A stretch of 64,000 nucleotides of DNA from contig JACRLR010000021.1 in the NCBI GenBank assembly GCA_016219645.1, positions 1 through 64,000 of the forward strand, in the 5' to 3' direction. Source of the stretch: Nitrospirota bacterium (GTDB taxonomy: Bacteria; Nitrospirota; Nitrospiria; Nitrospirales; Nitrospiraceae). The position numbers and the translations under genes are program-made. Below, one piece after another: positions 1 through 64,000 of the stretch. The notes beneath the pieces were generated by a model that saw only the letters and a list, made by a program, of their open reading frames with translations, was not told the origin of the DNA and did not search any database. Numbering within the stretch: position 1 is the stretch's first letter; each line of letters begins with the position of its first letter.

Positions 1-1
1 C

Positions 2-175
2 CGGTACGATGTGATTCCGGGGCCGAAGGTCTTTGAGACCCAGATTCACGGGAAACGGTTTGAGATGTACAACGATACGGTGCTGGGGTTCAATAAGTCG
101 GGCAAGGAAGTGGCGCGGATTCAGGTGGAGGAGCCGATTTATATTCGGCCCGCCGAGCGCGTCAACTGGCTCTAA
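2..175 (+). CDS. C-terminal fragment of an unknown protein
   Basis: This is the last 57 codons of a gene that begins before the window. The frame is open from base 2 and ends in TAA, with the tail ending ERVNWL. The residues are mixed charged and hydrophobic, with no signal or motif I can assign. A strong hairpin (202-230) follows 26 bases after the stop, which supports this being a real gene end. Function is unknown. Confidence 0.6.
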   Translation, partial: RYDVIPGPKVFETQIHGKRFEMYNDTVLGFNKSGKEVARIQVEEPIYIRPAERVNWL

Positions 176-201
176 ACCTCAGCGAGACCGTGGCTTCACA
201 G

Positions 202-230
202 GGGGCGGAGTTCCTTCTGAGCTCCGCCCC
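202..230. terminator. Hairpin terminator after the truncated gene
   Basis: A perfect 9-bp inverted repeat (GGGGCGGAG at 202-210, CTCCGCCCC at 222-230) encloses an 11-base loop. The run after it (TTCCGTAT) is only weakly U-rich, so termination strength is uncertain. Position just after the stop at 175 fits a terminator. Confidence 0.6.
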
Positions 231-307
231 TTCCGTATAACCCAAAACCTCCTATACCTTCACTAGTCTTTCGGCTCAGGCTCTGCTATCCTATCTCTTC
301 TGCACAC

Positions 308-715
308 TTGACGCGCGCTAGGGGGTTCAGTAGAGTTGTTCAAGTATCAGCCTACTCTTCCATCACAAGCTGGGGTATCACCGGCGTGACCTCTCCCCAA
401 CCACCACCGATCCCGTTCGCCGCGCAAGCCATACCCTTCGATGAGTTTCTGGCTTCAGGGAAACTCCCCGAAGGCTACCTTTCCAGCGAGTATATCGCGC
501 AGCAATTCGTCGAACGCCTCGTACACTATGTCCTCAGCGTTCCAGCCAGCAGTTATACCATGGCTCAATTGGGTCAGCTCCTGGAACAGATCAACCCCCG
601 AGCGCAGGTGCTTTTCTTTAAACGTCTTAAAGAAACGAGCCCCGAGAGCCTCAAGGATTTCGCTCCGCTCTATTATGGCTTCATGAACGAGTTTCATTCT
701 CTCCTATTCACCTAG
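308..715 (+). CDS. Hypothetical protein
   Basis: An open frame of up to 135 codons. The TTG at 308 is a weak start; an in-frame GTG at 386 gives about 109 residues and is equally possible, and neither has a clear ribosome site. From about residue 40 the sequence looks like a helical soluble domain. I recognise no family. A shorter frame on the opposite strand (455-697) also looks protein-like, so coding direction is not settled. The gene ends just before the promoter of the next one. Confidence 0.4.
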   Translation: MTRARGFSRVVQVSAYSSITSWGITGVTSPQPPPIPFAAQAIPFDEFLASGKLPEGYLSSEYIAQQFVERLVHYVLSVPASSYTMAQLGQLLEQINPRAQVLFFKRLKETSPESLKDFAPLYYGFMNEFHSLLFT

Positions 716-730
716 CCCAACATTTTTTCC

Positions 731-758
731 TTGTCGTCGGGGCATTCTCATGTATAAT
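731..758 (+). promoter_or_regulatory. Sigma70-type promoter
   Basis: TTGTCG at 731-736 and a perfect TATAAT at 753-758 are separated by 16 bases. The predicted start of transcription is about 25 bases upstream of the gene at 791. Based on sequence match only. Confidence 0.5.
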
Positions 759-790
759 CCATTGGTGACCAATTTGTCTAAAGGAGCGAC

Positions 791-1162
791 ATGAATCCAA
801 CTTTACAACGAGCAGTGACGAGCTTCTATAATCTCATTTACGAAGCCCAAACCTTTGCGACCACGATGTCACGGATTGACACCGCTGAGCAGGAACATTA
901 CGCGGGGCGGATCGAAGGGTTAAATTGGGTGCTTGATCGCTGCCAGGAGCTCGAAGACATGGATGCGAACTTGACCCCTTCTTCCCTCCAGCGGGTTCTC
1001 ACGGAAGTCAAATCCGATCTCGATCACGAATTGTCGGTCCAACGACGAGAGAAGGGCCGTCGTGCAGACGGTCGAGAGGAGGCTCTCAATTTTGTCGCGG
1101 ATTACTTGTCTAGCCTGATCACAGCTACGGACATTGAGTCAGCCAAGACGCCGGCGGTGTAA
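791..1162 (+). CDS. Hypothetical helical protein, 123 aa
   Basis: An ATG start with a good ribosome site (AAAGGAG, 6 bases upstream) and a promoter at 731-758. The product is soluble and highly charged, probably all helical, with a central basic stretch (QRREKGRR, about residues 87-94). There is no signal peptide and no family I recognise. It appears to be transcribed alone. Confidence 0.6.
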   Translation: MNPTLQRAVTSFYNLIYEAQTFATTMSRIDTAEQEHYAGRIEGLNWVLDRCQELEDMDANLTPSSLQRVLTEVKSDLDHELSVQRREKGRRADGREEALNFVADYLSSLITATDIESAKTPAV

Positions 1163-1211
1163 CCCTCTCGTCTTGAGCAGGGCTTCCCGTACAATGTAGC
1201 CGTCGATCCTC

Positions 1212-1241
1212 TTGACGCATGGCTGAACCTTACCATATATA
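1212..1241 (+). promoter_or_regulatory. Possible promoter for the zinc-ribbon gene
   Basis: TTGACG at 1212-1217 and TATATA at 1236-1241 are spaced by 18 bases, about 60 bases upstream of the ATG at 1301. Box match is good; nothing else supports it. Confidence 0.4.
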
Positions 1242-1300
1242 GGAGAGTCGGTCGAATCTGGACAGTGGCGGTCACTGCTGTATCTACGTAAAAGTCTTTT

Positions 1301-1546
1301 ATGTCAGGCCTCCCGCGTAAACCACCCGGTCTATTCTCCAGAGCTGCTCGACGGCCAAGACCAGATCCCTCAGAGACGCCGGATCAATTCAGATCGTTGA
1401 ACGCCTCGCTGCTCTATTGTCCAACCTGCCGAGTGGCGACTCCAACGAGGCAGCGATTGCTGCTCGTACTCCCGACCGGGAATCTCTATGAATATCTCTG
1501 CCAGCAATGTGGGACATCGACAGGTTCCAAGACCGACAACCAATAG
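1301..1546 (+). CDS. Small zinc-ribbon-like protein
   Basis: An 81-codon frame with two cysteine pairs, CPTC (about residues 40-43) and CQQC (about residues 67-70), arranged like a zinc ribbon. The N-terminal third is rich in Pro and Arg and probably disordered. No strong ribosome site precedes the ATG. Function is unknown; nucleic-acid or protein binding would be typical of such ribbons. Moderately sure it is coding because of the cysteine spacing and the upstream promoter-like boxes. Confidence 0.5.
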   Translation: MSGLPRKPPGLFSRAARRPRPDPSETPDQFRSLNASLLYCPTCRVATPTRQRLLLVLPTGNLYEYLCQQCGTSTGSKTDNQ

Positions 1547-1613
1547 GCAATGTCGCTCGCTGTGGTACTGTCCTAGCGACGATTGACGCAACTTAGAGCT
1601 TCGACCTCGAGCC

Positions 1614-1904
1614 CTAGATCACCCCTTCCAAGGGGATTCCTTCTTCGATGAGCATGACAGGAATGTCTTCTCGAATAGGATACAGAATCTTCCGGTCGCT
1701 TCTGATCAAACCTCCATCCAGAGGCTCGGTGACCGGCTTATTCGCCTTATTTTTCAATTGCCCAAGGCTCACGGCCTCGTTCAACTTGGCAATCAGCGAA
1801 CTATCCGCCAGGCTTACATCCTGTTTCGTATCGGGGCAACAGAGTATGGCGAGAAGATCCTTGTCGATATTGACCGGGCGCCTTTCTTCCGTTCGTTCCG
1901 CCAT
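1614..1904 (-). CDS. Trm112 / YcaR-family protein
   Basis: A 96-residue protein with the Trm112p-like pattern: the DLLAILCCPDTKQ core at about residues 16-28, then a C-terminal half ending in DGGLI, ILYPI and IPVML, as seen in bacterial YcaR-type proteins. Bacterial members are small, often zinc-binding, and mostly of unknown role; in eukaryotes Trm112 activates methyltransferases. Only one CC pair is visible and the usual second cysteine pair is missing, so zinc binding may be lost. It is divergent from the DUF502 gene. Confidence 0.8.
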   Translation of the reverse strand: MAERTEERRPVNIDKDLLAILCCPDTKQDVSLADSSLIAKLNEAVSLGQLKNKANKPVTEPLDGGLIRSDRKILYPIREDIPVMLIEEGIPLEGVI

Positions 1905-2062
1905 AACATCCCCCTTCTGTGAATCTATCGGGCTGAACAGGTATACAATAAATTACCGAACTCACAGAGATCAAGTCTTACGAACAGACCCCCTTTCGAT
2001 CGGCGGTTTCTGCTACAGTACACACCTTGCCGCATCGGCTTGATAGGAGGAAGTGGGTAGAG

Positions 2063-2680
2063 ATGTCAAAGACCTTATGGAAGTACTCCTTGGCCGGATT
2101 ATTAGTCCTTCTGCCGGCCTGGGCGACGTTCTTGATCTTTTCCACCCTATTTCACGCGCTCAACGATTTGATTCACGACCTTCCGTGGGACATCGGAGCT
2201 CAGCAGGGTCCAGGAGTCAGCTTCGTCTTGTTTCTGCTCATTGTCGTAATTGTCGGCGCCATCGCAACCCATGTAATCGGACAACGTGTAATCTCAGGGA
2301 CAGAACGATGGATCGAGCATGTTCCGCTGGTGCGTAGTGTCTACAGCACCCTCAAGGGGATGACCGATCTCCTGAATTTCCGTTCTCGATTCGGGCGCAG
2401 CACCGTGGTGGCCTTTCCCTTTCCTCGAGACGGTCTCTGGGCGATCGGATTTGTGATGGGAGCTGCGCCGCCGTCCCTCCAAGTCGCACCACCAGCGCGC
2501 TTGCTCATGGTCTTTGTGCCGACAGCCATCCATCCGTTTACCGGTTTCCTGGCACTTGTTCCTCAGCCACAGGTACGCCCGATCAACCTGCCCCCGGAGG
2601 AAGCCATTAAGATGGAGTGCACCGCTGGTCTGTACAAGCCAGAATCCGGATGGTTGCAACCCCCAAAGTCACCGGCCTAA
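2063..2680 (+). CDS. DUF502 family membrane protein
   Basis: A 205-residue integral membrane protein. The ATG at 2063 was chosen because a GGAGG-type ribosome site lies upstream and the first membrane helix begins soon after; the frame could extend to 2027. Two helices are visible (about residues 7-30 and 52-78). The conserved soluble stretch that follows contains EHVPLVRSVYSTLKG and FPFPRDG, characteristic of DUF502. Family function is unknown. A GNAT acetyltransferase follows after six bases and is probably cotranscribed. Confidence 0.85.
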   Translation: MSKTLWKYSLAGLLVLLPAWATFLIFSTLFHALNDLIHDLPWDIGAQQGPGVSFVLFLLIVVIVGAIATHVIGQRVISGTERWIEHVPLVRSVYSTLKGMTDLLNFRSRFGRSTVVAFPFPRDGLWAIGFVMGAAPPSLQVAPPARLLMVFVPTAIHPFTGFLALVPQPQVRPINLPPEEAIKMECTAGLYKPESGWLQPPKSPA

Positions 2681-2685
2681 ACTTC

Positions 2686-3207
2686 ATGCCAGCCCTCGAT
2701 CAACTCAACGTTCGACTTGCCAAGCCAGAAGATGCGGCGACGATCGAGTCTTTCAGTGCAGCCATGGCTCTTGAAACAGAAGGCCGCTGCCTTGATCTTG
2801 ACCGCCTGCATCTTGGGACCACCGCCCTGATCGAGAATCCCGCCCAGGGATTTTTCATCGTCGCAGAACAGGGGCAGGGCGACAACCGACAACTCCTTGG
2901 GCAGCTGATGGTCACATATGAATGGAGCGATTGGCGGAATGGAGCATTTTGGTGGATCCAAAGCGTCTACGTAGCTCCAGCTTGGCGCTGTCAGGGGGTC
3001 TTTCGCCGGATGCACGAAAGCGTGTTAGCCGCTGCCAGGACAAGGCCTAACGTCTGCGGGGTCCGTCTGTACGTCGAAAGGCGCAATAACACTGCGCAGG
3101 AAGTGTACCGAAAAGTGGGACTCACCCCGTCATCCTACGCCATGTTTGAAACAGATTTTGTTCTCTCATCTCTAAAGGGTTTAGAGGATCGTCCAAACGA
3201 AGCTTAG
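2686..3207 (+). CDS. GNAT family N-acetyltransferase
   Basis: Predicted acetyl-CoA-dependent N-acetyltransferase of about 173 residues. The core shows a beta-strand followed by the acetyl-CoA loop in the form WRCQGVFRRM, then the later GVRLYVERRNNTAQEVYRKVGL segment, the usual GNAT motif B with an N-A-x-x-x-Y-x-K-x-G pattern. The ATG at 2686 lies six bases after the previous stop; an earlier in-frame ATG at 2650 would overlap that gene. Substrate cannot be told from sequence. Confidence 0.85.
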   Translation: MPALDQLNVRLAKPEDAATIESFSAAMALETEGRCLDLDRLHLGTTALIENPAQGFFIVAEQGQGDNRQLLGQLMVTYEWSDWRNGAFWWIQSVYVAPAWRCQGVFRRMHESVLAAARTRPNVCGVRLYVERRNNTAQEVYRKVGLTPSSYAMFETDFVLSSLKGLEDRPNEA

Positions 3208-3221
3208 CAAAAGGAGGACTC

Positions 3222-3614
3222 GTGTTACTTCTCAGACCGCTGGCCGGTATCATCGTCATCCTGGTACTGGCTCTGACTCAAGGTTGTATCGTGACCAGAG
3301 GAACGGTCGGCGAGCCGCTTCAAGACGACGCCATATCAGCCATCAAGAAAGGCACGACGACCATGGAAGAAGTCGTTTCAATGATCGGTGCCCCGGATCG
3401 GATTGTCCGAGGCAACGATCGTGAGATCTTTCACTACTATTACTATGACGGGAAATCGCCGGCGATGATCCTTTTAATACTGAATTTCATCCGCATGGAT
3501 GTCAAGAGCGATAACCTCTATGTATTTTTCAACAGAAACGGGATAGCCGAAGAAGTCGTCTACGGCAAACGCACTGGCCGCACAGAATTCAAACTGTGGC
3601 CCTTTGGTGATTAA
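3222..3614 (+). CDS. Small lipoprotein with SmpA-like domain
   Basis: A GTG start preceded by a strong AAGGAGG. The N terminus is a signal peptide ending at TQGC, so Cys22 is the likely lipidated residue. The rest contains TTTMEEVVSMIGAPDRI, resembling the helix and G-x-P turn of SmpA/OmlA (BamE-like) domains, then a tyrosine-rich strand. Probably an outer-membrane or periplasmic lipoprotein. The next gene is a diverged relative in series with it. Exact role unknown. Confidence 0.7.
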   Translation: MLLLRPLAGIIVILVLALTQGCIVTRGTVGEPLQDDAISAIKKGTTTMEEVVSMIGAPDRIVRGNDREIFHYYYYDGKSPAMILLILNFIRMDVKSDNLYVFFNRNGIAEEVVYGKRTGRTEFKLWPFGD

Positions 3615-4053
3615 CGTGGCGGCACGTTTCGACTTGATCAAATTGATCGTTGGCACTCTCTGCATCTTCCTTCTTTGCGCGGGATGTACCGTCCGCCGAG
3701 CAAAGCTTAACGACGTCATAACCTCGGAACAGGTCAATTTTGTTCGTGTCGGGCAGACAACGATACGCGAATTGGCCGATCACATCGGAGCCCCGGATGA
3801 GGTGACTGAATCCGATTTCGGGTTCGTGGCGCTCTATTATTGGAGTGATACCAAATCCGCGTCTGTTGACTTCGGCGCCATCACTCGCCTGTTCTTGCCC
3901 TATTCCCCGATTTCACCGAGGATGGCTTTGAGCAAGACCGGAGTGAAGCCTGAACAATTCCAGGTGGTGTTCGATCCTCAGTGGACCGTGCGCGCCTACG
4001 GATTCTCCCGACGAGCTAAGGATGAGCCGGTCATCTGGTTCTGGCCATTCTAA
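3607..4053 (+). CDS. Small lipoprotein, paralogue of the previous gene
   Basis: Begins within the end of the preceding gene (GTG at 3607; a GTG at 3616 is the alternative), so the two are translationally coupled. A signal peptide ends at LCAGC, giving a lipidated Cys. The body repeats the upstream layout: VGQTTIRELADHIGAPDEV matches the TTTMEEVVSMIGAPD region of its neighbour, and both end in a WPF motif (WFWPF here, LWPFGD there). Most likely a tandem duplication of an SmpA-like envelope protein. Function unknown. Confidence 0.65.
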   Translation: MINVAARFDLIKLIVGTLCIFLLCAGCTVRRAKLNDVITSEQVNFVRVGQTTIRELADHIGAPDEVTESDFGFVALYYWSDTKSASVDFGAITRLFLPYSPISPRMALSKTGVKPEQFQVVFDPQWTVRAYGFSRRAKDEPVIWFWPF

Positions 4054-4109
4054 AATGCGGTGTCCTATCCAGAATTGCCGGGCCTCTCTAATCTCTTTAT
4101 AATCGCCGC

Positions 4110-4958
4110 ATGAATCCTCCATCTGATCCGGATGCCATCAATCCTGCCGCTGAATCCTCCTCCTACATTCCTGCCGATCGCGACACAGAGTTTCTCCAGC
4201 GGGACGAACTCCGCCCCCTCCGCATCGGGATCGAACTGTTGAAGCCGGAGTTGATTCAGTGTGAACAGGGGATCCGATCGACCATCGTCGTCTTCGGGAG
4301 TTCGCGGCTACAAGAACCAGCCGCCGCGAAGCATGCCCTTCATATGGCCGAAGTGGAGGCCCTTCAAAACCCAGACGATCCAACGAATCGGCAAAGGGTG
4401 ACGATTTCGCAGCGACAACTTGCCCTCTCAAAATATTATGACGTGGCGCGTGAATTCGGCAGTCTGGTGTCGTCAACCTGCCAAGTCGATGGCCGCTGCG
4501 ACTACGTCATTGTGACCGGCGGAGGGCCCGGTATTATGGAGGCCGCCAATCGAGGGGCGGCGGACGTGAATGCAAAATCTATCGGCCTCAATATCACCCT
4601 CCCTCACGAACAGCACCCCAACGCGTATATTACACCGGAGTTGAGTTTTCAGTTTCGCTATTTTGCCATTAGGAAAATGCACTTTTTAATCCGTGCCAAG
4701 GCGTTGGTTGCCTTTCCCGGAGGATTCGGTACGCTCGATGAGCTGTTCGAGACGCTGACACTTCTCCAAACAGGCAAGACCGAAAATGTGATGGTCGTAC
4801 TGATCGGACGGGATTTTTGGGAGCGCCTGATTAACTGGCAATGGCTCGTCGAGAACGGGCTCATCGCCCAGCAGGATCTTCAACTGTTTCACTATGCTGA
4901 GACGGCCCAGGAAACCTGGGATCTGATCGCGCGCCGCAACGGAGTATCCTCATCGTGA
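4110..4958 (+). CDS. LOG family protein (phosphoribohydrolase-type)
   Basis: Member of the LOG / TIGR00730 family, Rossmann-like proteins that cleave nucleoside 5'-monophosphates (cytokinin riboside monophosphates in well-studied members). The signature is clear: VTGGGPGIMEAANRGA near residue 135 and PGGFGTLDELFETLT near residue 205. At 282 residues it is longer than the minimal ~190-residue enzymes, with an N-terminal extension of about 50 residues. It overlaps the next gene by 4 bases (GTGA), so the two form one unit. Confidence 0.85.
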   Translation: MNPPSDPDAINPAAESSSYIPADRDTEFLQRDELRPLRIGIELLKPELIQCEQGIRSTIVVFGSSRLQEPAAAKHALHMAEVEALQNPDDPTNRQRVTISQRQLALSKYYDVAREFGSLVSSTCQVDGRCDYVIVTGGGPGIMEAANRGAADVNAKSIGLNITLPHEQHPNAYITPELSFQFRYFAIRKMHFLIRAKALVAFPGGFGTLDELFETLTLLQTGKTENVMVVLIGRDFWERLINWQWLVENGLIAQQDLQLFHYAETAQETWDLIARRNGVSSS

Positions 4959-6352
4959 AACTCTCCTTCCACGGAGCGGCGCGATCGGTGACGGGAAGCC
5001 GCCATATGGTGGAAGTGCCGGGCTTCAAACTCCTGCTGGACTGCGGACTTTTTCAAGGACGACGAGAAGATGCTGTCCGGCAAAACCGAGACCTCGGATT
5101 TGATCCCAAATCACTGGGAGCCGTCCTGCTCTCTCACGCCCATATCGATCATTCCGGCGCCCTGCCTGTCCTGCCTCGCCACGGGTTCTCCGGCAAGGTC
5201 TATCTCACCCGCGCATCCGCGGATTTGACCAGCATCATGCTCGAAGACTCGGCCCGGGTTCAGGAAAACGACTGCCGGTACGTGAATAAGCAGGAAACGC
5301 GACGTGGAAGAGCCTGTGTCCGCCCGTTTTACGACAGCGACGATGTGAGGACAATCATCCGTCGTTTCGAAGGCGTCAGGTATGCCGACAATCTGAAGCT
5401 TGCCCCTCGGATCACCGCCTCATTTCAGGATGCCGGCCATATCTTGGGATCGGCGGCCATTCGAATGAAATACACGGCCCGAGGTAATACCACCACTGTC
5501 GTATTTAGCGGAGACCTCGGCCGCTTTAACATGCCTATTCTTCGCGATCCTGAACCGGCACCACCCTGCGACGTGCTGATCCTCGAATCGACCTATGGAG
5601 ATCGGCTTCATGAACAGGCCGGCGAAGAGATGAAGAAGAAGGCGCAAGACCTCCTTGCCCATGCAAAGCTCCATAAGAGCAAGATCATCGTCCCGGCCTT
5701 CGCCGTGGGGCGGACCCAAGAACTTATCATGCGGATCAAGGAGCTTGTCGGGGAAGGCCGCGTCGATCCCATTCCCATCTATATAGATTCGCCCCTGGCC
5801 GGAAGGGCCACCGAAGTGTTTCGTCGCCACCCGGAATGCTACGACGAAGAAACCACCAAGACATTCGCTTCATCCAACGACCTCTTCGCTTCCCGCTATA
5901 TCCGTTTTGTCTCGTCGTCGGAAGACAGCAAGCGCCTCAACAGCATAAAGGGGCCCTGTGTCATCATTTCCGCTTCGGGGATGTGTGAGGGCGGCCGTGT
6001 TGTCCACCATCTCAAGCACGCCATTCAAGATGAAGCGAACGTCATTGTCTTCGTGGGATTTCAAGCTGAGCATACCCTTGGACGCAAACTTGTCGAAGGG
6101 TGGGATGTCGTCCCGATCTTCGGCGTGCCTACACCACGCCGGGCGAAGATCGTCAAGTTCAATGGGCTCTCAGCCCATGCGGATCGCAACGATCTCCTGG
6201 CCTATGTGCGAGCCATCGACCCACTACCGGGCAAGATCTTCCTCGTGCACGGTGAAGAGAAGCAGGCTCTCTCGCTGGCCGCTGCGATCCGAGCGGAACA
6301 TCCCGGCATCGACGTGACAGTCCCTCATTATGGATCCCTGCATGAAGTCTGA
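4955..6352 (+). CDS. Metallo-beta-lactamase / beta-CASP RNA-processing nuclease
   Basis: A 465-residue enzyme of the CPSF73-like group. The metallo-beta-lactamase zinc motif HAHIDH is at about residues 60-65, with GDLGR near residue 187. A beta-CASP domain follows, containing SASGMCEGGRVVHHL, and a C-terminal RNA-specificity segment holds GLSAHADRNDL near residue 410. Predicted endonuclease or exonuclease acting on RNA. GTG start overlapping the LOG gene by four bases. Confidence 0.9.
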   Translation: MKLSFHGAARSVTGSRHMVEVPGFKLLLDCGLFQGRREDAVRQNRDLGFDPKSLGAVLLSHAHIDHSGALPVLPRHGFSGKVYLTRASADLTSIMLEDSARVQENDCRYVNKQETRRGRACVRPFYDSDDVRTIIRRFEGVRYADNLKLAPRITASFQDAGHILGSAAIRMKYTARGNTTTVVFSGDLGRFNMPILRDPEPAPPCDVLILESTYGDRLHEQAGEEMKKKAQDLLAHAKLHKSKIIVPAFAVGRTQELIMRIKELVGEGRVDPIPIYIDSPLAGRATEVFRRHPECYDEETTKTFASSNDLFASRYIRFVSSSEDSKRLNSIKGPCVIISASGMCEGGRVVHHLKHAIQDEANVIVFVGFQAEHTLGRKLVEGWDVVPIFGVPTPRRAKIVKFNGLSAHADRNDLLAYVRAIDPLPGKIFLVHGEEKQALSLAAAIRAEHPGIDVTVPHYGSLHEV

Positions 6353-7541
6353 ACGTGTGACGGCGACCGCCCTCATGTTGGCAGTGCTGTGCTTCGCTCT
6401 TGTGTGTGGTTTCTCGGCCAATGCAGGGGATGGTCAAGAACCGAGGCAGCGTGCTCGTGATCTGGGCATTGTGATTGGTTCCTATCCTGCCGGCCCTCTG
6501 AACGCCCTTACCGATGTCGCGGGCGTGAAAGTCGGGCAGATAACCCTCATCTCCGGTGAGGGCGCATTGAAACCGGGCCAAGGGCCGGTGCGAACGGGGG
6601 TGACCGTCATCATCCCGCGTGACGATGTGTGGCACAAGAAAGTCCCAGCAGGAGCCTTCGTGTTGAATGGTACGGGAGAGATGACTGGGCTGGCCTGGGT
6701 TGCAGAATCCGGCTTTCTGGAATACCCGATTGCGCTTACGAATACGCTCAATGTGCCGCGCGTGGCGAACGGTGTCATGAGCTGGATGATCAAACAGTAT
6801 CCGGAGATCGGCATCGATGACGATACGCTGACTCCGGTGGTTGCCGAATGCGACGACGGCCGGCTGAGCGATATTCAAGGCCGTCACGTGTCTGAGCAGG
6901 ATGTTATGGCTGCGCTCGATCATGCGGTGGGTGGCCCAGTGAAGGAAGGTACAGTCGGAGCAGGGACTGGGATGGTCTCCTATGGGTTTAAAGGTGGCAT
7001 CGGAACTGCCTCGCGGCGGTTGTCAGAGAAAGATGGGGGCTATACCGTCGGGGTTCTGGTGAATGCCAACCATGGCCGGAGACCGGAACTCGTCGTCGGA
7101 GGTATGCCGGTTGGGAAACTCTATGAGGCATCTCAACCGGTGGCAGAAGTCCTCCGGCCGGGCCAGAGCGAAGGATCCATCGTGGTGGTGATCGCGACGG
7201 ATGCGCCGCTCGATGGACGTCAGCTCACACGATTGGCGAAGCGTGCCGCCTTAGGCCTTGCACGTACCGGTTCAACAGCGCGCCATGGCAGCGGAGACTT
7301 CATGCTCGCGTTTTCCACAGCGAATATCATTCCCCACTATCCCAAGGAGCCGACGTTTCAGCAGGCGCATCTTGCCGATACGCACTTGAATCCAATGATC
7401 GCGGCGACAGTCGAAGCCACGGAAGAAGCTATTCTCAATGCGCTGACCATGGCGACGACAGTCGTGGGCCGCGACGGTCATCGTGCCGAGGCGATCTCAC
7501 TCGCGAAACTCCGCGCGATTCTTGATCAGCGCACACGATAA
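6342..7541 (+). CDS. P1 family peptidase (DmpA-type), secreted
   Basis: An aminopeptidase/D-esterase of the DmpA group. These proteins self-cleave before a Ser/Thr that then becomes the N-terminal nucleophile. The conserved core GAGTGMVSYGFKGGIGTASR is at about residues 205-225, with the candidate nucleophile Ser in TAS. The start at 6342 gives a signal peptide (hydrophobic MLAVLCFALVCGF then ANA), indicating export; an ATG at 6330 is also possible. It starts inside the end of the nuclease gene, so the run from 4110 is probably one operon. Confidence 0.88.
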   Translation: MKSERVTATALMLAVLCFALVCGFSANAGDGQEPRQRARDLGIVIGSYPAGPLNALTDVAGVKVGQITLISGEGALKPGQGPVRTGVTVIIPRDDVWHKKVPAGAFVLNGTGEMTGLAWVAESGFLEYPIALTNTLNVPRVANGVMSWMIKQYPEIGIDDDTLTPVVAECDDGRLSDIQGRHVSEQDVMAALDHAVGGPVKEGTVGAGTGMVSYGFKGGIGTASRRLSEKDGGYTVGVLVNANHGRRPELVVGGMPVGKLYEASQPVAEVLRPGQSEGSIVVVIATDAPLDGRQLTRLAKRAALGLARTGSTARHGSGDFMLAFSTANIIPHYPKEPTFQQAHLADTHLNPMIAATVEATEEAILNALTMATTVVGRDGHRAEAISLAKLRAILDQRTR

Positions 7542-7645
7542 CGTGTAGAGAGTCAGCCGCCAGTGAAATAGAGTATTCCCCGACTTGCATTTTCCTCTCG
7601 TGCCTCGCTATTCTCTCGCGACTCTTTTGCATCTGGAGGATGACT

Positions 7646-7873
7646 ATGAGCGGGTATCAACTCGGTGGCGGCTTGAGTCTCATAACTGTGTTGGGGAAAA
7701 CCCATGCCTTTGCCGAGTTCTTGGAATCGCGCATGGTTCATGCCCTGGAGACGGAAGATCCTGCAGAGCTGCATTATCTCCTGGCGCAACTCGACGACTA
7801 CCACTCCTATATGTGGCGATACTATAAGAAGCTGGCGAAGGATCGCCCAGAACGAATGGATCCAGGAGTTTAA
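7646..7873 (+). CDS. Hypothetical small protein, 75 aa
   Basis: The ATG at 7646 has GGAGG 6 bases upstream; the ATG at 7640 lies directly against it and is less likely. The product is a small helical protein with a Tyr/His-rich segment (about residues 48-62) and no recognised domain. It ends 35 bases before the FIST gene and is probably cotranscribed with it. Confidence 0.55.
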   Translation: MSGYQLGGGLSLITVLGKTHAFAEFLESRMVHALETEDPAELHYLLAQLDDYHSYMWRYYKKLAKDRPERMDPGV

Positions 7874-7908
7874 GGTATCAACGACCAACGGGGCCATAGG
7901 TTCATACC

Positions 7909-9132
7909 GTGACGAAGCAATCCACAAGCATGACTTCTCCGGCCACGCTTCAATTTGCAACCGCGCTCTCTCGCATGACCGATACGAGAGCTGCATCCAG
8001 CGAGCTCGCGGACTCCATACGGATGCAGATCGGTACAGCCCCTATCGATCTGGCCTTCCTCTTCTTCTCCCCCCACCATGCCTCCAACATCTCAGAAATT
8101 TCGACCATGCTCCAGAGAGAGCTGAGGGCGAAGGTCTGTCTGGGTTGTTCCGGGGAAGGTGTCATCGCCGGCTCTGAAGAGATTGAAACCGCTGCAGCCC
8201 TTACCCTCTGGGTCGCGTGCCTTCCCGATGTCACCCTGACTCCCCTTCAGCTCTCCGTGTCTCATCTGCAAGACCAGATTCGTCTGCAGGGATGGCCGGA
8301 GCCGGGGCTTGAAGATTCGACCTTTCTCCTCCTCGGTGATCCCTTTTCAACACCGATGCAGGAAGTCCTATCCCTCATAACCGACCGGTACCCCCGGTGC
8401 ACAGTCGGCGGGGGGCTCGCCGGTGGAGGACAGGATGCGGGGGAGAATCGACTGCTCCTCAATGATCAGAGCTTCGACGGAGGCGTGGTTGGCGTGCAAC
8501 TCACAGGACCGATCACGGTCCGAACCGTCACCTCGCAAGGCTGTCGCCCGATCGGCGAACGGTTTGTGGTCACCAGGGCAGAGCAGAACCTCATTTATGA
8601 GCTCGGCGGCGTTGCGGCCTTGACCAAACTACAAGATGTCTTTGAATCGCTGGAAGGGTCCCACCGCCGCAATGCGCACAGGGCATTGCATCTGGGCATT
8701 GCGATCGAGGAGCAGGGAAGCCATTTCGAGAGGGGCGACTTCCTTGTTCGGAATCTCATCGGAGCGGATCAACAGACCGGAGCCGTCGCGATCGGGGACG
8801 TTGTGCAGGAGGGCCAAACCGTCCAGTTCCACCTCCGTGACGCACAGTCTGCAAGCGATGACTTGCACCTCCTCCTGGCGACGGATCGAGCGACGCACAG
8901 ACATCCCCCTCTCGGGGCCCTTCTGTTCAGTTGTTGCGGGCGCGGTGAGGGGCTCTTCGGTCGACCCCATCACGATAGTGGAGCCGTGCAAGAGCGGCTC
9001 GGCCCCATCCCCGCGGCAGGATTCTTTGCCCAAGGCGAGATCGGCCCTGTCGGAGGGCGGAACTTCCTGCATGGCTACACGGCGAGTGTGGTCATTTTCT
9101 CGGAGCCTGACCCTCGCAAGGCACATCGGTGA
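7909..9132 (+). CDS. FIST domain signalling protein
   Basis: A 407-residue protein with FIST_N (about residues 40-230: the LGCSGEGVI and GGGLAGGG glycine-rich loops) followed by FIST_C (about residues 240-390, with LLFSCCGRG, and [22 protein letters not shown] at the end). FIST proteins are predicted sensors of small ligands such as amino acids, often linked to kinases or c-di-GMP enzymes; none is next door here. GTG start at 7909; an ATG at 7930 is possible. Confidence 0.88.
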
Positions 9133-9169
9133 GAGCAGCCCGTGCATAGAGTTTTCGAAAGGAGTCATC

Positions 9170-9538
9170 ATGCCATTTCAAGAAGCAGGTGCGAAGGGAA
9201 ATGAAGTTACGACAGCGTCGGGGTTGCAGTATATCGATCTCGTGATTGGAACAGGCGCGACTGCCGAGGCGGGACAGACCGTCACCGTGCATTACACCGG
9301 CTGGCTAGAAAATGGGAAGAAGTTCGACAGTTCCGTCGACCGAGGGCAACCTTTTTCCTTTCCTCTGGGAGCTGGACGAGTCATCAAGGGATGGGACGAG
9401 GGTGTCAAGGGCATGAAAGTGGGAGGGAAGAGAAAACTGACCATTCCTTCCAAGCTTGGTTATGGCGCGCAGGGAGCCGGTGGTGTCATTCCCCCGCATG
9501 CGACGTTGATTTTTGACGTTGAACTGCTTGGTCTGTGA
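9170..9538 (+). CDS. FKBP-type peptidyl-prolyl cis-trans isomerase
   Basis: A single-domain 122-residue FKBP that speeds proline isomerisation during folding. Key features: [18 protein letters not shown] (about residues 42-59), [15 protein letters not shown] and [22 protein letters not shown] at the C terminus. There is no signal peptide, so it is cytoplasmic. The start at 9170 has AAAGGAG upstream. The end overlaps the gcvT start by four bases. Confidence 0.92.
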
Positions 9539-10647
9539 ACCCTGTGATGCACCAGACCCCGCTGATCACGCACCATCAAGCTTGTGGCGCCAAACTCGTC
9601 GACTTTGCCGGATGGGAGATGCCCATCCAATACAGCGGTGTCGTGGATGAATACCATACAGTCCGTTCCCATGCCGGGCTCTTCGATGTGAGCCATATGG
9701 GGCGGGTACGGATCGCCGGACCCGGTGCTGTCTCCTTTCTCCAACGAGTCACCACCAACGATGTCGGAAAACTCGCCGTCTCTCAAGCCCAGTATTCCAT
9801 GGTCTGTAACGAGAAGGGCGGCATCAAAGACGACATCTTCCTCTATCGGCTCTCAGCGGACGAGTTTCTCTTGTGCGTGAATGCCTCGAATCGCGAGAAG
9901 ATCCTGTTATGGCTGCAATCACAGCTTGCCCAGGACAAGACGGTTCGCCTCGAAGATCGGTCGGTCGAATTGTCCCAGGTGGCTGTTCAAGGCCCAAGTT
10001 CTCGCCAAGTGCTGATCAGCCTTGGTGCGACGGCGCTCGAAGGGCTGAAGCTCCATCACACATGTGATGGCACGATCGGCGGCCTGTCTTGCTTGCTGGC
10101 CCGAACCGGCTACACCGGAGAACTCGGCTATGAAATTTATATCGACTCGAACAAGGTCGGTCGCCTCTGGGACCTGCTCATCGACAGGGGGAAGGTTTGG
10201 GGAGTTAAACCAGCCGGGCTCGGCGCGAGGGATCTTCTCCGGTTGGAAATGGGCTATCTGCTCTATGGCAACGATATGGATGAAGCTACGACCCCGTTTG
10301 AAGCCAATGCGGACTGGACCGTCAGTGTTCAGAAAGGTGAGTTCATCGGTAGGCAAGCGCTTCTGGCGCAGAAACAGTCCGGAGTGCCTCGCCGTTTCGT
10401 AGCCTTCGAGCTCGTTGAGAAGGCCGTGCCTCGCCACGGATTTAGAATCCTCGATCCTACGGCTTTCCATCCGATCGGCGAGGTCACGAGCGGCAACCTC
10501 TCGCCGCTCCTCCAGAAGGGTATCGGGTTGGGCTATGTGCCGCTGCGCTATGCAGAGCCCGGCACATCGATCCTGATCGAGATCCGTGGCAAGAGCCTTC
10601 CGGCATTCATTGTGAAGCCGCCGTTCTATAAGCGCAAAAAATCGTGA
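9535..10647 (+). CDS. gcvT: Glycine cleavage system T protein (aminomethyltransferase)
   Basis: Transfers the methylene group from aminomethylated H protein to tetrahydrofolate. The 370-residue length is normal. The N terminus is typical ([12 protein letters not shown], about residues 23-34; [11 protein letters not shown], about residues 47-57), as are [14 protein letters not shown] and the C-terminal beta-barrel with [13 protein letters not shown] start overlaps the FKBP stop by four bases; an ATG at 9547 is also possible. No gcvH or gcvP is present in the window, so the rest of the system must lie elsewhere. Confidence 0.93.
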
Positions 10648-10719
10648 GGCGTGAAGCGTCAGGCGTAAGACGAGTGGGGAGAAGGTTGTATTTATTGACA
10701 CCCCTGACGCCTAACGCCT
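10647..10719. repeat. Imperfect inverted repeat after gcvT
   Basis: Arms at 10647-10663 and 10703-10719 match at 14 of 17 positions (AGGCGTgaaGCGTCAGG pattern). The left arm overlaps the last base of the gcvT stop. It could fold as an extended hairpin and act as a terminator. GTGAAGCG-rich sequence of the same kind recurs after fabI (12723-12794) and at 61354-61380. Confidence 0.55.
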
Positions 10720-10737
10720 AACCCCTTACGAAATGAA

Positions 10738-11253
10738 ATGACCAAACACATCTACACGGGCATCGTCGTGAACTTGAACGTCGACACCGTCACGCTGCCC
10801 AACGGCCACACGGTCGACTTGGAAGTCGTGCGCCATCCGGGAGCTTCCGCGGTGGTGCCGCTGAAGGAGGATGGCAGGGTCATCTTGATCAGGCAATTCC
10901 GCCACGCGGCCGGAGGGTTCATCTATGAAATTCCTGCGGGAAAGCTTCACCCGGGGGAAGATCCCACTGTCTGCGCGGCACGCGAACTGGAAGAAGAAGT
11001 CGGATATCGAGCCGGCAGGTTCGATCTCCTCTCCAGCATCTTTACGGCACCGGGCTTCACTGACGAGGTGATTCACATCTACAAGGCGACAGAACTGACG
11101 TCCGGTCGACAACAGCTCGATCGCGATGAGGTCCTCGAAGTAATCGAGCTGCCTCTACAGGAAGCGATCAGGATGATCGAGACTGGAGCGATCAGAGATG
11201 CGAAGTCGATCGTGGGATTACAAGCGGTGTATCTGAGCCTTAGCCGTCGATAG
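10738..11253 (+). CDS. Nudix hydrolase, ADP-ribose pyrophosphatase type
   Basis: A 171-residue Nudix enzyme. The Nudix box is complete, from GKLHPGED to RELEEEVGY (about residues 66-88), matching G-x5-E-x7-R-E-U-x-E-E-x-G-U. The preceding RQFRHAAGGFIYEIPAGK is typical of ADP-ribose pyrophosphatases, which hydrolyse ADP-ribose to AMP and ribose 5-phosphate. The exact substrate is inferred from this resemblance only. Followed by a strong hairpin. Confidence 0.88.
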   Translation: MTKHIYTGIVVNLNVDTVTLPNGHTVDLEVVRHPGASAVVPLKEDGRVILIRQFRHAAGGFIYEIPAGKLHPGEDPTVCAARELEEEVGYRAGRFDLLSSIFTAPGFTDEVIHIYKATELTSGRQQLDRDEVLEVIELPLQEAIRMIETGAIRDAKSIVGLQAVYLSLSRR

Positions 11254-11264
11254 GAGAAAAGCCA

Positions 11265-11297
11265 GAGGGGGCTCCCACTCTAGGTAGGAGCCCCCTC
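11265..11297. terminator. Strong hairpin, probably bidirectional terminator
   Basis: An 11-bp perfect stem (arms 11265-11275 and 11287-11297, GAGGGGGCTCC / GGAGCCCCCTC) with an 11-base loop sits between the convergent Nudix and lysine-rich genes. No long U-run is seen on either side, but position and stability fit a shared terminator. Confidence 0.65.
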
Positions 11298-11326
11298 AAG
11301 CTTACAGCCTCGCCAAAGAAAAGGGA

Positions 11327-11533
11327 TTACTTGCCCTTCTCTTCCTTCTTCTTCTCTTCGCCGAAGGTGTCAACGTACTTGCCACCCTTCTCATCCTTCT
11401 TCTTCTCGTCGCCGTAGGTCTCGACGTACTTGCCGCCCTTCTCGTCCTTCTTCTTCTCCTCACCGGCGAAGGCTGGAGCGCTGAACGTCACTGCCACTGC
11501 GACTGCCATGATCGCCATCAAAATGCTCTTCAT
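11327..11533 (-). CDS. Exported lysine/glutamate-rich repeat protein
   Basis: A 68-residue protein with a clear signal peptide (MKSILMAIMAVAVAV... ending APAFA), then a mature part made almost wholly of a 17-residue tandem unit: GEEKKKDEKGGKYVETY, GDEKKKDEKGGKYVDTF, then a truncated GEEKKKEEKGK. The start at 11533 is fixed by AAGGAGAG upstream; the frame could otherwise run to 11605. The mature chain is extremely charged and probably disordered. No family recognised; periplasmic or secreted. Confidence 0.75.
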   Translation of the reverse strand: MKSILMAIMAVAVAVTFSAPAFAGEEKKKDEKGGKYVETYGDEKKKDEKGGKYVDTFGEEKKKEEKGK

Positions 11534-11605
11534 AATAGATCTCTCCTTGTTTAGGGTTTGGAAGATTGTACCGACCATCTGTACTAAGACCTGTAACCCA
11601 AGCAA

Positions 11606-11633
11606 GCATTATGCCGATTAGTTGAGATTGCAA
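11606..11633 (-). promoter_or_regulatory. Possible promoter of the lysine-rich gene
   Basis: On the minus strand, TTGCAA (11628-11633) and TAATGC (11606-11611) are separated by 16 bases, with about 70 bases of leader before the ATG at 11533. Box match only. Confidence 0.35.
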
Positions 11634-11942
11634 ATATGTAAATCTATCAACGTATTACATATGTTCACCGCCTGCCTATGGATGGCTTGGCCTTCGTTTT
11701 TCTGTGGCAGAATGGTTGAGCCCATACTAAACCGCCCCAGTACAATACCTCTCTGTTTCTGTTTCAGTCCCCTTCAGGAATTCGACTGTCCTTTCTGGAA
11801 CAAGTCCGGAAATCGTGCTATCTTCCCTGCCTGGCAGAGGGCTAGTGCGTATCCGTCTCGGGGCCCATCGGTTGTCGTACGCGAGGTGAACGACGTCGGC
11901 GGATCGTGGCAACATCCTGTTAGACCAGGGGAATTGAAATCC
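11634..11942. other. Intergenic region upstream of fabI
   Basis: About 310 bases without a supported gene. The fabI reading frame stays open back to 11622, but its sequence there is Cys/Trp/Pro-rich with no enoyl-reductase character, so it is treated as non-coding. No repeat or clear promoter was found. Confidence 0.4.
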
Positions 11943-12722
11943 ATGCTACTCGAAGGCAAAAAGGGACTGATCATTGGTGTCGCCAACAAGCACAGCATTG
12001 CTTGGGCTATCGCACAATCGGCGGCAGGTCAGGGCGCTCAGCTCTTGTTCAATTACCAGAACGAACGGCTCAGGGAGAATGTCGAAGAGCTGGTCGCCAC
12101 CTTGCCTGGCGCGAAGGCTTTTCCCTGCGACGTGGGAGACGACTCGCAAATCTCCGCATTAGTGCGGAGCGTAGAACAGGAAACCGGCAGGATCGACTTT
12201 CTTATTCACTCCATCGCATTCGCCCCACGTGAAGAACTCACGGGGCAGTTCGTGAATACCACGCGGCAAGGGTTTGCCACAGCACTCGACGTGAGCGCCT
12301 ATTCCCTCGTGGCTGTGACCAGAGCCATGATGCCGTTGATGGCTGAGGGCGGTTCGGTCGTTACCTTGACCTACCTCGGTGCTGAACGGGTCGTGCCCCA
12401 TTACAATGTCATGGGGGTAGCCAAAGCCGCGCTCGAAGCCACCGTTCGCTATCTGGCGCATGACCTCGGCCCCAAGAACATCCGGGTGAATGCGATCTCC
12501 GCCGGTCCCATCAAGACTCTCGCTGCCCGCGGAGTTTCCGGAATCAGCAAGATGGTGGATCACCACCGGGAATTTGCGCCTCTCCGCCGTGCAACGGAAC
12601 AAGGCGAAGTCGGCGACACGGCGTTGTTCTTGATCAGTCCGCTAGGACGTGGAATTACCGGGGAAGTGATCTACGTCGATGGCGGGTATCATATCTTAGG
12701 CTCACTCGCATCAGCGGACTGA
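11943..12722 (+). CDS. fabI: Enoyl-[acyl-carrier-protein] reductase FabI
   Basis: Reduces the trans-2 double bond of enoyl-ACP in the last step of each fatty-acid elongation cycle, using NAD(P)H. It is a short-chain-dehydrogenase fold protein of 259 residues, normal for FabI. The nucleotide-binding GVANKHSIAWAIA is at about residues 11-23, the catalytic Tyr-x6-Lys appears in YNVMGVAKAALEA near residues 157-164, and RVNAISAGPIKTLAA follows. The start at 11943 matches the family N terminus. Monocistronic here. Confidence 0.93.
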   Translation: MLLEGKKGLIIGVANKHSIAWAIAQSAAGQGAQLLFNYQNERLRENVEELVATLPGAKAFPCDVGDDSQISALVRSVEQETGRIDFLIHSIAFAPREELTGQFVNTTRQGFATALDVSAYSLVAVTRAMMPLMAEGGSVVTLTYLGAERVVPHYNVMGVAKAALEATVRYLAHDLGPKNIRVNAISAGPIKTLAARGVSGISKMVDHHREFAPLRRATEQGEVGDTALFLISPLGRGITGEVIYVDGGYHILGSLASAD

Positions 12723-12794
12723 CGTGAAGCGTATCTCGTGAAGCGTGAAGCGCAGGCGTTGTCCTGCGAGAGACGAGATACGAGCGACGCTTCA
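12723..12794. repeat. Hairpin-forming sequence after fabI
   Basis: The left arm 12723-12739 and right arm 12773-12794 are complementary apart from a five-base insertion, and an inner perfect stem CGCAGG (12751-12756) / CCTGCG (12763-12768) sits between them. Contains the GTGAAGCG units also seen after gcvT. It lies between convergent fabI and arfB and may terminate both. Confidence 0.5.
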
Positions 12795-12804
12795 GGCGCG
12801 ATGG

Positions 12805-13215
12805 TTACTCAAGTGTTCGCCTGAGGATTTTCAGTTTCCCGCGCTTGGTCTTGCTCTCCAACCGCCGTTGCTTCGATCCCTTCGTCGGCTTCGTCGCCTT
12901 TCGCTTCTTGCGTGGGATGGCTATGCGTTGAATGAGCTCACGCAGTCGAGTGAGCGCATCCTCTCGATTCTGCTCCTGGCTCCGATACTGCTGGGCTTTG
13001 ATGGTGATCACCCCTTCTTCTGAAATGCGGTTATCCTTCAATTTCAGCAGCTCTTCCTTGTAAAACTGTGGCAACGACGAGGCGGCAATGTCGAACTGCA
13101 AATGAATCGCAGACGAGACTTTGTTCACATTCTGCCCGCCTGCACCCTGAGAGCGCATCGCATGGATGTCGATTTCAGAATCGGGGATGGCGACGTGGGG
13201 TGAGATGTATAACAT
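12805..13215 (-). CDS. arfB: Alternative ribosome-rescue factor ArfB (YaeJ)
   Basis: A peptidyl-tRNA hydrolase that frees ribosomes stalled on mRNAs lacking a stop codon. The release-factor catalytic GGQ motif is in SQGAGGQNVNKV (GGQ about residues 26-28). The basic C-terminal tail (KKRKATKPTKGSKQRR onward) is the part that enters the empty mRNA channel in ArfB. At 136 residues it has the usual length and lacks the codon-recognition domains of RF1/RF2. Monocistronic. Confidence 0.93.
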   Translation of the reverse strand: MLYISPHVAIPDSEIDIHAMRSQGAGGQNVNKVSSAIHLQFDIAASSLPQFYKEELLKLKDNRISEEGVITIKAQQYRSQEQNREDALTRLRELIQRIAIPRKKRKATKPTKGSKQRRLESKTKRGKLKILRRTLE

Positions 13216-13339
13216 ATGAACATTCTTTCACACCATGCTCTTGGCGACAAGCGAGCCGGTTATGGCATCCCCAACATTGATGGAAGAAAGAAAGTCCGCT
13301 GTGGTTTTGTGAGGAGGAAACGTAGCCCTCTGGGGATTG

Positions 13340-13564
13340 TCAGGAAAGTTCCGGCAGGCGATTGATAATTCTCAACCGTATCTCATCTCCGACCTGCATC
13401 TGCACCATCTTGGTGGTCAGGCTCTCACGAACCCGATGGGCGTCCTCTAACTTGAATTGAACCTGCCCCCCGCTTTTTTCTACCAGATGATAGAGCAGCA
13501 ACGTCGTCAAATGCCTTAAATCCTCGTCAGTGGTGTTCTCACTTAAATTCAGGATTTTCGACAT
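13340..13564 (-). CDS. Hypothetical small protein, 74 aa
   Basis: The start at 13564 gives MSKILNLSENTTDEDLRHL; the frame extends to 13585 but without support. A small, soluble, mixed helix/strand protein with no motif I recognise. Standing alone between arfB and a non-coding stretch. The composition looks like a real protein, but there is no functional clue. Confidence 0.5.
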   Translation of the reverse strand: MSKILNLSENTTDEDLRHLTTLLLYHLVEKSGGQVQFKLEDAHRVRESLTTKMVQMQVGDEIRLRIINRLPELS

Positions 13565-13922
13565 GGGAAGGGCCTCATGCAACAATAATCAGACTCCTTT
13601 ATCACCGAATCCCCTCTTGTTCCGCAATGCCCCAAAGGAAGGGTGGGAACTGCCTCTACAGAGAGAGATCTCCTCGCCTGACACATCGGATCAGGATCAA
13701 TTCACTATTATTACAATGGTTTATGGGTTAGAGCTCCTTGTGGGCTGCAGAACCACAGGTGTGGAGACAAGCACAATCGGGAAAAACGACTTCTGGAGCC
13801 TAGGAGCATTTTTTATCGGGGGCTCTTTCCACCATTCGATCGTGGAAGTATTCCAGGGAAGGCACCACCACAAGAGAAGCAAAGGGCCTCGGAATTGATT
13901 TGAGGAGAGGGGTTTGCCTGAG
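13565..13922. other. Intergenic region between the 74-aa gene and iscX
   Basis: About 360 bases. Open frames on both strands cross it (13530-13898 plus, 13721-14038 minus), but neither shows family resemblance, a ribosome site or convincing composition, and the second overlaps iscX out of frame. No repeat or terminator is obvious. Confidence 0.4.
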
Positions 13923-14141
13923 TTAGGACTTCGAGTCTTGATATTCCTCGTGCCAAGCCATCTGAATCGCTTCCAGGATTTTTTCATTCGATTTTTTCGG
14001 ATCGTCCTTGAAGTCAGGGAGTGCCACGATCCAGGCATGCATATCGGTAAATCGAACGGTTAAGGGGTCCGTTTCCGGATGTTCTTCGACTAAACGGATT
14101 GCGACATCTTCTGCATTCTGCCACTTCAGATCCATATCCAC
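13923..14141 (-). CDS. iscX: Fe-S cluster assembly protein IscX
   Basis: A small acidic 72-residue protein matching E. coli IscX (YfhJ) along its length: LKWQNAEDVA near the start, then DPLTVRFTDMHAWIVALPDF, and SNEKILEAIQMAW at the end. IscX binds the cysteine desulfurase IscS and iron and modulates cluster assembly. It is the last gene of the minus-strand isc run, about 50 bases after hscA. Confidence 0.92.
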   Translation of the reverse strand: MDMDLKWQNAEDVAIRLVEEHPETDPLTVRFTDMHAWIVALPDFKDDPKKSNEKILEAIQMAWHEEYQDSKS

Positions 14142-14191
14142 TCCTCATGCTCCCGTCGTAAGTTGACCACGGCATCGGTACGGGATCGTCG

Positions 14192-16012
14192 CTATGTGAC
14201 CTCTGAAACCTTTTTCCCCTGCAACCCTTTCGTGAGCGAATCGTTCAAGAGTGCAACGGTCAGAGGCTTTGCGGCCTGTTCGAGATCCGCCATCCGTGCA
14301 CGGATGGCGCGAGGATCCGTGCCGTCTTTGGCCGTGGACAACGCTGCCAGTGCGGCACGAGTGGCGGCAATGTTGTCCGATGCGATGAGATGGCCTCCCT
14401 CCAGGAGGGATTTCTCCGTCGTCGTGATCAATGCACCGGCGTCCAGCCGCGCTTCAATTAACTTGCGGGCGGAAATATCATCCGAGGCAAACTTGAATGA
14501 ATCTTCGATCATTTGCTCTACTTCACCGTCCGACAAACCGTAGGAGGGCTTGACCTCGATAGACTGGCTTTGTCCCGTCCGCATGTCCTTCGCCAGGACG
14601 TTGAGGATGCCGTTTGCATCGATCAAGAACGTGACTTCGATACGTGGCACACCGGCGGGCAAAGGTGGCACCTTGAGCCTGAATCGCGCCAGGCTCCGAT
14701 TGTCTTTCGCTAGCTCGCGCTCGCCTTGTAGAATGTGAATGTCCACACCGGTCTGGCCGTCTACATAGGTCGTGAACATCTCTTTGGCGCCAGCTGGAAT
14801 GGTCGTATTTCGTCGGATGACGCTGCTCATCACCCCGCCCATGGTTTCGATACCGAGTGATAAAGGGGTGACGTCCAGTAACAGCATGTCGGTAGTGCCG
14901 CCGCTCAAGATATCGGCCTGTACCGCTGCGCCGAGGGCGACGACTTCGTCAGGATTGAGCTCGCAGTGCGGTGTTTTCCCGAATAATTCTTGAACACGTT
15001 GCCGCACGAGCGGCATGCGTGTGGACCCGCCGACAAGCACTACTTCATCGATGTGCGCGGGAGTGAGTTCTGCATCCTTGAGCGCTTTGCGGCAAGGAGC
15101 CAGGGTGCGTTCGATCAGGGCCATCGTCAAGGATTCGACCTGATCTCTCGTCAGCTCTCTGCTAAATCTTCCTTTGCCGTCTGGCAGGTCGAGAGTTGCC
15201 GTCGTTTTCAGTTCATCGGACAGTCGAATCTTTGCCCGCTCGGCTTCCAAACGGACGGCCTGCATATGATCGGGGTAGGCCCGGAGATCGAGGCCATGTC
15301 GTTCTAGAATTTCTTTGATGAACAGATCGGCGATCAGCTGGTCGAAGTCGTCCCCGCCCAGATGCGTGTCGCCGTTCGTAGCCAAGACTTCGAAAATCCC
15401 GTCCTTAAGTTTCAGAATCGAAATGTCGAAGGTCCCGCCGCCAAGGTCGTACACGGCAATCGTGCCCTGAGTTTTTTGCTGAAGCCCATAGGCCAAGGAG
15501 GCTGCGGTCGGTTCATTGATAATTCGTAACACCTCGAGCCCGGCAATCATGCCCGCATCCTTCGTCGCTTGCCGTTGGCTATCGTTGAAATAGGCAGGGA
15601 CTGTGATGACAGCCTTGGTAATACTTTCCCCGAGATGCGCCTCGGCCCGTTGCTTCAGTTCCTTCAGGATCATGGCCGAGATCTGCGGCGGCGAATAGGT
15701 TTTCTCACCGAGCTTGATCCGGATGACTCCGCCCTGTTCCGTCATGTGGTAGGGAAAATAGGCCAGCTCGCCCTGTACGTCCTCAAGACTCTTTCCCATA
15801 AATCGCTTCACGGAGTAGACGGTCCGTTCCGGGCTACGGGTCAAGTGTTCTTTCGCCGGATCGCCGACGATCAGCCCGTTGTCGGTCATGGCCACGACGG
15901 ATGGCACCATAGTGCGCTCGTTCCGCCCTGCGATCACGCGCGGGGTTCCCTTGTCCATGTAGGCAACCAACGAATTGGTCGTGCCGAGATCGATGCCGAC
16001 GATGCCTGCCAT
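14192..16012 (-). CDS. hscA: Fe-S assembly Hsp70 chaperone HscA
   Basis: An Hsp70-class ATPase of 606 residues that helps release the nascent cluster from IscU. The ATPase domain starts [17 protein letters not shown] and contains [14 protein letters not shown] and [10 protein letters not shown]. The substrate domain follows from about residue 380 ([16 protein letters not shown]). The start at 16012 gives the family N terminus; the frame runs open upstream but only across hscB. It sits 8 bases after hscB, and IscU in the same operon has the LPPVK sequence that HscA binds. Confidence 0.93.
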
Positions 16013-16020
16013 GGCGGTGA

Positions 16021-16737
16021 TTATCCGATGGTTGAGACGAGATCGCTCACGATGTTCTTGACGTAGGTACGGTTGGATAGATTTTCGCGCATCTGTTTCA
16101 GTATCCGGTCGCGCTCGGTCCTCGCCTGGCTGGTCGCCTCGCCGCGATCTTGGAGTGCGTCCCACTCGACAAAGAGCTGCTGGAGGGCGGCCTCCATGTC
16201 ACGTTGCCGCTGTTCAAGCATGTCCCGTTCCAATTTGAGCTTCGCGCAGAGCGTCGACTCTCTTTCTGACGCTCGGTCAGCGGCTCGATACTCATTCAAT
16301 GTATCTTGGAGTTCAAGAATTTCTTCAAAGAGGTCGGCGGGAGGAGAATTCCTGATCTGTTTCACCGATCCTGCTTCAAGATCGAGAAGATACTCAGCCC
16401 GTTCGATCGGGTCACGGAGCGTTCGGTACGCGGTATTCAACAGGGCTGAATTGCCCAGGCTGATGGTCTGTTCGGCAGCGCTCTTGTTCTGATAAAAATC
16501 AGGATGAAACGCGCGGCTCAGTTCGTAGAATCTGGCTTCTAGCTGGGGTTGATCGATCGTGAGGCGGCGCGGGATGCCCAGGCAGGTAAAATAATCGAGT
16601 TCCTTCGACACCGGCTGGACCTTGACGCAACGATCACAGAAATATTCACCGGACATTTCAGATTGGCAGTGCCAGCACATGCTGCGAGCCATCTGTAGCT
16701 CACGAGGGCTTTCACTGTGGGTGTGCTGATGATCCAT
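16021..16737 (-). CDS. hscB: Fe-S co-chaperone HscB with N-terminal zinc-ribbon-like segment
   Basis: The J-domain partner that brings IscU to HscA. After about 17 N-terminal residues come CWHC and CDRC (about residues 20-37), two Cys pairs like the tetracysteine domain of eukaryotic HSC20. The J domain follows, with the essential HPD in RAFHPDF near residue 74, and then the C-terminal helical bundle that binds IscU. It has 238 residues, against about 171 for E. coli HscB. The start at 16737 has AGAGG 7 bases upstream. Confidence 0.88.
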   Translation of the reverse strand: MDHQHTHSESPRELQMARSMCWHCQSEMSGEYFCDRCVKVQPVSKELDYFTCLGIPRRLTIDQPQLEARFYELSRAFHPDFYQNKSAAEQTISLGNSALLNTAYRTLRDPIERAEYLLDLEAGSVKQIRNSPPADLFEEILELQDTLNEYRAADRASERESTLCAKLKLERDMLEQRQRDMEAALQQLFVEWDALQDRGEATSQARTERDRILKQMRENLSNRTYVKNIVSDLVSTIG

Positions 16738-16816
16738 TCCGTTACCTCTTCTGACGAGACGGGCACGGCAGCCTGCCATGCCCGTGGACGGTTGCGATGC
16801 TCTGCTGGCAATTCTG

Positions 16817-17000
16817 GGAGCCTGTCCGACATTGCCCCTTCTACTACGGCAAACGATCTGCAACCATCTGCGTCGTTCTCGGCCTGAAAAAATCCTCAAC
16901 GTATCCCAGTGAATACGCCTCCGGTTTTTCCAGCCCTGCGGTCTCGCATCTAGTCGCACCTCCTTTGCCTCGTCACGAAGGGCAATGTCGGACAGGCTCC
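16817..17000. repeat. Palindromic element between hscB and iscA
   Basis: Perfect 21-base terminal inverted repeats at 16817-16837 and 16980-17000 flank about 140 bases. The interior (about 16875-16925) shares TCGTTCTCG and a CTCAACGTA...TACGCCTC hairpin with the reverse complement of the element at 53433-53555, so the two belong to one family. The right end touches the stop codon of iscA (17000-17002). It may separate expression of iscSUA from hscBA. Confidence 0.7.
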
Positions 17001-17356
17001 TATGCCGAGAAGGACTCCCCGCAGCCGCAGGTCTTTTCCGCGTTCGGATTCACGAATTTGAAGTTCCCGCCCATCAGGTCTTTTTGGAAGTCTAACTGCG
17101 TGCCTTGAAGATAGATAGCGCTCTTGGCATCGACAATGACTTTCACTCCGTCAAAGTCATGGACTTGGTCATGCTGGCCGATCTTTTCATCGAAGGTGAT
17201 CGTATAGCTGAGCCCTGAGCAACCGCCGCCCTTGACGCCGAGGCGGAGCCCCCCTTCAGTGATACCCTGCACGTTGATGAGGCGTTTCACCTCCTTCAGC
17301 GCCGCCTCGCTGAGGGTGATCACAGGAGCCTGGGTTTCTGCGTTCGTTGTGTCCAT
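17000..17356 (-). CDS. iscA: Iron-sulfur cluster assembly protein IscA
   Basis: A-type carrier of 118 residues that holds iron or Fe-S clusters and hands them to target proteins. The three conserved cysteines are present: one in GGGCSGLSY and two in the C-terminal CGCGESF. The start at 17356 was chosen at MDTTN; the frame extends upstream to 17446 into the gap after iscU without family resemblance. The stop codon coincides with the end of a palindromic element. Confidence 0.93.
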   Translation of the reverse strand: MDTTNAETQAPVITLSEAALKEVKRLINVQGITEGGLRLGVKGGGCSGLSYTITFDEKIGQHDQVHDFDGVKVIVDAKSAIYLQGTQLDFQKDLMGGNFKFVNPNAEKTCGCGESFSA

Positions 17357-17378
17357 CGGTGCGCTCCCTTCGTTGACG

Positions 17379-17777
17379 TTACTTCGCCCCGGTGAGTTCT
17401 CCGTCGGACTTTTTCTGGTAATCCGCGAGGGCGGCCTTGATGGCATCCTCGGCCAGCACGGAGCAATGGATTTTTACGGGCGGCAGATTCAACTCCTGCA
17501 CGATGTCGGTGTTCTTGATCTGCTGGGCTTCCTCGATCGTTTTGCCCTTCAACCACTCAGTGGCAAGGCTCGAACTGGCGATCGCCGATCCGCAGCCGAA
17601 GGTTTTGAACTTTGCATCGACGATCGTATCGTTCTGCACCTTGATCTGGAGCTTCATGACGTCGCCGCACTCCGGGGCTCCGACCATGCCGGTTCCGACA
17701 CCCTCCTCGTCCTTCTTGAAGCTCCCCATGTTACGTGGGTTATTGAAATGATCGACGACTTTATCACTGTAAGCCAT
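17379..17777 (-). CDS. iscU: Iron-sulfur scaffold protein IscU
   Basis: The scaffold on which 2Fe-2S clusters are built. The three ligand cysteines lie in GAPECGDVM (with the Asp), TFGCGSAIASS and KIHCSVLAEDAI. LPPVKIHC contains the LPPVK motif recognised by HscA. Length of 132 residues is normal. It lies between iscS and iscA in the operon, about 48 bases after iscS. Confidence 0.95.
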   Translation of the reverse strand: MAYSDKVVDHFNNPRNMGSFKKDEEGVGTGMVGAPECGDVMKLQIKVQNDTIVDAKFKTFGCGSAIASSSLATEWLKGKTIEEAQQIKNTDIVQELNLPPVKIHCSVLAEDAIKAALADYQKKSDGELTGAK

Positions 17778-17825
17778 GGTTACCTCCGAAATTTATAATT
17801 TACAATTGCAAATTTTCAATTGCCG

Positions 17826-19043
17826 CTAGTGCGCGGCCCACCGGACTGATTTCAGATCGACGCCTTCTTTTGCCATCTCGTACAGCGGGGACATCTCGCG
17901 AAGCTTGGTCACGACCTCAATAACCTTCTTGATCGTATAGTCAATCTCCTCGTCCGTATTGAAACGGCCAAGACCGAAGCGGATCGAGGAATGTGCCAAC
18001 TCCGTCCCGACACCTAACGCACGGAGCACGTATGAAGGTTCCAAGGTGGACGAGGTACAGGCAGAACCGGACGAGAGGGCGATATCCTTCATACCCATCA
18101 GCAAGGATTCACCTTCCACATAGGCAAAGGAGATATTGAGGTTGCCGGGGAGCCGGTTGGTCGGATGGCCGTTCAGATAGCTTTCTTCGAGTGCCGCCAT
18201 GATACTGGCCTCCAGCCGATTGCGCATCGCAGTCAACCGGGCAGCCTCCTTGGCCATCTCCTGCTCGCAAATTTCACAGGCCTTACCGAATCCCACGATT
18301 AAGGGCACCGGAAGCGTCCCGGAACGCATGCCGCGCTCATGCCCGCCGCCGTCCATTTGCGCGACGATGCGAACTCGAGGATTTTTCTTTCTCACGTAGA
18401 GCGCCCCGACCCCCTTGGGCCCATACATCTTGTGGGCGGCGAACGACATCAGATCGATGCCCATATCCTGGACATCGACCGGGATCTTGCCGACACCCTG
18501 CGTCGCATCGCAGTGAAAAAGGATGCCCTTTTCCTTGGCAATTTTACCGATCTCCTTGACGGGATTGATCGTGCCGATTTCGTTGTTTGCCAGCATGACG
18601 GAAATGAGGATGGTCTTCTCTGTAATGGCTTTCCGCACATCCTCGGGATTCACCATCCCGAATTTATCGACGGGGAGATAGGTCGCTGATGCTTTCCCTC
18701 TGCCCTCTAACGATTTGACTGTATCGAGCACTGCCCGGTGTTCGGTGGACGATGTAATAATGTGGTCGCCCTTCTCCTTGTACATGTCCAGCACGCCCTT
18801 GATCGCGAGATTATCCGATTCGGTGGCGCCGCTCGTAAAGACGATCTCTTTTGGATCGGCCTTGATCAGTTTCGCGATCTGTTTCCGTGCGTTTTCGACG
18901 GCCTCCTCTGCAGCCCACCCGAAAGCATGGTTACGGCTGGCCGCGTTCCCGAACTTCTCGGAGAAGTAAGGGAGCATGGTTTCCAATACGCGCGGATCTA
19001 CCGGTGTCGTGGAATGGTTGTCCAAAAAAATCGGCAGTTTCAT
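17826..19043 (-). CDS. iscS: Cysteine desulfurase IscS
   Basis: A pyridoxal-phosphate enzyme that removes sulfur from cysteine and passes it to IscU. It has 405 residues. It begins [17 protein letters not shown]; the PLP lysine is in [12 protein letters not shown] near residue 206, and the persulfide cysteine is in SSGSACTSS near residue 329. Two adjacent ATG codons (19044-19046 and 19041-19043, minus strand) overlap the iscR stop, so iscR and iscS are translationally coupled. Confidence 0.95.
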
Positions 19044-19513
19044 CATTCAACTCCTTGTGCCGTGGGAGACTGGATTGTAATGAGGGGTGTGCCACCCATC
19101 ATGTCTTGCAGGGTCATACTATTGAGTAATTGAGCGATACTGTCCTGGACCTTCAAGAGCGGTGTGCGGATATGGCAATTTTCCCGCTGCATACAGAGTT
19201 CCCCATCCTTCTCATGAGAACAATCGGTGATACCCAAGGGGCCCTCGATGCTTTCGAGAATCTGGGCGATTGTAATCTGGTGTGCACGTCGGGCCAGCAC
19301 GTAGCCGCCCTTGGGACCATTATGACTTTCAATCAGTCCGTTCTTGGCGAGGGTTTGGAGCACTTTGGCCAGCAGTTCGAGGGGGATGTTGTACTCCTCC
19401 GCGATCTCCTTCGTATTCACGACACGTCCAGGCATCACGTCGCCGAACTGAACAGTCGCGATGTGCTGAAGTGCCATGAGTGCGTAGTCTGCTTTTTTCG
19501 AAATCTTTAACAT
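19043..19513 (-). CDS. iscR: Rrf2-family regulator IscR
   Basis: First gene of the isc operon. A winged-helix Rrf2 protein (156 residues) with helix-turn-helix at about residues 28-50 and [10 protein letters not shown] as the wing. Three cysteines ([10 protein letters not shown] then MQRENC) followed by His provide the usual 2Fe-2S ligand set, though the first spacing (eight residues) is longer than in E. coli IscR (five). Expected to sense cluster status and repress its own operon. A palindrome at 19536-19556 is a likely operator. Confidence 0.9.
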
Positions 19514-19535
19514 TGCTATTGCCGATCATAACAGT

Positions 19536-19556
19536 CGGAGACTATAATGATCTCCG
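19536..19556. promoter_or_regulatory. Candidate IscR operator
   Basis: A perfect palindrome CGGAGA-N9-TCTCCG with an A/T-rich centre lies in the iscR leader, 23 bases before its ATG and downstream of the predicted -10 box. Position fits an autorepression site. It does not closely match the E. coli type 1 or type 2 IscR consensus, so assignment is by position and symmetry. Confidence 0.5.
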
Positions 19557-19574
19557 ATCAATAAGGTCGGACTA

Positions 19575-19604
19575 AGAATAGCATGCACATTTCTAAGCTG
19601 TCAA
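19575..19604 (-). promoter_or_regulatory. Promoter of the isc operon
   Basis: On the minus strand a perfect TTGACA (19599-19604) and TATTCT (19575-19580) are separated by 18 bases, about 62 bases upstream of the iscR start. Transcripts would run through the palindrome at 19536-19556. Confidence 0.55.
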
Positions 19605-19641
19605 CAGCAAGACCTCAGTAGGCTGAGAAAGGACCAGATAC

Positions 19642-20058
19642 ATGGGCGGAACCAATCCTTATATTGAAAAAGCTGATTATGAGCTTCCTCGGACAGCCTA
19701 TACGGTCACCTTTATTGCCCCCGACGGCATAGTCACGAAGGTCGAAGTCGACCCGGCAAAAATCCCCTATGGCCCGACGGGGCTCCCTGGGAGCCTTCTG
19801 GATGTGGCGATGGGAAATGGAGTAGCCTTAGAACATGTCTGCGGCGGGGTTTGCGCCTGTTCAACCTGCCACGTCATCGTGAAGCAGGGCCTTGAGAGTT
19901 GTAACGAGGGGACGGATGATGAATTCGATCAGTTGGAAGAAGCGCCGATGACGACGCTGCAATCACGGCTCGGTTGCCAATGTGTGCCAAACGGGACCAA
20001 GGATATTCTTGTCGAGATTCCGGCGGTCAATAAGAACCTCGTTAAGGAAGGCCATTGA
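19642..20058 (+). CDS. fdx: 2Fe-2S ferredoxin of the ISC type
   Basis: A vertebrate-type (adrenodoxin-like) ferredoxin of 138 residues. Ligands: C-x5-C-x2-C in HVCGGVCACSTCH (about residues 67-78), and the fourth Cys in LGCQC near residue 113. In ISC systems this ferredoxin supplies electrons for cluster assembly. It is transcribed divergently from iscR with AAAGGA before the ATG, so both promoters lie in 19514-19641. It has an N-terminal extension of about 20 residues compared with E. coli Fdx. Confidence 0.9.
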   Translation: MGGTNPYIEKADYELPRTAYTVTFIAPDGIVTKVEVDPAKIPYGPTGLPGSLLDVAMGNGVALEHVCGGVCACSTCHVIVKQGLESCNEGTDDEFDQLEEAPMTTLQSRLGCQCVPNGTKDILVEIPAVNKNLVKEGH

Positions 20059-20064
20059 CTTTCT

Positions 20065-20769
20065 TCAGTCATACGTTTCGACCTTCACTTCTTTTCGGTC
20101 GTACCCAGTCTGGACGAAATAGGCGCGCAACGGACGCACAAAAGCCTTCGTCCCGCACAGCATGGGAATCACTTTCGGCGCGTCTTCGATCAAGGGGCGG
20201 AGCATCGACAGTGTGAGATCGACCCCTTGCTGTTCACCGCCGGCAGCGACCAGAGGCAAATACCGGAGCCCGGGATTGGTCACAGCCAGCGTGAGTAATT
20301 CCTGATGAAACAGGAATTCGTCTTCTGCAGGGGCCACAGCAATCAACAAGACGGACCCGGTCTGTCGCTGGGAATAGAGTTGTTTCAATATGCAGCGTAT
20401 AGGAACGAGACCGGTGTAACGTGCAATGAGCAAGAGCTCCCGGTCGAGCGGCTCTGGAACGGTGAAATTTCCATAGGGCCCGGAGAGTGGTACCCTGTCA
20501 CCGGGTTTGAGTTGATAGAGAAAGCCGGAGCCCAGCCCTCCGACCACGCGATCAAACACCAGGGTCAGTTCGCCGGTAGTCGTACCGGGGGCTGCCATGG
20601 AATAGGCGCGATTGAGGGGAGGCTTCGCGCCGACAGGCAGCTTCAAAGACACCCACTGACCAGGCTGGAAGGCGATGTTCTGTGTCTGAGGAAGCACAAC
20701 AAGCTGACGGACGTGGGGTGTGAGATCGGTGACCGACAGGACCGTGGCCTGCTGAGTGAATTCTGCCAT
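20065..20769 (-). CDS. Ferredoxin-NAD(P)H reductase-like flavoprotein
   Basis: A 234-residue FAD-dependent oxidoreductase. The FAD domain includes FQPGQWVSLKLP and the R-x-Y-S motif in NRAYSMA (about residues 54-60), and LSGPYGNF. The NAD(P) half includes LLIARYTGLVPIRC, where most relatives have a G-T-G-x-A-P motif, and LCGTKAFV near the C terminus. Its position next to fdx suggests it could reduce that ferredoxin, but the genes are convergent, so this is inference. The diverged pyridine-nucleotide loop leaves the electron donor uncertain. Confidence 0.8.
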   Translation of the reverse strand: MAEFTQQATVLSVTDLTPHVRQLVVLPQTQNIAFQPGQWVSLKLPVGAKPPLNRAYSMAAPGTTTGELTLVFDRVVGGLGSGFLYQLKPGDRVPLSGPYGNFTVPEPLDRELLLIARYTGLVPIRCILKQLYSQRQTGSVLLIAVAPAEDEFLFHQELLTLAVTNPGLRYLPLVAAGGEQQGVDLTLSMLRPLIEDAPKVIPMLCGTKAFVRPLRAYFVQTGYDRKEVKVETYD

Positions 20770-20894
20770 GACGATCTCCCGATAGATCTCTTATCAGAAG
20801 GGCGGTGCGGAAGGAAGGTCAGGGATTCTGTACAACACTTTTTGCTGCATGCTATAGATACCGGCCATTTCTACGATTATACAGGAACAGAGTC

Positions 20895-22316
20895 ATGAGT
20901 CAGGTCAGAGTCAGATTCGCGCCAAGCCCAACCGGCTTTCTCCACATCGGCGGTGTCCGCACCGCGCTGTTCAACTGGCTCTTCGCCCGCCAGCAGAAGG
21001 GCGTGTTCATCCTCCGCATCGAAGATACTGATCAGGGTCGTTCCACCGATGAATCGATCCAAGCCATTATCGAAGGAATGACATGGGTTGGACTCGATTG
21101 GGACGAGGGGCCTTTCCGTCAAACCGAGCGTATAGACCTCTATCGCAGCCATGCGATGAAGCTTTTGGAACAAGGTGACGCGTACTGGTGCGTATGCAAA
21201 GCGGAAGAGCTCGAGGCGCGGCGTAAGGAGGCCGAGGCCAAGGGGCTGTCGCCCAAATACGACGGCCGCTGTCGTGATCGTGGCCTGACGAATCCGACCG
21301 GCGATGCGGCGCTGCGCTTCAAGTCTCCACAAGATGGAGAGACCATAGTCGACGATCTGATCAAGGGCAAGATCCAGTTCGATAATCGCGTTCAGGACGA
21401 CCTGATCATTCTCCGGTCGAACGGCTACCCGACGTACAACTTTTCAGTCGTGGTTGATGATGGGCTGATGAACATTACCCACGTGGTGCGGGGAGACGAT
21501 CACCTGACCAACACGCCGAGGCAGATTCCGATCTTCGGTGCGCTTGGGTTTTCAGTTCCTCAGTTCGGGCACCTGCCGATGATCTTGGGCTCGGACAAGG
21601 CCAGACTTTCTAAACGTCACGGGGCGACCTCGATCATGGCATACAAAGACATGGGCTACCTCTCCGATGCGATAGTGAACTATCTGGCCCGGCTTGGGTG
21701 GTCGTACGGCGACCAGGAACTCTTCACCCGTCAAGAGCTGATCGAAAAGTTTTCTTGGAAAAGCGTGCAGACATCGGCAGCGGTATTCAATCCTGACAAA
21801 CTCTTGTGGTTGAATGCCGAATACATCAAAACAAGCCCTCCACGCCAAGTGGCTCAGGCGCTCGTTCCTCTGTTAGAAAATGCAGGCCTGAAAGCCGAGG
21901 TCTCCGCTGTCTCGCAAAACTGGCTCGCACAGCTGGTTGTGTTGGTCAAGGAACGGGCGAAGACGCTGGTCGAGATGGTCGAGTGGGTGAAGCCGTATTT
22001 CGGCGAAGCGGTCATGTTCGAGGAGGAAGCTGCCAAGAAATTCTTGACGCCGGCGATAGCTCCGATGCTAGGCAAATTGTTGAAGCGGTTCGAGACCATT
22101 CCGTCTTTCTCCAAGCAGGAATGGGAGGAGGCCTTCAAGACGCTGGTTGAGGAGGAGGCAATCAAGATGGGACAGCTGGCCCAGCCGGTTCGCGTGGCGC
22201 TCACCGGTCGCACAGCCAGCCCTGGCCTGTTCGAAGTGATGGAGGTACTTGGAAGAGATAGAACATTGGCTCGGCTTCGAGCTGGGATTGAGCGCGCCTA
22301 TTCCGGTCAGGCTTGA
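20895..22316 (+). CDS. gltX: Glutamyl-tRNA synthetase
   Basis: A class I synthetase charging tRNA-Glu. It starts VRFAPSPTGFLHIGGVRTALFN, with the HIGG form of the HIGH motif, and carries the KLSKR-type loop as ARLSKRHGA near residue 238. Length of 473 residues is normal. The start at 20895 gives the family N terminus. Because a separate GlnS is encoded at 36.3 kb, this enzyme need not charge tRNA-Gln. Two tRNA-Gln genes follow directly. Confidence 0.95.
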   Translation: MSQVRVRFAPSPTGFLHIGGVRTALFNWLFARQQKGVFILRIEDTDQGRSTDESIQAIIEGMTWVGLDWDEGPFRQTERIDLYRSHAMKLLEQGDAYWCVCKAEELEARRKEAEAKGLSPKYDGRCRDRGLTNPTGDAALRFKSPQDGETIVDDLIKGKIQFDNRVQDDLIILRSNGYPTYNFSVVVDDGLMNITHVVRGDDHLTNTPRQIPIFGALGFSVPQFGHLPMILGSDKARLSKRHGATSIMAYKDMGYLSDAIVNYLARLGWSYGDQELFTRQELIEKFSWKSVQTSAAVFNPDKLLWLNAEYIKTSPPRQVAQALVPLLENAGLKAEVSAVSQNWLAQLVVLVKERAKTLVEMVEWVKPYFGEAVMFEEEAAKKFLTPAIAPMLGKLLKRFETIPSFSKQEWEEAFKTLVEEEAIKMGQLAQPVRVALTGRTASPGLFEVMEVLGRDRTLARLRAGIERAYSGQA

Positions 22317-22352
22317 CGGAGTGAGCGATCGTATATTAGGTTGAGCGTCGGT

Positions 22353-22426
22353 TGGGGGATCGTCTAGAGGTAGGACGTCAGTCTCTGGATCTGACTACCT
22401 AGGTTCGATTCCTAGTCCCCCAGCCA
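22353..22426 (+). tRNA. tRNA-Gln (anticodon CUG)
   Basis: A 74-base cloverleaf with encoded CCA. The acceptor stem is TGGGGGA/TCCCCCA with G discriminator. The T arm contains GGTTCGATTCC. The anticodon loop is CTCTGGA, so the anticodon is CTG. The closing pair of the anticodon stem is a U-U mismatch (31-39), a small oddity. Begins 36 bases after gltX. Confidence 0.93.
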
Positions 22427-22479
22427 AATAATCTTTCCCGCCCGTACTCTCAGAACTATGCCTCTGTTTCGTACCGCGC

Positions 22480-22553
22480 TGGGGGATCGTCTAGCGGTAG
22501 GACGCCGGCCTTTGGAGCCGGCTACCTAGGTTCGATTCCTAGTCCCCCAGCCA
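22480..22553 (+). tRNA. tRNA-Gln (anticodon UUG)
   Basis: A 74-base cloverleaf with encoded CCA and nearly the same sequence as the preceding tRNA, differing mainly in the anticodon arm (stem CCGGC/GCCGG, loop CTTTGGA, anticodon TTG). Together the two read both glutamine codons. It marks the left edge of the defence island. Confidence 0.95.
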
Positions 22554-22911
22554 CTTTCTCACAATCCGCGATCTACAACCTACGCCACGTCTGCTTTTTG
22601 TCTCCCAACCCTTCGCACCTGGTAGTCCCCAGAGGGATGCCTTCGGGCTTCGCGCACAGACCTCCCGGAGCGATCCTTCCGGGCTTCGCCGGGTGGAAGC
22701 CTTCTGGAATTCCCGCAGCCACGGTCTTCGACCGTGTTGCTTTGGTCAGTTCCAGCTTTCCTTCCCAGCTCAGCCTCGGTGGATGCCTCGCTCCTCCGGC
22801 CATGTGCGCGAACCCCAAAGGCATCCCAGTAGATGAGCGTGATTTCTTGGAGGGAAAAGGATATCCTTCGGCGGCATTCATTCAAGTCATAAAGCTAGTC
22901 TGACCACGACA
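22554..22911. other. Non-coding stretch between tRNA-Gln and hsdR
   Basis: About 360 bases. Short GC-rich near-repeats occur (CGGGCTTCGC twice, at about 22647 and 22678, within related 33-base units). A minus-strand frame at 22573-22881 reads repeated G-I/M-P-x-G-F motifs but has no ribosome site or family resemblance. Possibly decayed DNA at the island boundary; no integrase or attachment duplication seen. Confidence 0.4.
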
Positions 22912-25329
22912 ATGAGCCAACCTGAAGCCTTCTCCCGCATCCTCATCGACAAAGCTTTAGAGTTCAGCGGGTGGGATTTGCTGAAGCCCCAGCAAGTCCA
23001 ATTCGAATTGCATACAGGGAACGGGCGAGCGGACTACCTGCTCAAGGACAGCCTTGGCCGGGTGCTCTGTGTCCTCGAAGCGAAGCGCGAAGGGCTCGAT
23101 CCCTACGACGCCAAGGAGCAGGCACGCGGTTACGCCGAAAATCTCAACGCCCCTTTTATCATTCTGTCCAACGGCCGCGAGCATTGGTTTTGGAATTATG
23201 AGCGGGCCGACCAGAGAGACGCCTACCGTATCGAGCGTTTGCCATCGCGGGAAGATCTCGAACGAGTCCGATTAAAGAACCTTCAACCGCCGCGGCCGCT
23301 CGAAAGTGAAATCATCACACCCGACTATCTCCGCCACTTAAAGCATGACCTCAAGCTGAGGCGCTACCAGATTCGAGCGATGGACGAGATCGCCCGGCTG
23401 TTCGATACCAAAGGTCTCCGCAAATTCCTCCTTGAAATGGCCACCGGCACTGGAAAAACATTGCTCTGTGCCGCACTTATCCGACGGTTTCTCATGAGCC
23501 GCAATGCCGAGCGTGTTCTGTTCATCGTGGACCGTATTGAACTCGCAAAGCAGACCATTGAAGACTTCGCCGTCGTCCTACCGGAGTTCAAGCCGGTGAT
23601 CTACAAGACAGCCCGCCGCACGGGCGAACTTCTGGGTGCCTCGGTGGTCGTGGCCACCATTCAATCGCTCATGACTGACCGCCGCTACCGCGAAGAGTTC
23701 ACGCCGTTCTACTTCGACCTTGTCATCAACGATGAAGCCCACAGATCCATCTATGGCGATGCCCGCGAAGTTGTGCAATTTTTTCAGGCCACTCGCATCG
23801 GTCTTACGGCGACACCCAAGGCCTATCTTAAGAACATCAACATGGAGCAATTGGCCGAAGAGAACCCCCAGGCCCTGGAAGCTCGTCAGTTACGCGACAC
23901 CTATCACTACTTCGGTTGCAAGCCCGGCTTCCCGACGTACCGCTACGACATCATCGACGCCGTGAAGGACCCAGAAGGCCCCTTCCTCTGCCTGCCGAAG
24001 ATTTTCGATCTCCGCTCAGACATCACCACGAAAGCACTCGCCGAATCCGGCTGGGCGGTCGTTGTCAATGAACAAGACGAGAACTTCAAAATCCAGGATT
24101 TGGAAAAGAAGATTTTTACACCAGCCCGCAATCGCCTCATGTGTGAAACTTTTCTCAAGGAAGCGCAGAAAGATCCCGCTGGAGCTATTGGCAAATCCAT
24201 CGTCTTCGCTGTGAACCAGACGCATGCGACCAACCTCACGAAGATCTTCAACGAACTGCAGCCCGGTATCGCGCTGACCATCACGTCACGCATTCCTGAG
24301 GCGTCGGTGCTGGCCAAAGAGTTCCGCGACGGCAAACGCGCAGAGCGCATCGCGGTATCCGTGGACATGCTCTCCACCGGCTACAACTGCCGCGACCTGC
24401 TCAATATCGGCCTCTTTCGCCCGGTCTTCTCGCCGACGGAATATATTCAGATCAAAGGCCGGGGGACCAGACTCTATACGTTCACAATAGGCCACACAGC
24501 CTATGAGAAGTCGTGCTTCTTCCTTCTCGATTTCTGCGCAGTCGCGGAATACTTCGAGGAAGAATACGACTACTCGTTGCCGTTGAAGGTTCCCCGTGAA
24601 AAGAAGCCATCCGTCGCAACTGCCTCGTATGTGCACGTCGATGGCGGCAACAGTGTGGCCGCAGAAGGTCAACCGGAGGATTTTCCACGGGACAGACCGG
24701 CCCGTACGATTCCAACATGGGAAGGCATAGACACCATTGTCAGCCAAGAAGTCCGTATCGTCGGGCCCAATGGCGAGAAGGTGGACATCATGACCTTCCG
24801 TGGTGGCTACGAGCGCGACATTAAGGAGTTCGTCGAGAAGACACCCGCGCTCAAAGCAGCCGTTGAAGCCGAGGACGACGACGCCATCGAAACCATCCTC
24901 AACGAACGGTTCTACCATCGTCCGGAAATGTATTACTCGCCGGACAAGCTCATCGTCTCCTACGGCGTCCCTGCAACCACACCGGCCTTCGTTTATAATG
25001 CGCTGGGTCGCAAGCCGTTGCCCACGCGCGAAGCCATAATTACCGATACCGTGGATTCCATCGCGGCTCGGTTCAATCTCCGTTACAGCGAGCAGAAATG
25101 GGTGGACGCCACAGCGCAACTTCTGGCCGAAGATTCAACGGCACTCCGGCGCTTCCTGGCCGGGGACATGACACTCTTTACTGCCAGCCAGTTCAACCAG
25201 CTAGGCGGCGTCTCTGCTCTGGCCCGATTTGAGGATCGAGAAAAAGTCTTCGAGGCCTTGCGTCAATCCACACTCGTTCGGCAAAGTGTGTTAGGCGGAT
25301 CGCAATTATCATCTGGCCCTCCTCAATGA
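22912..25329 (+). CDS. hsdR: Type I restriction enzyme, R (motor/nuclease) subunit
   Basis: An 805-residue HsdR of the EcoEI-like type. The N-terminal nuclease domain has a PD-(D/E)xK arrangement: Asp41 in RADYLL, then E56-A-K58 in CVLEAKREG. The superfamily 2 motor has Walker A ATGTGKT (about residues 177-183) and DEAH at 274-277. The C-terminal region from about 670 would contact the methylase. It translocates DNA and cuts unmethylated targets when joined with HsdM and HsdS. All key residues look intact. Confidence 0.93.
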   Translation: MSQPEAFSRILIDKALEFSGWDLLKPQQVQFELHTGNGRADYLLKDSLGRVLCVLEAKREGLDPYDAKEQARGYAENLNAPFIILSNGREHWFWNYERADQRDAYRIERLPSREDLERVRLKNLQPPRPLESEIITPDYLRHLKHDLKLRRYQIRAMDEIARLFDTKGLRKFLLEMATGTGKTLLCAALIRRFLMSRNAERVLFIVDRIELAKQTIEDFAVVLPEFKPVIYKTARRTGELLGASVVVATIQSLMTDRRYREEFTPFYFDLVINDEAHRSIYGDAREVVQFFQATRIGLTATPKAYLKNINMEQLAEENPQALEARQLRDTYHYFGCKPGFPTYRYDIIDAVKDPEGPFLCLPKIFDLRSDITTKALAESGWAVVVNEQDENFKIQDLEKKIFTPARNRLMCETFLKEAQKDPAGAIGKSIVFAVNQTHATNLTKIFNELQPGIALTITSRIPEASVLAKEFRDGKRAERIAVSVDMLSTGYNCRDLLNIGLFRPVFSPTEYIQIKGRGTRLYTFTIGHTAYEKSCFFLLDFCAVAEYFEEEYDYSLPLKVPREKKPSVATASYVHVDGGNSVAAEGQPEDFPRDRPARTIPTWEGIDTIVSQEVRIVGPNGEKVDIMTFRGGYERDIKEFVEKTPALKAAVEAEDDDAIETILNERFYHRPEMYYSPDKLIVSYGVPATTPAFVYNALGRKPLPTREAIITDTVDSIAARFNLRYSEQKWVDATAQLLAEDSTALRRFLAGDMTLFTASQFNQLGGVSALARFEDREKVFEALRQSTLVRQSVLGGSQLSSGPPQ

Positions 25330-25355
25330 GAAGCTAATTTGAAACGGGTTTGCGG

Positions 25356-26867
25356 ATGCCTCAAACGGTACACCCCACACAAACTTCCCCGCCATTCGAT
25401 GACAAGCTTATCGATGACCTCCTTCTATGGCCTGAGAGTAGTCAGTTTGAGTGTAAGAGACTGGCGGGCAAATTGACCACTGTCCTCGAATCCGTCGTAG
25501 CGCTCGCTAACACCGAAGGCGGTATCATAGCCGTTGGATTTGATGATCCAGACAAAGCCAAGGGTCGTGCCCGCGTGTATGGCATTCAGGAGAACCCGAC
25601 CAACTGGGACGAACTTCGCCGACTGCTTCAGTCCCGAATCACGGAACCTAATCTGCTCCCATATTTGCCCGTAGAGATTGGCTGTACGCTCCGTGATGGA
25701 ACCATGGGATCTGTCGTGTTCTTGAAAATTGAGAAGAGCAATCGCATCCATTCCATTGTGGATGATGGCACATGGGTCCGTCTCGAAAAGGGCAATAAGG
25801 AGTTGACGGCTAACGAGATCAACGATCTGTCCTTTGCGCGCGGTACGATTTCTGCCGAGGCACAATTGGAACCGATCGATGTAGAACTACTTGATACCGA
25901 TTACTGGAAGCAGTATGCCCAGCACCGTCGGCTCACACGTCCCCTTGCCGAGGCCCTTCGTCACATTGGTCTAGCCAGGCCCGATACACATGGAGCGCTA
26001 CGCCCAACCCGTGCCGCCGTCCTGCTCTTTGGCGAGGAGCCCTCAGGCCTTCTCAGCGGTAAGGCAGCTGTTCGTGTATTCCACTATCGAGGCAATCGTG
26101 TTCAGACCGATCCGCACACCAACTTGCTCAAGCCGCCGCGAACGATTTCAGGTCCGATCATTCGCCAGATTCAGGACACTACTGACTACGTGGTCAGTGA
26201 GTTGGCCAGCGGAGTACAGATGGGGCCCCTCGGGTTCGAGATCGTCCAGAGCTACCCTGTTCGTGTCATCAAGGAGGCCATCACCAACGCCCTTATTCAC
26301 CGGGACTATCGATTGCCCGCCGATGTGCATATCCGTATCTTCTCCGATCGCATTGAAGTGGAAAGCCCTGGCTTGCTGGTCGGTCCTGTCACTGCCACTA
26401 ACATCGGTACCATCGGCACGCATGCCCGCAATCCAGTTCTGGTCAACCATCTCCGAGACTTTCCCACACCACCGAATCTTGATGCGGGCGAAGGCGTACG
26501 CATGATGTTCGGCACCATGCAGGCGGTTGGGTTATACCCGCCCCTCTATCTGACTCGTCCACATGTTCAGCAGGAAGCGGTAATTGTCTTTCTACTCAAC
26601 GAGCATAGGCCGACTGCCTGGGAACAGGTGAGTCGGCACATCGATCAGCATGGCTCCATCGGTAACACCGAGGTCCGCAAGGCAATGGAAACCGATAACG
26701 TACTGGCAGCCTCCAAGCAGATTAAGAAGTGGCTGGAACAGGGCCTCTTGATTGTCCTCAACCCGGCGGCAGGCACTCGCGCCAGGCGGTACTGCAAGCC
26801 GAACATGCCACCACCAACCCAGTTGTTTTCTACCCTCGAAGGAAAACAACGAAGGGGAAAGACATAA
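25356..26867 (+). CDS. AlbA_2 / HATPase_c_4 protein in the hsd operon
   Basis: A 503-residue protein with an N-terminal AlbA_2 (Schlafen-like) domain at about residues 15-140 (FECKRL, ALANTEGGIIAVGFDD) and a GHKL-type ATPase region at about 260-380 (EAITNALIHRDYR, IRIFSDRIEVESPG). A C-terminal winged-helix-like part follows. Often labelled putative DNA-binding protein or RecG-like, though it has no helicase motor. It lies between hsdR and hsdM on the same strand. Such proteins recur in defence loci; the function here is unknown. Confidence 0.8.
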   Translation: MPQTVHPTQTSPPFDDKLIDDLLLWPESSQFECKRLAGKLTTVLESVVALANTEGGIIAVGFDDPDKAKGRARVYGIQENPTNWDELRRLLQSRITEPNLLPYLPVEIGCTLRDGTMGSVVFLKIEKSNRIHSIVDDGTWVRLEKGNKELTANEINDLSFARGTISAEAQLEPIDVELLDTDYWKQYAQHRRLTRPLAEALRHIGLARPDTHGALRPTRAAVLLFGEEPSGLLSGKAAVRVFHYRGNRVQTDPHTNLLKPPRTISGPIIRQIQDTTDYVVSELASGVQMGPLGFEIVQSYPVRVIKEAITNALIHRDYRLPADVHIRIFSDRIEVESPGLLVGPVTATNIGTIGTHARNPVLVNHLRDFPTPPNLDAGEGVRMMFGTMQAVGLYPPLYLTRPHVQQEAVIVFLLNEHRPTAWEQVSRHIDQHGSIGNTEVRKAMETDNVLAASKQIKKWLEQGLLIVLNPAAGTRARRYCKPNMPPPTQLFSTLEGKQRRGKT

Positions 26868-26959
26868 GGTCAGGTAATTCAACGACTTATAAAACCGTTG
26901 TTATCCAGAAGTCTTCATTGATCCATAGAGGGCGACTAAGGAAGGACCCTAGAACATCC

Positions 26960-28496
26960 ATGCGCACGCCTCCAACTCAGTCCGATTCCGTCGTCGCTCA
27001 GGCCCTCGCTGCGCCGTCGAATTTCTTTTCTTCCGGCCTCCGGCAAAAGGTCGATCAGCTCATGAACATCCTCTGGGCCGGTGGGGTGAACAACCCTATG
27101 GATTCTATCGAGCAGATTTCCTATCTTCTGTTCCTGCGCCTGCTGACGGAGAAAGATAATGTTCTGGCCAGCCTCGACAAGAGGTACACCTGTATCTTCT
27201 CCGGCAAATGGGCGCGCTACGCTTGGGGCAACTTCGTTACGCTGACCGGGGACAATCTCTTTAACGCGGTCCGTGACGCTATCGAAAAGCTGCACGAACT
27301 CCCCAGCCTGACCGACACCGGCAAGCTCCTCTTCAGCCGCGCTACCCTCAAGATTTACGACCGCCCCACATTGCGTGCCGTGGTGCAAGCCATCCACGAC
27401 ATGGACTTAGCTGCGCACAACGGCCACGACCTCAAGGGCGACATGTACGAGTATCTCTTGAGCAAGTTGTCGGCCTCCGGCACCAATGGCCAATTCCGCA
27501 CTCCGCGCCATATCATCGACCTGATAGTGGCACTCGTGAATCCACAACCCAAGCATCGGATCTGTGACCCAGCCTGCGGCACAGCTGGCTTCCTCATCTC
27601 AGCCTTCACCCATATTCTCCGGCAACACACCAAACCCCGCCGACCTGAAGCGCGGCCTCGCGGACGGCGGGCTGCTCAAGCCCGCGCAGTGGAAGTTTCT
27701 TGAAGAGCACGCGTTCACCGGCTTCGACAACGACGCCAACATGGTGAAAATCGCCATCCTCAACCTCTATCTTCACCAATTGGAAAAGGCGCGCGTCTCC
27801 ATGCTGAACCCGCTCACCACCGGCTTCGGCGGCGCCTATCCCGGCCAGCGGTTCGACGTCGTCCTCGCCAACCCGCCGTTCGCCGGAAAGGTGCAGGACG
27901 AAAGCATCCTGTCCGACCTGAACTACAAGCTGAACACCCGCGCCACAGAACTGCTGTTTCTCAAATGGTTCATCGACCACCTCGCACCAAACGGACGAGC
28001 GGGTGTCATCGTACCCAACGGCGTGCTCTTCGGCTCGACGAACGCGGCCACCAGCCTGCGCGAACTGCTGCTGACCGAGTGCGACCTGCAAGCCGTCATC
28101 AGCTTACCCAGCGGCGTGTTCAAACCTTATTCCGGCGTCGGCACCGCCGCGTTGATTTTCCAGAAGAGCAAGCCGACCCAAAGCGTCTGGTTTTATGATT
28201 TGACCGCCGACGGGTACAGCCTCGACGACAAGCGCACGCAAATCGAAGCCAACGACATTCCCGACGTGTTGGCCAAATGGTCCAACCGTGACGAAGGTCC
28301 CAACAGTTACCGTGTGGCGATTGAAAAGATTCGTGAGCACGACTGGAGCCTCGCAGCTGGCCGCTACAAGCCCGTCACCACGGAAGCCGTGAACCACGAC
28401 AAGCCAGCTGACATTCTCGGTGACGTGCTCAAACTGGAAAACGACATCATCCGGCGCGGCAACGCCTTGCTTGCACAAATCGTCGGGAAGAAATGA
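26960..28496 (+). pseudogene. hsdM: Type I methylase subunit HsdM, frameshifted
   Basis: Two overlapping frames together make one N6-adenine methylase. The first (26960-27703) covers the helical N terminus and ends its family resemblance after the SAM-binding motif DPACGTAGFL. The second continues from about 27640 with LKRGLADGGLLKPAQWKF and carries the catalytic NPPF in LANPPFAGK, to 28496. Removing one C from the CCCC run at 27635-27638 restores one frame. As read, the SAM and catalytic motifs are on separate peptides, so the enzyme would be inactive. A sequencing error or slippage is possible. Confidence 0.8.
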
Positions 28497-29668
28497 AACG
28501 CTGGCCGAACAAACCGCTTGGCGAGTTGCTGAAGATTCAGAATGGTTTCGCCTTCAAGTCGGAGCTGTTTAACGATGATGGCAAGGGGCTTCCAATCATT
28601 CGCATCCGAGATTTGGCGCGTGGATTCAGCGAGACATTCTACGATGGCGAACACGACCCTGCATTCGAGGTTGAGAATGGCGATTTCTTGATTGGTATGG
28701 ATGGCGAGTTCCACTGCTACCGCTGGCAGGGTGGAAAGGCTTTACTCAACCAACGAGTTTGCCGTCTCCAGAATTTCAGCCGTGACCTTAACGCAGGTTA
28801 CGTTTTTTACGGCATCAACGACCACCTTCGCGAAATCGAGGACAACACCGCGTTTGTCACGGTGAAGCATTTGTCGTCGAAGCAAATAGCCAGCATTGAA
28901 ATGAGCGTACCGCCGCTGGAGGAGCAGGAGCGGTTGGTGAAGTTGCTGGACGAAACCGACGAGTTGCGGAAGCTGCGCGCTCAAGCCGACCGCCGCACCG
29001 CCACCCTCATCCCTTCCCTCTTCAGCAAAATGTTCGGCCCTGACGCTCCAGGTTCAGTCACCTGGCAGACTGCGACTGTTGCAGAACTTGCTGCGGCACA
29101 CGAAGGCAGCATTCGCACCGGACCATTTGGAAGCGATTTGCGTCACTCGGAATTTTTCGAGGAGGGAGTTCCGGTTCTTGGCATTGATAACGTAGTGGAG
29201 AATGAGTTCCGTTGGACGAAATCGCGTTGCATCCCAGAATCCAAGTTCGCAGAGATGAAGCGGTTCGTCGTTTTCCCCGGTGATGTCCTCGTGACAATCA
29301 TGGGCACAGTTGGGAGGTGTTCCATTGCTCCTGAAGGGCTTCCGGTTTGCATCAGCACGAAGCACCTTTGCACAATTACACTCGATCGAACGAAAGCACA
29401 TCCCCGGTTCATTTGGGGAGCGTTCTTGCATGACGCATCCGTCAAACAGCAAACCCGATCAGTTGGAAAGGGTGCAATAATGGAAGGCTGGAACTCGACC
29501 ATCATCAAACGACTCAGATTGCGAGTTCCGCCGTTGACGCTGCAAAAGCAGTTCGCCGCCCGCGTGTCAGAAATCCGTGCGATGAAAATTGAGCAAGCCG
29601 CCTCCCGCCGCCGCTTGGATGATCTCTTCCAATCCATACTCCACCACGCTTTCAACGGAGAGCTATAA
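28493..29668 (+). CDS. hsdS: Type I specificity subunit HsdS
   Basis: A 391-residue DNA-recognition subunit with two target-recognition domains, each followed by a conserved helical spacer (VPPLEEQERLVKLLDETDELRKL at the middle, VPPLTLQKQFAARVSEI near the end). It overlaps hsdM by four bases (ATGA), confirming the operon. The C terminus LDDLFQSILHHAFNGEL is the usual HsdS tail, and a degraded copy of it lies at 31045-31110. The sequence recognised cannot be read from the protein. Confidence 0.9.
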   Translation: MKRWPNKPLGELLKIQNGFAFKSELFNDDGKGLPIIRIRDLARGFSETFYDGEHDPAFEVENGDFLIGMDGEFHCYRWQGGKALLNQRVCRLQNFSRDLNAGYVFYGINDHLREIEDNTAFVTVKHLSSKQIASIEMSVPPLEEQERLVKLLDETDELRKLRAQADRRTATLIPSLFSKMFGPDAPGSVTWQTATVAELAAAHEGSIRTGPFGSDLRHSEFFEEGVPVLGIDNVVENEFRWTKSRCIPESKFAEMKRFVVFPGDVLVTIMGTVGRCSIAPEGLPVCISTKHLCTITLDRTKAHPRFIWGAFLHDASVKQQTRSVGKGAIMEGWNSTIIKRLRLRVPPLTLQKQFAARVSEIRAMKIEQAASRRRLDDLFQSILHHAFNGEL

Positions 29669-29676
29669 CAGGGGTT

Positions 29677-30570
29677 GTGATGACTGGGATGATAGGAGAC
29701 GAACTCTTTGTGGACTTTAGCCGTCGCATAGTCCAAGCGAGGGGCTCCGATTCTTACACCAGGCCAGTTGAGGTAGATCTTCGCCGCGCGGCCTATCTCT
29801 CCTCCAGTCAGGACTTTGAACAGGAAATGCAATCCATCAGCGCCGCGCTGTCCGGGTCGTGGCCGAAGATACTTCTGGCCTTTGTAAATACTCCAGATGG
29901 CCCGCCGTATAGAACTGCAAAGGTGTTTCTTCACCAAAACTTGATCCAACATAAGCAGATCGAGGACTCTGGGAAAATCAGGCTCGTCAGCTCATCACAT
30001 TATGTGGCGGCAGGCGGCGGTCAGGCCTGGGATCAAGATGCAGAGAAAGGCGCTGTCGGGTTCTTCGTATCTGGGGCCAATGATCGAACGAATGTTTGGC
30101 GCGTCTTCCGAGTGGAGATGGATGCGTTCGGTTCAAGCGTCGTGACACTTTCCCCCCTTGTCCTGAGTAGCGGTTTTCCTGAGCTAACTCTTCCTGATAC
30201 CAACGAGCCTTTGCGTTCCGAGATTCTCGGACATTATGAAGAACTTCAACGTCATGTCTTGAGCCATTCTTACCGAGCCTTGATTACCAGCGCCAAGAAC
30301 ATCGTTGAAGCGATCATCTCGCCAAACGACAACTTTTCAACGACCCTCGCCAAAATGGGCCGGAGCCTTCTCGAAGCAAAAGAGAAGAAGACCAAGCCGC
30401 CATCTCCAGAACTCGCCTATCACCTAGCCGAGAAACTCAGGCTCTTACATCAATACACCCATGTTGGAGGGGCTACGCGAAAAGGCCGGTCTGTTTCCCC
30501 GGAGCTTGCGTTGACCGTTGTTCACGATCTGATAGAGATTTTAAGAGAGCTTGGCTATGCGCGGAAGTGA
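29677..30570 (+). CDS. Abortive-infection-like protein
   Basis: A 297-residue protein starting 8 bases after hsdS (GTG at 29677, ATG at 29680). The C-terminal 100 residues (YRALITSAKNIVEAIISPND near residue 205, YHLAEKLRLLHQYTHVGGAT, VVHDLIEILRELG) resemble the helical Abi_C-type domain found in abortive-infection proteins. The N-terminal two-thirds is unassigned. Position at the end of an hsd operon supports a defence role. Confidence 0.6.
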   Translation: MMTGMIGDELFVDFSRRIVQARGSDSYTRPVEVDLRRAAYLSSSQDFEQEMQSISAALSGSWPKILLAFVNTPDGPPYRTAKVFLHQNLIQHKQIEDSGKIRLVSSSHYVAAGGGQAWDQDAEKGAVGFFVSGANDRTNVWRVFRVEMDAFGSSVVTLSPLVLSSGFPELTLPDTNEPLRSEILGHYEELQRHVLSHSYRALITSAKNIVEAIISPNDNFSTTLAKMGRSLLEAKEKKTKPPSPELAYHLAEKLRLLHQYTHVGGATRKGRSVSPELALTVVHDLIEILRELGYARK

Positions 30571-30604
30571 ACGGGGTTGGGATGAATCTTTTCTTGGGGG
30601 CCGA

Positions 30605-30733
30605 AGCTCCCTCCAACCCGCTTGTTCTCTCTTTAGGGATGGGGCCTGATTGATCTTCCACTGCGCGCGTCCAACGAGGGCCTTCTGAGGCCGCGCGTTG
30701 CGCGAGCACAGAAGATCATCAGGTTCCATCCCC
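30605..30733 (-). repeat. Dispersed palindromic element, family A
   Basis: Imperfect arms at about 30636-30661 and 30709-30733 (GATCTTC / GAAGATC and GGGATGG / CCATCCC) enclose a core that reads TGCTCGC...CGCGCG...GACGCGCGCAG on the minus strand. The outer left part (30605-30635) is also shared with 53280-53303. Related copies lie at 53099-53206, 53238-53303 and 60292-60400. No coding capacity. Confidence 0.7.
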
Positions 30734-31044
30734 GTCTCTGCTCCGGAAGCTAGGGATCGGCACGGGTGTCATCCACTTCTTTCATCCTGGGGGCTCCTTT
30801 CCAGTCCCTTCTATGCCCGTGCGTTTTGTGAAGAATTGTGACTCGCATGCAGAAAAAGGCTTGGACTTATTGAAAGAGCAGCGAGACGGAGCCGTCTTTT
30901 GTGATCTTGGCGATGAATGGTTTTGCGTGGTTCTTCAAAAACCGGGTGATTCGGGGGAGTGCCTTCACGAAAATCTGAGCCATTTCTTCGCCTTGCAGAT
31001 CGCCTGATGTCAGGATAAACGCTGCCGCACCCGCCTTCATGAGC
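30734..31044. other. Decayed sequence between the Abi gene and the hsdS relic
   Basis: About 310 bases with short open frames on both strands (30813-31007 plus, 30811-31086 minus). Neither has a ribosome site or recognisable similarity. Since an hsdS tail follows directly, the stretch may be the eroded remains of the same lost gene. Confidence 0.35.
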
Positions 31045-31110
31045 GCCAGCCGCTGCCTGCATGACCTCTTTCAGTGAATGCTCCACCGCGGCTTCAACGG
31101 CGCGCTATAG
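31045..31110 (+). pseudogene. Relic 3' end of a second hsdS gene
   Basis: Reads ASRCLHDLFQ, a stop, then MLHRGFNGAL and TAG. This mirrors the true HsdS C terminus ASRRRLDDLFQSILHHAFNGEL, including the final stop position. The in-frame TGA and lack of any upstream HsdS sequence show that it is a remnant. It points to loss or recombination of specificity genes at this locus. Confidence 0.65.
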
Positions 31111-31153
31111 TCGCCGTCCAGGCTAATTCAAGCAGCCTGTTCACTAAATCACG

Positions 31154-31182
31154 TTGTTCACGATTCATGAACGTGCTATATT
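31154..31182 (+). promoter_or_regulatory. Promoter and possible operator of the AbiE-type pair
   Basis: TTGTTC at 31154-31159 and TATATT at 31177-31182 are spaced by exactly 17 bases. An inverted repeat GTTCA-N7-TGAAC (31156-31172) overlaps the -35 and spacer, a natural place for an autorepressor. The predicted transcript start, about 31189, is only a few bases before the ATG at 31193. Confidence 0.55.
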
Positions 31183-31192
31183 ACCGTACGTT

Positions 31193-32281
31193 ATGAAGAC
31201 CATTTCGCAAGAATCTCAGATTATCGCCTCAGCGCTGGAGCGGCTGAAGGCTGTCCATCCCCTCCGTGTAATGAATCTCCGGCAAGAGATCAACGCGAGG
31301 GACCGAGGGTGGGATGGCGAGGTGACGATCAAAACCAAGGGGGGGGCGTATCGTTACCTGTTTGAGGTGAAGGCACATCTTCGTCCACAGGCTATTCATC
31401 ACCTGCTGATCCGGGCGAATGCCGATCGAAAACGATGGGACAAGACAACGGAACTTTTGTTGCTCGCTGACTACGTCAATCCGCTGCTAGCTGGTCAACT
31501 GAAAAACGCTGGTATCAATTTCATCGATACAGCAGGGAATCTGTTCTTGAAACGGGCGCCGGAATTATATCTCTATGTCGAAGGGAAAAAGCCGCCGGCC
31601 TCTCAGAAAGACAAGCCAACGAGGCTCTTTCAGCCGAGCGGCCTCGCTCTTCTTTTTGGCCTGCTCATAGAACCTGAGTCCATCAACCTTCCGTATCGGA
31701 ACCTCGCAAGTGTGAATGGTGTTGCCTTGGGCACGGTAGGGTGGGTTAAGCGGGATCTCAAAGAACAAGGGTATCTCGAACCGATCGGGACAGATCGCTT
31801 TCGCTTAATCCGTCGAAAGGAATTGTTCGAGCGGTGGGTGCAGGGCTATGCCAGCCGTCTTCGTCCAAAACTTTTTGTCGGGGAATATCGAGATCTGACG
31901 AACAACCTCGATGCTGTCGTCAAGACTTTTCGCCGGTATGCGGTGGAGCAGGGAATGTCCTGGTGTGTCACGGGGGGAGTTGGGGCGGATGCAATTATGC
32001 ATCACTATCAGGGAAACATGATCACCTTTTTTGTCGAATTCTGGCGACAGGATGAGGCCTTAAAGGGTCTCAAGTGGTTACCAGCCTCTGGAGGACTCAT
32101 TACCATTCTGAAAAGCTTTTCTCCTCGTGTGTTGCAGATGAGCGGTAGTCAGCAACACGCCCGAGCCGCACATCCTCTTTTGATTTATGCCGAGCTGTTG
32201 CATCAGGGCACGGACCGAGACCTTGAAACCGCCCGGCTCATTTATAAAAACTACTTGGAAGAATCCATTGCCAAAGATTGA
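31193..32281 (+). CDS. AbiEi-type antitoxin / transcriptional regulator
   Basis: A 362-residue protein resembling AbiEi-family antitoxins of type IV toxin-antitoxin systems. The N terminus carries a restriction-fold-like stretch (YRYLFEVKAHLRPQAIHHLL, about residues 45-64, then LLLADYVNPLLAGQLKNAGINFID). A winged-helix part follows at about 165-215 (NLASVNGVALGTVGWVKRDLKEQGYL). The ATG at 31193 is preferred because the promoter ends just upstream. A run of eight G (31339-31346) is present in the coding sequence. The partner toxin overlaps the 3' end. Confidence 0.65.
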   Translation: MKTISQESQIIASALERLKAVHPLRVMNLRQEINARDRGWDGEVTIKTKGGAYRYLFEVKAHLRPQAIHHLLIRANADRKRWDKTTELLLLADYVNPLLAGQLKNAGINFIDTAGNLFLKRAPELYLYVEGKKPPASQKDKPTRLFQPSGLALLFGLLIEPESINLPYRNLASVNGVALGTVGWVKRDLKEQGYLEPIGTDRFRLIRRKELFERWVQGYASRLRPKLFVGEYRDLTNNLDAVVKTFRRYAVEQGMSWCVTGGVGADAIMHHYQGNMITFFVEFWRQDEALKGLKWLPASGGLITILKSFSPRVLQMSGSQQHARAAHPLLIYAELLHQGTDRDLETARLIYKNYLEESIAKD

Positions 32282-33068
32282 AGGTGATTTAGCGGAAGCG
32301 CTCACACTGCTCCACAACTATTTTGAGCAGAAGGGGATACCCTTCGCACTTGTCGGTGCGCTTGTGCCGGCTATCTTGCTGTCTTCCGAGATCGGAGTTC
32401 GAGAGACCAGGGATGCCGACCATATAATCAAATTGTCTTCGTGGGCAGAGTGGGAGACGGTGATCGCCGATCTCGTCAAATTGGGATTCGTACGAGGCCG
32501 TGGCGAGCAAGAGCATCGATTGCATTTCCGGACTGCGGAGATTGACCTAATCCCGTATGGAGTCACGGGTGGCCCAGACGAAGTTCTCGTATGGCGCAAG
32601 TCCGGGAACCAGATGAACCTGACAGGATTTTCCGAGGTGTTTGAACATGCCGTGCTCATCGAGATAGTGAAAGGTCTTACACTACCAGTTATCCCACTGT
32701 GGCTTTTCGCGGTACTGAAGGTCTTTGCCTATCTTGATAGAAAGTTTCCCAGAGATCTTCGCGACCTCGTATACGTTTTGGAGCATTATGAGTCGCTGGG
32801 AAACGGGGCACGTCGATTTGAAACAGTGGGTGAAGTGAGCGGTGTGACTTACGAGAACGCAGGAGCACATTTGTTGGGAGCTGATATTCGTGCCAAGGTT
32901 TCATCTAATGCTCTGAAAATGGTCAGAGACTTTCTAGAGCAAATCACCGACGAGTATCATAGTGTAATTAATTCGGCTCTTCGGGAAGAGCCCGCCCTCG
33001 TATCTGATAGGCGAAGAACGGTTGTCTATCAGCTCGTCCAAGCTTTTCGGTTAGGGTTAAGAGGCTAG
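32268..33068 (+). CDS. AbiEii-type nucleotidyltransferase toxin
   Basis: A 266-residue protein with a minimal nucleotidyltransferase layout: FALVGALVPAIL near residue 25, RETRDADHII with the D-x-D pair near residue 45, and a third acidic strand EIDLIPYG near residue 90. This fits the nucleotidyltransferase toxins of type IV pairs. The usual GG of the nucleotidyltransferase loop is GA here. TTG start at 32268 with GGAAG 6 bases upstream, overlapping the antitoxin gene by 14 bases. Function rests on fold motifs and gene pairing. Confidence 0.65.
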   Translation: MPKIEGDLAEALTLLHNYFEQKGIPFALVGALVPAILLSSEIGVRETRDADHIIKLSSWAEWETVIADLVKLGFVRGRGEQEHRLHFRTAEIDLIPYGVTGGPDEVLVWRKSGNQMNLTGFSEVFEHAVLIEIVKGLTLPVIPLWLFAVLKVFAYLDRKFPRDLRDLVYVLEHYESLGNGARRFETVGEVSGVTYENAGAHLLGADIRAKVSSNALKMVRDFLEQITDEYHSVINSALREEPALVSDRRRTVVYQLVQAFRLGLRG

Positions 33069-33134
33069 TCGAGTATAGAGACAGTGCCGTACCGTGATTA
33101 TGTAGGAAAGGCACTGTTCTGCTTGCGCCGTGCT

Positions 33135-33854
33135 TCAGGCAGCTTCGAGGGTGAGTTCGCACCTGATGGCTTCTTCGATTTCGAACCGCTGGCGTCCATA
33201 ATCCTCTGCGAGCGCATCCATTGATTCACCTGCCTTGTAACGTTCCGCAATCACGGCGGTCGGAATGCCGGTCCCCACTAACACGGGCCGGCCGAAGGAG
33301 ATCAGTGGGTCGATGACGACGGCCTTGGGTTCCTCTTGGAGGTGGCGTTTCCGCGTAAAGGGATACAACCGGACAGGGATCCCCTTGATGTCTCTCTCAA
33401 TTCGATGGAGGTGTGCCCGGAGGATTTCTTGGATGGCCAATTGTCCTTCCTGAGAGATGTTGATCAATTGGCTGAATTTTTTGATGAAGAGGTTCAGTCC
33501 ATCGATGACGAATTCCTGATCGGCCAAGGGATGTCTCGAAGGAAATTGCTTCGAGAGGTAGTTCATCGCGGCTCTGACTTTTTCTAATGGGATGTCATGC
33601 TTGCGACGAATGGCATCGAGGACGTGGATCTCCACGAGGTTCATGAAAGAGAGCAACTTCATGTCCGGATCGGGCACCTGGATGATCGGTTTGGAGAAAC
33701 GGACACCGGTGATGCTGCGGTAATGCCGGCCTGAAATCCAGTCTCGAATTGTCGTGCGTGGAATGCGCAAATAATGCCCAGCCTCCATGACGCCGTAAGA
33801 AGCCACTTCTCGCGCATCAAAGTGTTTGTCGAACACTGCCACCTTTTGATGCAT
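33135..33854 (-). CDS. DUF433 domain antitoxin-like protein
   Basis: A 239-residue protein. The N-terminal part has a MerR-like helix-turn-helix (HYLRIPRTTIRDWISG, about residues 28-43). The C-terminal 70 residues form a DUF433 domain (DPLISFGRPVLVGTGIPTAVIAERYKAGES, then LAEDYG), typical of antitoxins that pair with a PIN-like DUF5615 toxin. No such toxin gene lies on either side, so it appears orphaned. It closes the right side of the defence island. Confidence 0.75.
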   Translation of the reverse strand: MHQKVAVFDKHFDAREVASYGVMEAGHYLRIPRTTIRDWISGRHYRSITGVRFSKPIIQVPDPDMKLLSFMNLVEIHVLDAIRRKHDIPLEKVRAAMNYLSKQFPSRHPLADQEFVIDGLNLFIKKFSQLINISQEGQLAIQEILRAHLHRIERDIKGIPVRLYPFTRKRHLQEEPKAVVIDPLISFGRPVLVGTGIPTAVIAERYKAGESMDALAEDYGRQRFEIEEAIRCELTLEAA

Positions 33855-33943
33855 AGTCCGGGAGGCACTGTAGCCCTGTCTTGATGACGGGTCAAGAGTC
33901 AATCAAACGGAGACAGCCACCGACCGGACTAGTGGCAGTCCCC

Positions 33944-34987
33944 TCAACTCAACGACGCCAGATCGATCACGAACCGGAACCGCACATCGCCCTTGAGGAC
34001 TCGCTCATAGGCCTCGTTTACTTGCTGGATTGGAATCACTTCAACATCAGACTCGATGTGGTGTGCGGCACAGAAGTCGAGCATCTCCTGGGTTTCTCGG
34101 ATCCCGCCGATCACCGACCCGGCGATTCGGCGGCGATGCAGAATGAGCGGAAAGGGTTCCAGCAGAGTTGGCTTGTCCGGCACACCGACAAGGATCATCG
34201 TGCCATCGGTCTTCAATAAATGAAGATAATCGTTATAGTTGTGAGGAGCTGATACCGTATCAAGGACAAAATCAAATCGCCGCTGCAGTCTGGTAAACGT
34301 CTCGGGCTGTGAGGTGAGGGCGAAGTCGGTTGCTCCCAATCGCATCGCATCCTGCCGCTTCCGTTCGGATGTGCTGAGCACGGTGACCTCAGTTCCCAGC
34401 GCCTTCGCGATCTTTATAGCCATATGGCCGAGTCCGCCCAAACCGACAACTGCCAGCTTGTGATATTTCCCGACTCCCCAATGGCGTAGCGGGGAGTATG
34501 TCGTAATTCCCGCGCACAAGAGTGGAGCTGCTCCTGCAGGCGACAGTGCTGAGGGAATCCTCAGCACATAGTTCTCATCCACGACAATCTGTCTAGAGTA
34601 ACCGCCTTGTGTCAGCTGGCCGTCCTTGTCGCGGCCGTTGTATGTCAGGATCATGCCCGCATCGCAATATTGCTCAGATCCCTCACGGCAGGCTGTGCAA
34701 GTACGGCAGGAATCCACAAAGCAGCCGACACCAACCCGGTCTCCCGCCCTGAAATTCTTCACACCGGACCCAATGCCCGCCACGGTGCCGACGATTTCGT
34801 GTCCCGGCACCATGGGGAAAATCGAGCCGCCCCATTCGTCGCGGGCTTGATGAATGTCCGAGTGGCAGATGCCGCAATGGGTGATCGCAATGAGCAGGTC
34901 ATGAGGTCCCACGTCCCGTCGTGCGAATTCGAATGGTTGCAGGGTGGCTTTGGCGGTGATCGCCGCATAACCGTGAGTCGATAGCAT
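33944..34987 (-). CDS. Zinc-dependent NAD(P) alcohol dehydrogenase
   Basis: A 347-residue medium-chain dehydrogenase of the YahK / cinnamyl-alcohol group, oxidising alcohols or reducing aldehydes. The catalytic zinc site is in CGICHSDIH (about residues 38-46) and PGHE. The four-cysteine structural zinc loop runs from CFVDSCRTCTACREG. The Rossmann motif is GLGGLGHMAIK near residue 180. ATG at 34987; a run of nine G lies 17 bases upstream (35005-35013). Confidence 0.9.
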   Translation of the reverse strand: MLSTHGYAAITAKATLQPFEFARRDVGPHDLLIAITHCGICHSDIHQARDEWGGSIFPMVPGHEIVGTVAGIGSGVKNFRAGDRVGVGCFVDSCRTCTACREGSEQYCDAGMILTYNGRDKDGQLTQGGYSRQIVVDENYVLRIPSALSPAGAAPLLCAGITTYSPLRHWGVGKYHKLAVVGLGGLGHMAIKIAKALGTEVTVLSTSERKRQDAMRLGATDFALTSQPETFTRLQRRFDFVLDTVSAPHNYNDYLHLLKTDGTMILVGVPDKPTLLEPFPLILHRRRIAGSVIGGIRETQEMLDFCAAHHIESDVEVIPIQQVNEAYERVLKGDVRFRFVIDLASLS

Positions 34988-35181
34988 GGCTGTCGCTCCA
35001 TGTTGGGGGGGGGATGTAACCGTGACCATAGCAAGATCCAACAGGATTGCCAACCAGGTCATGGGTGGATCAAGCCGGCGTTTCGCGTCGTCGTTGAATC
35101 CTGCCGCCAGCGGATACTCTTCTGTGACGAATGCCGGCTGTGCCTTGTGGGAAGTTGGACTCGGAGCTCTAAGACAGATGC

Positions 35182-35385
35182 TTAATGCTCTTGCCGGGGC
35201 GCTGCATCGTCGTTTCGCTCCATCGAGTCGGGGAGCGAAGTGTCGATCATGATGGTGGGACCTGGTAGTCGATAGTCTTCTGCTGCCCAGGCGCCGAGGT
35301 CGGTCAATTGACACTGTTCGGAGCAGAAGGGGCGCCAGTGGTTGCCTTCCCAGGTGCTGGATTGGTGACAGAGGGGGCAGATCAT
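35182..35385 (-). CDS. yacG: YacG zinc protein (DNA gyrase inhibitor)
   Basis: A 67-residue zinc finger. Four cysteines CPLC (about residues 3-6) and C-x3-C in FCSEQCQ (about residues 22-27) match YacG, followed by LGAWAAEDYRLPG. In E. coli YacG binds GyrB and inhibits gyrase. The start at 35385 gives the family N terminus. It stands alone upstream of the dehydrogenase, same strand. Confidence 0.9.
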   Translation of the reverse strand: MICPLCHQSSTWEGNHWRPFCSEQCQLTDLGAWAAEDYRLPGPTIMIDTSLPDSMERNDDAAPRQEH

Positions 35386-35484
35386 GGCCGTTATTGTAGC
35401 ACGCGGATTCCGAGAATCGGTCGGCGTCAACTCCGGAAGATTCGACGCGTGGGGAAATCTGTATGGCAGATGGCTGAAGGAGGA

Positions 35485-36159
35485 TTACGGCAACGGAGAT
35501 TTTTCAAAGGTTTTGATAGCGATGGCCTTCTCTTTCATCTTCTTGACTAACCCGCCATATGAAACATCACGAATAATACTGGTGAAATGTGATCGGTAAT
35601 TGCTCACGATGCTGGCTCCATCAATGACGACGTCATAAACCCGCCATTCCTGGGCACGGTAAATCAGCCGAAAGTCGACCGGCGTGTCGATCTTCCGTCC
35701 CTTTATGTGTGCTTTGACTTCGGCAAAGGCGTCATTCCGAAGTTCCCCCAGAAAGACCACCTGTTCGTCAGAGCGGTCGGTGATGCGGCTCGCAAATGAA
35801 TCTCGAAGGAGTTGCACGAAGAGGCCGACGAACTCGCGCTGGTCTCGATAGGAAACCTTGGCCCAGGTGGCCCCTAAGGCACGTTTCGCCATTTCCTCGT
35901 AATCCACACGCTGTTTGATGATTCCTTCGATGGCACGCCGTCGTTCTTCGGCCCGTTCAGGTTGCTTCATGGTTTCGTTATCGAGGACTCGGATCAGATC
36001 GTCGATCGTGCCCTTCACCGCTTCTGTCGCGCTTGAGTCAATCCGGTCTGATGAAGTGGCGGCCAGCACAGGAGACCAGAAGGCCGATCCAGCGATTACT
36101 CCTAAGAGAAGCAGCAGATGTGGGAGTTTTTGGATCGTCATGTTGATGATGGTCGTCAC
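35485..36159 (-). CDS. mlaC: MlaC-family phospholipid-binding protein (Ttg2D)
   Basis: A 224-residue periplasmic protein. Signal peptide at about residues 10-33 ending in LAA. The mature part is typical of MlaC/Ttg2D: VDYEEMAKRALGATW near residue 85, LLRDSFASRI, and WRVYDVVIDGASIVSNYR near residue 180. MlaC shuttles phospholipids between the outer membrane complex and the inner membrane MlaFEDB transporter; none of those genes is nearby. GTG start at 36159 with AGGAG upstream; an ATG at 36141 is possible. Confidence 0.88.
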   Translation of the reverse strand: MTTIINMTIQKLPHLLLLLGVIAGSAFWSPVLAATSSDRIDSSATEAVKGTIDDLIRVLDNETMKQPERAEERRRAIEGIIKQRVDYEEMAKRALGATWAKVSYRDQREFVGLFVQLLRDSFASRITDRSDEQVVFLGELRNDAFAEVKAHIKGRKIDTPVDFRLIYRAQEWRVYDVVIDGASIVSNYRSHFTSIIRDVSYGGLVKKMKEKAIAIKTFEKSPLP

Positions 36160-36301
36160 GATACATGGCTCCTGCGATTGGGTATTTCCGGGAGTCTCAA
36201 GCGTAGCAGGGATGCTGCGTCTGTAAAGGAGGCTTCAACAGGGCGGAATGAGAGGGAAGTTCCGGGTCCATTCCGGAGAGCGGAGGAAGATGTCGGATTT
36301 A

Positions 36302-37996
36302 TTACCGGGCCGGCTGAGTTTTTTCGACCTTTGCCCAGGCGTCTTTGAGCGAGACAGTGCGGTTGAACACCAGTGTGCCAGAAGTCGAATCCAAGTCGGT
36401 ACAGAAGTATCCCAATCGCTCGAATTGGTACCTTGTGCCGGGCGTTGTCTGCTGCAAGCTTGGCTCAACCAGGCAGTTCGTGATCCGCTCCAGTGAATTG
36501 GGGTTGAGATAGGCTGTCCAATCGTGATCCGGCGGCACCTTCGCCAGGTCCGTCACCAAGAGGGGGTTGTAGAGACGGACCTCGGCTTTCGCCGCATGGG
36601 CTTCGGAGACCCAATGGATGGTCGCCTTGACCTTGCGCTGTTCCTGGGAGGCGCCGCTTTTTGTCGTGGGATCGTAGGTACAGTGAAGCTCGGTAATCTC
36701 GCCGGTCTGTGGGTCCCTTGTTACTCCGACGCACTTGATGATGTAGGCATACCGGAGTCGTACTTCTCGTCCCGGGGCGAGCCGGAAAAATTGCTTGGGC
36801 GGATCTTCACGGAAATCGTCCCGCTCAATATAGAGGATGCGAGAAAACGGGACCTTTCTTGTCCCTGCTGACGGATCTTCCGGGTTGTTGATCGCTTCCA
36901 ACTCCTCGGATTGGCCATCGGGATAGTTGTCGAGGATGATTTTGAGCGGTCGCAGCACCGCCATCACTCTGGTTGCTCGCTTGTTCAAGTCTTCGCGCAC
37001 AAAGTGTTCGAGTAGCTGCATCTCGACGATGGCGTCGCGTTTGGCGACGCCGATATGGTCGCAGAATGCCCGAATGGCTTCAGGGGTATAGCCGCGGCGG
37101 CGAAGTCCTCCGATCGACGGCAGTCGTGGGTCATCCCATCCGCTCACCAGTTGCTGTTCGACCAACTCGATGAGTTTACGTTTGCTCATGACCGTATTGG
37201 TCAGGTTCAAACGGGCGAATTCGATCTGCTGCGGCCGGTGCGGCGCCTCAGTCTGCTCGACGACCCAATCGTAGAGAGGCCGGTGATCTTCAAATTCCAA
37301 GGTGCAGATCGAGTGGGTGATCCCCTCCAGCGCGTCCGAGAGAGGATGCGCAAAGTCGTAGGCCGGATAGAGGCACCAGGCGCTCCCTGTTCGATAATGC
37401 GCGGCGTGCCGGATGCGGTAGAGAACCGGGTCTCGGTGGTTGATATTGGCCGAAGCCATGTCGATTTTGGCGCGAAGCACGTAGGCGCCGTCAGCGAACT
37501 CTCCGGCCCTCATGCGCCGAAAGAGGTCAAGGTTTTCATCGATCGAACGGCTGCGAGAAGGGCTGTCTACCCCGGGCTGAGTCAGGGTGCCTCGATAGGC
37601 ACGTATCTCTTCGGCCGTCAATGAGTCGACGTATGCCAGGCCTTTTTGAATCAATCGTAGAGCAAACTCGTAGAGTCGTTCGAAGTAATCCGAGGCAAAA
37701 AACATCTTCCCGTGCCAGTCGAATCCCAGCCACGTGATGTCGTTCTGAATGGCCTGGACATATTCCGTATTTTCGGTGGTCGGATTGGTATCGTCGAACC
37801 GCAGGTGGCAGATGCCGCCGGGAATGTCGTTCGCGATCCCGAAATTCAGGCAAATCGATTTCGCGTGGCCGATATGGAGATAGCCGTTCGGCTCCGGTGG
37901 AAAGCGCAGCACGACCCGGCCTCCATGTTTGCCGGCTGCGTGATCGGCGGCCACGATGTCGCGGATAAAGTTTGAAGCGCCAGCCTGTTCAGTCAT
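36302..37996 (-). CDS. glnS: Glutaminyl-tRNA synthetase
   Basis: A 564-residue class I synthetase that charges tRNA-Gln directly. Features: [16 protein letters not shown] (HIGH motif, about residues 33-48), RFDDTNP, and the KMSKS-like VMSKRKL near residue 270, then the two C-terminal beta-barrel anticodon-binding domains. Its presence together with gltX and two tRNA-Gln genes means glutamine charging by the direct route. Monocistronic. Confidence 0.95.
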
Positions 37997-38414
37997 GCAG
38001 GGTCATTGACTCACGGGGATTTATTAATTGTTATAGAAGTGGACATTATCATGTTGGGATTACAGGGAGAAGCCCTACCCCAATCTTAATATAAGAAATC
38101 TGCTGTCTTCCGCGCCTGTCAGATTCTCGGTGGGATGCGTCGAGGGGCACTATTTGAGATTCATCCCTCCCGGGGATGAGAAATGGTAGAAGGCCGCCTC
38201 AGGCACGCTCCCTGCCGACATAGAAAACCGTTATTGGGTTTGTCTGGTCTGTCTGGTTTTTTTGGGGTTGGACTAAACTAACCAGATGAACGAAATCAAG
38301 CAAACACACGATAGACGGAGAGGACGGCCTTTGCTTCCATCAGCGCAGCGTATGGTTGAGGTAACAATGCTACTGGCGTAGGTGGCTAGCGGCGGCAGTG
38401 GAAATTGCTGGGCG
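37997..38414. other. Intergenic region between glnS and the carbonic-anhydrase-like gene
   Basis: About 420 bases. Contains an A/T-rich stretch at 38030-38050 suited to the glnS promoter and a TGTCTGG direct repeat (three times, about 38240-38260) followed by seven T. A minus-strand frame at 38273-38527 overlaps the next gene's end in another frame and is not convincing. No other feature seen. Confidence 0.4.
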
Positions 38415-39476
38415 CTACTCGGGAGCGATGATCTCGAGCTTGCGCGACCGCCAATCAAGTACGGCAATCCGCATGTGCATCTTATGAGCCAGCTGTGGAT
38501 GTTTAGTATAGATGACATCCGCGGCAAACTTAGAAAGAAAACGAGACTTCAGTTCAGCGCGGGCACGGTCCACGCCAACCTCCTGGTAGGGGACCGAGGC
38601 CAACAGCAGAAAACCATCTTCGGGAATGCGGCCGGCGCGCATGTTGTCCTCGATGATGCCGGCGGCACGGTCGATCGGATCGTCGAGGTTGGGGCTGTAG
38701 GGGCCAACGATGAGCGCAAGGTTGGGCATGTGCAAGAAATCGAATCCGCGCCCCACGCAAATCATCCACTCGTGGTGCTCGATATCCAGTGCGCGCTCTG
38801 TCTTCCGGAGCTCAGCGATTCGTTCCATGTTGCCGAACACCAGCGGTTCGAGATCATAACGGATTTGGCTGTGCATGTCCGGAAACATCTCCGCCAGGCG
38901 CGGCCGCAAGCTATCTTTCTCTTCGACTGCAAACTGAGAGATATCGAGCAGCTCGCCGTTTGAGCCGTGCAGGATAAGCGCCTCCTCGTCCGTTTCGAAT
39001 CCGCAGACGAGGGGATAGACCGTCCCGTGGTCGATGCCGAAGACATGCTCGACCTGTTTTTTGATGGTGTACGTGTAGGCGCGTGCCGCCTGGGTGTCGT
39101 AGTTGAACCCTGCGCAACCGCGGTACTTGTCGCCTTTGGAATAGTGATAGGTGATCAAAAGCAACACCCGCTGACCCCGGCTGACCACGCTATGCACGTA
39201 ATTAGCCAAGACCTCGCCCAAATGCGGCCAGCCCAAGTCGAACACCCCACCGAGATTGCGAAATGGCTGGATGATGCCGGACGGCGTATGGGTGTCGACT
39301 GATAGATTGATGCGCCCATCCATGCATTTGAGTGCGGCGATCGCCGAGGGATGCTCGGCCATGTAGCGCTGCCGTTCGATGGTAGTAGCGGAACTGGAAA
39401 ACGAGTCTGAATACTGACGTGCATGCTGCATCAACCATTCGATGCGATGGGCAATGGGTTTGTGGTGGGTATCCAT
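38415..39476 (-). CDS. Carbonic-anhydrase-like protein near the DAB locus
   Basis: A 353-residue soluble protein. It has a beta-carbonic-anhydrase-like zinc pattern: Cys and Asp in KCMDGRI near residue 50, then His and Cys in YHYSKGDKYRGCAGF near residues 110-124. Between them lies RNLGGVFDLGWPHLGE. The length is well above the ~200-230 residues of ordinary beta enzymes, and the C-terminal half is unassigned. It may be related to the carboxysome-shell-type anhydrases, but activity is not proven by sequence. ATG at 39476; it diverges from dabA across 760 bases. Confidence 0.6.
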   Translation of the reverse strand: MDTHHKPIAHRIEWLMQHARQYSDSFSSSATTIERQRYMAEHPSAIAALKCMDGRINLSVDTHTPSGIIQPFRNLGGVFDLGWPHLGEVLANYVHSVVSRGQRVLLLITYHYSKGDKYRGCAGFNYDTQAARAYTYTIKKQVEHVFGIDHGTVYPLVCGFETDEEALILHGSNGELLDISQFAVEEKDSLRPRLAEMFPDMHSQIRYDLEPLVFGNMERIAELRKTERALDIEHHEWMICVGRGFDFLHMPNLALIVGPYSPNLDDPIDRAAGIIEDNMRAGRIPEDGFLLLASVPYQEVGVDRARAELKSRFLSKFAADVIYTKHPQLAHKMHMRIAVLDWRSRKLEIIAPE

Positions 39477-39626
39477 GGGCACCCTTTACAATAAAATCGT
39501 TATGAGGTGCAAGTCCAACTCCAAATCCAAAGAACAATTCCTCGCCGCTCACGTAGCCCAGATATGGCGACTTTTTCGGGCCACAATCGTCTCCAGTGCT
39601 GATATGGTAAACAAAGGACTTTCGTT

Positions 39627-39689
39627 ATGAATCCAGAGTGTCACCCTCTCCGCGGTTGCGACAGAGGAAAATGCGACGTTGACAGCTAA
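39627..39689 (+). CDS. Possible 20-residue Cys-rich small peptide
   Basis: ATG with AAAGGA 8 bases upstream and a TAA stop; the product has three Cys and a His among 20 residues (C5, H6, C11, C16). It lies in the long intergenic region before dabA. Size makes chance likely; could be a leader peptide. Low confidence. Confidence 0.2.
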   Translation: MNPECHPLRGCDRGKCDVDS

Positions 39690-40039
39690 TCATGCGGCTG
39701 GTACAAGTACAGCGTTTTTTTGGATCTCAAAGGGGAGGCATGCAAAACGCACTCGTAATTCCGGCCCACTACAGAACGATAATACAACATCAATACAACA
39801 TCGACTGCGGGTACAACAAAAGCCACTCGTGAGTCCCTCCAAGGCCTCGGAGAGGCTTAGGGTGATTTTTTGCGAACACAGAATTTTATAGACCCAGACG
39901 GTCCGAAGCCATACGCTGACGTTATTATGACTCCTGCTTGCCGCGTACACAGTCGGTATCCTGCTTCCACTGAGTGTTCCGCAAACGCCGCAATCCCAAG
40001 GGATTCCTGGTAGTATTTGCGCTTGTGTCGCAAGTAGGC

Positions 40040-40063
40040 ATTGTCAACTTAAGTCGAATAGGG
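40040..40063. promoter_or_regulatory. 24-base motif shared with the SulP gene, copy 1
   Basis: ATTGTCAAC-TTA-AGTCGAATAGGG. Copy 2 at 48069-48092 is identical at 22 of 24 positions. This copy lies about 95 bases before the GTG at 40158 and 176 before the ATG at 40239. A shared regulator site is the simplest reading. I noticed no third copy. Confidence 0.5.
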
Positions 40064-40238
40064 CTGATTTTCTACCTCGGGCCAGGAACCTGAATGTTGA
40101 ACAATCAATGCGCTATGAATTCGTGTATGGCCTAAATTTCGTTCAAATTCACTTAATGTGACAAAACCCGAGCAAGGTGTGCAGCTTGACGGCGGCCTTG
40201 CGTGTGCGGAATTTGGCCCAGGGAAGAGCGACAGACAT

Positions 40239-43200
40239 ATGGAACACGCCTCCCAGCCTGCACTGAACGAGGCAGAGCGTGAGGAGCTTCGAGCTCTGGT
40301 ATCACAGGCGGTCGAAGCCATTCCTCCGAACTGGCCGCTGCGTACCTTCGCCTATCGCAATCCCTTGGTCGGGTTCGAACATTTGCCCTTTGAAGAAGCC
40401 GTCTCGCGAGCGAAGGAGGTGATTGGAGGAGAAGGCTATCTATCCACTGCGGAGTACCGAGCATGCTACGCCGAGGGACGGATTTCCGAGCAGGAGCTTT
40501 TGAGTGCCCTGCGATCGCGGGAGCCGGAGCTCGCATCGCAGGACGGTGTTCGTGCCGGAGAGCGGAGTCTCCATCCTGAAGAGATCCTCCTAGTCCACTG
40601 TGTGTACGGCATCGATCCGCTCGACCCCAAATTATTGCAATGGCAACTCACAGAGGAAGACGCCACCCACCGTATCCGTCCTGATGTTCCCCAGTCCATC
40701 AAAGATCGGCTGCGATCGCACGCGGCGGGGCGCGACCCTGAAGCGGTCTACATTCGTTCGCTGTGGTCCGGGGCCTTGAAGGCGCTCGATCTCTCCGAAG
40801 ATGGGTCGGCCGGCAACCATGGGCATTCCCCCACAAGGGCCCAGGCTGGAGGATCTGTGCAAGCCGGGCATGGACCGGCGCAGCAGCGCATCCGCACCGC
40901 CGTCGAGATCATCGACGATCTCACCGGCTCCGATCTGAAACAAGCGATCAACGAACACATGATCAAGTGGTGCGCCGCATTCGTGGATGAAGGCATGGCG
41001 GATTGGCCGATGCCCTCACGCAGGCACGGATTTTATCGGGCCTGGCGGGATCTCGCGTCGCGCGAGGCTGCTCGATGGACTCTCGGGATCTCCGACTGGG
41101 CTCGAAGGGTGAAGGCGCTCCCAGACCGCCCTGAAGATGCCCTCGCGTCGAGCCTTCACCGCTTGCAGGTCCCCGACGAGCAACGGGAAGAGTACCTGCG
41201 CCGGCACCTCAGCCGGTTGCCGGGCTGGGCCGGCTATATTCGCTGGCGAGACAAGAACCCGGATTATCCTGAACAGGCCCGTCACCCCATCGATCCGCTG
41301 GAATACCTGGCCGTGCGCCTGTTTTACGAGGCTGAGCTGGCCGAGAAAGTCTGTCGGAGTACGTTAGGCATCAACTCGGTACTTCCCGATCTCCTCGAAC
41401 GCGCAAGATCCCATGATCTGAATGACGCCAACTCCCATGCCCATGCACACGACGCGCACACGGAAACCGTCTGCCGGGACGTCTGGCGACTCTTCCACAT
41501 GGCTCAATTCCTCGAGCTTCGCCCTGAGGATCTTCAACACCTGCCGCCGGCGGATGCCAGGTCGTTGCTGTCCTGGCTCGATCGGTTCCCTTCCGACGCG
41601 CTCCGTCCTGTGTGGCACGAGGCCTACGAGGCAGAATATCGACACTCGCTGATTGCGAGGCTGGTGAGCGAGAGGCAGAAATCCGCAGCCGACACAAGTC
41701 AGGAGCGTCCGAGACCTCGAGCGCAAGCTGCGTTCTGTATCGATGCCCGCTCCAAGCCGTTCCGCCGTCATCTGGAAGCTCAGGGCGACTACGATACGAT
41801 CGGATTCGCCGGGTTTTTCGGCACGCCGATCGACTACCGCATGCTCAATCGTGAGGAAGATCTTCTCCTCTGTCCCGTGCTGATCAAGCCAAAATATGTG
41901 GTGAAGGAGGAGCCGCGGTGGGCTCAGGACCCCGAGGTCCAACGCTACCTGCTCGGCGACCACTGGAGAGAGTTCGTTCGGCACCTGTTTCACCAGGCCA
42001 AGGCGAACCCAGCCAGTTCCTATCTCACGTTCGACCTGTTTGGGTTGGTGTTCGGACTGGCGATGTTGGGGAAAACCCTGCTTGTGAAGCCCTATGAGCT
42101 GGTGCGCACGGGGTTGCGTCGCTGGCTCACCCCACCGATCCCGACCCGAATCCCGGTAGAGAAATTCCCTGAACGGGAGCGAGAGGCTTTCATTGACGGC
42201 AACGAACGGGCTTGCATCGCCGAGGTACTCGAACAGCGGATCGACCGTCGGAACGTCACGGTCACCCTCTCGCAGGAGGTCCTCGAAGAATTTCGGCTCG
42301 CCGCCCTTCGGGAGCCGGAGGCTTGCGGCCACGCGATGCGACAGACCACAGCGTCCGAGCGGCTTGGTCTTTCTGTGGAGCAGGAGCATGCCTTATTGGA
42401 GGAACTCCGATATCAGTACGGGCTCAATGCCCGCAACCACCATGTGTCGCTCGAACATTTCGCGGCGCGCAGGTTCTCCCCGGCAGAAAAATCGGCGGTG
42501 GTCGAAAACGCACTCCGCGTCATGAGCCTGACGAGAGGGTTCGCTCGCTTGGTGCTGCTCTGCGGCCATGGGAGCACCACAGAGAACAACCCGTACGCAT
42601 CCGCGTACCACTGCGGGGCCTGCGGAGGGAATCCCGGCGGACCCAATGCCAGGGTCTTGGCAGCCCTGGCCAATAAGCCGAAGGTCCGCCAGGAGCTACG
42701 GAACCAGGGGATCGAGATTCCGGAGGACACGTGGTTTATCGCCGGTGAGCACAATACGACCACGGACCATGTCACCTTGTTTGATCTGGAAGAATTGCCC
42801 GAGTCGCACCGTCCGGATGTGCGCCAGTTGCAACAGGATCTGGAAGCGGCAAGACTCCTGAACACACAGGAACGCCTGGCTCGATTGCCGGGGGCTCCCA
42901 GCGGGACCTTGCCCCAGGCTGCCGCCCGCTATACATCGCAAGTCAGCCGTGACTGGGCCCAAGTCCGACCGGAGTGGGGGCTCTCCAGCAATGCGGCATT
43001 TATTGTTGGACGCCGGTCGCTGACACGAGGCCTCAAGCTTGACGGTCGGGTCTTTCTCCACAATTACGACCAGTCCCAGGACGAAACCGGCAGGGCGCTG
43101 GAAGCCATCATGACCGCCCCGCTGGTCGTCTGCCAAATGATCAATTTTCAATATTATTTCTCCGCGACGGACAGCTGGGTGTTCGGGAGCGGGACCAAAG

Positions 43201-43502
43201 TCTTGCACAACGTCGTCAGCGGAGTCGGCGTGATGCTCGGAAGACACAGCGATCTGCAAACAGGGTTTCCCTTTCAAGCCCTGACCACGGGATCTCGCCG
43301 GTTTCATGAGCCGCTCCGTCTGCTCGCCGTGATCGAGGCGGACCAGGGAAGAATCTCCCAGGTCATCTCCCGCCACGTGGTGCTTCAGAATTTTTTCAAC
43401 AATCAGTGGCTCTATCTCGTCTCCTGCCATCCCACCACGGGAGAGTTTTCGGAATATCAGCCAGGAGGCACCTGGAAGGCGATTTCCCCACAGATCTCAT
43501 GA
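40239..43502 (+). CDS. dabA: DabA (DUF2309/UPF0753), CO2-converting subunit of an inorganic-carbon pump
   Basis: DabA proteins are membrane-bound, beta-carbonic-anhydrase-like subunits that turn CO2 into bicarbonate coupled to ion flow through a NuoL-type partner. The zinc site is intact: Cys500 and Asp502 in FCIDARSKPFRRH, His777 in CGHGSTTENN, Cys792 in YHCGACGGNPGG (numbered from the ATG at 40239). A His-rich insert (NSHAHAHDAH) lies near residue 400. At 1087 residues it is at the long end for the family. A GTG at 40158 would add 27 residues. The stop overlaps the NuoL-like start (ATGA). Confidence 0.9.
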   Translation: MEHASQPALNEAEREELRALVSQAVEAIPPNWPLRTFAYRNPLVGFEHLPFEEAVSRAKEVIGGEGYLSTAEYRACYAEGRISEQELLSALRSREPELASQDGVRAGERSLHPEEILLVHCVYGIDPLDPKLLQWQLTEEDATHRIRPDVPQSIKDRLRSHAAGRDPEAVYIRSLWSGALKALDLSEDGSAGNHGHSPTRAQAGGSVQAGHGPAQQRIRTAVEIIDDLTGSDLKQAINEHMIKWCAAFVDEGMADWPMPSRRHGFYRAWRDLASREAARWTLGISDWARRVKALPDRPEDALASSLHRLQVPDEQREEYLRRHLSRLPGWAGYIRWRDKNPDYPEQARHPIDPLEYLAVRLFYEAELAEKVCRSTLGINSVLPDLLERARSHDLNDANSHAHAHDAHTETVCRDVWRLFHMAQFLELRPEDLQHLPPADARSLLSWLDRFPSDALRPVWHEAYEAEYRHSLIARLVSERQKSAADTSQERPRPRAQAAFCIDARSKPFRRHLEAQGDYDTIGFAGFFGTPIDYRMLNREEDLLLCPVLIKPKYVVKEEPRWAQDPEVQRYLLGDHWREFVRHLFHQAKANPASSYLTFDLFGLVFGLAMLGKTLLVKPYELVRTGLRRWLTPPIPTRIPVEKFPEREREAFIDGNERACIAEVLEQRIDRRNVTVTLSQEVLEEFRLAALREPEACGHAMRQTTASERLGLSVEQEHALLEELRYQYGLNARNHHVSLEHFAARRFSPAEKSAVVENALRVMSLTRGFARLVLLCGHGSTTENNPYASAYHCGACGGNPGGPNARVLAALANKPKVRQELRNQGIEIPEDTWFIAGEHNTTTDHVTLFDLEELPESHRPDVRQLQQDLEAARLLNTQERLARLPGAPSGTLPQAAARYTSQVSRDWAQVRPEWGLSSNAAFIVGRRSLTRGLKLDGRVFLHNYDQSQDETGRALEAIMTAPLVVCQMINFQYYFSATDSWVFGSGTKVLHNVVSGVGVMLGRHSDLQTGFPFQALTTGSRRFHEPLRLLAVIEADQGRISQVISRHVVLQNFFNNQWLYLVSCHPTTGEFSEYQPGGTWKAISPQIS

Positions 43503-45514
43503 TGATGAACACGGCGTATATTCTGATCCCGGCCCTTCCGTTTGCCGCCTTCCTGATCATCGCACTGGGCAGCCGGTGGTTAGGCGAGGGGAGCCACCGG
43601 CTGGCAATCCCGGCGGTCTCCGCCTCGTTCATCCTCTCGGTCCTGGCCTGTATCGACGTGTACCAAAACGGAGCCAGGTCGATCCCGTTGTATACCCTGA
43701 TCACATCAGGCAGTCTGACCGTCGAAGCAGGTCTCTATGTAGACGCGGTCACGGTGACCCTGCTGTTCCTCGTCACCGGGGTCAGCAGCCTGGTCCATGT
43801 CTTTTCCAGCCGATATATGCAGGCGGACCCGCGCTACGCCCGCTTCTTCGCACTGATCGCGCTCTTTACCTTCGCCATGGTCATGCTGGTCATGGGCGCG
43901 AATCTGTTCATGTTATTCATGTTCTGGGAAATCATGGGCCTGTGCTCCTACCTATTGATTTCCCATTGGTCACGCCGTCCGTCGGCCTGCGACGCCGCGA
44001 CGAAAGCCTTTCTCGTGAATGGGGTGGCGGATATCGGCCTCGCATTCGGCATCTACCTGACCTGGGCCACCTTCGGCACGCTCGACATTCAGACGATCTT
44101 GTCGGCTGCGCCACAGTACGCCGATCAGACGGTGAACCTCCTTGGATGGCTCGGTCTTGAGTGGCAGGCCCCCATCCTCTCCGTGATTGCGTTGCTGTTG
44201 TTCATGGGCCCGATCGGCAAGTCCGCGCAGATTCCCCTCCACGTCTGGCTCCCATTTGCGATGGAAGCCCCGACCCCGGTCTCCGCGCTGATCCACGCCG
44301 CGACCATGGTCAACGCGGGCGTGTACCTCCTGATCCGGATGGCGCCGCTGTATGTGCTGGCCCCGGGCATCATGAACGTGGTGGCGGTCATCGGCGGCAT
44401 GACCGCCCTCTTTGCCGCCCTGGTCGCCCTCACGCAATTCGACATCAAGCGCATTCTGGCCTATTCGACGATCAGCCAACTGGGGTTCATGGTGATGGCC
44501 TGCGGCGTCGGCGCATACGGTGCCGCCATCTTTCACCTCCTTACCCATGGCGCCATGAAGAGTTTCCTCTTTCTCTCCGCAGGCAGCGCCCTTCACAATC
44601 TCGGTGGAGCCCACCATGGTGAACACGACGGCGATCACGCCGAACACGGAGGTCCATCGCGACCACGGGTGTCACGACAATATGTCCGCCTGTACGTCGG
44701 CGCCCTGATCATGGGGTTGATTCCACCGATCGTCATTTTCTGGGGGCCCTACGAACAGTTGTGGGAACTGTCGCATCTCGACCATGCACGGGTTGCCTTC
44801 TGGATCACGGGGCTGGCAACGACGTTTTTCGTCGCATTCTATCTGTTCCAGGGGACCATGGAGATCTTCACGCCATCCGGTCGCGTCGACTGGTCCGAGG
44901 GATTTCGACCGGAGATGATGCGGCCGCAACTGTTTTCGGCATCGCTGCTCCTGGGACTCATTCCCATTACGGCAGGACTCGCCCTGCTCCGCCTTCTGAT
45001 CTGGGGCGACTTTCTCGAATTCATTTCTCCGGTACACCATGAGGGGGCCGCTGCTCTGGAGAGGATTTTGCTCGCGGGCTGGTCCCCCGTGAGCCTTCTT
45101 CTTGGCGTCGGCGTCGCGATAGCCGGCTGGGCCACGGCGTTCTATTTCCATATCTTTCCGATCCATCCCTCGGCATGGTGGGCGGAGCGCAAAAAAGCGC
45201 TCTACCTGTTCTTTTTGAATCAAGGGTACTTCGATCAAGTCTACGAGACCATGATCATCCGCCCGTACCTGCGATTCGCTTCGTGGCTCTGGCAAAACCT
45301 GGATGTGCGGCTTATCGATCGGCCCTCGGACTGGCTTGTACACACAGCGGACAAGATCGGGATGCGTGTCGTGAAAGTCTTTGGCGGCAACCAGGCCGTT
45401 GACGTCAAACCTGGGGTGCCGTATGCCGCGATGCGCTTGCTGATGATACTGTTGATCTTTCTCCTGTTCCTGCTGGGTGTGGCCGAGGAGGTCGAGATTT
45501 ATTTCTTAGCGTGA
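43499..45514 (+). CDS. NuoL-like ion-translocating subunit (DabB-type)
   Basis: A 671-residue polytopic membrane protein of the Mrp/NuoL antiporter family and the likely DabB partner of DabA. The key glutamate of TM5 is present in FMFWEIMGLCSY. Also present are the lysine-containing GKSAQIPLHVWLPFAMEAPTPVSALIHAATMV (about residues 238-269) and AYSTISQLGFM. A His-rich loop (HHGEHDGDHAEHGG) lies near residue 375. It is full NuoL length with the C-terminal extension, whereas typical DabB is shorter. No other complex I gene is here apart from the NuoM-like gene that follows. Confidence 0.85.
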   Translation: MMMNTAYILIPALPFAAFLIIALGSRWLGEGSHRLAIPAVSASFILSVLACIDVYQNGARSIPLYTLITSGSLTVEAGLYVDAVTVTLLFLVTGVSSLVHVFSSRYMQADPRYARFFALIALFTFAMVMLVMGANLFMLFMFWEIMGLCSYLLISHWSRRPSACDAATKAFLVNGVADIGLAFGIYLTWATFGTLDIQTILSAAPQYADQTVNLLGWLGLEWQAPILSVIALLLFMGPIGKSAQIPLHVWLPFAMEAPTPVSALIHAATMVNAGVYLLIRMAPLYVLAPGIMNVVAVIGGMTALFAALVALTQFDIKRILAYSTISQLGFMVMACGVGAYGAAIFHLLTHGAMKSFLFLSAGSALHNLGGAHHGEHDGDHAEHGGPSRPRVSRQYVRLYVGALIMGLIPPIVIFWGPYEQLWELSHLDHARVAFWITGLATTFFVAFYLFQGTMEIFTPSGRVDWSEGFRPEMMRPQLFSASLLLGLIPITAGLALLRLLIWGDFLEFISPVHHEGAAALERILLAGWSPVSLLLGVGVAIAGWATAFYFHIFPIHPSAWWAERKKALYLFFLNQGYFDQVYETMIIRPYLRFASWLWQNLDVRLIDRPSDWLVHTADKIGMRVVKVFGGNQAVDVKPGVPYAAMRLLMILLIFLLFLLGVAEEVEIYFLA

Positions 45515-47025
45515 TCATGGAAAATCCTGCAAGCTTGTTCGGGATCCCCCATCTGGTCAGTTGGATTGTGCTGACCCCCTTCATCGGGATGGTCATCGTG
45601 GCATTGCTCCGCCATGCGGAGATCATCCGCTGGACGACCCTCGGCACCACCTTGATCACGTTGGGGCTCACGGTGAGGCTGTGGGCAAGCTTTGACTACA
45701 GGGCCGGCGGGATGCAGTTTGTGGACCGCGTGCCATTTCCGCTGGGCTTCTTTGAATACGCGGTTGGCGTGGACGGCATCAGCTTGCCGCTGATCTTTCT
45801 CACAACATTTATCATCCCCTTGTGCGTCCTCGTCTCTTGGAGGATTGATAACACAAAAGCCTTTATGCTGCTCATCCTCCTGGTGGAACTAGCCGTGACA
45901 GGCGTGTTCACGTCCATGGACGCCTTCCTCTTTTTGCTCTTCTGGGAAGCCGCGATGATTCCCATGTATTTCGTGATCGCGTTCTGGGGAGGACCCAAGC
46001 GGACCCAGGCGGCGATCAAGTTCCTCTTGTTCAGCGTGGGGGGGAGCTTGCTGCTGAGTCTCGGGATTGAGGCACTGCACCACTTCGGGCATACCTTCTA
46101 TCTGCCGGATCTGATGCAGATGAAGTATGCGCCGAATGTTCAGCTCTTGATCTTTGTGCCGTTGTTCCTAGGATTCGCCATCAAGGTGCCCATGCTCCCC
46201 GTTCATGGGTGGATCGCCGACGCGCATGGAGAGGCGCCCGCTACGGGTAGCGCCATCCTCTCAGGGCTCCTGCTGAAGATGGGGGCGTACGGGTTGCTCC
46301 GGTTCTGTATCGCTATATTACCTGACGCCTCAACGTCGTTCGCCCCGCTTATCCAGTGGCTCTCCGTGCTGGCCATTCTCTACGGCGGCGCCATGGCCAT
46401 CGCGCAACCTAACTTCAAACGACTCATCGCCTATTCTTCCATCGCGCATATGGGCTTCGTCACCCTGGGTATTTTTGGACTCAACACTCAAAGCGTCCAG
46501 GGCGCCGTCCTCCAAATGGTCAATCACGGGATTACCACCGGCGCCCTGTTCCTCCTCGCCGGGATGTTGTACGACCGCACGCATGACCGGACAATCAACA
46601 ACTATGGGGGGCTGCATCAGGTGATGCCGAGATTCGCGGTGGTCTTTAGTATCTTCACCGTGGCGTCTTTTGGATTGCCGGGGACAGGCAATTTCATCGG
46701 GGAGTTCCTCGTCCTGGCTGGAACCGTGTCTCATAGCTACCTCATGGTCCTGCTTGTCCTGGCGGGGATCGTGCTCGGAGCCGCCTACATGCTCTGGATG
46801 TTTCAACGGCTGGTGCTGGGACCTGTGACCCCCTACGTGTCCACCTTGCCGGACCTGACTCGCCGCGAGATGGTGGCCGTCATACCGATGGCGGTCGTCG
46901 TGTTTGCCATTGGTCTCTACCCGGGCATCTTTCTGAATCTGACGCAGGCGAGCGTCACCACCATCGTGCAGGACTTCGCGCAGATGCAGCCGCTCCGGAT
47001 CTTGGCACTGTTCACCGCGCCATGA
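45511..47025 (+). CDS. NuoM-like ion-translocating subunit
   Basis: A 504-residue membrane protein of the NuoM antiporter type with about 14 predicted helices. The conserved TM5 glutamate is in LFWEAAMIPMYF, followed by KVPMLPVHGWIADAHGEAP with the lysine and the proline-rich loop. AYSSIAHMGFVTLG and NHGITTGALFLLAGMLYDR are typical. GTG start overlaps the previous stop by four bases; an ATG at 45517 is possible. It shares an operon with dabA and the NuoL-like gene, so it probably joins that complex rather than complex I. Confidence 0.88.
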   Translation: MIMENPASLFGIPHLVSWIVLTPFIGMVIVALLRHAEIIRWTTLGTTLITLGLTVRLWASFDYRAGGMQFVDRVPFPLGFFEYAVGVDGISLPLIFLTTFIIPLCVLVSWRIDNTKAFMLLILLVELAVTGVFTSMDAFLFLLFWEAAMIPMYFVIAFWGGPKRTQAAIKFLLFSVGGSLLLSLGIEALHHFGHTFYLPDLMQMKYAPNVQLLIFVPLFLGFAIKVPMLPVHGWIADAHGEAPATGSAILSGLLLKMGAYGLLRFCIAILPDASTSFAPLIQWLSVLAILYGGAMAIAQPNFKRLIAYSSIAHMGFVTLGIFGLNTQSVQGAVLQMVNHGITTGALFLLAGMLYDRTHDRTINNYGGLHQVMPRFAVVFSIFTVASFGLPGTGNFIGEFLVLAGTVSHSYLMVLLVLAGIVLGAAYMLWMFQRLVLGPVTPYVSTLPDLTRREMVAVIPMAVVVFAIGLYPGIFLNLTQASVTTIVQDFAQMQPLRILALFTAP

Positions 47026-47140
47026 CCGTCCACGCGCGTCTCGTCATACGCCGGGTCCGTGCAATATCCAAGCGTTTCAGCAAGGCGGTACAGTCTCCAT
47101 CGACCTTGACAAACAACGGTGCTTGAGAAAGGAGAAGGGT

Positions 47141-48040
47141 ATGCGTGTGGTCGTGGCAGTCGATCGATCCGATCCGACATTCGAGCTGGTGCATGCGGTC
47201 ACTCGACTCTACACCCCGGTTGAGCTCACGCTGGTGCATGCGGTCGATCACGGGCTTGCGCGGTATCCTGACAAGGAGCCTATAGGCCGAGGAACGGCTC
47301 CGGAAGAGCTGCGTCCCCTGCTGGACTCCGGATACAAGTTCCTGGAGCAGGCGGCGAAATCCATCCCGTCTGAATTGAACCTCGTGGTCAAGCGAGTGTG
47401 CGAGCTGGGGAACGCGGCGCGCGTGGTCATCAACACCGCGCAGATGGAGGCGGCTGACTTGATCGTCACCGGCTCGCGCGGGCTCAGTAGTGAAGAGAGA
47501 GAGTTCACCGTCGGCAGCGTGTCCGACCGGATCGCCAGCCATGCCCCCTGCTCGACGCTGGTCGTCAAACAGGTGCCGGATCAGATCCGTCGCGTGCTGG
47601 TCGCCGTGAATGGGATCGACGACGCGGCACAAATCCAACGCTGGCTCTTGGCCAACCCCTTTCACGACCCGGTCGAAACGACCGTGTTGCACGTGGTGCC
47701 GACGCTCAAGGCCTATCGCAACGATAGCGCATTGGCCCATCACGATCGATTTCATGAGAATTTGCATGAGGATTCGGTGGGCTGGGGACAAAACCTTGTG
47801 GATAATGTCGCGGCAAAGCTCAGCGGGACACCTGCCCACGCCCCTGCAGGAGGGTGCTACAAGGCACATGGCCAGGTTTCCAGTGGTGATCCGCCTGAGG
47901 TGATCGTCGAGGAATCGGCCCGGCAGGACCTCGTGATTATGGCATCCCATGGCTTTCAGAGCGCGGTCCGGTTCATCTCCGGGAGCGTCGCTCAGAAAGT
48001 CCTTCACCGCGTCGCCGTCCCCGTCCTGATCATCGGATAA
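47141..48040 (+). CDS. Tandem universal stress protein
   Basis: A 299-residue protein with two UspA domains in series. Domain 1 (residues 1-150) ends in LIVTGSRGLSSEEREFTVGSVSDRIASHAPCSTLVV; domain 2 (160-299) ends in LVIMASHGFQSAVRFISGSVAQKVLHRV. Both carry the G-[2x]-G-[9x]-G-[ST]-type ATP-binding pattern in part. ATG at 47141 with AAAGGAG upstream; the frame extends to 47123. It lies between the NuoM-like and SulP genes and may regulate or respond to this locus. Confidence 0.88.
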   Translation: MRVVVAVDRSDPTFELVHAVTRLYTPVELTLVHAVDHGLARYPDKEPIGRGTAPEELRPLLDSGYKFLEQAAKSIPSELNLVVKRVCELGNAARVVINTAQMEAADLIVTGSRGLSSEEREFTVGSVSDRIASHAPCSTLVVKQVPDQIRRVLVAVNGIDDAAQIQRWLLANPFHDPVETTVLHVVPTLKAYRNDSALAHHDRFHENLHEDSVGWGQNLVDNVAAKLSGTPAHAPAGGCYKAHGQVSSGDPPEVIVEESARQDLVIMASHGFQSAVRFISGSVAQKVLHRVAVPVLIIG

Positions 48041-48068
48041 GAGGACGTATCAGAAGAGGACGGGCGGT

Positions 48069-48092
48069 ATTGTCAACGTCAGTCGAATAGGG
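48069..48092. promoter_or_regulatory. 24-base motif shared with dabA, copy 2
   Basis: ATTGTCAAC-GTC-AGTCGAATAGGG, 22 of 24 identical to 40040-40063. It lies 11 bases before the SulP ATG at 48104, next to its ribosome site (GGAAGGA), so it may act in the leader as well as at the DNA level. Confidence 0.5.
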
Positions 48093-48103
48093 AAGGAACC
48101 ACT

Positions 48104-49696
48104 ATGTCATCGGAAAAGCCTGCAGCGAAAGTCCTGGATGCCGGTCCTGTTCCTCTAGACTATCTTCCGGGACTCAAACAAAACGCCAAAACCGACGTGA
48201 TTTCCGGCTTTATTCTGTTCCTCATCGCCCTGCCCTTGAGTCTGGGCATTGCGATCGCCTCCGGTGCGCCACCCATCGCCGGTGTGATTACCGGCTTCCT
48301 CGGCGGCATACTGGGCTCTCTGTTGGGAGGCTCCTTCGTCACCATTAACGGCGCGGCAGCCGGCCTGATCGCCATTGTGTATGGCGCAGTGCAAGAGTTG
48401 GGCATCACGCCGGACGGCACGGTGGATGTCGCGGCAGGCTTCCGATACGCGTTGGCTGTCGGTGTGGTCTGCGGGGGTTTCCAGATTCTCATGGGATTGG
48501 CCAAGATGGGCAAGCTCACCAACATGTTTCCGTTGAATGTGGTGCACGGCATGTTGGCCGGGATCGGCATCATCATCATGTCCAAGCAGATACATTCTCT
48601 GCTGGGCGTGACCTTCTCCGGCAAGATGATTCCCACAATCATGGCGATCCCTTCCAGCTTCGCCAATATGGTACCAAGCGTGGCTCTGATCGGCGGGCTT
48701 AGTTTGGGAATCATGATCGTCTGGCCGTACCTTGGGAAAATCGGCAAGTTCATGCCGGCGCCGATGGCGGTCATCTTGATTACCGTGCCTTTGGCGAAAA
48801 TGCTCGACATTGGCCCGCAATTTCTGGTCAAGGTGCCGCTTGACTTCATGGGATCCTTCCAGGGCCCTGACTGGGGCATGGTCGGCACCGGCGTGTTCTG
48901 GAAATTCGTCTTTACGTACACACTTGTTGCCAGCCTGGAGTCCCTGTTGACCGCCGCCGCCATGGACCAGATGGACCCGTGGAAGCGTCGCTCCAACATG
49001 AACAGGGAACTGCTCAGCAAGGGCGCAGCCAATACGCTGTCCTCGTTTATCGGCGGCCTGCCGATGATCGCGGAAGTGGTCCGTAGCTCGGCCAATATCA
49101 TGAACGGCGCCCGTACCCGCTGGTCCAACTTCTTCCACGGGCTCTTCCTGCTCCTGTCCGTGGCGCTCATCCCTGGTGTCCTCAATATGATTCCGCTGGC
49201 GGCGCTGGCCGGAATGCTGGTGTTCATCGGCTTCCGCCTGGCGCATCCGAAAGAGTTCATTCATGCCGCGCATATCGGCAAGGAGGAAGTGATTTACATG
49301 GTCATTACGACCATTATTGTGGTGACGGAGGACCTGCTATGGGGCGTGATTATTGGGTTTGCGATTGCGGTCGTGACCAATGCGGTACGCGGCGTCCGCT
49401 CTCTGAAAGCCGGTGCGACAGTGGAAGAGAGGGACGACACCGTAGCCCTGAAGCTCAATGGCGCGCACGGCTTCATCAATTTCGTCTCGATGCGCGACCA
49501 ACTGGATAAGCTCCCGCCTGGCAAGAAGCTGACGATCGACTACAGCGGTGTGAGCTACATGGACCACACGGTGAATGAGCGGTTTCACTTGTTTAATGGT
49601 GAATACGCCTTGACTGGTGGCAGCGTGACGACTGTTGGGAAAGAGGGCCTCAAGCCCATGTCGCACAGTGACGTGTCGGCGCTGGTGCGAGGCTAA
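48104..49696 (+). CDS. SulP family anion transporter, candidate bicarbonate importer
   Basis: A 530-residue permease with about 12 helices. The N-terminal core (DVISGFILFLIALPLSLGIAIASGAPP, residues 28-54) and the substrate region (GGSFVTINGAAAGLIAIV, near residue 78) are typical of SulP. A C-terminal STAS-like domain spans about 440-530. SulP proteins move sulfate, bicarbonate or other anions. Placement beside dabA and the shared upstream motif suggest bicarbonate, but this is inference from context. Confidence 0.88.
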   Translation: MSSEKPAAKVLDAGPVPLDYLPGLKQNAKTDVISGFILFLIALPLSLGIAIASGAPPIAGVITGFLGGILGSLLGGSFVTINGAAAGLIAIVYGAVQELGITPDGTVDVAAGFRYALAVGVVCGGFQILMGLAKMGKLTNMFPLNVVHGMLAGIGIIIMSKQIHSLLGVTFSGKMIPTIMAIPSSFANMVPSVALIGGLSLGIMIVWPYLGKIGKFMPAPMAVILITVPLAKMLDIGPQFLVKVPLDFMGSFQGPDWGMVGTGVFWKFVFTYTLVASLESLLTAAAMDQMDPWKRRSNMNRELLSKGAANTLSSFIGGLPMIAEVVRSSANIMNGARTRWSNFFHGLFLLLSVALIPGVLNMIPLAALAGMLVFIGFRLAHPKEFIHAAHIGKEEVIYMVITTIIVVTEDLLWGVIIGFAIAVVTNAVRGVRSLKAGATVEERDDTVALKLNGAHGFINFVSMRDQLDKLPPGKKLTIDYSGVSYMDHTVNERFHLFNGEYALTGGSVTTVGKEGLKPMSHSDVSALVRG

Positions 49697-49795
49697 CGAA
49701 GGAAATTACCGGAGAGTAAAGTCCACCTATCAAGGCTGAGAGTCATATTCTCTTTGGAAGGGCACAGCTCCGGTCCATCAAAAGAAGGGGGAGCA

Positions 49796-50623
49796 ATGAT
49801 GCGTGTAGTACTTGGCGTGGGATCGGCGAGAGAAACCCTTCCCGCAGTAAACCAAATCGGGTTACTGTATCGGTTGGACGAAGTTGTTCTTGTACATGGG
49901 GCCAAGATGGATGCCATGCAAGAATATGGCAGACTCCGTGACGCCGCAATGGAGTCTGGTCGCCAGCACATCGAAGAATGCCGCGCTCTGCTATCGACTG
50001 ACATTCCTTCTATCCGTACATTGTGCGACGCTCAGGATCCATCTTCCTTTATTCTCGACACTGCCGCCACGGTGAAAGCCGACCTTATCGCTATGGGTAC
50101 CCGCGATTTGGCCAGGCTGACTGAGGTGTTTATCGGCAGTATCTCGCACCGTGTCCTCGTCCATTCACCGGTGCCGACTTTAGTCGTCAAAGGAGCAGCT
50201 CGTCCTATCTCCAAGGTCCTTCTGGCTGTAGAAGGTCCGGAGGACGCCTCCCGTTTGCAGGCGTGGCTGATCGCGCATCCCTTCAAGAACCCCGTGTCCC
50301 TCACGGTCCTCTCCGTGGTTTCTTCCCCTCCGGTCACCAGCGAGCATGGGATGGTCGAACACGATGTTGCGCACGAGGAACGTACTCTCAAGGCCAGGCA
50401 GATTGTCGATGGCACAGCCAAGGCCTTGAATGGTCCACGGTTCACGGCTTCTGCGGATGTCCGTTGGGGTGATCCCACTGAGATTATTTGCGAAGTCGGA
50501 AAGGGTTACGATCTCATTGTGGTCAGCTCGCATGGGCGGAAGGGCCTGAGTCGTTTCCTGCTGGGTAGCGTCTCAGAGGATATTGTGCATCGGGCCGACC
50601 GCTCCGTCCTCGTCGTGCGTTGA
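49796..50623 (+). CDS. Tandem universal stress protein
   Basis: A 275-residue protein with two UspA domains, smaller than and diverged from the one at 47141. Domain 2 ends LIVVSSHGRKGLSRFLLGSVSEDIVHRADRSVLVVR, a full ATP-binding pattern; domain 1 has GTRDLARLTEVFIGSISHRV. ATG at 49796 with an AGAAGGGGG ribosome site upstream. It flanks the SulP gene on the other side from the first one. Predicted cytoplasmic. Confidence 0.85.
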   Translation: MMRVVLGVGSARETLPAVNQIGLLYRLDEVVLVHGAKMDAMQEYGRLRDAAMESGRQHIEECRALLSTDIPSIRTLCDAQDPSSFILDTAATVKADLIAMGTRDLARLTEVFIGSISHRVLVHSPVPTLVVKGAARPISKVLLAVEGPEDASRLQAWLIAHPFKNPVSLTVLSVVSSPPVTSEHGMVEHDVAHEERTLKARQIVDGTAKALNGPRFTASADVRWGDPTEIICEVGKGYDLIVVSSHGRKGLSRFLLGSVSEDIVHRADRSVLVVR

Positions 50624-50941
50624 TTCGTACGGTATCCGTGTCAGAGCCCTCCTCGTATTGCAACAATAGATCCCTACTGTCTACCAAGAAGGTTGCAGGT
50701 ACGCCGTGCGGTGCATCTGCGATTCTCGGCATTGCAGATCTTTTAGAAATCCTGCTTTCGGACGGTATCGATGCCGTCATGTTGGCAAGAAGTGCCACTC
50801 ATTCGTGCTACTTTCCTCATTCTCTTGCAGGCGCAAGGCAAGAGCCCGCTTACCATAAAAACCAGACGGTCCAGAATTGGTGATCAAGCGACTTGTCTGT
50901 GCCGCTGGTGCGCCCCTATAATCGCTGCCAAAGGAACATCC
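50624..50941. other. Intergenic region before the DUF2294 gene
   Basis: About 320 bases. A plus-strand frame starts at a TTG overlapping the previous stop (50620-50883, 87 codons) but has no recognisable domain, and the DUF2294 frame also runs open from 50771. Neither has supporting signals. No repeat seen. Confidence 0.35.
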
Positions 50942-51286
50942 ATGGAAAACGCGATTCGCAATGCCATCATCAAGTTCGAGCAAGAATTCATGGGCCGTGG
51001 CCCCGAAGAGGTCAAAGCGTGTATCATTCGGGACCTCGTCGTCGTTCGGCTCAAGGGAGTGCTCACGCCGGCCGAACGCCAGTTGGCCAAAACGCCCGAT
51101 GGCGTCGACATGGTCAAACGGATGAGGCAAACGCTCATCGCGCAGGGGCGCGATAAGCTCTGCGAGCAGGTGAGCGACATCACCGGAGCCAACATATTGA
51201 CTCTCTTTACCGACATCGATGTGCAAATCGGCGAAAAGGTTTTCGTCTTCACAATGGATCGGGAAATCCTGCCGTCCGTCCGGTAA
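50942..51286 (+). CDS. DUF2294 family protein
   Basis: A 114-residue soluble protein. NAIIKFEQEFMGRGPEEVKACIIRDLVVVRLKGVLTPAE at residues 8-46 is characteristic of DUF2294, as is TGANILTLFTDIDVQIGEKVFVFTMD at the C terminus. The family has no agreed function. ATG at 50942 with AAAGGA upstream. It precedes selO on the same strand by 45 bases and may be cotranscribed. Confidence 0.88.
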   Translation: MENAIRNAIIKFEQEFMGRGPEEVKACIIRDLVVVRLKGVLTPAERQLAKTPDGVDMVKRMRQTLIAQGRDKLCEQVSDITGANILTLFTDIDVQIGEKVFVFTMDREILPSVR

Positions 51287-51331
51287 TCCCTCTGTCTTGC
51301 AAACGAAGGGTTCCCCTGGCATGCTCACCAC

Positions 51332-52807
51332 ATGCTCCATCGCCCTCTTGAGGAACTGACCTTCGACAATACGTATTCCAGGCTTCTTCAGGCATTTTAT
51401 GCCAAACTGAATCCAACGCCTTTCTCCAGCGCTCCGTACCTAGTGAGTTTCAATCCCGCCACCGCAGCACTGATCAATCTCAACCCCGAAGAGGCCGCCA
51501 GGCCTGAATTTGCCGCGGTGTTCGGGGGGGGCATGCTCGCTCCGGGGATGGAGCCGTTGGCGATGCTCTATTCCGGCCATCAATTCGGGGTCTACGTCCC
51601 GCAGCTTGGAGACGGGCGCGCAATCCTTCTTGGAGAGGTGCGGAATGAACGAGGCGAGAAGTGGGATCTGCATCTGAAAGGAGCGGGGCTAACACCGTTC
51701 TCACGCGAGGGAGACGGCCGTGCGGTCCTGCGTTCAACCATCAGGGAGTATCTTTGCAGTGAAGCGATGCACGGCCTCGGCATTCCGACGACTCGGGCGC
51801 TCTGTATAGTCGGCAGTGACGATAAAGTTCATCGCGAACAGGTCGAAACCGGCGCGATGTTGGTTCGCATGGCGCCGTCGCATGTCCGCTTCGGCACGTT
51901 CGAGATCTTTTACTACCGCAAGCAGCATGAGCATCTGAGGGTCCTGGCCGACTATGTCATCGAACAGCACTACCCTCACTTGAATGGTGTTGCGGACCCG
52001 TATGCCCGCTTCTTCGCCGAAGTTGTCGAGCGGACCGCGCAGGTGATTGCCCAATGGCAAGCGGTCGGCTGGGCGCACGGCGTGATGAATACCGACAACA
52101 TGTCGATCCTCGGCCTCACGCTGGACTATGGGCCGTTCGGATTCATCGACGACTACGACCCAGGTTTCATCTGCAACCACTCCGATCACAATGGCCGCTA
52201 CGCCTTCAATCAACAACCCTACATCGGTCTCTGGAATCTCAGCTGTCTGGCGCAGGCGCTGCTACCGCTTGCATCGAAAGAGGATCTGAAAGCGTCACTG
52301 GATCGCTACACGCCATTCTGCGAGCGTCGCTACATGGAGTTGATGCAGGAGAAGTTCGGCTTGCGGGAGGAGCAAGAGGACGATGCCACACTGATTCAAG
52401 ATCTCTTGTCCCTTATGCACCAGAGCCACGTCGATTACACAAACTTCTTCCGCGCCCTGGGATCGTTCTCATCCCAGGATGGATTGCGCAATGAGCGGCT
52501 TCGTGACTTCTTTCTTGATCGTGCGGCCTTTGGTGGATGGGCTAAGCGATATGCGACGCGGTTGCGGAGGGAGAAGAGTGAAGACGAGGAGCGATCCTCG
52601 CACATGAACTTGGTCAATCCCAAGTATGTCTTAAGGAACTATCTGGCCCAGCAGGCCATCGAGAAGGCGCAGCGAAAGGACTTCTCCGAGATCGACAGAC
52701 TCTTGACCCTGCTGCAAAATCCCTACAGCGACCAGCCGGGCATGGACGCTTATGCAGCCCCTCCGCCTAACTGGGGCAAGCATTTGTCGGTCAGTTGCTC
52801 ATCCTGA
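51332..52807 (+). CDS. selO: Protein AMPylase SelO (YdiU)
   Basis: A pseudokinase-fold enzyme that transfers AMP from ATP to protein side chains. Conserved features: YSGHQFGVYVPQLGDGRA (about residues 80-97), LHLKGAGLTPFSREGDGRAVLRST, GVMNTDNMSILGLTLDYGPFGFIDDYDP near residue 250. The C terminus ends in CSS, where eukaryotic SelO has selenocysteine. Length of 491 residues is normal. An eight-G run occurs in the coding sequence at 51524-51531. Confidence 0.93.
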   Translation: MLHRPLEELTFDNTYSRLLQAFYAKLNPTPFSSAPYLVSFNPATAALINLNPEEAARPEFAAVFGGGMLAPGMEPLAMLYSGHQFGVYVPQLGDGRAILLGEVRNERGEKWDLHLKGAGLTPFSREGDGRAVLRSTIREYLCSEAMHGLGIPTTRALCIVGSDDKVHREQVETGAMLVRMAPSHVRFGTFEIFYYRKQHEHLRVLADYVIEQHYPHLNGVADPYARFFAEVVERTAQVIAQWQAVGWAHGVMNTDNMSILGLTLDYGPFGFIDDYDPGFICNHSDHNGRYAFNQQPYIGLWNLSCLAQALLPLASKEDLKASLDRYTPFCERRYMELMQEKFGLREEQEDDATLIQDLLSLMHQSHVDYTNFFRALGSFSSQDGLRNERLRDFFLDRAAFGGWAKRYATRLRREKSEDEERSSHMNLVNPKYVLRNYLAQQAIEKAQRKDFSEIDRLLTLLQNPYSDQPGMDAYAAPPPNWGKHLSVSCSS

Positions 52808-53098
52808 GTCTTCCCGACGACCCGGCACTCTTTATGCTCCACTGAGAATCCGTGTTCCATCTGGGAGGTCGCTCGACTCACTGTCTCGGTGGGTTCATGG
52901 AGCGGCCTCCCGTTTCAACGAGCAAGTCCATGTTCAAAGTCGTTCCATCGCAATACACAGGCATTCTCATCCTTATCAGTCTGCCGAACCTACCGGCATT
53001 GCCAGCCTGTTCCCGTAAAACACCTTGCAGTTCCCCTCACAGTCTGTTGTAGAGTGGCCAGGTCAGTCTGGTCATCCTCCTGCTCGCGGAACAGAGGA

Positions 53099-53206
53099 GG
53101 GGATGGCGAGGTGGCTGGCACGGTCTCTGTGCTCGCAGAGCCCCCACGATAAAACGGTGGTCGCTCGATGCGCGCAATGGAGACCGCACCAGCCACCTCG
53201 CTGAAT
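53099..53206 (+). repeat. Palindromic element, family A
   Basis: Arms at 53107-53127 and 53180-53200 match at 19 of 21 positions. The core reads TGCTCGCAGAG...TCGCTCGATGCGCGCA, alignable with the copies at 30605-30733 (minus strand) and 60292-60400. Confidence 0.7.
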
Positions 53207-53237
53207 ACAAGGGAAGGGTTGAGTTGGGCTTTAGCCC

Positions 53238-53303
53238 GACGCGCGCAGTGGAAGATCAATCAGCCCCCATCCCTAAGGAGATAACGAGCGAGCTTGGAGG
53301 GAG
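53238..53303 (+). repeat. Half-element of family A
   Basis: Begins at GACGCGCGCAGTGG and continues through GAAGATCAATCAG to GGAGGGAG. Nearly identical over its length to the reverse complement of about 30605-30671. Only the right half of the palindrome is present, directly after the copy at 53099-53206. Confidence 0.7.
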
Positions 53304-53432
53304 CATGTATTTCGTTCGACGCGCGCATTTGAGGGTCGACCAGGCTGCCCTCTTAGCAGGCTGCGGAAATACTCTGTGGGTACGTGTAAATTTCACTGGT
53401 CTGCGCGTCTTGGATAACAGTGGTGCCCCATG

Positions 53433-53555
53433 CAGGATGCTCAAAATGGCCGTCCAGCAAGGCCGCAGCGAGCGAAGAGGCGAGGCGTACCCTTGTGGTA
53501 CGTTGAGCCTCTGAGCGATGCGAGAACGATGCTGGCGGACTTTTTCAGCATCCTG
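53433..53555. repeat. Palindromic element, family B
   Basis: Imperfect terminal inverted repeats at 53433-53459 and 53530-53555 (CAGGATGCT / AGCATCCTG ends). The interior has a CGTAC...GTACG hairpin and CGAGAACGATG. Part of a right end recurs at 61773-61799, and the interior is homologous to 16875-16925 between hscB and iscA. Confidence 0.7.
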
Positions 53556-53592
53556 TTAGGAGAGGGACGGGCAAGCTCGGTGGGACGGTTCT

Positions 53593-56500
53593 ATGGCCAA
53601 AGGACGTAGCGATTCGAAACTGGCGGTGGCGGGAGCGCTCACGCTCGTGTTGGCCATTGCCGGCGTATTGCTGGTCAAAGAGCCCTTGCGCAGTTCGCGG
53701 CCGGTCGGGACCGGGCTGGAAATGAAGCACACGACCGGCGAACAGTTGGTCCGTGCGCGCCTGTGGGAGGATCCGGTAGCGGCCGTGCAGCGGGGCATCC
53801 GAGAGTCAAAACCGACCGGCAAGACAGCCGGACCGGAACCGACTCTCGCCCAACGACTCGGGCCGCTCAGACAAGCTCTGGCCGAGCGTGCCGGGAACGG
53901 ACAGCGCGTCACCGTTCTCCTGGTGGCGACGAGCGGAGGTCCCTACGTCGAAAATACCGAATCGCGTATCCGCGATCGCTACGCCATCGGCACTGCCCTC
54001 GGCGTCGCCTGCTATGTTCCGGAGGATGAGGGCCATCTCTCATTCGTTGAATGGGAACCGCAAGGAGCCATTGAAGCGCTGCCCTACGAATGGTATCGCC
54101 TCAGGAAGACGCGTGTCTGCGGAGAAGTAGGATCGCATGCCTCCAACATCCTTGTCGTCTGGCTACCGGACGAATCTCTCAGTCGGGGGTTTTTGACGAC
54201 CCTGACATCGCTGTCCCAGGCCCTGGTGTGCCAGGCGTCCCAACAGAAGAGCGAATGTCTCCTGACCGACGACAAACGCAGGCTGGTTCGATTGAATCCC
54301 GCTGTTCAGCAGGCGGTCACGTTCAAGATCATGGGCCCGCGCAGTTCATCGACGTTTCGCGCGCTGTTACAGGAAGCGGGCGACTTGTATCCCGATTCGC
54401 ACGAAGGGGTCGGAGTCTGGCCGAATACTGGCGGCGCGATCGAGCTGTACTCGCCATGGACGAGCGCGATGAAGGGACTGCTCGCCTATGGACTCAAGAA
54501 AGCAGGCGGCAATGGAGAAGCCTGCACGACTTATGAGGCTTGTGAGCAGGAGTTTTACCGCCGGCTGGCCAACGCGAACATCCGGCTCGTTTACGATGTC
54601 GGCTCGGACGATCGGTTGTTCGGCGCGTTGGTCGAGGAATTGGAACGCCGGCAGGTTCGGCTGGGTTGGGATGCCGTCATCCTCATCGGCGAATGGGATT
54701 CGTTTTACGGGAGGGCTTTGCCCATCGAGTTCCGCGCCGCGGCTTGCGCGAAGGTGGCGACCTTCTCGGAAGCCGACCTGAAACAGATTCTCGTCCCGAC
54801 CACCATCAAATCCTGGTGTCCGACCGTCGCGCGCGCCATCGATCTCCAGATTCAACGCCCCGCCGACTATGAATCGCTCACACTCAACGTGTTTCGCTAC
54901 AGCTACCTCAGCGGTCTCGACGGAGAAGTGCCGGGTGATGACAGCGTGATAGCCGGCCGGGGAGAGAAGGCGAAAGCCGGAGACCAGCTCAAGGATGCGC
55001 AACGAGAGCGCCCGGAAGGCACCGGTCAGCTCGACTATGTGCGGGCTCTGGTGGCGCGCATTCACGACGAGGGAGAAGGTGCAAGGGCGATCGGAATTCT
55101 GGGCACCGATCCGTACGATTCGCTGCTCATCATCAAGGCGCTCCGCCCTTCATTCCCACACGCGATTTTCTTCACCGTCGATCTCGATGCGCGCCACCTC
55201 CACCAGAGCGAATACAAATCGACGCGCAATATGGTGGCCGCCTCTCCCTTTGGTCTGCAACTGGACGGAATGCTTCAACGCGACGTTCCGCCTTTTCGCA
55301 GCAGCTATCAGACATCGGCTTATCTGGCCGCCCTCCAAGCGGTCCAATTCGTCGTCTGTCGACCGGGCGATCACCCGCCGTCAGCGACTCCCTGCGCGTC
55401 CGGCTATCACGTCGAGTTCACGCCGGAAGACCGCATCTATGACGCGGGGCCTCATCCCAGAATCTTCGAGGTGGGACGCGAGGGCGCGGTGGATTTGAGT
55501 CCAGTGGACAAGGAGGGGGTGCGAACGGTCCATCCGCTGAGGCCGGATCTCGACTATACGGATGACCAGGGGCCCTTAAAGCAGGGGGTTGGGTTGGACA
55601 ACACCGCTGTCGCGGCGGCGCTGGCCGTCGCGCTGCTGCTGATGAGCGTCATAGCCTGGACGAATCAGCGGCTGTGGTTGTGGGTGTTGCGGAATCCTCG
55701 TCTGCTGGTGGTCATGGCACTCATCGTTGTGGCTTCGTTTGCGGCATTCGTCGCGTTCGGCGGCGCGTCGGCCTTGCTGGCCAATCATGACGAAGGAGAG
55801 CCCTTCTCTTGGACCGCCGGGGTCAGTGTCTGGCCGGGCGAACTCCTCCGCCTCTTCGTCGTCATCCTCTGCCTTGTCATGCTGGGGAAGGGCCTGCGCG
55901 ATCTGATCAAGAACAGCGACTTCATCAGCGAGGACTTTTTGTTCGAGGATGATTCGGGCCGCCGCCGGTTGTCGCCCAGGACATTCTGGACCAACTTGCA
56001 GCGGGTCTACCATCCGGCTGCAACGAGGGCCGCGACGACCGTGGACCAAGCCTGGTCTTGGTATCGCGAGGCCGGCAAGCCGTCGCAACGAGTGGTGCGG
56101 ACGGTTCTCCTGTTCCTGCTGTATCTCGGAATCATGTGGCCGCTGGAATATTGGGTGCTCGACGATGAAATAATCCAGCCCTGCCGGGGCCGGTTGAGTT
56201 GCACGGTCGATTGGGTGATGACTCTGAGCAGCGTGGGATTAGTCGTGCTGCTCAATCTGGCTGTGTTCGACGCAGTCATGTTGTGCAGACGGTGGATCGG
56301 CTGGTTGACCGCTTCGACCGGCGGCTGGTCCGATCAGGTTCAAGAAGAATATCTTCGGGAGTATGGTCTGGGCCAAGCCCAGAAAGCCGAGTTCGGCAAA
56401 CTGAAATACTTGGCCGTGGTCGATCTCATCGCTCAGCGGACCGGAGTGGTCAATCGCCTGATCCGCTACCCGTTCATCGCCTTGTTGATCATGATCGTCG

Positions 56501-56832
56501 CGCGGAACGACTACTTCGACATCTGGAATTACCCGCTCTTGCTGATCTTTTCCTGGGCGTTCAACGTTGTGCTGGCGCTGATGGGCGCATTCTTATTGTA
56601 CCAATCGGCCAGCAAGGCGAAAGCCGCCATGCTGGCCGGGCTCAGCCGCCAGATGGTCCAAGCGTTGGGAACCGGGAAGGATCACGATGTGCGCGTCAAG
56701 CAGATCCAGTACGTCATCGATGAAGTAGAAGCCAACGAACAGGGCGCGTTCGTGCCGTTCTACCAACAGCCGGTAATGGAATCGTCGCTCTACGGCATTG
56801 TGGCATTGCTCCAGTATTTATATATGAAGTAA
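53593..56832 (+). CDS. Large unassigned membrane protein, 1079 aa
   Basis: An N-terminal hydrophobic helix (about residues 11-29) is followed by a long, probably extracytoplasmic region (30-660), then seven predicted helices (about 665-690, 702-725, 749-770, 834-855, 874-898, 957-970, 979-1003) and a soluble tail. One stretch near 495-560 (ARAIGILGTDPYDSLLIIKAL, then FFTVDLDARHL) looks like a periplasmic-binding-protein type 1 fold, and an earlier part (VTVLLVATSGGPYVENTESRIRDRYAIG) recalls a similar strand-loop. I do not recognise the family. ATG after a repeat-rich gap; the next gene follows after 10 bases. Confidence 0.75.
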   Translation: MAKGRSDSKLAVAGALTLVLAIAGVLLVKEPLRSSRPVGTGLEMKHTTGEQLVRARLWEDPVAAVQRGIRESKPTGKTAGPEPTLAQRLGPLRQALAERAGNGQRVTVLLVATSGGPYVENTESRIRDRYAIGTALGVACYVPEDEGHLSFVEWEPQGAIEALPYEWYRLRKTRVCGEVGSHASNILVVWLPDESLSRGFLTTLTSLSQALVCQASQQKSECLLTDDKRRLVRLNPAVQQAVTFKIMGPRSSSTFRALLQEAGDLYPDSHEGVGVWPNTGGAIELYSPWTSAMKGLLAYGLKKAGGNGEACTTYEACEQEFYRRLANANIRLVYDVGSDDRLFGALVEELERRQVRLGWDAVILIGEWDSFYGRALPIEFRAAACAKVATFSEADLKQILVPTTIKSWCPTVARAIDLQIQRPADYESLTLNVFRYSYLSGLDGEVPGDDSVIAGRGEKAKAGDQLKDAQRERPEGTGQLDYVRALVARIHDEGEGARAIGILGTDPYDSLLIIKALRPSFPHAIFFTVDLDARHLHQSEYKSTRNMVAASPFGLQLDGMLQRDVPPFRSSYQTSAYLAALQAVQFVVCRPGDHPPSATPCASGYHVEFTPEDRIYDAGPHPRIFEVGREGAVDLSPVDKEGVRTVHPLRPDLDYTDDQGPLKQGVGLDNTAVAAALAVALLLMSVIAWTNQRLWLWVLRNPRLLVVMALIVVASFAAFVAFGGASALLANHDEGEPFSWTAGVSVWPGELLRLFVVILCLVMLGKGLRDLIKNSDFISEDFLFEDDSGRRRLSPRTFWTNLQRVYHPAATRAATTVDQAWSWYREAGKPSQRVVRTVLLFLLYLGIMWPLEYWVLDDEIIQPCRGRLSCTVDWVMTLSSVGLVVLLNLAVFDAVMLCRRWIGWLTASTGGWSDQVQEEYLREYGLGQAQKAEFGKLKYLAVVDLIAQRTGVVNRLIRYPFIALLIMIVARNDYFDIWNYPLLLIFSWAFNVVLALMGAFLLYQSASKAKAAMLAGLSRQMVQALGTGKDHDVRVKQIQYVIDEVEANEQGAFVPFYQQPVMESSLYGIVALLQYLYMK

Positions 56833-56842
56833 CCGGCTGCTC

Positions 56843-57562
56843 ATGCGTGAAGAACGACTAGGCGGGCTGTGGACCAGGATTACCGGCGGCACGGATGGGA
56901 AGGGTGGAGGTCACGGTCCCCTCGTCCTGCTCCTGCACGGCTTTGGCGCGCCGGGAGACGACCTCCTGTCGCTGGCTGACGAGCTGGATGTGCCGACCGG
57001 GACGAGGTTTGTGATTCCCGAGGGTCCGCTCACATTGAGCTTTGGCCCGAGTGACGCGCGCGCCTGGTGGCTGATCGACATGGCGCGCATCGCAGCGGAT
57101 CGAGCGGCAGGCCGGATCCGCGATCTCTCGAACGAAATCCCCAGAGGCCTCGCTCCGGCGCGTGAGACCATGCTGGCGTTCCTCAAAGAAGTCGAACGGA
57201 CATTCGGCGCAGACCCGCACAAGACCGTTCTCGGAGGATTTTCTCAAGGCGCCATGCTTTCGTGCGATGTGATGCTCCAGAGTGATCATCCCTACGCGGG
57301 GCTGGTGCAACTCTCCGGTAATTTACTAGCCCAGCAGATCTGGGGCCCACTCATACCGAAACGCAAAGGCATGCCGGTGTTTCAAAGCCACGGGATGCAG
57401 GATGAGATCTTGCCCTACGTGGGAGCGGAGCGACTTCGTGATACACTGAGCCAGTCCGGCCTCGCGGTCGAATGGCACAGGTTCCGAGGCGGGCACGAAA
57501 TTCCAGAACCAGTTCTCCAACGACTCGGTGTCTTTCTCACAAAGGTGCTGACAAAACCATGA
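56843..57562 (+). CDS. Alpha/beta hydrolase, phospholipase/carboxylesterase type
   Basis: A 239-residue serine esterase. The oxyanion region is LLLHGFGAPGDD (about residues 29-40), the nucleophile Ser is in GGFSQGAMLS near residue 134, the Asp is in QSHGMQDEILPY and the His is in RGGHEIP near residue 219, giving a full triad. Similar to the YpfH/carboxylesterase group. The substrate is unknown. It overlaps the next hydrolase by four bases (ATGA). Confidence 0.88.
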   Translation: MREERLGGLWTRITGGTDGKGGGHGPLVLLLHGFGAPGDDLLSLADELDVPTGTRFVIPEGPLTLSFGPSDARAWWLIDMARIAADRAAGRIRDLSNEIPRGLAPARETMLAFLKEVERTFGADPHKTVLGGFSQGAMLSCDVMLQSDHPYAGLVQLSGNLLAQQIWGPLIPKRKGMPVFQSHGMQDEILPYVGAERLRDTLSQSGLAVEWHRFRGGHEIPEPVLQRLGVFLTKVLTKP

Positions 57563-58314
57563 GCACGCTCGAATCGTTTTCTCTCACCGGACCTGACGGC
57601 AAGCGCATTCGTGGAGATCGTGCTGTGGGAAAAGACCGTCAGATTCTTTTCATCACGGGGTTCTTGTCCAAACGCTGGGGCAACAAGAGCAAGGCGCTGG
57701 CTCAGTGGTGCAAAGAAAAAGGCTGGGGATTTTGTTGTTACGATGTGCGTGGATTCGGGGAATCTGAAGGCACATTTACCGACTACACGCTGTCCGATTG
57801 GATCGCTGATGCGCGGCTTGTGTTGAATATGCTGCGAGATGGACCGCCGATCACCATTGTTGGAAATTCTCTCGGTGGCTGGATTGCCTGGATGATGGCC
57901 CAAGAATACTCGACAGTTGAAAAGCTTATTCTCATCGCTCCAGCATTCGATGGCATGGGTGTCAGAGCTCGGGAAATTTCTGCCGACCGGCGAAAACGAT
58001 GGCATGATACAGGCTGGATGCCCTGGGACGATGACCCCGTCCTCAAGGATTGGCTGCTCTCGTGGAAATGGGTCGAGGAAAGCGAAGCCTATTGGTTGAG
58101 GCGGTTTGATGAAGTGCGTCGCGTTAAGACAACCATCTTGCACGGCCTTCAAGACCAGGCCATCCATCCGCGTATGAGCTGGCAATTCGTCGACGAATTG
58201 TTAGTACGTGACTCCGAGTACCCCATCGAACTGACCTTGAAAATGGGCGACCATCGACTCAGTAGTCCCGAGCATCTGGAACTGTTTCAGCGATTGGTCC
58301 AAAGGAGGAGCTGA
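57559..58314 (+). CDS. Alpha/beta hydrolase
   Basis: A 251-residue hydrolase: ILFITGFLSKRWGNKSKAL near residue 30, CCYDVRGFGESEG, and the nucleophile Ser in VGNSLGGWIAW near residue 103. The Asp is probably in LHGLQDQAIHP and the His in MGDHRLS near residue 232. It resembles BEM46/ABHD10-like acyl hydrolases. Coupled to both neighbours: it starts in the upstream stop and ends at the start of the small gene after it. Confidence 0.85.
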   Translation: MSTLESFSLTGPDGKRIRGDRAVGKDRQILFITGFLSKRWGNKSKALAQWCKEKGWGFCCYDVRGFGESEGTFTDYTLSDWIADARLVLNMLRDGPPITIVGNSLGGWIAWMMAQEYSTVEKLILIAPAFDGMGVRAREISADRRKRWHDTGWMPWDDDPVLKDWLLSWKWVEESEAYWLRRFDEVRRVKTTILHGLQDQAIHPRMSWQFVDELLVRDSEYPIELTLKMGDHRLSSPEHLELFQRLVQRRS

Positions 58315-58481
58315 TGCTGGTGTTGATTCACAAAGAATGCGGCGGGCCGGCGCTGGACGAATCGCCGGTCGGCGAAGTCTGCGCCATCCCCATCGACCGG
58401 TTCCCCTTTGCCTGTTTCACCTGCCTGGAAGAGATCATCGACGAATCGGAAGTCCGACTGTCGCAAGAACTCGGAATCTAA
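58314..58481 (+). CDS. Small Cys-pair protein, 55 aa
   Basis: A short gene with a strong AAAGGAGGAG ribosome site, sharing one base with the previous stop codon. The product starts MLVLIHKECGGPALDE and contains H6, C9, a single C23, and CFTC (about residues 34-37), then an acidic tail. The His and four cysteines could form a zinc or metal site. No known family recognised. The tight coupling to two hydrolases suggests joint expression. Confidence 0.6.
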   Translation: MLVLIHKECGGPALDESPVGEVCAIPIDRFPFACFTCLEEIIDESEVRLSQELGI

Positions 58482-58595
58482 CCTCGTTCGGTCCAAGAAA
58501 TATCCCGCTCTGCTGCGACGTGGTTGTGAAGTGTCGCGAGCTTTTGTTATCGTGAGCCCTTCACCAAGGCTCTTTACAAGGAGAACGGACGTTCC

Positions 58596-60275
58596 ATGGC
58601 CACCAACGACAAGCAAGTCATTTTTTCACTCGTCAATGTCGGCAAGGTCTATCCGCCGAAGCGGCAGGTGCTGCGAGAGATCTATCTAGGGTTTTACTAC
58701 GGCGCCAAGATCGGCGTATTGGGTCTCAATGGATCTGGAAAGAGTTCGCTGCTCAGGATCATTGCCGGAGTCGATCAGAATTATACAGGCGAGATCACCC
58801 GCTCGAAGGGTTATAGCGTAGGTCTGCTTGAGCAGGAGCCGCAGCTTGATCCGGACAAGACGGTGAAAGAAATCGTCGAAGAGGGCAAGAAGGAACTCGT
58901 GTCGATGATGCGCGAGTACGATGAGGTCAGCAACAGGATGGGTGAGGCGTCACCGGATGAACTGGAGAAGCTTCTGGAAAAGCAGGCGCAGCTCCAAGAA
59001 AAGATCGAAGCGGCCAACGGGTGGGAATTGGAGCATGTGTTGGAACTCGCCATGGACGCGCTGCGCTGTCCACCGCCGGATGCGAAGGTGGGGGTGCTGT
59101 CCGGCGGCGAAAAGCGCCGGGTCGCCCTCTGCCGCCTCATGATCCAAGAGCCCGATATTTTATTACTCGACGAGCCGACGAACCATCTCGATGCTGAGTC
59201 TGTCCAGTGGCTCGAACAGCATCTTCAGCAGTATAAAGGCACGGTCATCGCCGTCACCCACGACCGGTATTTCCTCGACAACGTCGCAGGATGGATTCTC
59301 GAACTCGATCGCGGTCATGGCATTCCCTTCCAGGGGAACTATACGTCCTGGCTGGAGCAGAAGCAGGTGCGGCTGGAAAAAGAAGAGAAAGCCGAATCGA
59401 AGCGCCGCAAGTCATTGGAACATGAGTTGGAATGGATCAGGATGTCGCCGAAGGCTCGTCAGTCGAAAGGCAAGGCGCGGCTCAATCGTTATGAGGAATT
59501 GGTCAATCAGAAACAGGATGAGCAGGCCGCAGATCTAGAGATCTATATTCCGCCTGGCCCGCGGCTGGGGGATGTGGTGGTTGAGTCCAAGGGGGTCAGT
59601 AAAGCCTACGGAGACAAGGTCCTCTACGAGAATGTCAATTTCAGTCTCCCCAAGGGCGGCATCGTCGGCGTGATCGGTCCGAACGGAGCCGGCAAGACGA
59701 CGATGTTCCGCATGATCATCGGGAAAGAAAAGCCGGATGCGGGAACGATCAAGGTTGGTGAAACGGTCACTTTGGGCTACGTGGACCAGGATCGCAGTCT
59801 GGATCCGAGCAAATCCGTCTACGACATCATTTCAGGGGGCCATGAGACGATCCAGCTTGGCAAGGTAGAGATCAACGCCAGGGCCTACTGCGCCCGGTTC
59901 AATTTTGCCGGCACCGATCAGCAGAAGAAAGTGAAGGATCTTTCCGGCGGCGAACGCAACCGTGTGCACTTGGCCCGCATGTTGAAAGAAGGGGCCAACC
60001 TGATCATCCTCGACGAGCCGACTAATGATCTGGACATCAACACCTTGCGCGCCCTGGAGGAAGGATTGGAACGTTTCGCCGGCTGCGCCGTCATCAGCAG
60101 TCACGACCGCTGGTTTCTGGACCGGATCGCGACCCACATCATGGCCTTCGAAGGCGACAGCAAGGTGGTCTGGTTCGAAGGAAACTACAGCGAGTATGAG
60201 GCGGATCGGAAAAAACGACTGGGCAAGGAAGCAGATCAGCCGCACCGGATTCGCTACCGAAAACTGACACGCTAG
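58596..60275 (+). CDS. ettA: ABC-F protein EttA (energy-dependent translational throttle)
   Basis: A soluble tandem ATPase of 559 residues that acts at the ribosomal E site. Domain 1: Walker [10 protein letters not shown] (about residues 43-51), signature VLSGGEKRR, Walker [12 protein letters not shown]. Domain 2: GPNGAGKTT near residue 363, LSGGERNR near 453, [10 protein letters not shown]. The linker and arm match EttA rather than an exporter, as there are no membrane helices. The stop lies against a partial repeat (60276-60290). Confidence 0.93.
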
Positions 60276-60291
60276 CAGGGCGCTGAAAAAA

Positions 60292-60400
60292 GAGGGGATG
60301 GGGTAGCTGGGACGATCCCCTTGCTCGCGGAACGCGCACGATAGGAATGTGCTCGTTCGACGCGCGCAGTTGGGATCATCCCACCCACCCCACTGCCGGT
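60292..60400 (+). repeat. Palindromic element, family A
   Basis: Arms at 60300-60319 and 60372-60391 are complementary at most positions. Core: TTGCTCGCGGAACGCGCACG...GTGCTCGTTCGACGCGCGCAG, the clearest version of the family A core. It lies between ettA and the reductase gene. Confidence 0.7.
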
Positions 60401-60469
60401 GACGTGCCGGCCAGTACGATGCTGGGCGCCTACACAGTTCTCCTGCAACCTGTTAGAGAATCCTTCACG

Positions 60470-61372
60470 ATGGCACCTCGCGCGATCGTCACCGGGGCGG
60501 CGGGATTGATCGGGCAGTACCTTGTGAAGACTGCCCCGCGATGGGCTCCTGAGTGGGATGTGCAGGGGCTGTCCCGCGCAGAACTTGAACTGACTGAATC
60601 GTTGAAGGTGAAAGCGCGGATTCATGCGCTTAAGCCGGACCTCCTCATCCACTGTGCGGCTCTCAGCAGGACGAAAGACTGCGAGATAGATCCTGATTCA
60701 GCCCGCCACATTAACGTGGAGGTTACAGCTTACCTCGCGCAGCTCTCCCAGGACATTCCCTTCATCTTTCTGTCCAGCGGGGAAGTCTTCGACGGGAGGT
60801 CCGGTTGGTATGGCGAGGAGGATGAACCGAATCCGATCAACGTGTATGGAAGGACAAAATTGGAAGCAGAAGAGGCCGTACTAGCAAATCCGAAACATAC
60901 GGTCGTTCGGATTGTCCTGACTGCCGGAACGTCGGAGACTGGAAACAGGAGTTTTGTGGAGGAAATGTGTCGAACTGCAAAGGCCGGCAGGGACATGACA
61001 CTCTATGCCGACGAATTCCGTTGCCCCCTTCCTGCCGGTGTGATTGCACGGGCCTTATGGGAATTGGTCGACCGCCAGCAGCCTGGTCTCTATCACCTGG
61101 GAGGGAGGGAACGGCTCTCGCGCTGGGAAATCGGAGAAGCCTTGCTGCCCTGGTCTCCGGAGTTGGACGGCCACTTGATCAAAGGTTCCGCACGGAACCA
61201 TGTTGGGAGCCCCAGGCCCGCCGACCTTTCGCTCCGCTGCGACAAGATTCAAAGCCTCCTGTCGTTTCGCATTCCGGGATTTCGTGAGTGGCTCATTGGG
61301 CGGACAGACCGCGGCGCGGACTTGTGGGATTACCTCGACGGAAGTCCGTCAGCCGTGAAGCGTGAAACGTGA
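60470..61372 (+). CDS. RmlD-like NAD(P)-dependent sugar-nucleotide reductase
   Basis: A 300-residue extended short-chain dehydrogenase. Nucleotide motif GAAGLIGQY (about residues 9-17), IHCAALSRTKDCE near residue 62, catalytic Ser in FLSSGEVFDG and the YGRTKLEAE (Tyr-x3-Lys) near residue 127. This is closest to dTDP-4-dehydrorhamnose reductase (RmlD) in layout. No rhamnose operon is nearby, so the substrate is uncertain. ATG at 60470; the frame upstream reads through the palindromic repeat and is not counted. Confidence 0.85.
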   Translation: MAPRAIVTGAAGLIGQYLVKTAPRWAPEWDVQGLSRAELELTESLKVKARIHALKPDLLIHCAALSRTKDCEIDPDSARHINVEVTAYLAQLSQDIPFIFLSSGEVFDGRSGWYGEEDEPNPINVYGRTKLEAEEAVLANPKHTVVRIVLTAGTSETGNRSFVEEMCRTAKAGRDMTLYADEFRCPLPAGVIARALWELVDRQQPGLYHLGGRERLSRWEIGEALLPWSPELDGHLIKGSARNHVGSPRPADLSLRCDKIQSLLSFRIPGFREWLIGRTDRGADLWDYLDGSPSAVKRET

Positions 61373-61380
61373 AGCGCAGG
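61354..61380. repeat. GTGAAGCG-rich repeat at the end of the reductase gene
   Basis: GTGAAGCG, GTGAAACG and GTGAAGCG in series across the reductase stop codon, like the units after gcvT and fabI. No complementary arm was found nearby. Probably a fragment of the same hairpin family. Confidence 0.4.
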
Positions 61381-61436
61381 AGCCTGGACGTGGCGCTACT
61401 GAAAGTGACGGGCATTCCCTGGGTGGAGGGGGGGAT

Positions 61437-61664
61437 CTACGGGGCTTTATTGAGTGTGTCGAGGCGTGCGCGCGCGAACTCCGCCTGTCCACTCGATGGG
61501 TAGAGACGGACGAGCTCTTCGTATATCTGCTTTGCATGTGCGACGTTCTGTTGTCGCTCTTCAAACTCAGCAGTCTTGAGCATTTCCTCCGCCTTATCCC
61601 CCCCGCGGCAGGCGGCCAGGGTCACGCAGAAGATTACAGCCCCTATGTGAATCCATGGTCTCAT
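61437..61664 (-). CDS. Small lipoprotein with one TPR-like motif
   Basis: A 75-residue precursor. Signal peptide MRPWIHIGAVIFCVTLAAC with a perfect LAAC lipobox, so the mature protein starts at a lipidated Cys. The rest is an acidic helix pair (EMLKTAEFEERQ, then AKQIYEELVRLYPSS) like a single tetratricopeptide unit, as in small YfiO-like proteins. ATG at 61664 with AGGAG upstream. Partner unknown. Confidence 0.7.
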   Translation of the reverse strand: MRPWIHIGAVIFCVTLAACRGGDKAEEMLKTAEFEERQQNVAHAKQIYEELVRLYPSSGQAEFARARLDTLNKAP

Positions 61665-61686
61665 AGTTTCTCCTATTACGTAACGA

Positions 61687-61762
61687 CAGGTTGAGGCTAA
61701 GGTCAAGGTTGAGCAACGATTCTGACATCCCTCATCTCAACCTTAACCTCGACCTCAACCTG
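61687..61762. repeat. Inverted repeat, GGTTGAGG type
   Basis: Arms 61687-61713 and 61736-61762 (27 bases each, GGTTGAGG/CCTCAACC units) are nearly complementary around a 22-base loop. It lies between two minus-strand genes and could end transcription of the upstream regulator gene. Confidence 0.6.
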
Positions 61763-61772
61763 CCCCAATACC

Positions 61773-61799
61773 GCTGGCAGACTTTTTCAGCATCCTGCC
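61773..61799. repeat. Half copy of family B repeat
   Basis: GCTGGCAGACTTTTTCAGCATCCTGCC matches the right end of the element at 53433-53555 with one mismatch. It runs into the 3' end of the regulator gene and supplies its stop codon (61787-61789). Confidence 0.65.
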
Positions 61800-62095
61800 A
61801 CATCGATGCCATAGCGTGGTGCCGCAATTCCTTCGCTCCGACATTGGGGGCAGCGGCTCGGGCTCGTCAGACGGCGGCGGTTGCGAAAGACAAAGTTACA
61901 GTCCTGACAGAATGCCGGGTCCAGGATGAACCGTTTCGTTGTGTCTCGCGTGATGGTTTTCACGACATGGCTCAGATGTTCCTCAACCTGCCGCTCGCGG
62001 ATGCCCAGCATCTGTGCCAGTTGGCGAGATGATAGCCTGGTGCCTGTGATCATGTCGATGATCCGTTGACGCGGCGTCCGTTCGGGAGGCAACAT
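61787..62095 (-). CDS. HTH and zinc-ribbon transcriptional regulator
   Basis: A 102-residue protein with an N-terminal helix-turn-helix (RLSSRQLAQMLGIRERQVEEHLSHV, about residues 21-45) and a C-terminal zinc ribbon with CQDC and CPQC pairs. It fits the group of predicted regulators with an HTH fused to a Zn ribbon. ATG at 62095 is chosen; the frame could extend to 62131. The last codons and stop lie inside a palindromic repeat. Confidence 0.8.
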   Translation of the reverse strand: MLPPERTPRQRIIDMITGTRLSSRQLAQMLGIRERQVEEHLSHVVKTITRDTTKRFILDPAFCQDCNFVFRNRRRLTSPSRCPQCRSEGIAAPRYGIDVAGC

Positions 62096-62174
62096 GCAAG
62101 CTATCGTAGGGGATTGCGTGAGGAAAACCAAGTGAGTTGAACAGCGCCGATACCTCTGTCAGGATAATGAGCCT

Positions 62175-63641
62175 ATGCCCGCTCATCCGATGCCTCATCA
62201 GGACGAACTCGCTGAACTCGCGTTGAAGCGCGTGGTTGCTTCAGGGGCTGAGTACGGTGACATCCGTCTCCTGGACAGTGCAACCCAGGCTGTACGAGGA
62301 GAAGATCGCCGCATTGCTTCCGTCCGAGAAACGCAGGACAGGGGGTTTGGAATCCGCGTCCTCTATCACGGCGCCTGGGGATTTGCCGCTAGTTCTGTCC
62401 TTTCGTCGGAAGAGGTCCCGCGGGTGGCTGACTTGGCGATCGAAATCGCGAAGGGCTCCGCGTCCCTCGCGAGTGAACGAGTGAAGCTTGCCGATGAACC
62501 GATTCATCGCGACCGGGTCGTCACGGCGCGGCGGATCGATCCGTTTGCCGTCAAGCTCGAAAGTAAAACAGCGCTCCTTTTGGAAACGATGGAGTGCGTC
62601 CATCGTCAGCCCGGCGTCGTGCGGAGCAGTGCGAGCCTCTGGGCCCGTCAGGACCGAAAGCTTTTTGTCTCAACTGAAGGATCACGCCTAGAATTCGACC
62701 TCCTGGCCACGAGCGGCGATTTCGATGCCACAGCGGTTCATGACGGTCGGTTCGCTTCGCGCTGCTTCAATACTCCGCATCTTCGGATGGGTTATGAACT
62801 GATCGAGGAGGCTGATTTCCTCGCCGAGGCCCCGCGCATCGCGTCTCAGGCTGTCGAGAAGGTAAAGGCACCTACCACCAAACCAGGTCTGTACGATCTT
62901 GTCCTCGATCCTGAGCATCTGTCGCTCACCATGCATGAATCTTGTGGTCACCCAAGCGAGCTCGACCGCGCACTCGGGTACGAGGCCAACTATGCAGGCA
63001 CCAGTTTTCTCACAACCGAGAAACGCGGGACCTATCGGTACGGTTCTCCGCATGTGAGTCTCGTGGCTGACAATATGGAACCGGAGACCCTTGCCGCGAC
63101 CGGCTACGATGACGACGGAGTGGCGTGCCAGCGATGGGACATCGTGCGCGATGGGATATTCGTCGGCTATTGCACAAACCGTGAAGTCGCGCCGAAAATC
63201 GGGGAGACCCGCTCACGCGGGTCCAATCGGGCGGACAGCTGGGGCAGTGTCCCGATTGTCCGCATCGCCAACATCGGCCTTGAGCCTGGAACCGCTACTC
63301 TGGACAATCTGCTCGCCGACGTGAAACGCGGCATCTATATCGAAGGCCACGGGTCCTTCAGCATCGATCAGCGACGGTATAACTTCCAATTCGGCGGCGA
63401 CGCATTTTGGCTGATCGAAAACGGGAAACGAACACACATGGTGCGAGATGTCATCTACCATGGCATCACACCGGAGTTTTGGAGCAGCTGCGACGCGGTT
63501 GCGGATCGCTCGCACCGCCGTCGGTATGGGTTTATCACGTGCGGCAAGGGCCAGCCTGGTCAGTCCGGTTGGATGACCCACGCGGCCTCACACGCGCGAT
63601 TTCGCAACGTAAGCGTCATTGGGGGGCCTGGCGCATCATGA
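62175..63641 (+). CDS. tldD: Metalloprotease TldD
   Basis: A 488-residue TldD subunit of the TldD/TldE protease, which processes peptides (e.g. microcin maturation, antitoxin turnover). The HExxxH zinc motif is present in MHESCGHPSELDRALGYEANYAG near residue 253, followed by GSPHVSLVADNM. Length is normal. The ATG at 62175 follows the divergent regulator. The stop overlaps the start of the pmbA/tldE gene. Confidence 0.93.
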   Translation: MPAHPMPHQDELAELALKRVVASGAEYGDIRLLDSATQAVRGEDRRIASVRETQDRGFGIRVLYHGAWGFAASSVLSSEEVPRVADLAIEIAKGSASLASERVKLADEPIHRDRVVTARRIDPFAVKLESKTALLLETMECVHRQPGVVRSSASLWARQDRKLFVSTEGSRLEFDLLATSGDFDATAVHDGRFASRCFNTPHLRMGYELIEEADFLAEAPRIASQAVEKVKAPTTKPGLYDLVLDPEHLSLTMHESCGHPSELDRALGYEANYAGTSFLTTEKRGTYRYGSPHVSLVADNMEPETLAATGYDDDGVACQRWDIVRDGIFVGYCTNREVAPKIGETRSRGSNRADSWGSVPIVRIANIGLEPGTATLDNLLADVKRGIYIEGHGSFSIDQRRYNFQFGGDAFWLIENGKRTHMVRDVIYHGITPEFWSSCDAVADRSHRRRYGFITCGKGQPGQSGWMTHAASHARFRNVSVIGGPGAS

Positions 63642-64000
63642 CTACAGCTGGCCACAAGACCTGGCCGAAGTTGACGAGCCGAGAGGAGTTCAAGTTTATC
63701 GCCGAGCAGGTCCTGAAACGTTCGACCGGGGACCACACGGTTGTCACGTTGCACGATCAGCATAGCGGGACGACGAGGTTTGCCAACAATCAGATCGTCC
63801 AGAACGTCGATACAAGGCGCGGGTCTTTGAGCGTGATGGTGGCGTTCGGGCAGCGCCACGGCAACGCAAACACGACGGACTTCACGGCCGGGGCTGTGCA
63901 AGAGATTGTGACAAGAGCCACCGAGATCGCACAGCTGTCGCCGGACGATCCGGAATACCTCCCACCGGTTGAGCGACAATCGTATCTGACGCTTCCGACA
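63638..64000 (+). CDS. TldE/PmbA-family protease subunit, N-terminal part
   Basis: First 121 codons; the gene continues beyond the window. ATG at 63638 overlaps the tldD stop by four bases. GTTRFANNQIVQNVDTRRGSLSVMVAFGQ is typical of the N-terminal domain shared by TldD and PmbA. Pairing directly after tldD supports the TldE/PmbA partner, which lacks the zinc motif; that part is not visible here. Confidence 0.82.
   Translation, partial: MTTAGHKTWPKLTSREEFKFIAEQVLKRSTGDHTVVTLHDQHSGTTRFANNQIVQNVDTRRGSLSVMVAFGQRHGNANTTDFTAGAVQEIVTRATEIAQLSPDDPEYLPPVERQSYLTLPT

Follow-up and report, generated by a model that had tools for sequence, protein, structure and literature searches.

A conserved Nitrospira protein combines a periplasmic flytrap with a membrane domain that may have the fold of insect chemoreceptor channels

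We analyzed a 64,000-nucleotide stretch of DNA (the window) from a Nitrospirota bacterium of the family Nitrospiraceae, in which an open reading frame with an ATG start encodes a membrane protein of 1079 amino acids. The gene belongs to a row that recurs in most Nitrospiraceae loci in the order SelO, 1079-aa gene, two hydrolase genes (abh1 and abh2), 55-aa Cys protein gene, and ABC-F-like ATPase gene. In the window, the row includes:

51332–52807, + strand: SelO protein adenylyltransferase, the conserved upstream neighbor (Pfam E 1.2e-151; 58/75 loci)
53593–56832, + strand: 1079-aa protein with an N-terminal helix, a PBP1-type flytrap, a linker helix, and a predicted channel-like 7TM domain (frame open and undisrupted in dozens of genomes)
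56843–57562, + strand: Abhydrolase_2 carboxylesterase-like protein, 239 aa, abh1, 10 nt downstream (Pfam E 1.4e-24; 50/75 loci)
57559–58314, + strand: Hydrolase_4 alpha/beta hydrolase, 251 aa, abh2, its start overlapping the previous stop (Pfam E 1.2e-18; 53/75 loci)
58314–58481, + strand: 55-aa Cys protein (HKECGGPA...C...CF.CLEEI), a possible zinc ribbon (small ORF, conserved across syntenic loci)

The last four cistrons before the ABC-F gene are packed, with one 10-nt gap and two overlaps, confirming the tight row of two alpha/beta hydrolases and a small Cys protein described by a first-pass annotation of the window. The survey of neighbor genes that this annotation had proposed covered 75 loci and showed that the link to the hydrolases holds in one lineage (most Nitrospiraceae loci) and fails beyond it. 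A diverged clade of the same family has DNA polymerase III alpha, acetyl-CoA carboxylase, TPR, and NnrS genes as neighbors, and the Pseudomonadota members examined have unrelated neighbors and no hydrolase operon. This absence places the hydrolases outside the core function; since neighbors vary across the family, we conclude that the protein itself carries the core function and that the operon is a lineage-specific association. One divergent member (L129) adjoins a TPR-S/guanylate cyclase-like protein.

The 1079-aa protein is a real and widely conserved Nitrospira protein. Its gene is present as a single copy in its own genome and is carried by 32 of 61 related genomes, with open frames free of internal stops; across dozens of Nitrospiraceae genomes, the ORF is intact at 29%–96% identity. 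The frame called by the first-pass annotation (53593–56832, + strand, ATG) is thus borne out, and the interruption in close relatives that would have spoken against it was not seen, the frame being intact in the closest genomes (96%, 92%, 85%, and 84% identity). The few split or stop-bearing copies are distant or fragmented (G109, G237, L105). When genome contigs of bacteria and archaea were scanned with the juxtamembrane motif RLWEDP / RLWQDPF as a pattern, 319 candidate stretches were found, of which 80 were retained. Nearly all come from Nitrospira or related Nitrospirota, and Nitrosospira briensis is included. The gene was found in 41 of 198 sampled Nitrospirota genomes, the majority from the window's own family and a few from other Nitrospirota, and relatives were detected in six of 398 Pseudomonadota genomes. 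Querying the 198 Nitrospirota genomes with the membrane domain alone recovered the same genomes as the full protein, with no separate 7TM-only paralogues. A distribution restricted to nitrifiers was considered and rejected: in a test with the AMO family, one of nine carriers outside the genus has the 1079-aa gene. A tblastn comparison with plasmids and phages gave no match and thus no sign of a mobile cargo gene.

At the sequence level, the protein belongs to no recognized family, as first proposed. The profile search suggested at that time was performed; neither a single-protein search of Pfam, NCBIfam, PADLOC, and PHROGs nor a comparison with PDB sequences returned a meaningful match, and a PDB profile search with each domain separately gave no credible one. 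Scanning 36 members for weak Pfam matches produced scattered chance matches only, and the 25 families listed at E ≤ 10 included no 7tm_6, 7tm_7, or DUF3537. Membrane-domain matches to Lig_chan, 7tm_3, or 7TMR-DISM were absent both for the window protein and among these 25 families, and no Peripla_BP-type match was found for the window protein or in any of the 36 members. BPD_transp_2 was matched by a single member (E 0.015). A COX15-CtaA match (four flytrap members, E down to 1.5e-4) was set aside, as the domain in question is alpha/beta in the model described below.

The extracytoplasmic part of the protein comprises the following features:

53635–53697, + strand: N-terminal transmembrane anchor, residues ∼15–35, with a cytoplasmic N terminus (hydropathy peak 2.5 at residue 19)
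53755–53775, + strand: conserved juxtamembrane motif RLWEDP / RLWQDPF, residues ∼55–61 (R56, L57, W58, D60, and P61 invariant in a 13-member alignment)
53896–55515, + strand: periplasmic type-1 periplasmic-binding (Venus flytrap) domain, residues ∼102–641 (AlphaFold2 model; LivK 3td9 Z 18.6)

The structure prediction that had been called for was run on residues 45–665 with 36 sequences (AlphaFold2; mean pLDDT 79.7, pTM 0.86). The best structural match of the model was Thermotoga LivK (3td9; Z 18.6, rmsd 3.7, 310 aligned); numerous binders of branched-chain amino acids and of aromatic acids came next, and 861 of 1000 aligned chains reached a Z of at least 8. Foldseek matches included glutamate receptors, both metabotropic and ionotropic, and the calcium-sensing receptor, all of which have this fold. 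The model thus assigns residues ∼102–641 securely to the type-1 periplasmic-binding (LivK-like) Venus flytrap, a fold that is already well known, and the earlier remark on PBP1-like strands was right.

Among the many invariant stretches of the extracytoplasmic part in the 13-member alignment are RLWxDP (immediately after the first helix), GPxxS, LIGEWDxxYGR, YSYLxGLDG, QxDY, SDxYDxLLI, FFTTDLD, TRN, and PPFR. The single best local profile alignment with LivJ, which is not significant, pairs GPRSSS of the flytrap with IGHLCSSST, and side-by-side reading by eye pairs the consensus SPWAT with SPAAT and YGR with YGEG. Since these LivJ loops hold ligand contacts, our guess is that the flytrap ligand could be amino-acid-like. 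A comparison of the flytrap with 28 Nitrospirota binding proteins and LivJ using hhalign was not significant (prob 0.3).

Hydropathy averaged over 70 members placed one helix (15–35) ahead of the flytrap and further peaks from residue 674 to 998. We predicted the structure of residues 660–1079 in one membrane model (pLDDT 76.3, pTM 0.75), which together with the alignments delineates these features:

55600–55662, + strand: linker transmembrane helix, residues ∼670–690, running out to in (hydropathy; model helix 11–31, moderate to low confidence)
55696–56826, + strand: predicted 7TM domain S1–S7b, residues ∼702–1078, insect gustatory/odorant receptor-like (model pLDDT 76.3, pTM 0.75; BmGr9 8uvu Z 11.7)
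55756–55836, + strand: periplasmic loop ECL1, residues 722–748, conserved EPF...G.S.WP (22% of positions at least 90% conserved; net charge −3.1 over 723–748)
56155–56202, + strand: periplasmic loop ECL2 and start of S4, residues 855–870, PCRG..SC cysteine pair (78 both, 8 neither, 0 single)
56503–56535, + strand: periplasmic loop ECL3, residues 971–981, conserved R..YFD.W..P (55% of positions at least 90% conserved)
56683–56826, + strand: S7a, GAF.P loop, and C-terminal S7b helix, residues 1031–1078, putative pore region (single model; loop entropy 0.99, S7b 1.21)

After the linker, the model has helices at 702–721, 749–782, 830–854, 867–907, 928–970 (one break), 982–1025, 1031–1047, and 1060–1078. 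S4–S6 are long (41, 43, and 44 residues, the second with the break), and S7 is split into S7a (model 372–388, residues 1031–1047) and S7b (model 401–419, residues 1060–1078). The first-pass annotation had counted seven membrane helices and a soluble tail, a layout that we revise to an N-terminal helix (∼15–35), the flytrap, a linker helix (∼670–690), and seven further helices. The supposed soluble tail corresponds to the cytoplasmic end of S6, the short S7a, and the C-terminal S7b (1060–1078), which is modeled like the pore helix of insect receptors.

All seven inter-helix loops follow the positive-inside rule when read with the insect topology (36 members), with a net positive charge on each of the four cytoplasmic loops and a net negative charge on each of the three periplasmic ones, so the core is predicted to be N-in/C-out. 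The cysteine pair of the S3–S4 loop (PCRG, then a second Cys) is complete in 78 members, missing from eight divergent members, and never reduced to a single Cys; a disulfide on the periplasmic side would explain such joint gain or loss. Conservation is greatest in the three loops on the periplasmic side (22%, 29%, and 55% of their positions reach at least 90%), in the GAF.P loop that connects S7a with S7b (entropy 0.99), and in S7b, a short and partly polar helix with the lowest entropy of all helices (1.21). The cytoplasmic loops are mostly variable and among the least conserved parts. Such a pattern would be expected if the flytrap exerted its effect on the outer face and the functional core lay in S7b.

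We compared the modeled membrane domain with known structures. In a Foldseek search of 350,542 PDB chains, its nine best matches were all insect gustatory or odorant receptors (GR/OR; prob 0.51–0.95), with E-values of 0.06–0.18 that are at background, as a viral structure library gives 0.07 for plainly poor alignments (TM-scores mostly 0.1–0.2 and prob mostly <0.5, of use as background only). VIA-align placed BmGr9 first (8uvu; Z 11.7, rmsd 5.2, 261 aligned), followed by Gr43a, AaegOR10, Orco, and others, with GR/OR chains in 18 of the top 20 rows (Z 9.1–11.7). The best natural matches were all insect GR/OR channels (Z 8.6–11.7, rmsd 5–7 Å), whose alignments reach the C termini of both chains, and the best natural chain of another kind had a Z of 7.5, >3 units below the top GR/OR. 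The best Z of 11.7 nevertheless falls below the caution line given for helical proteins (Z ∼13), and a few designed helical proteins appear in the same list at Z 8.2–10.3.

The helices of the model can also be measured against BmGr9, in which S6, S7a (395–409), and S7b (424–444) span 45, 15, and 21 residues with intervening steps of 6 and 15 (PMC11100771). The model has lengths of 44, 17, and 19 residues and steps of 6 (S6–S7a) and 13 (S7a–S7b). Members of the 7TMICs have been verified by TM packing, long TM4–6 that form an anchor, and an exceptional split of TM7 (Benton and Himmel, PMC9998090). In our single model, the long TM4–6 anchor and the split TM7 are present, and the likeness in packing reaches a moderate Z below the caution line. 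The TM7 motif of insect Grs, TYhhhhhQF, is partly or not conserved outside insects, and identity among insect receptors drops to 8% (PMC9998090); family members lack the motif as such and have Y-x6-Q-Y or Y-x6-E-Y instead. An hhalign profile comparison with four insect receptor sequences (prob 0.2) was no better than 100 shuffles; as the same test misses the certain flytrap, its negative outcome carries little weight. Taken together, the model suggests that the membrane domain has the 7TMIC fold, which we consider slightly more probable than its denial. The domain may by extension work as a channel, an extrapolation from the fold likeness in which we place somewhat less confidence. The early statement that no known sensor or transporter could be matched therefore stands for the sequence and falls for the fold, where the sensor is known and the modeled membrane part resembles insect GR/OR channels.

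The reading best supported by these results is an inner-membrane receptor that detects a periplasmic solute with its flytrap, which in turn acts on the 7TM domain through the conserved outer loops. The findings agree well with the original notion that a receptor is coupled to a transmembrane unit: a flytrap (Z 18.6) is linked to a multi-helix domain in which the strongest conservation falls on residues that face the periplasm or sit in the region of the C-terminal helix. Our best explanation, which we hold tentatively and at just under an even chance, is a one-chain chemoreceptor of the inner membrane in which the periplasmic flytrap gates a channel-like 7TM domain. A cytoplasmic N terminus and one membrane helix would tether the flytrap, which would bind a small and possibly amino-acid-like ligand. 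The second helix would lead into a seven-helix domain arranged as in insect GR/OR, with an N-in/C-out core, the long S4–S6 as a cytoplasmic anchor, and S7 divided into S7a and the membrane helix S7b. Ligand would close the flytrap, and the conserved periplasmic loops and the linker helix would relay this motion to S5 and S7b. A pore lined by S7b in a putative tetrameric assembly would then open, and the external ligand would be read out as ion flux; computation establishes the gene, its conservation, the flytrap fold, and the topology and suggests the 7TM fold, and the ligand, oligomer, pore, and gating of this scheme are what we infer. The more specific proposal, that this bacterial protein is a ligand-gated ion channel whose 7TM channel has the insect chemoreceptor fold and is gated directly by the LivK-type flytrap, is possible but more doubtful.

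It is likewise possible, if doubtful, that the flytrap is real and the membrane domain has an unrelated fold, its likeness to insect receptors reflecting a chance arrangement of long helices. The background-level E-values, the Z below 13, the designed proteins in the same list, and the absence of a sequence signal to insect receptors in the Pfam scan and hhalign comparison all agree with chance. Against it, insect receptors top both structural lists, with the best >3 Z units above other natural proteins; helix lengths, the split S7, topology, and S7 conservation are concordant; and the sequence test is blind, since it also misses the certain flytrap. Chance likeness would be compatible with a non-channel receptor or a transporter, so our confidences in the best explanation and its rivals overlap.

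A non-channel receptor with a fused flytrap, in which ligand would alter the side of the helical domain that faces the cytoplasm and thereby signal to soluble partners, seems unlikely. It would accommodate the secure sensor fold, the sizeable cytoplasmic segments at S2–S3, S4–S5, and S6–S7, and the cyclase-like neighbor of L129, but the cytoplasmic loops, where a partner interface should be conserved, rank among the least conserved parts, and the protein has no cytoplasmic signaling domain and no partner gene that is constant across the family. We regard as rather improbable a one-chain transporter in which the flytrap is a fused substrate-binding domain and the helical domain moves the ligand inward, even though LivK-type flytraps normally serve transporters and the periplasmic position of conserved residues would suit a substrate entry. 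The usual partners of type-1 binding proteins are ABC permeases with ATPases, to which they deliver substrate, whereas here no ABC permease family matches convincingly (BPD_transp_2 in one of 36 members, E 0.015), neither a LIV permease nor a transporter ATPase was found next to the gene in any locus examined, the sequence of the ABC protein encoded downstream is of the ABC-F (translation) type, and no transporter fold is prominent among the structural matches. A joint lipid or stress-response module with the neighboring hydrolases and SelO would account for the tight operon of most Nitrospiraceae loci (SelO in 58, abh1 in 50, and abh2 in 53 of 75); given the other neighbors seen in the diverged clade of the same family and in all Pseudomonadota examined, we consider it quite improbable.

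Himmel and colleagues are said to describe bacterial 7TMICs, which could include the family of the 1079-aa protein. The literature that could be searched contained no fusion of a flytrap with a 7TMIC. In eukaryotes, both glutamate-receptor channels and class C GPCRs are gated by flytrap domains, and the 7TM channels that underlie smell and taste in insects are of disputed origin. If the more specific proposal of a directly gated channel holds, the protein would represent a receptor architecture without a description in the searchable literature and a third way to couple a flytrap to a membrane device. The 7TMIC superfamily, reported throughout the tree of life (Himmel et al. 2023, Curr Biol, as cited in PMC11526382 and PMC12187929), would gain a prokaryotic branch with a built-in extracytoplasmic sensor of known fold. 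Such a small, expressible protein would allow one to ask whether 7TMIC channels were ligand-gated before animals, and would offer a lead on environmental sensing by Nitrospira, which are major nitrifiers.

Among known systems, the type-1 binding proteins LivK and LivJ (HAAT) share the flytrap fold (3td9 Z 18.6), and the GPxSSS loop aligns with LivJ IGHLCSSST. The 1079-aa protein differs from them in being larger, membrane-anchored, fused to a helical domain, and endowed with insertions, with no significant profile match; no LivHMGF permease or ATPase genes were seen among the neighbors scanned in the loci examined. Class C GPCRs and ionotropic glutamate receptors also have a PBP1-kind flytrap ahead of a membrane domain, but in the structure search our membrane domain resembles neither. 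Bacterial 7TMR-DISM receptors likewise place an extracytoplasmic sensor ahead of a 7TM unit, whereas the C terminus here is predicted to lie outside, without a cytoplasmic output domain. Compared with the 7TMICs and insect GR/OR, the protein is bacterial, has an extra extracytoplasmic flytrap and two extra helices, and lacks the canonical TM7 motif and detectable sequence homology to the insect receptors, but it is predicted to share with them the order and length of helices S4–S7b, the split S7, the N-in/C-out topology, and a conserved C-terminal helix.

Two paralogues from the family of the 1079-residue protein are carried by several Nitrospiraceae genomes (including G149, G166, G169 and G194). 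The members at loci L101, L102 and L106, together with their relatives, form a diverged clade at ∼30% identity, in which the neighboring genes encode NnrS and DNA polymerase III alpha instead of SelO and the hydrolases. Further features are as follows:

L128:6494-9616, diverged copy in Nitrosospira briensis
L104:9974-13144, second diverged copy in Nitrosospira briensis
L126:6263-10318, relative in Pseudomonadota, 1352 residues
L129:9474-10898, protein combining a guanylate-cyclase-like domain with a TPR-S (sensor) domain
Window 58314-58481, 55-residue Cys protein

The more divergent Nitrosospira briensis copy sits 3′ of an inositol monophosphatase-like gene. Between its first helix and its flytrap, the Pseudomonadota member carries an inserted stretch of ∼280 residues that is charged and coiled-coil-like. 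At L129, in another Nitrospirota family, the cyclase-like gene lies directly 3′ of a divergent member.

The 55-residue protein, which keeps its synteny across loci and conserves the motif HKECGGPA...C...CF.CLEEI.DESEVR, is probably a zinc-ribbon-like microprotein; annotation could miss it owing to its small size. A REP/MITE-like repeat (∼130 bp, window 53433-53560) was observed immediately 5′ of the 1079-residue gene. This repeat has ∼40 copies in the source genome (79%–99% identity), and window positions 61773-61796 are a second, partial match.

Searching the viral structure library BFVD with the modeled membrane domain returned a 440-residue giant-virus protein (A0A1V0SCD1; Catovirus CTV1) at a moderate probability of 0.57, the sole viral match to combine similar size with moderate probability, in a library where E-values were at background. 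It may be a membrane protein shaped like the 7TM domain.
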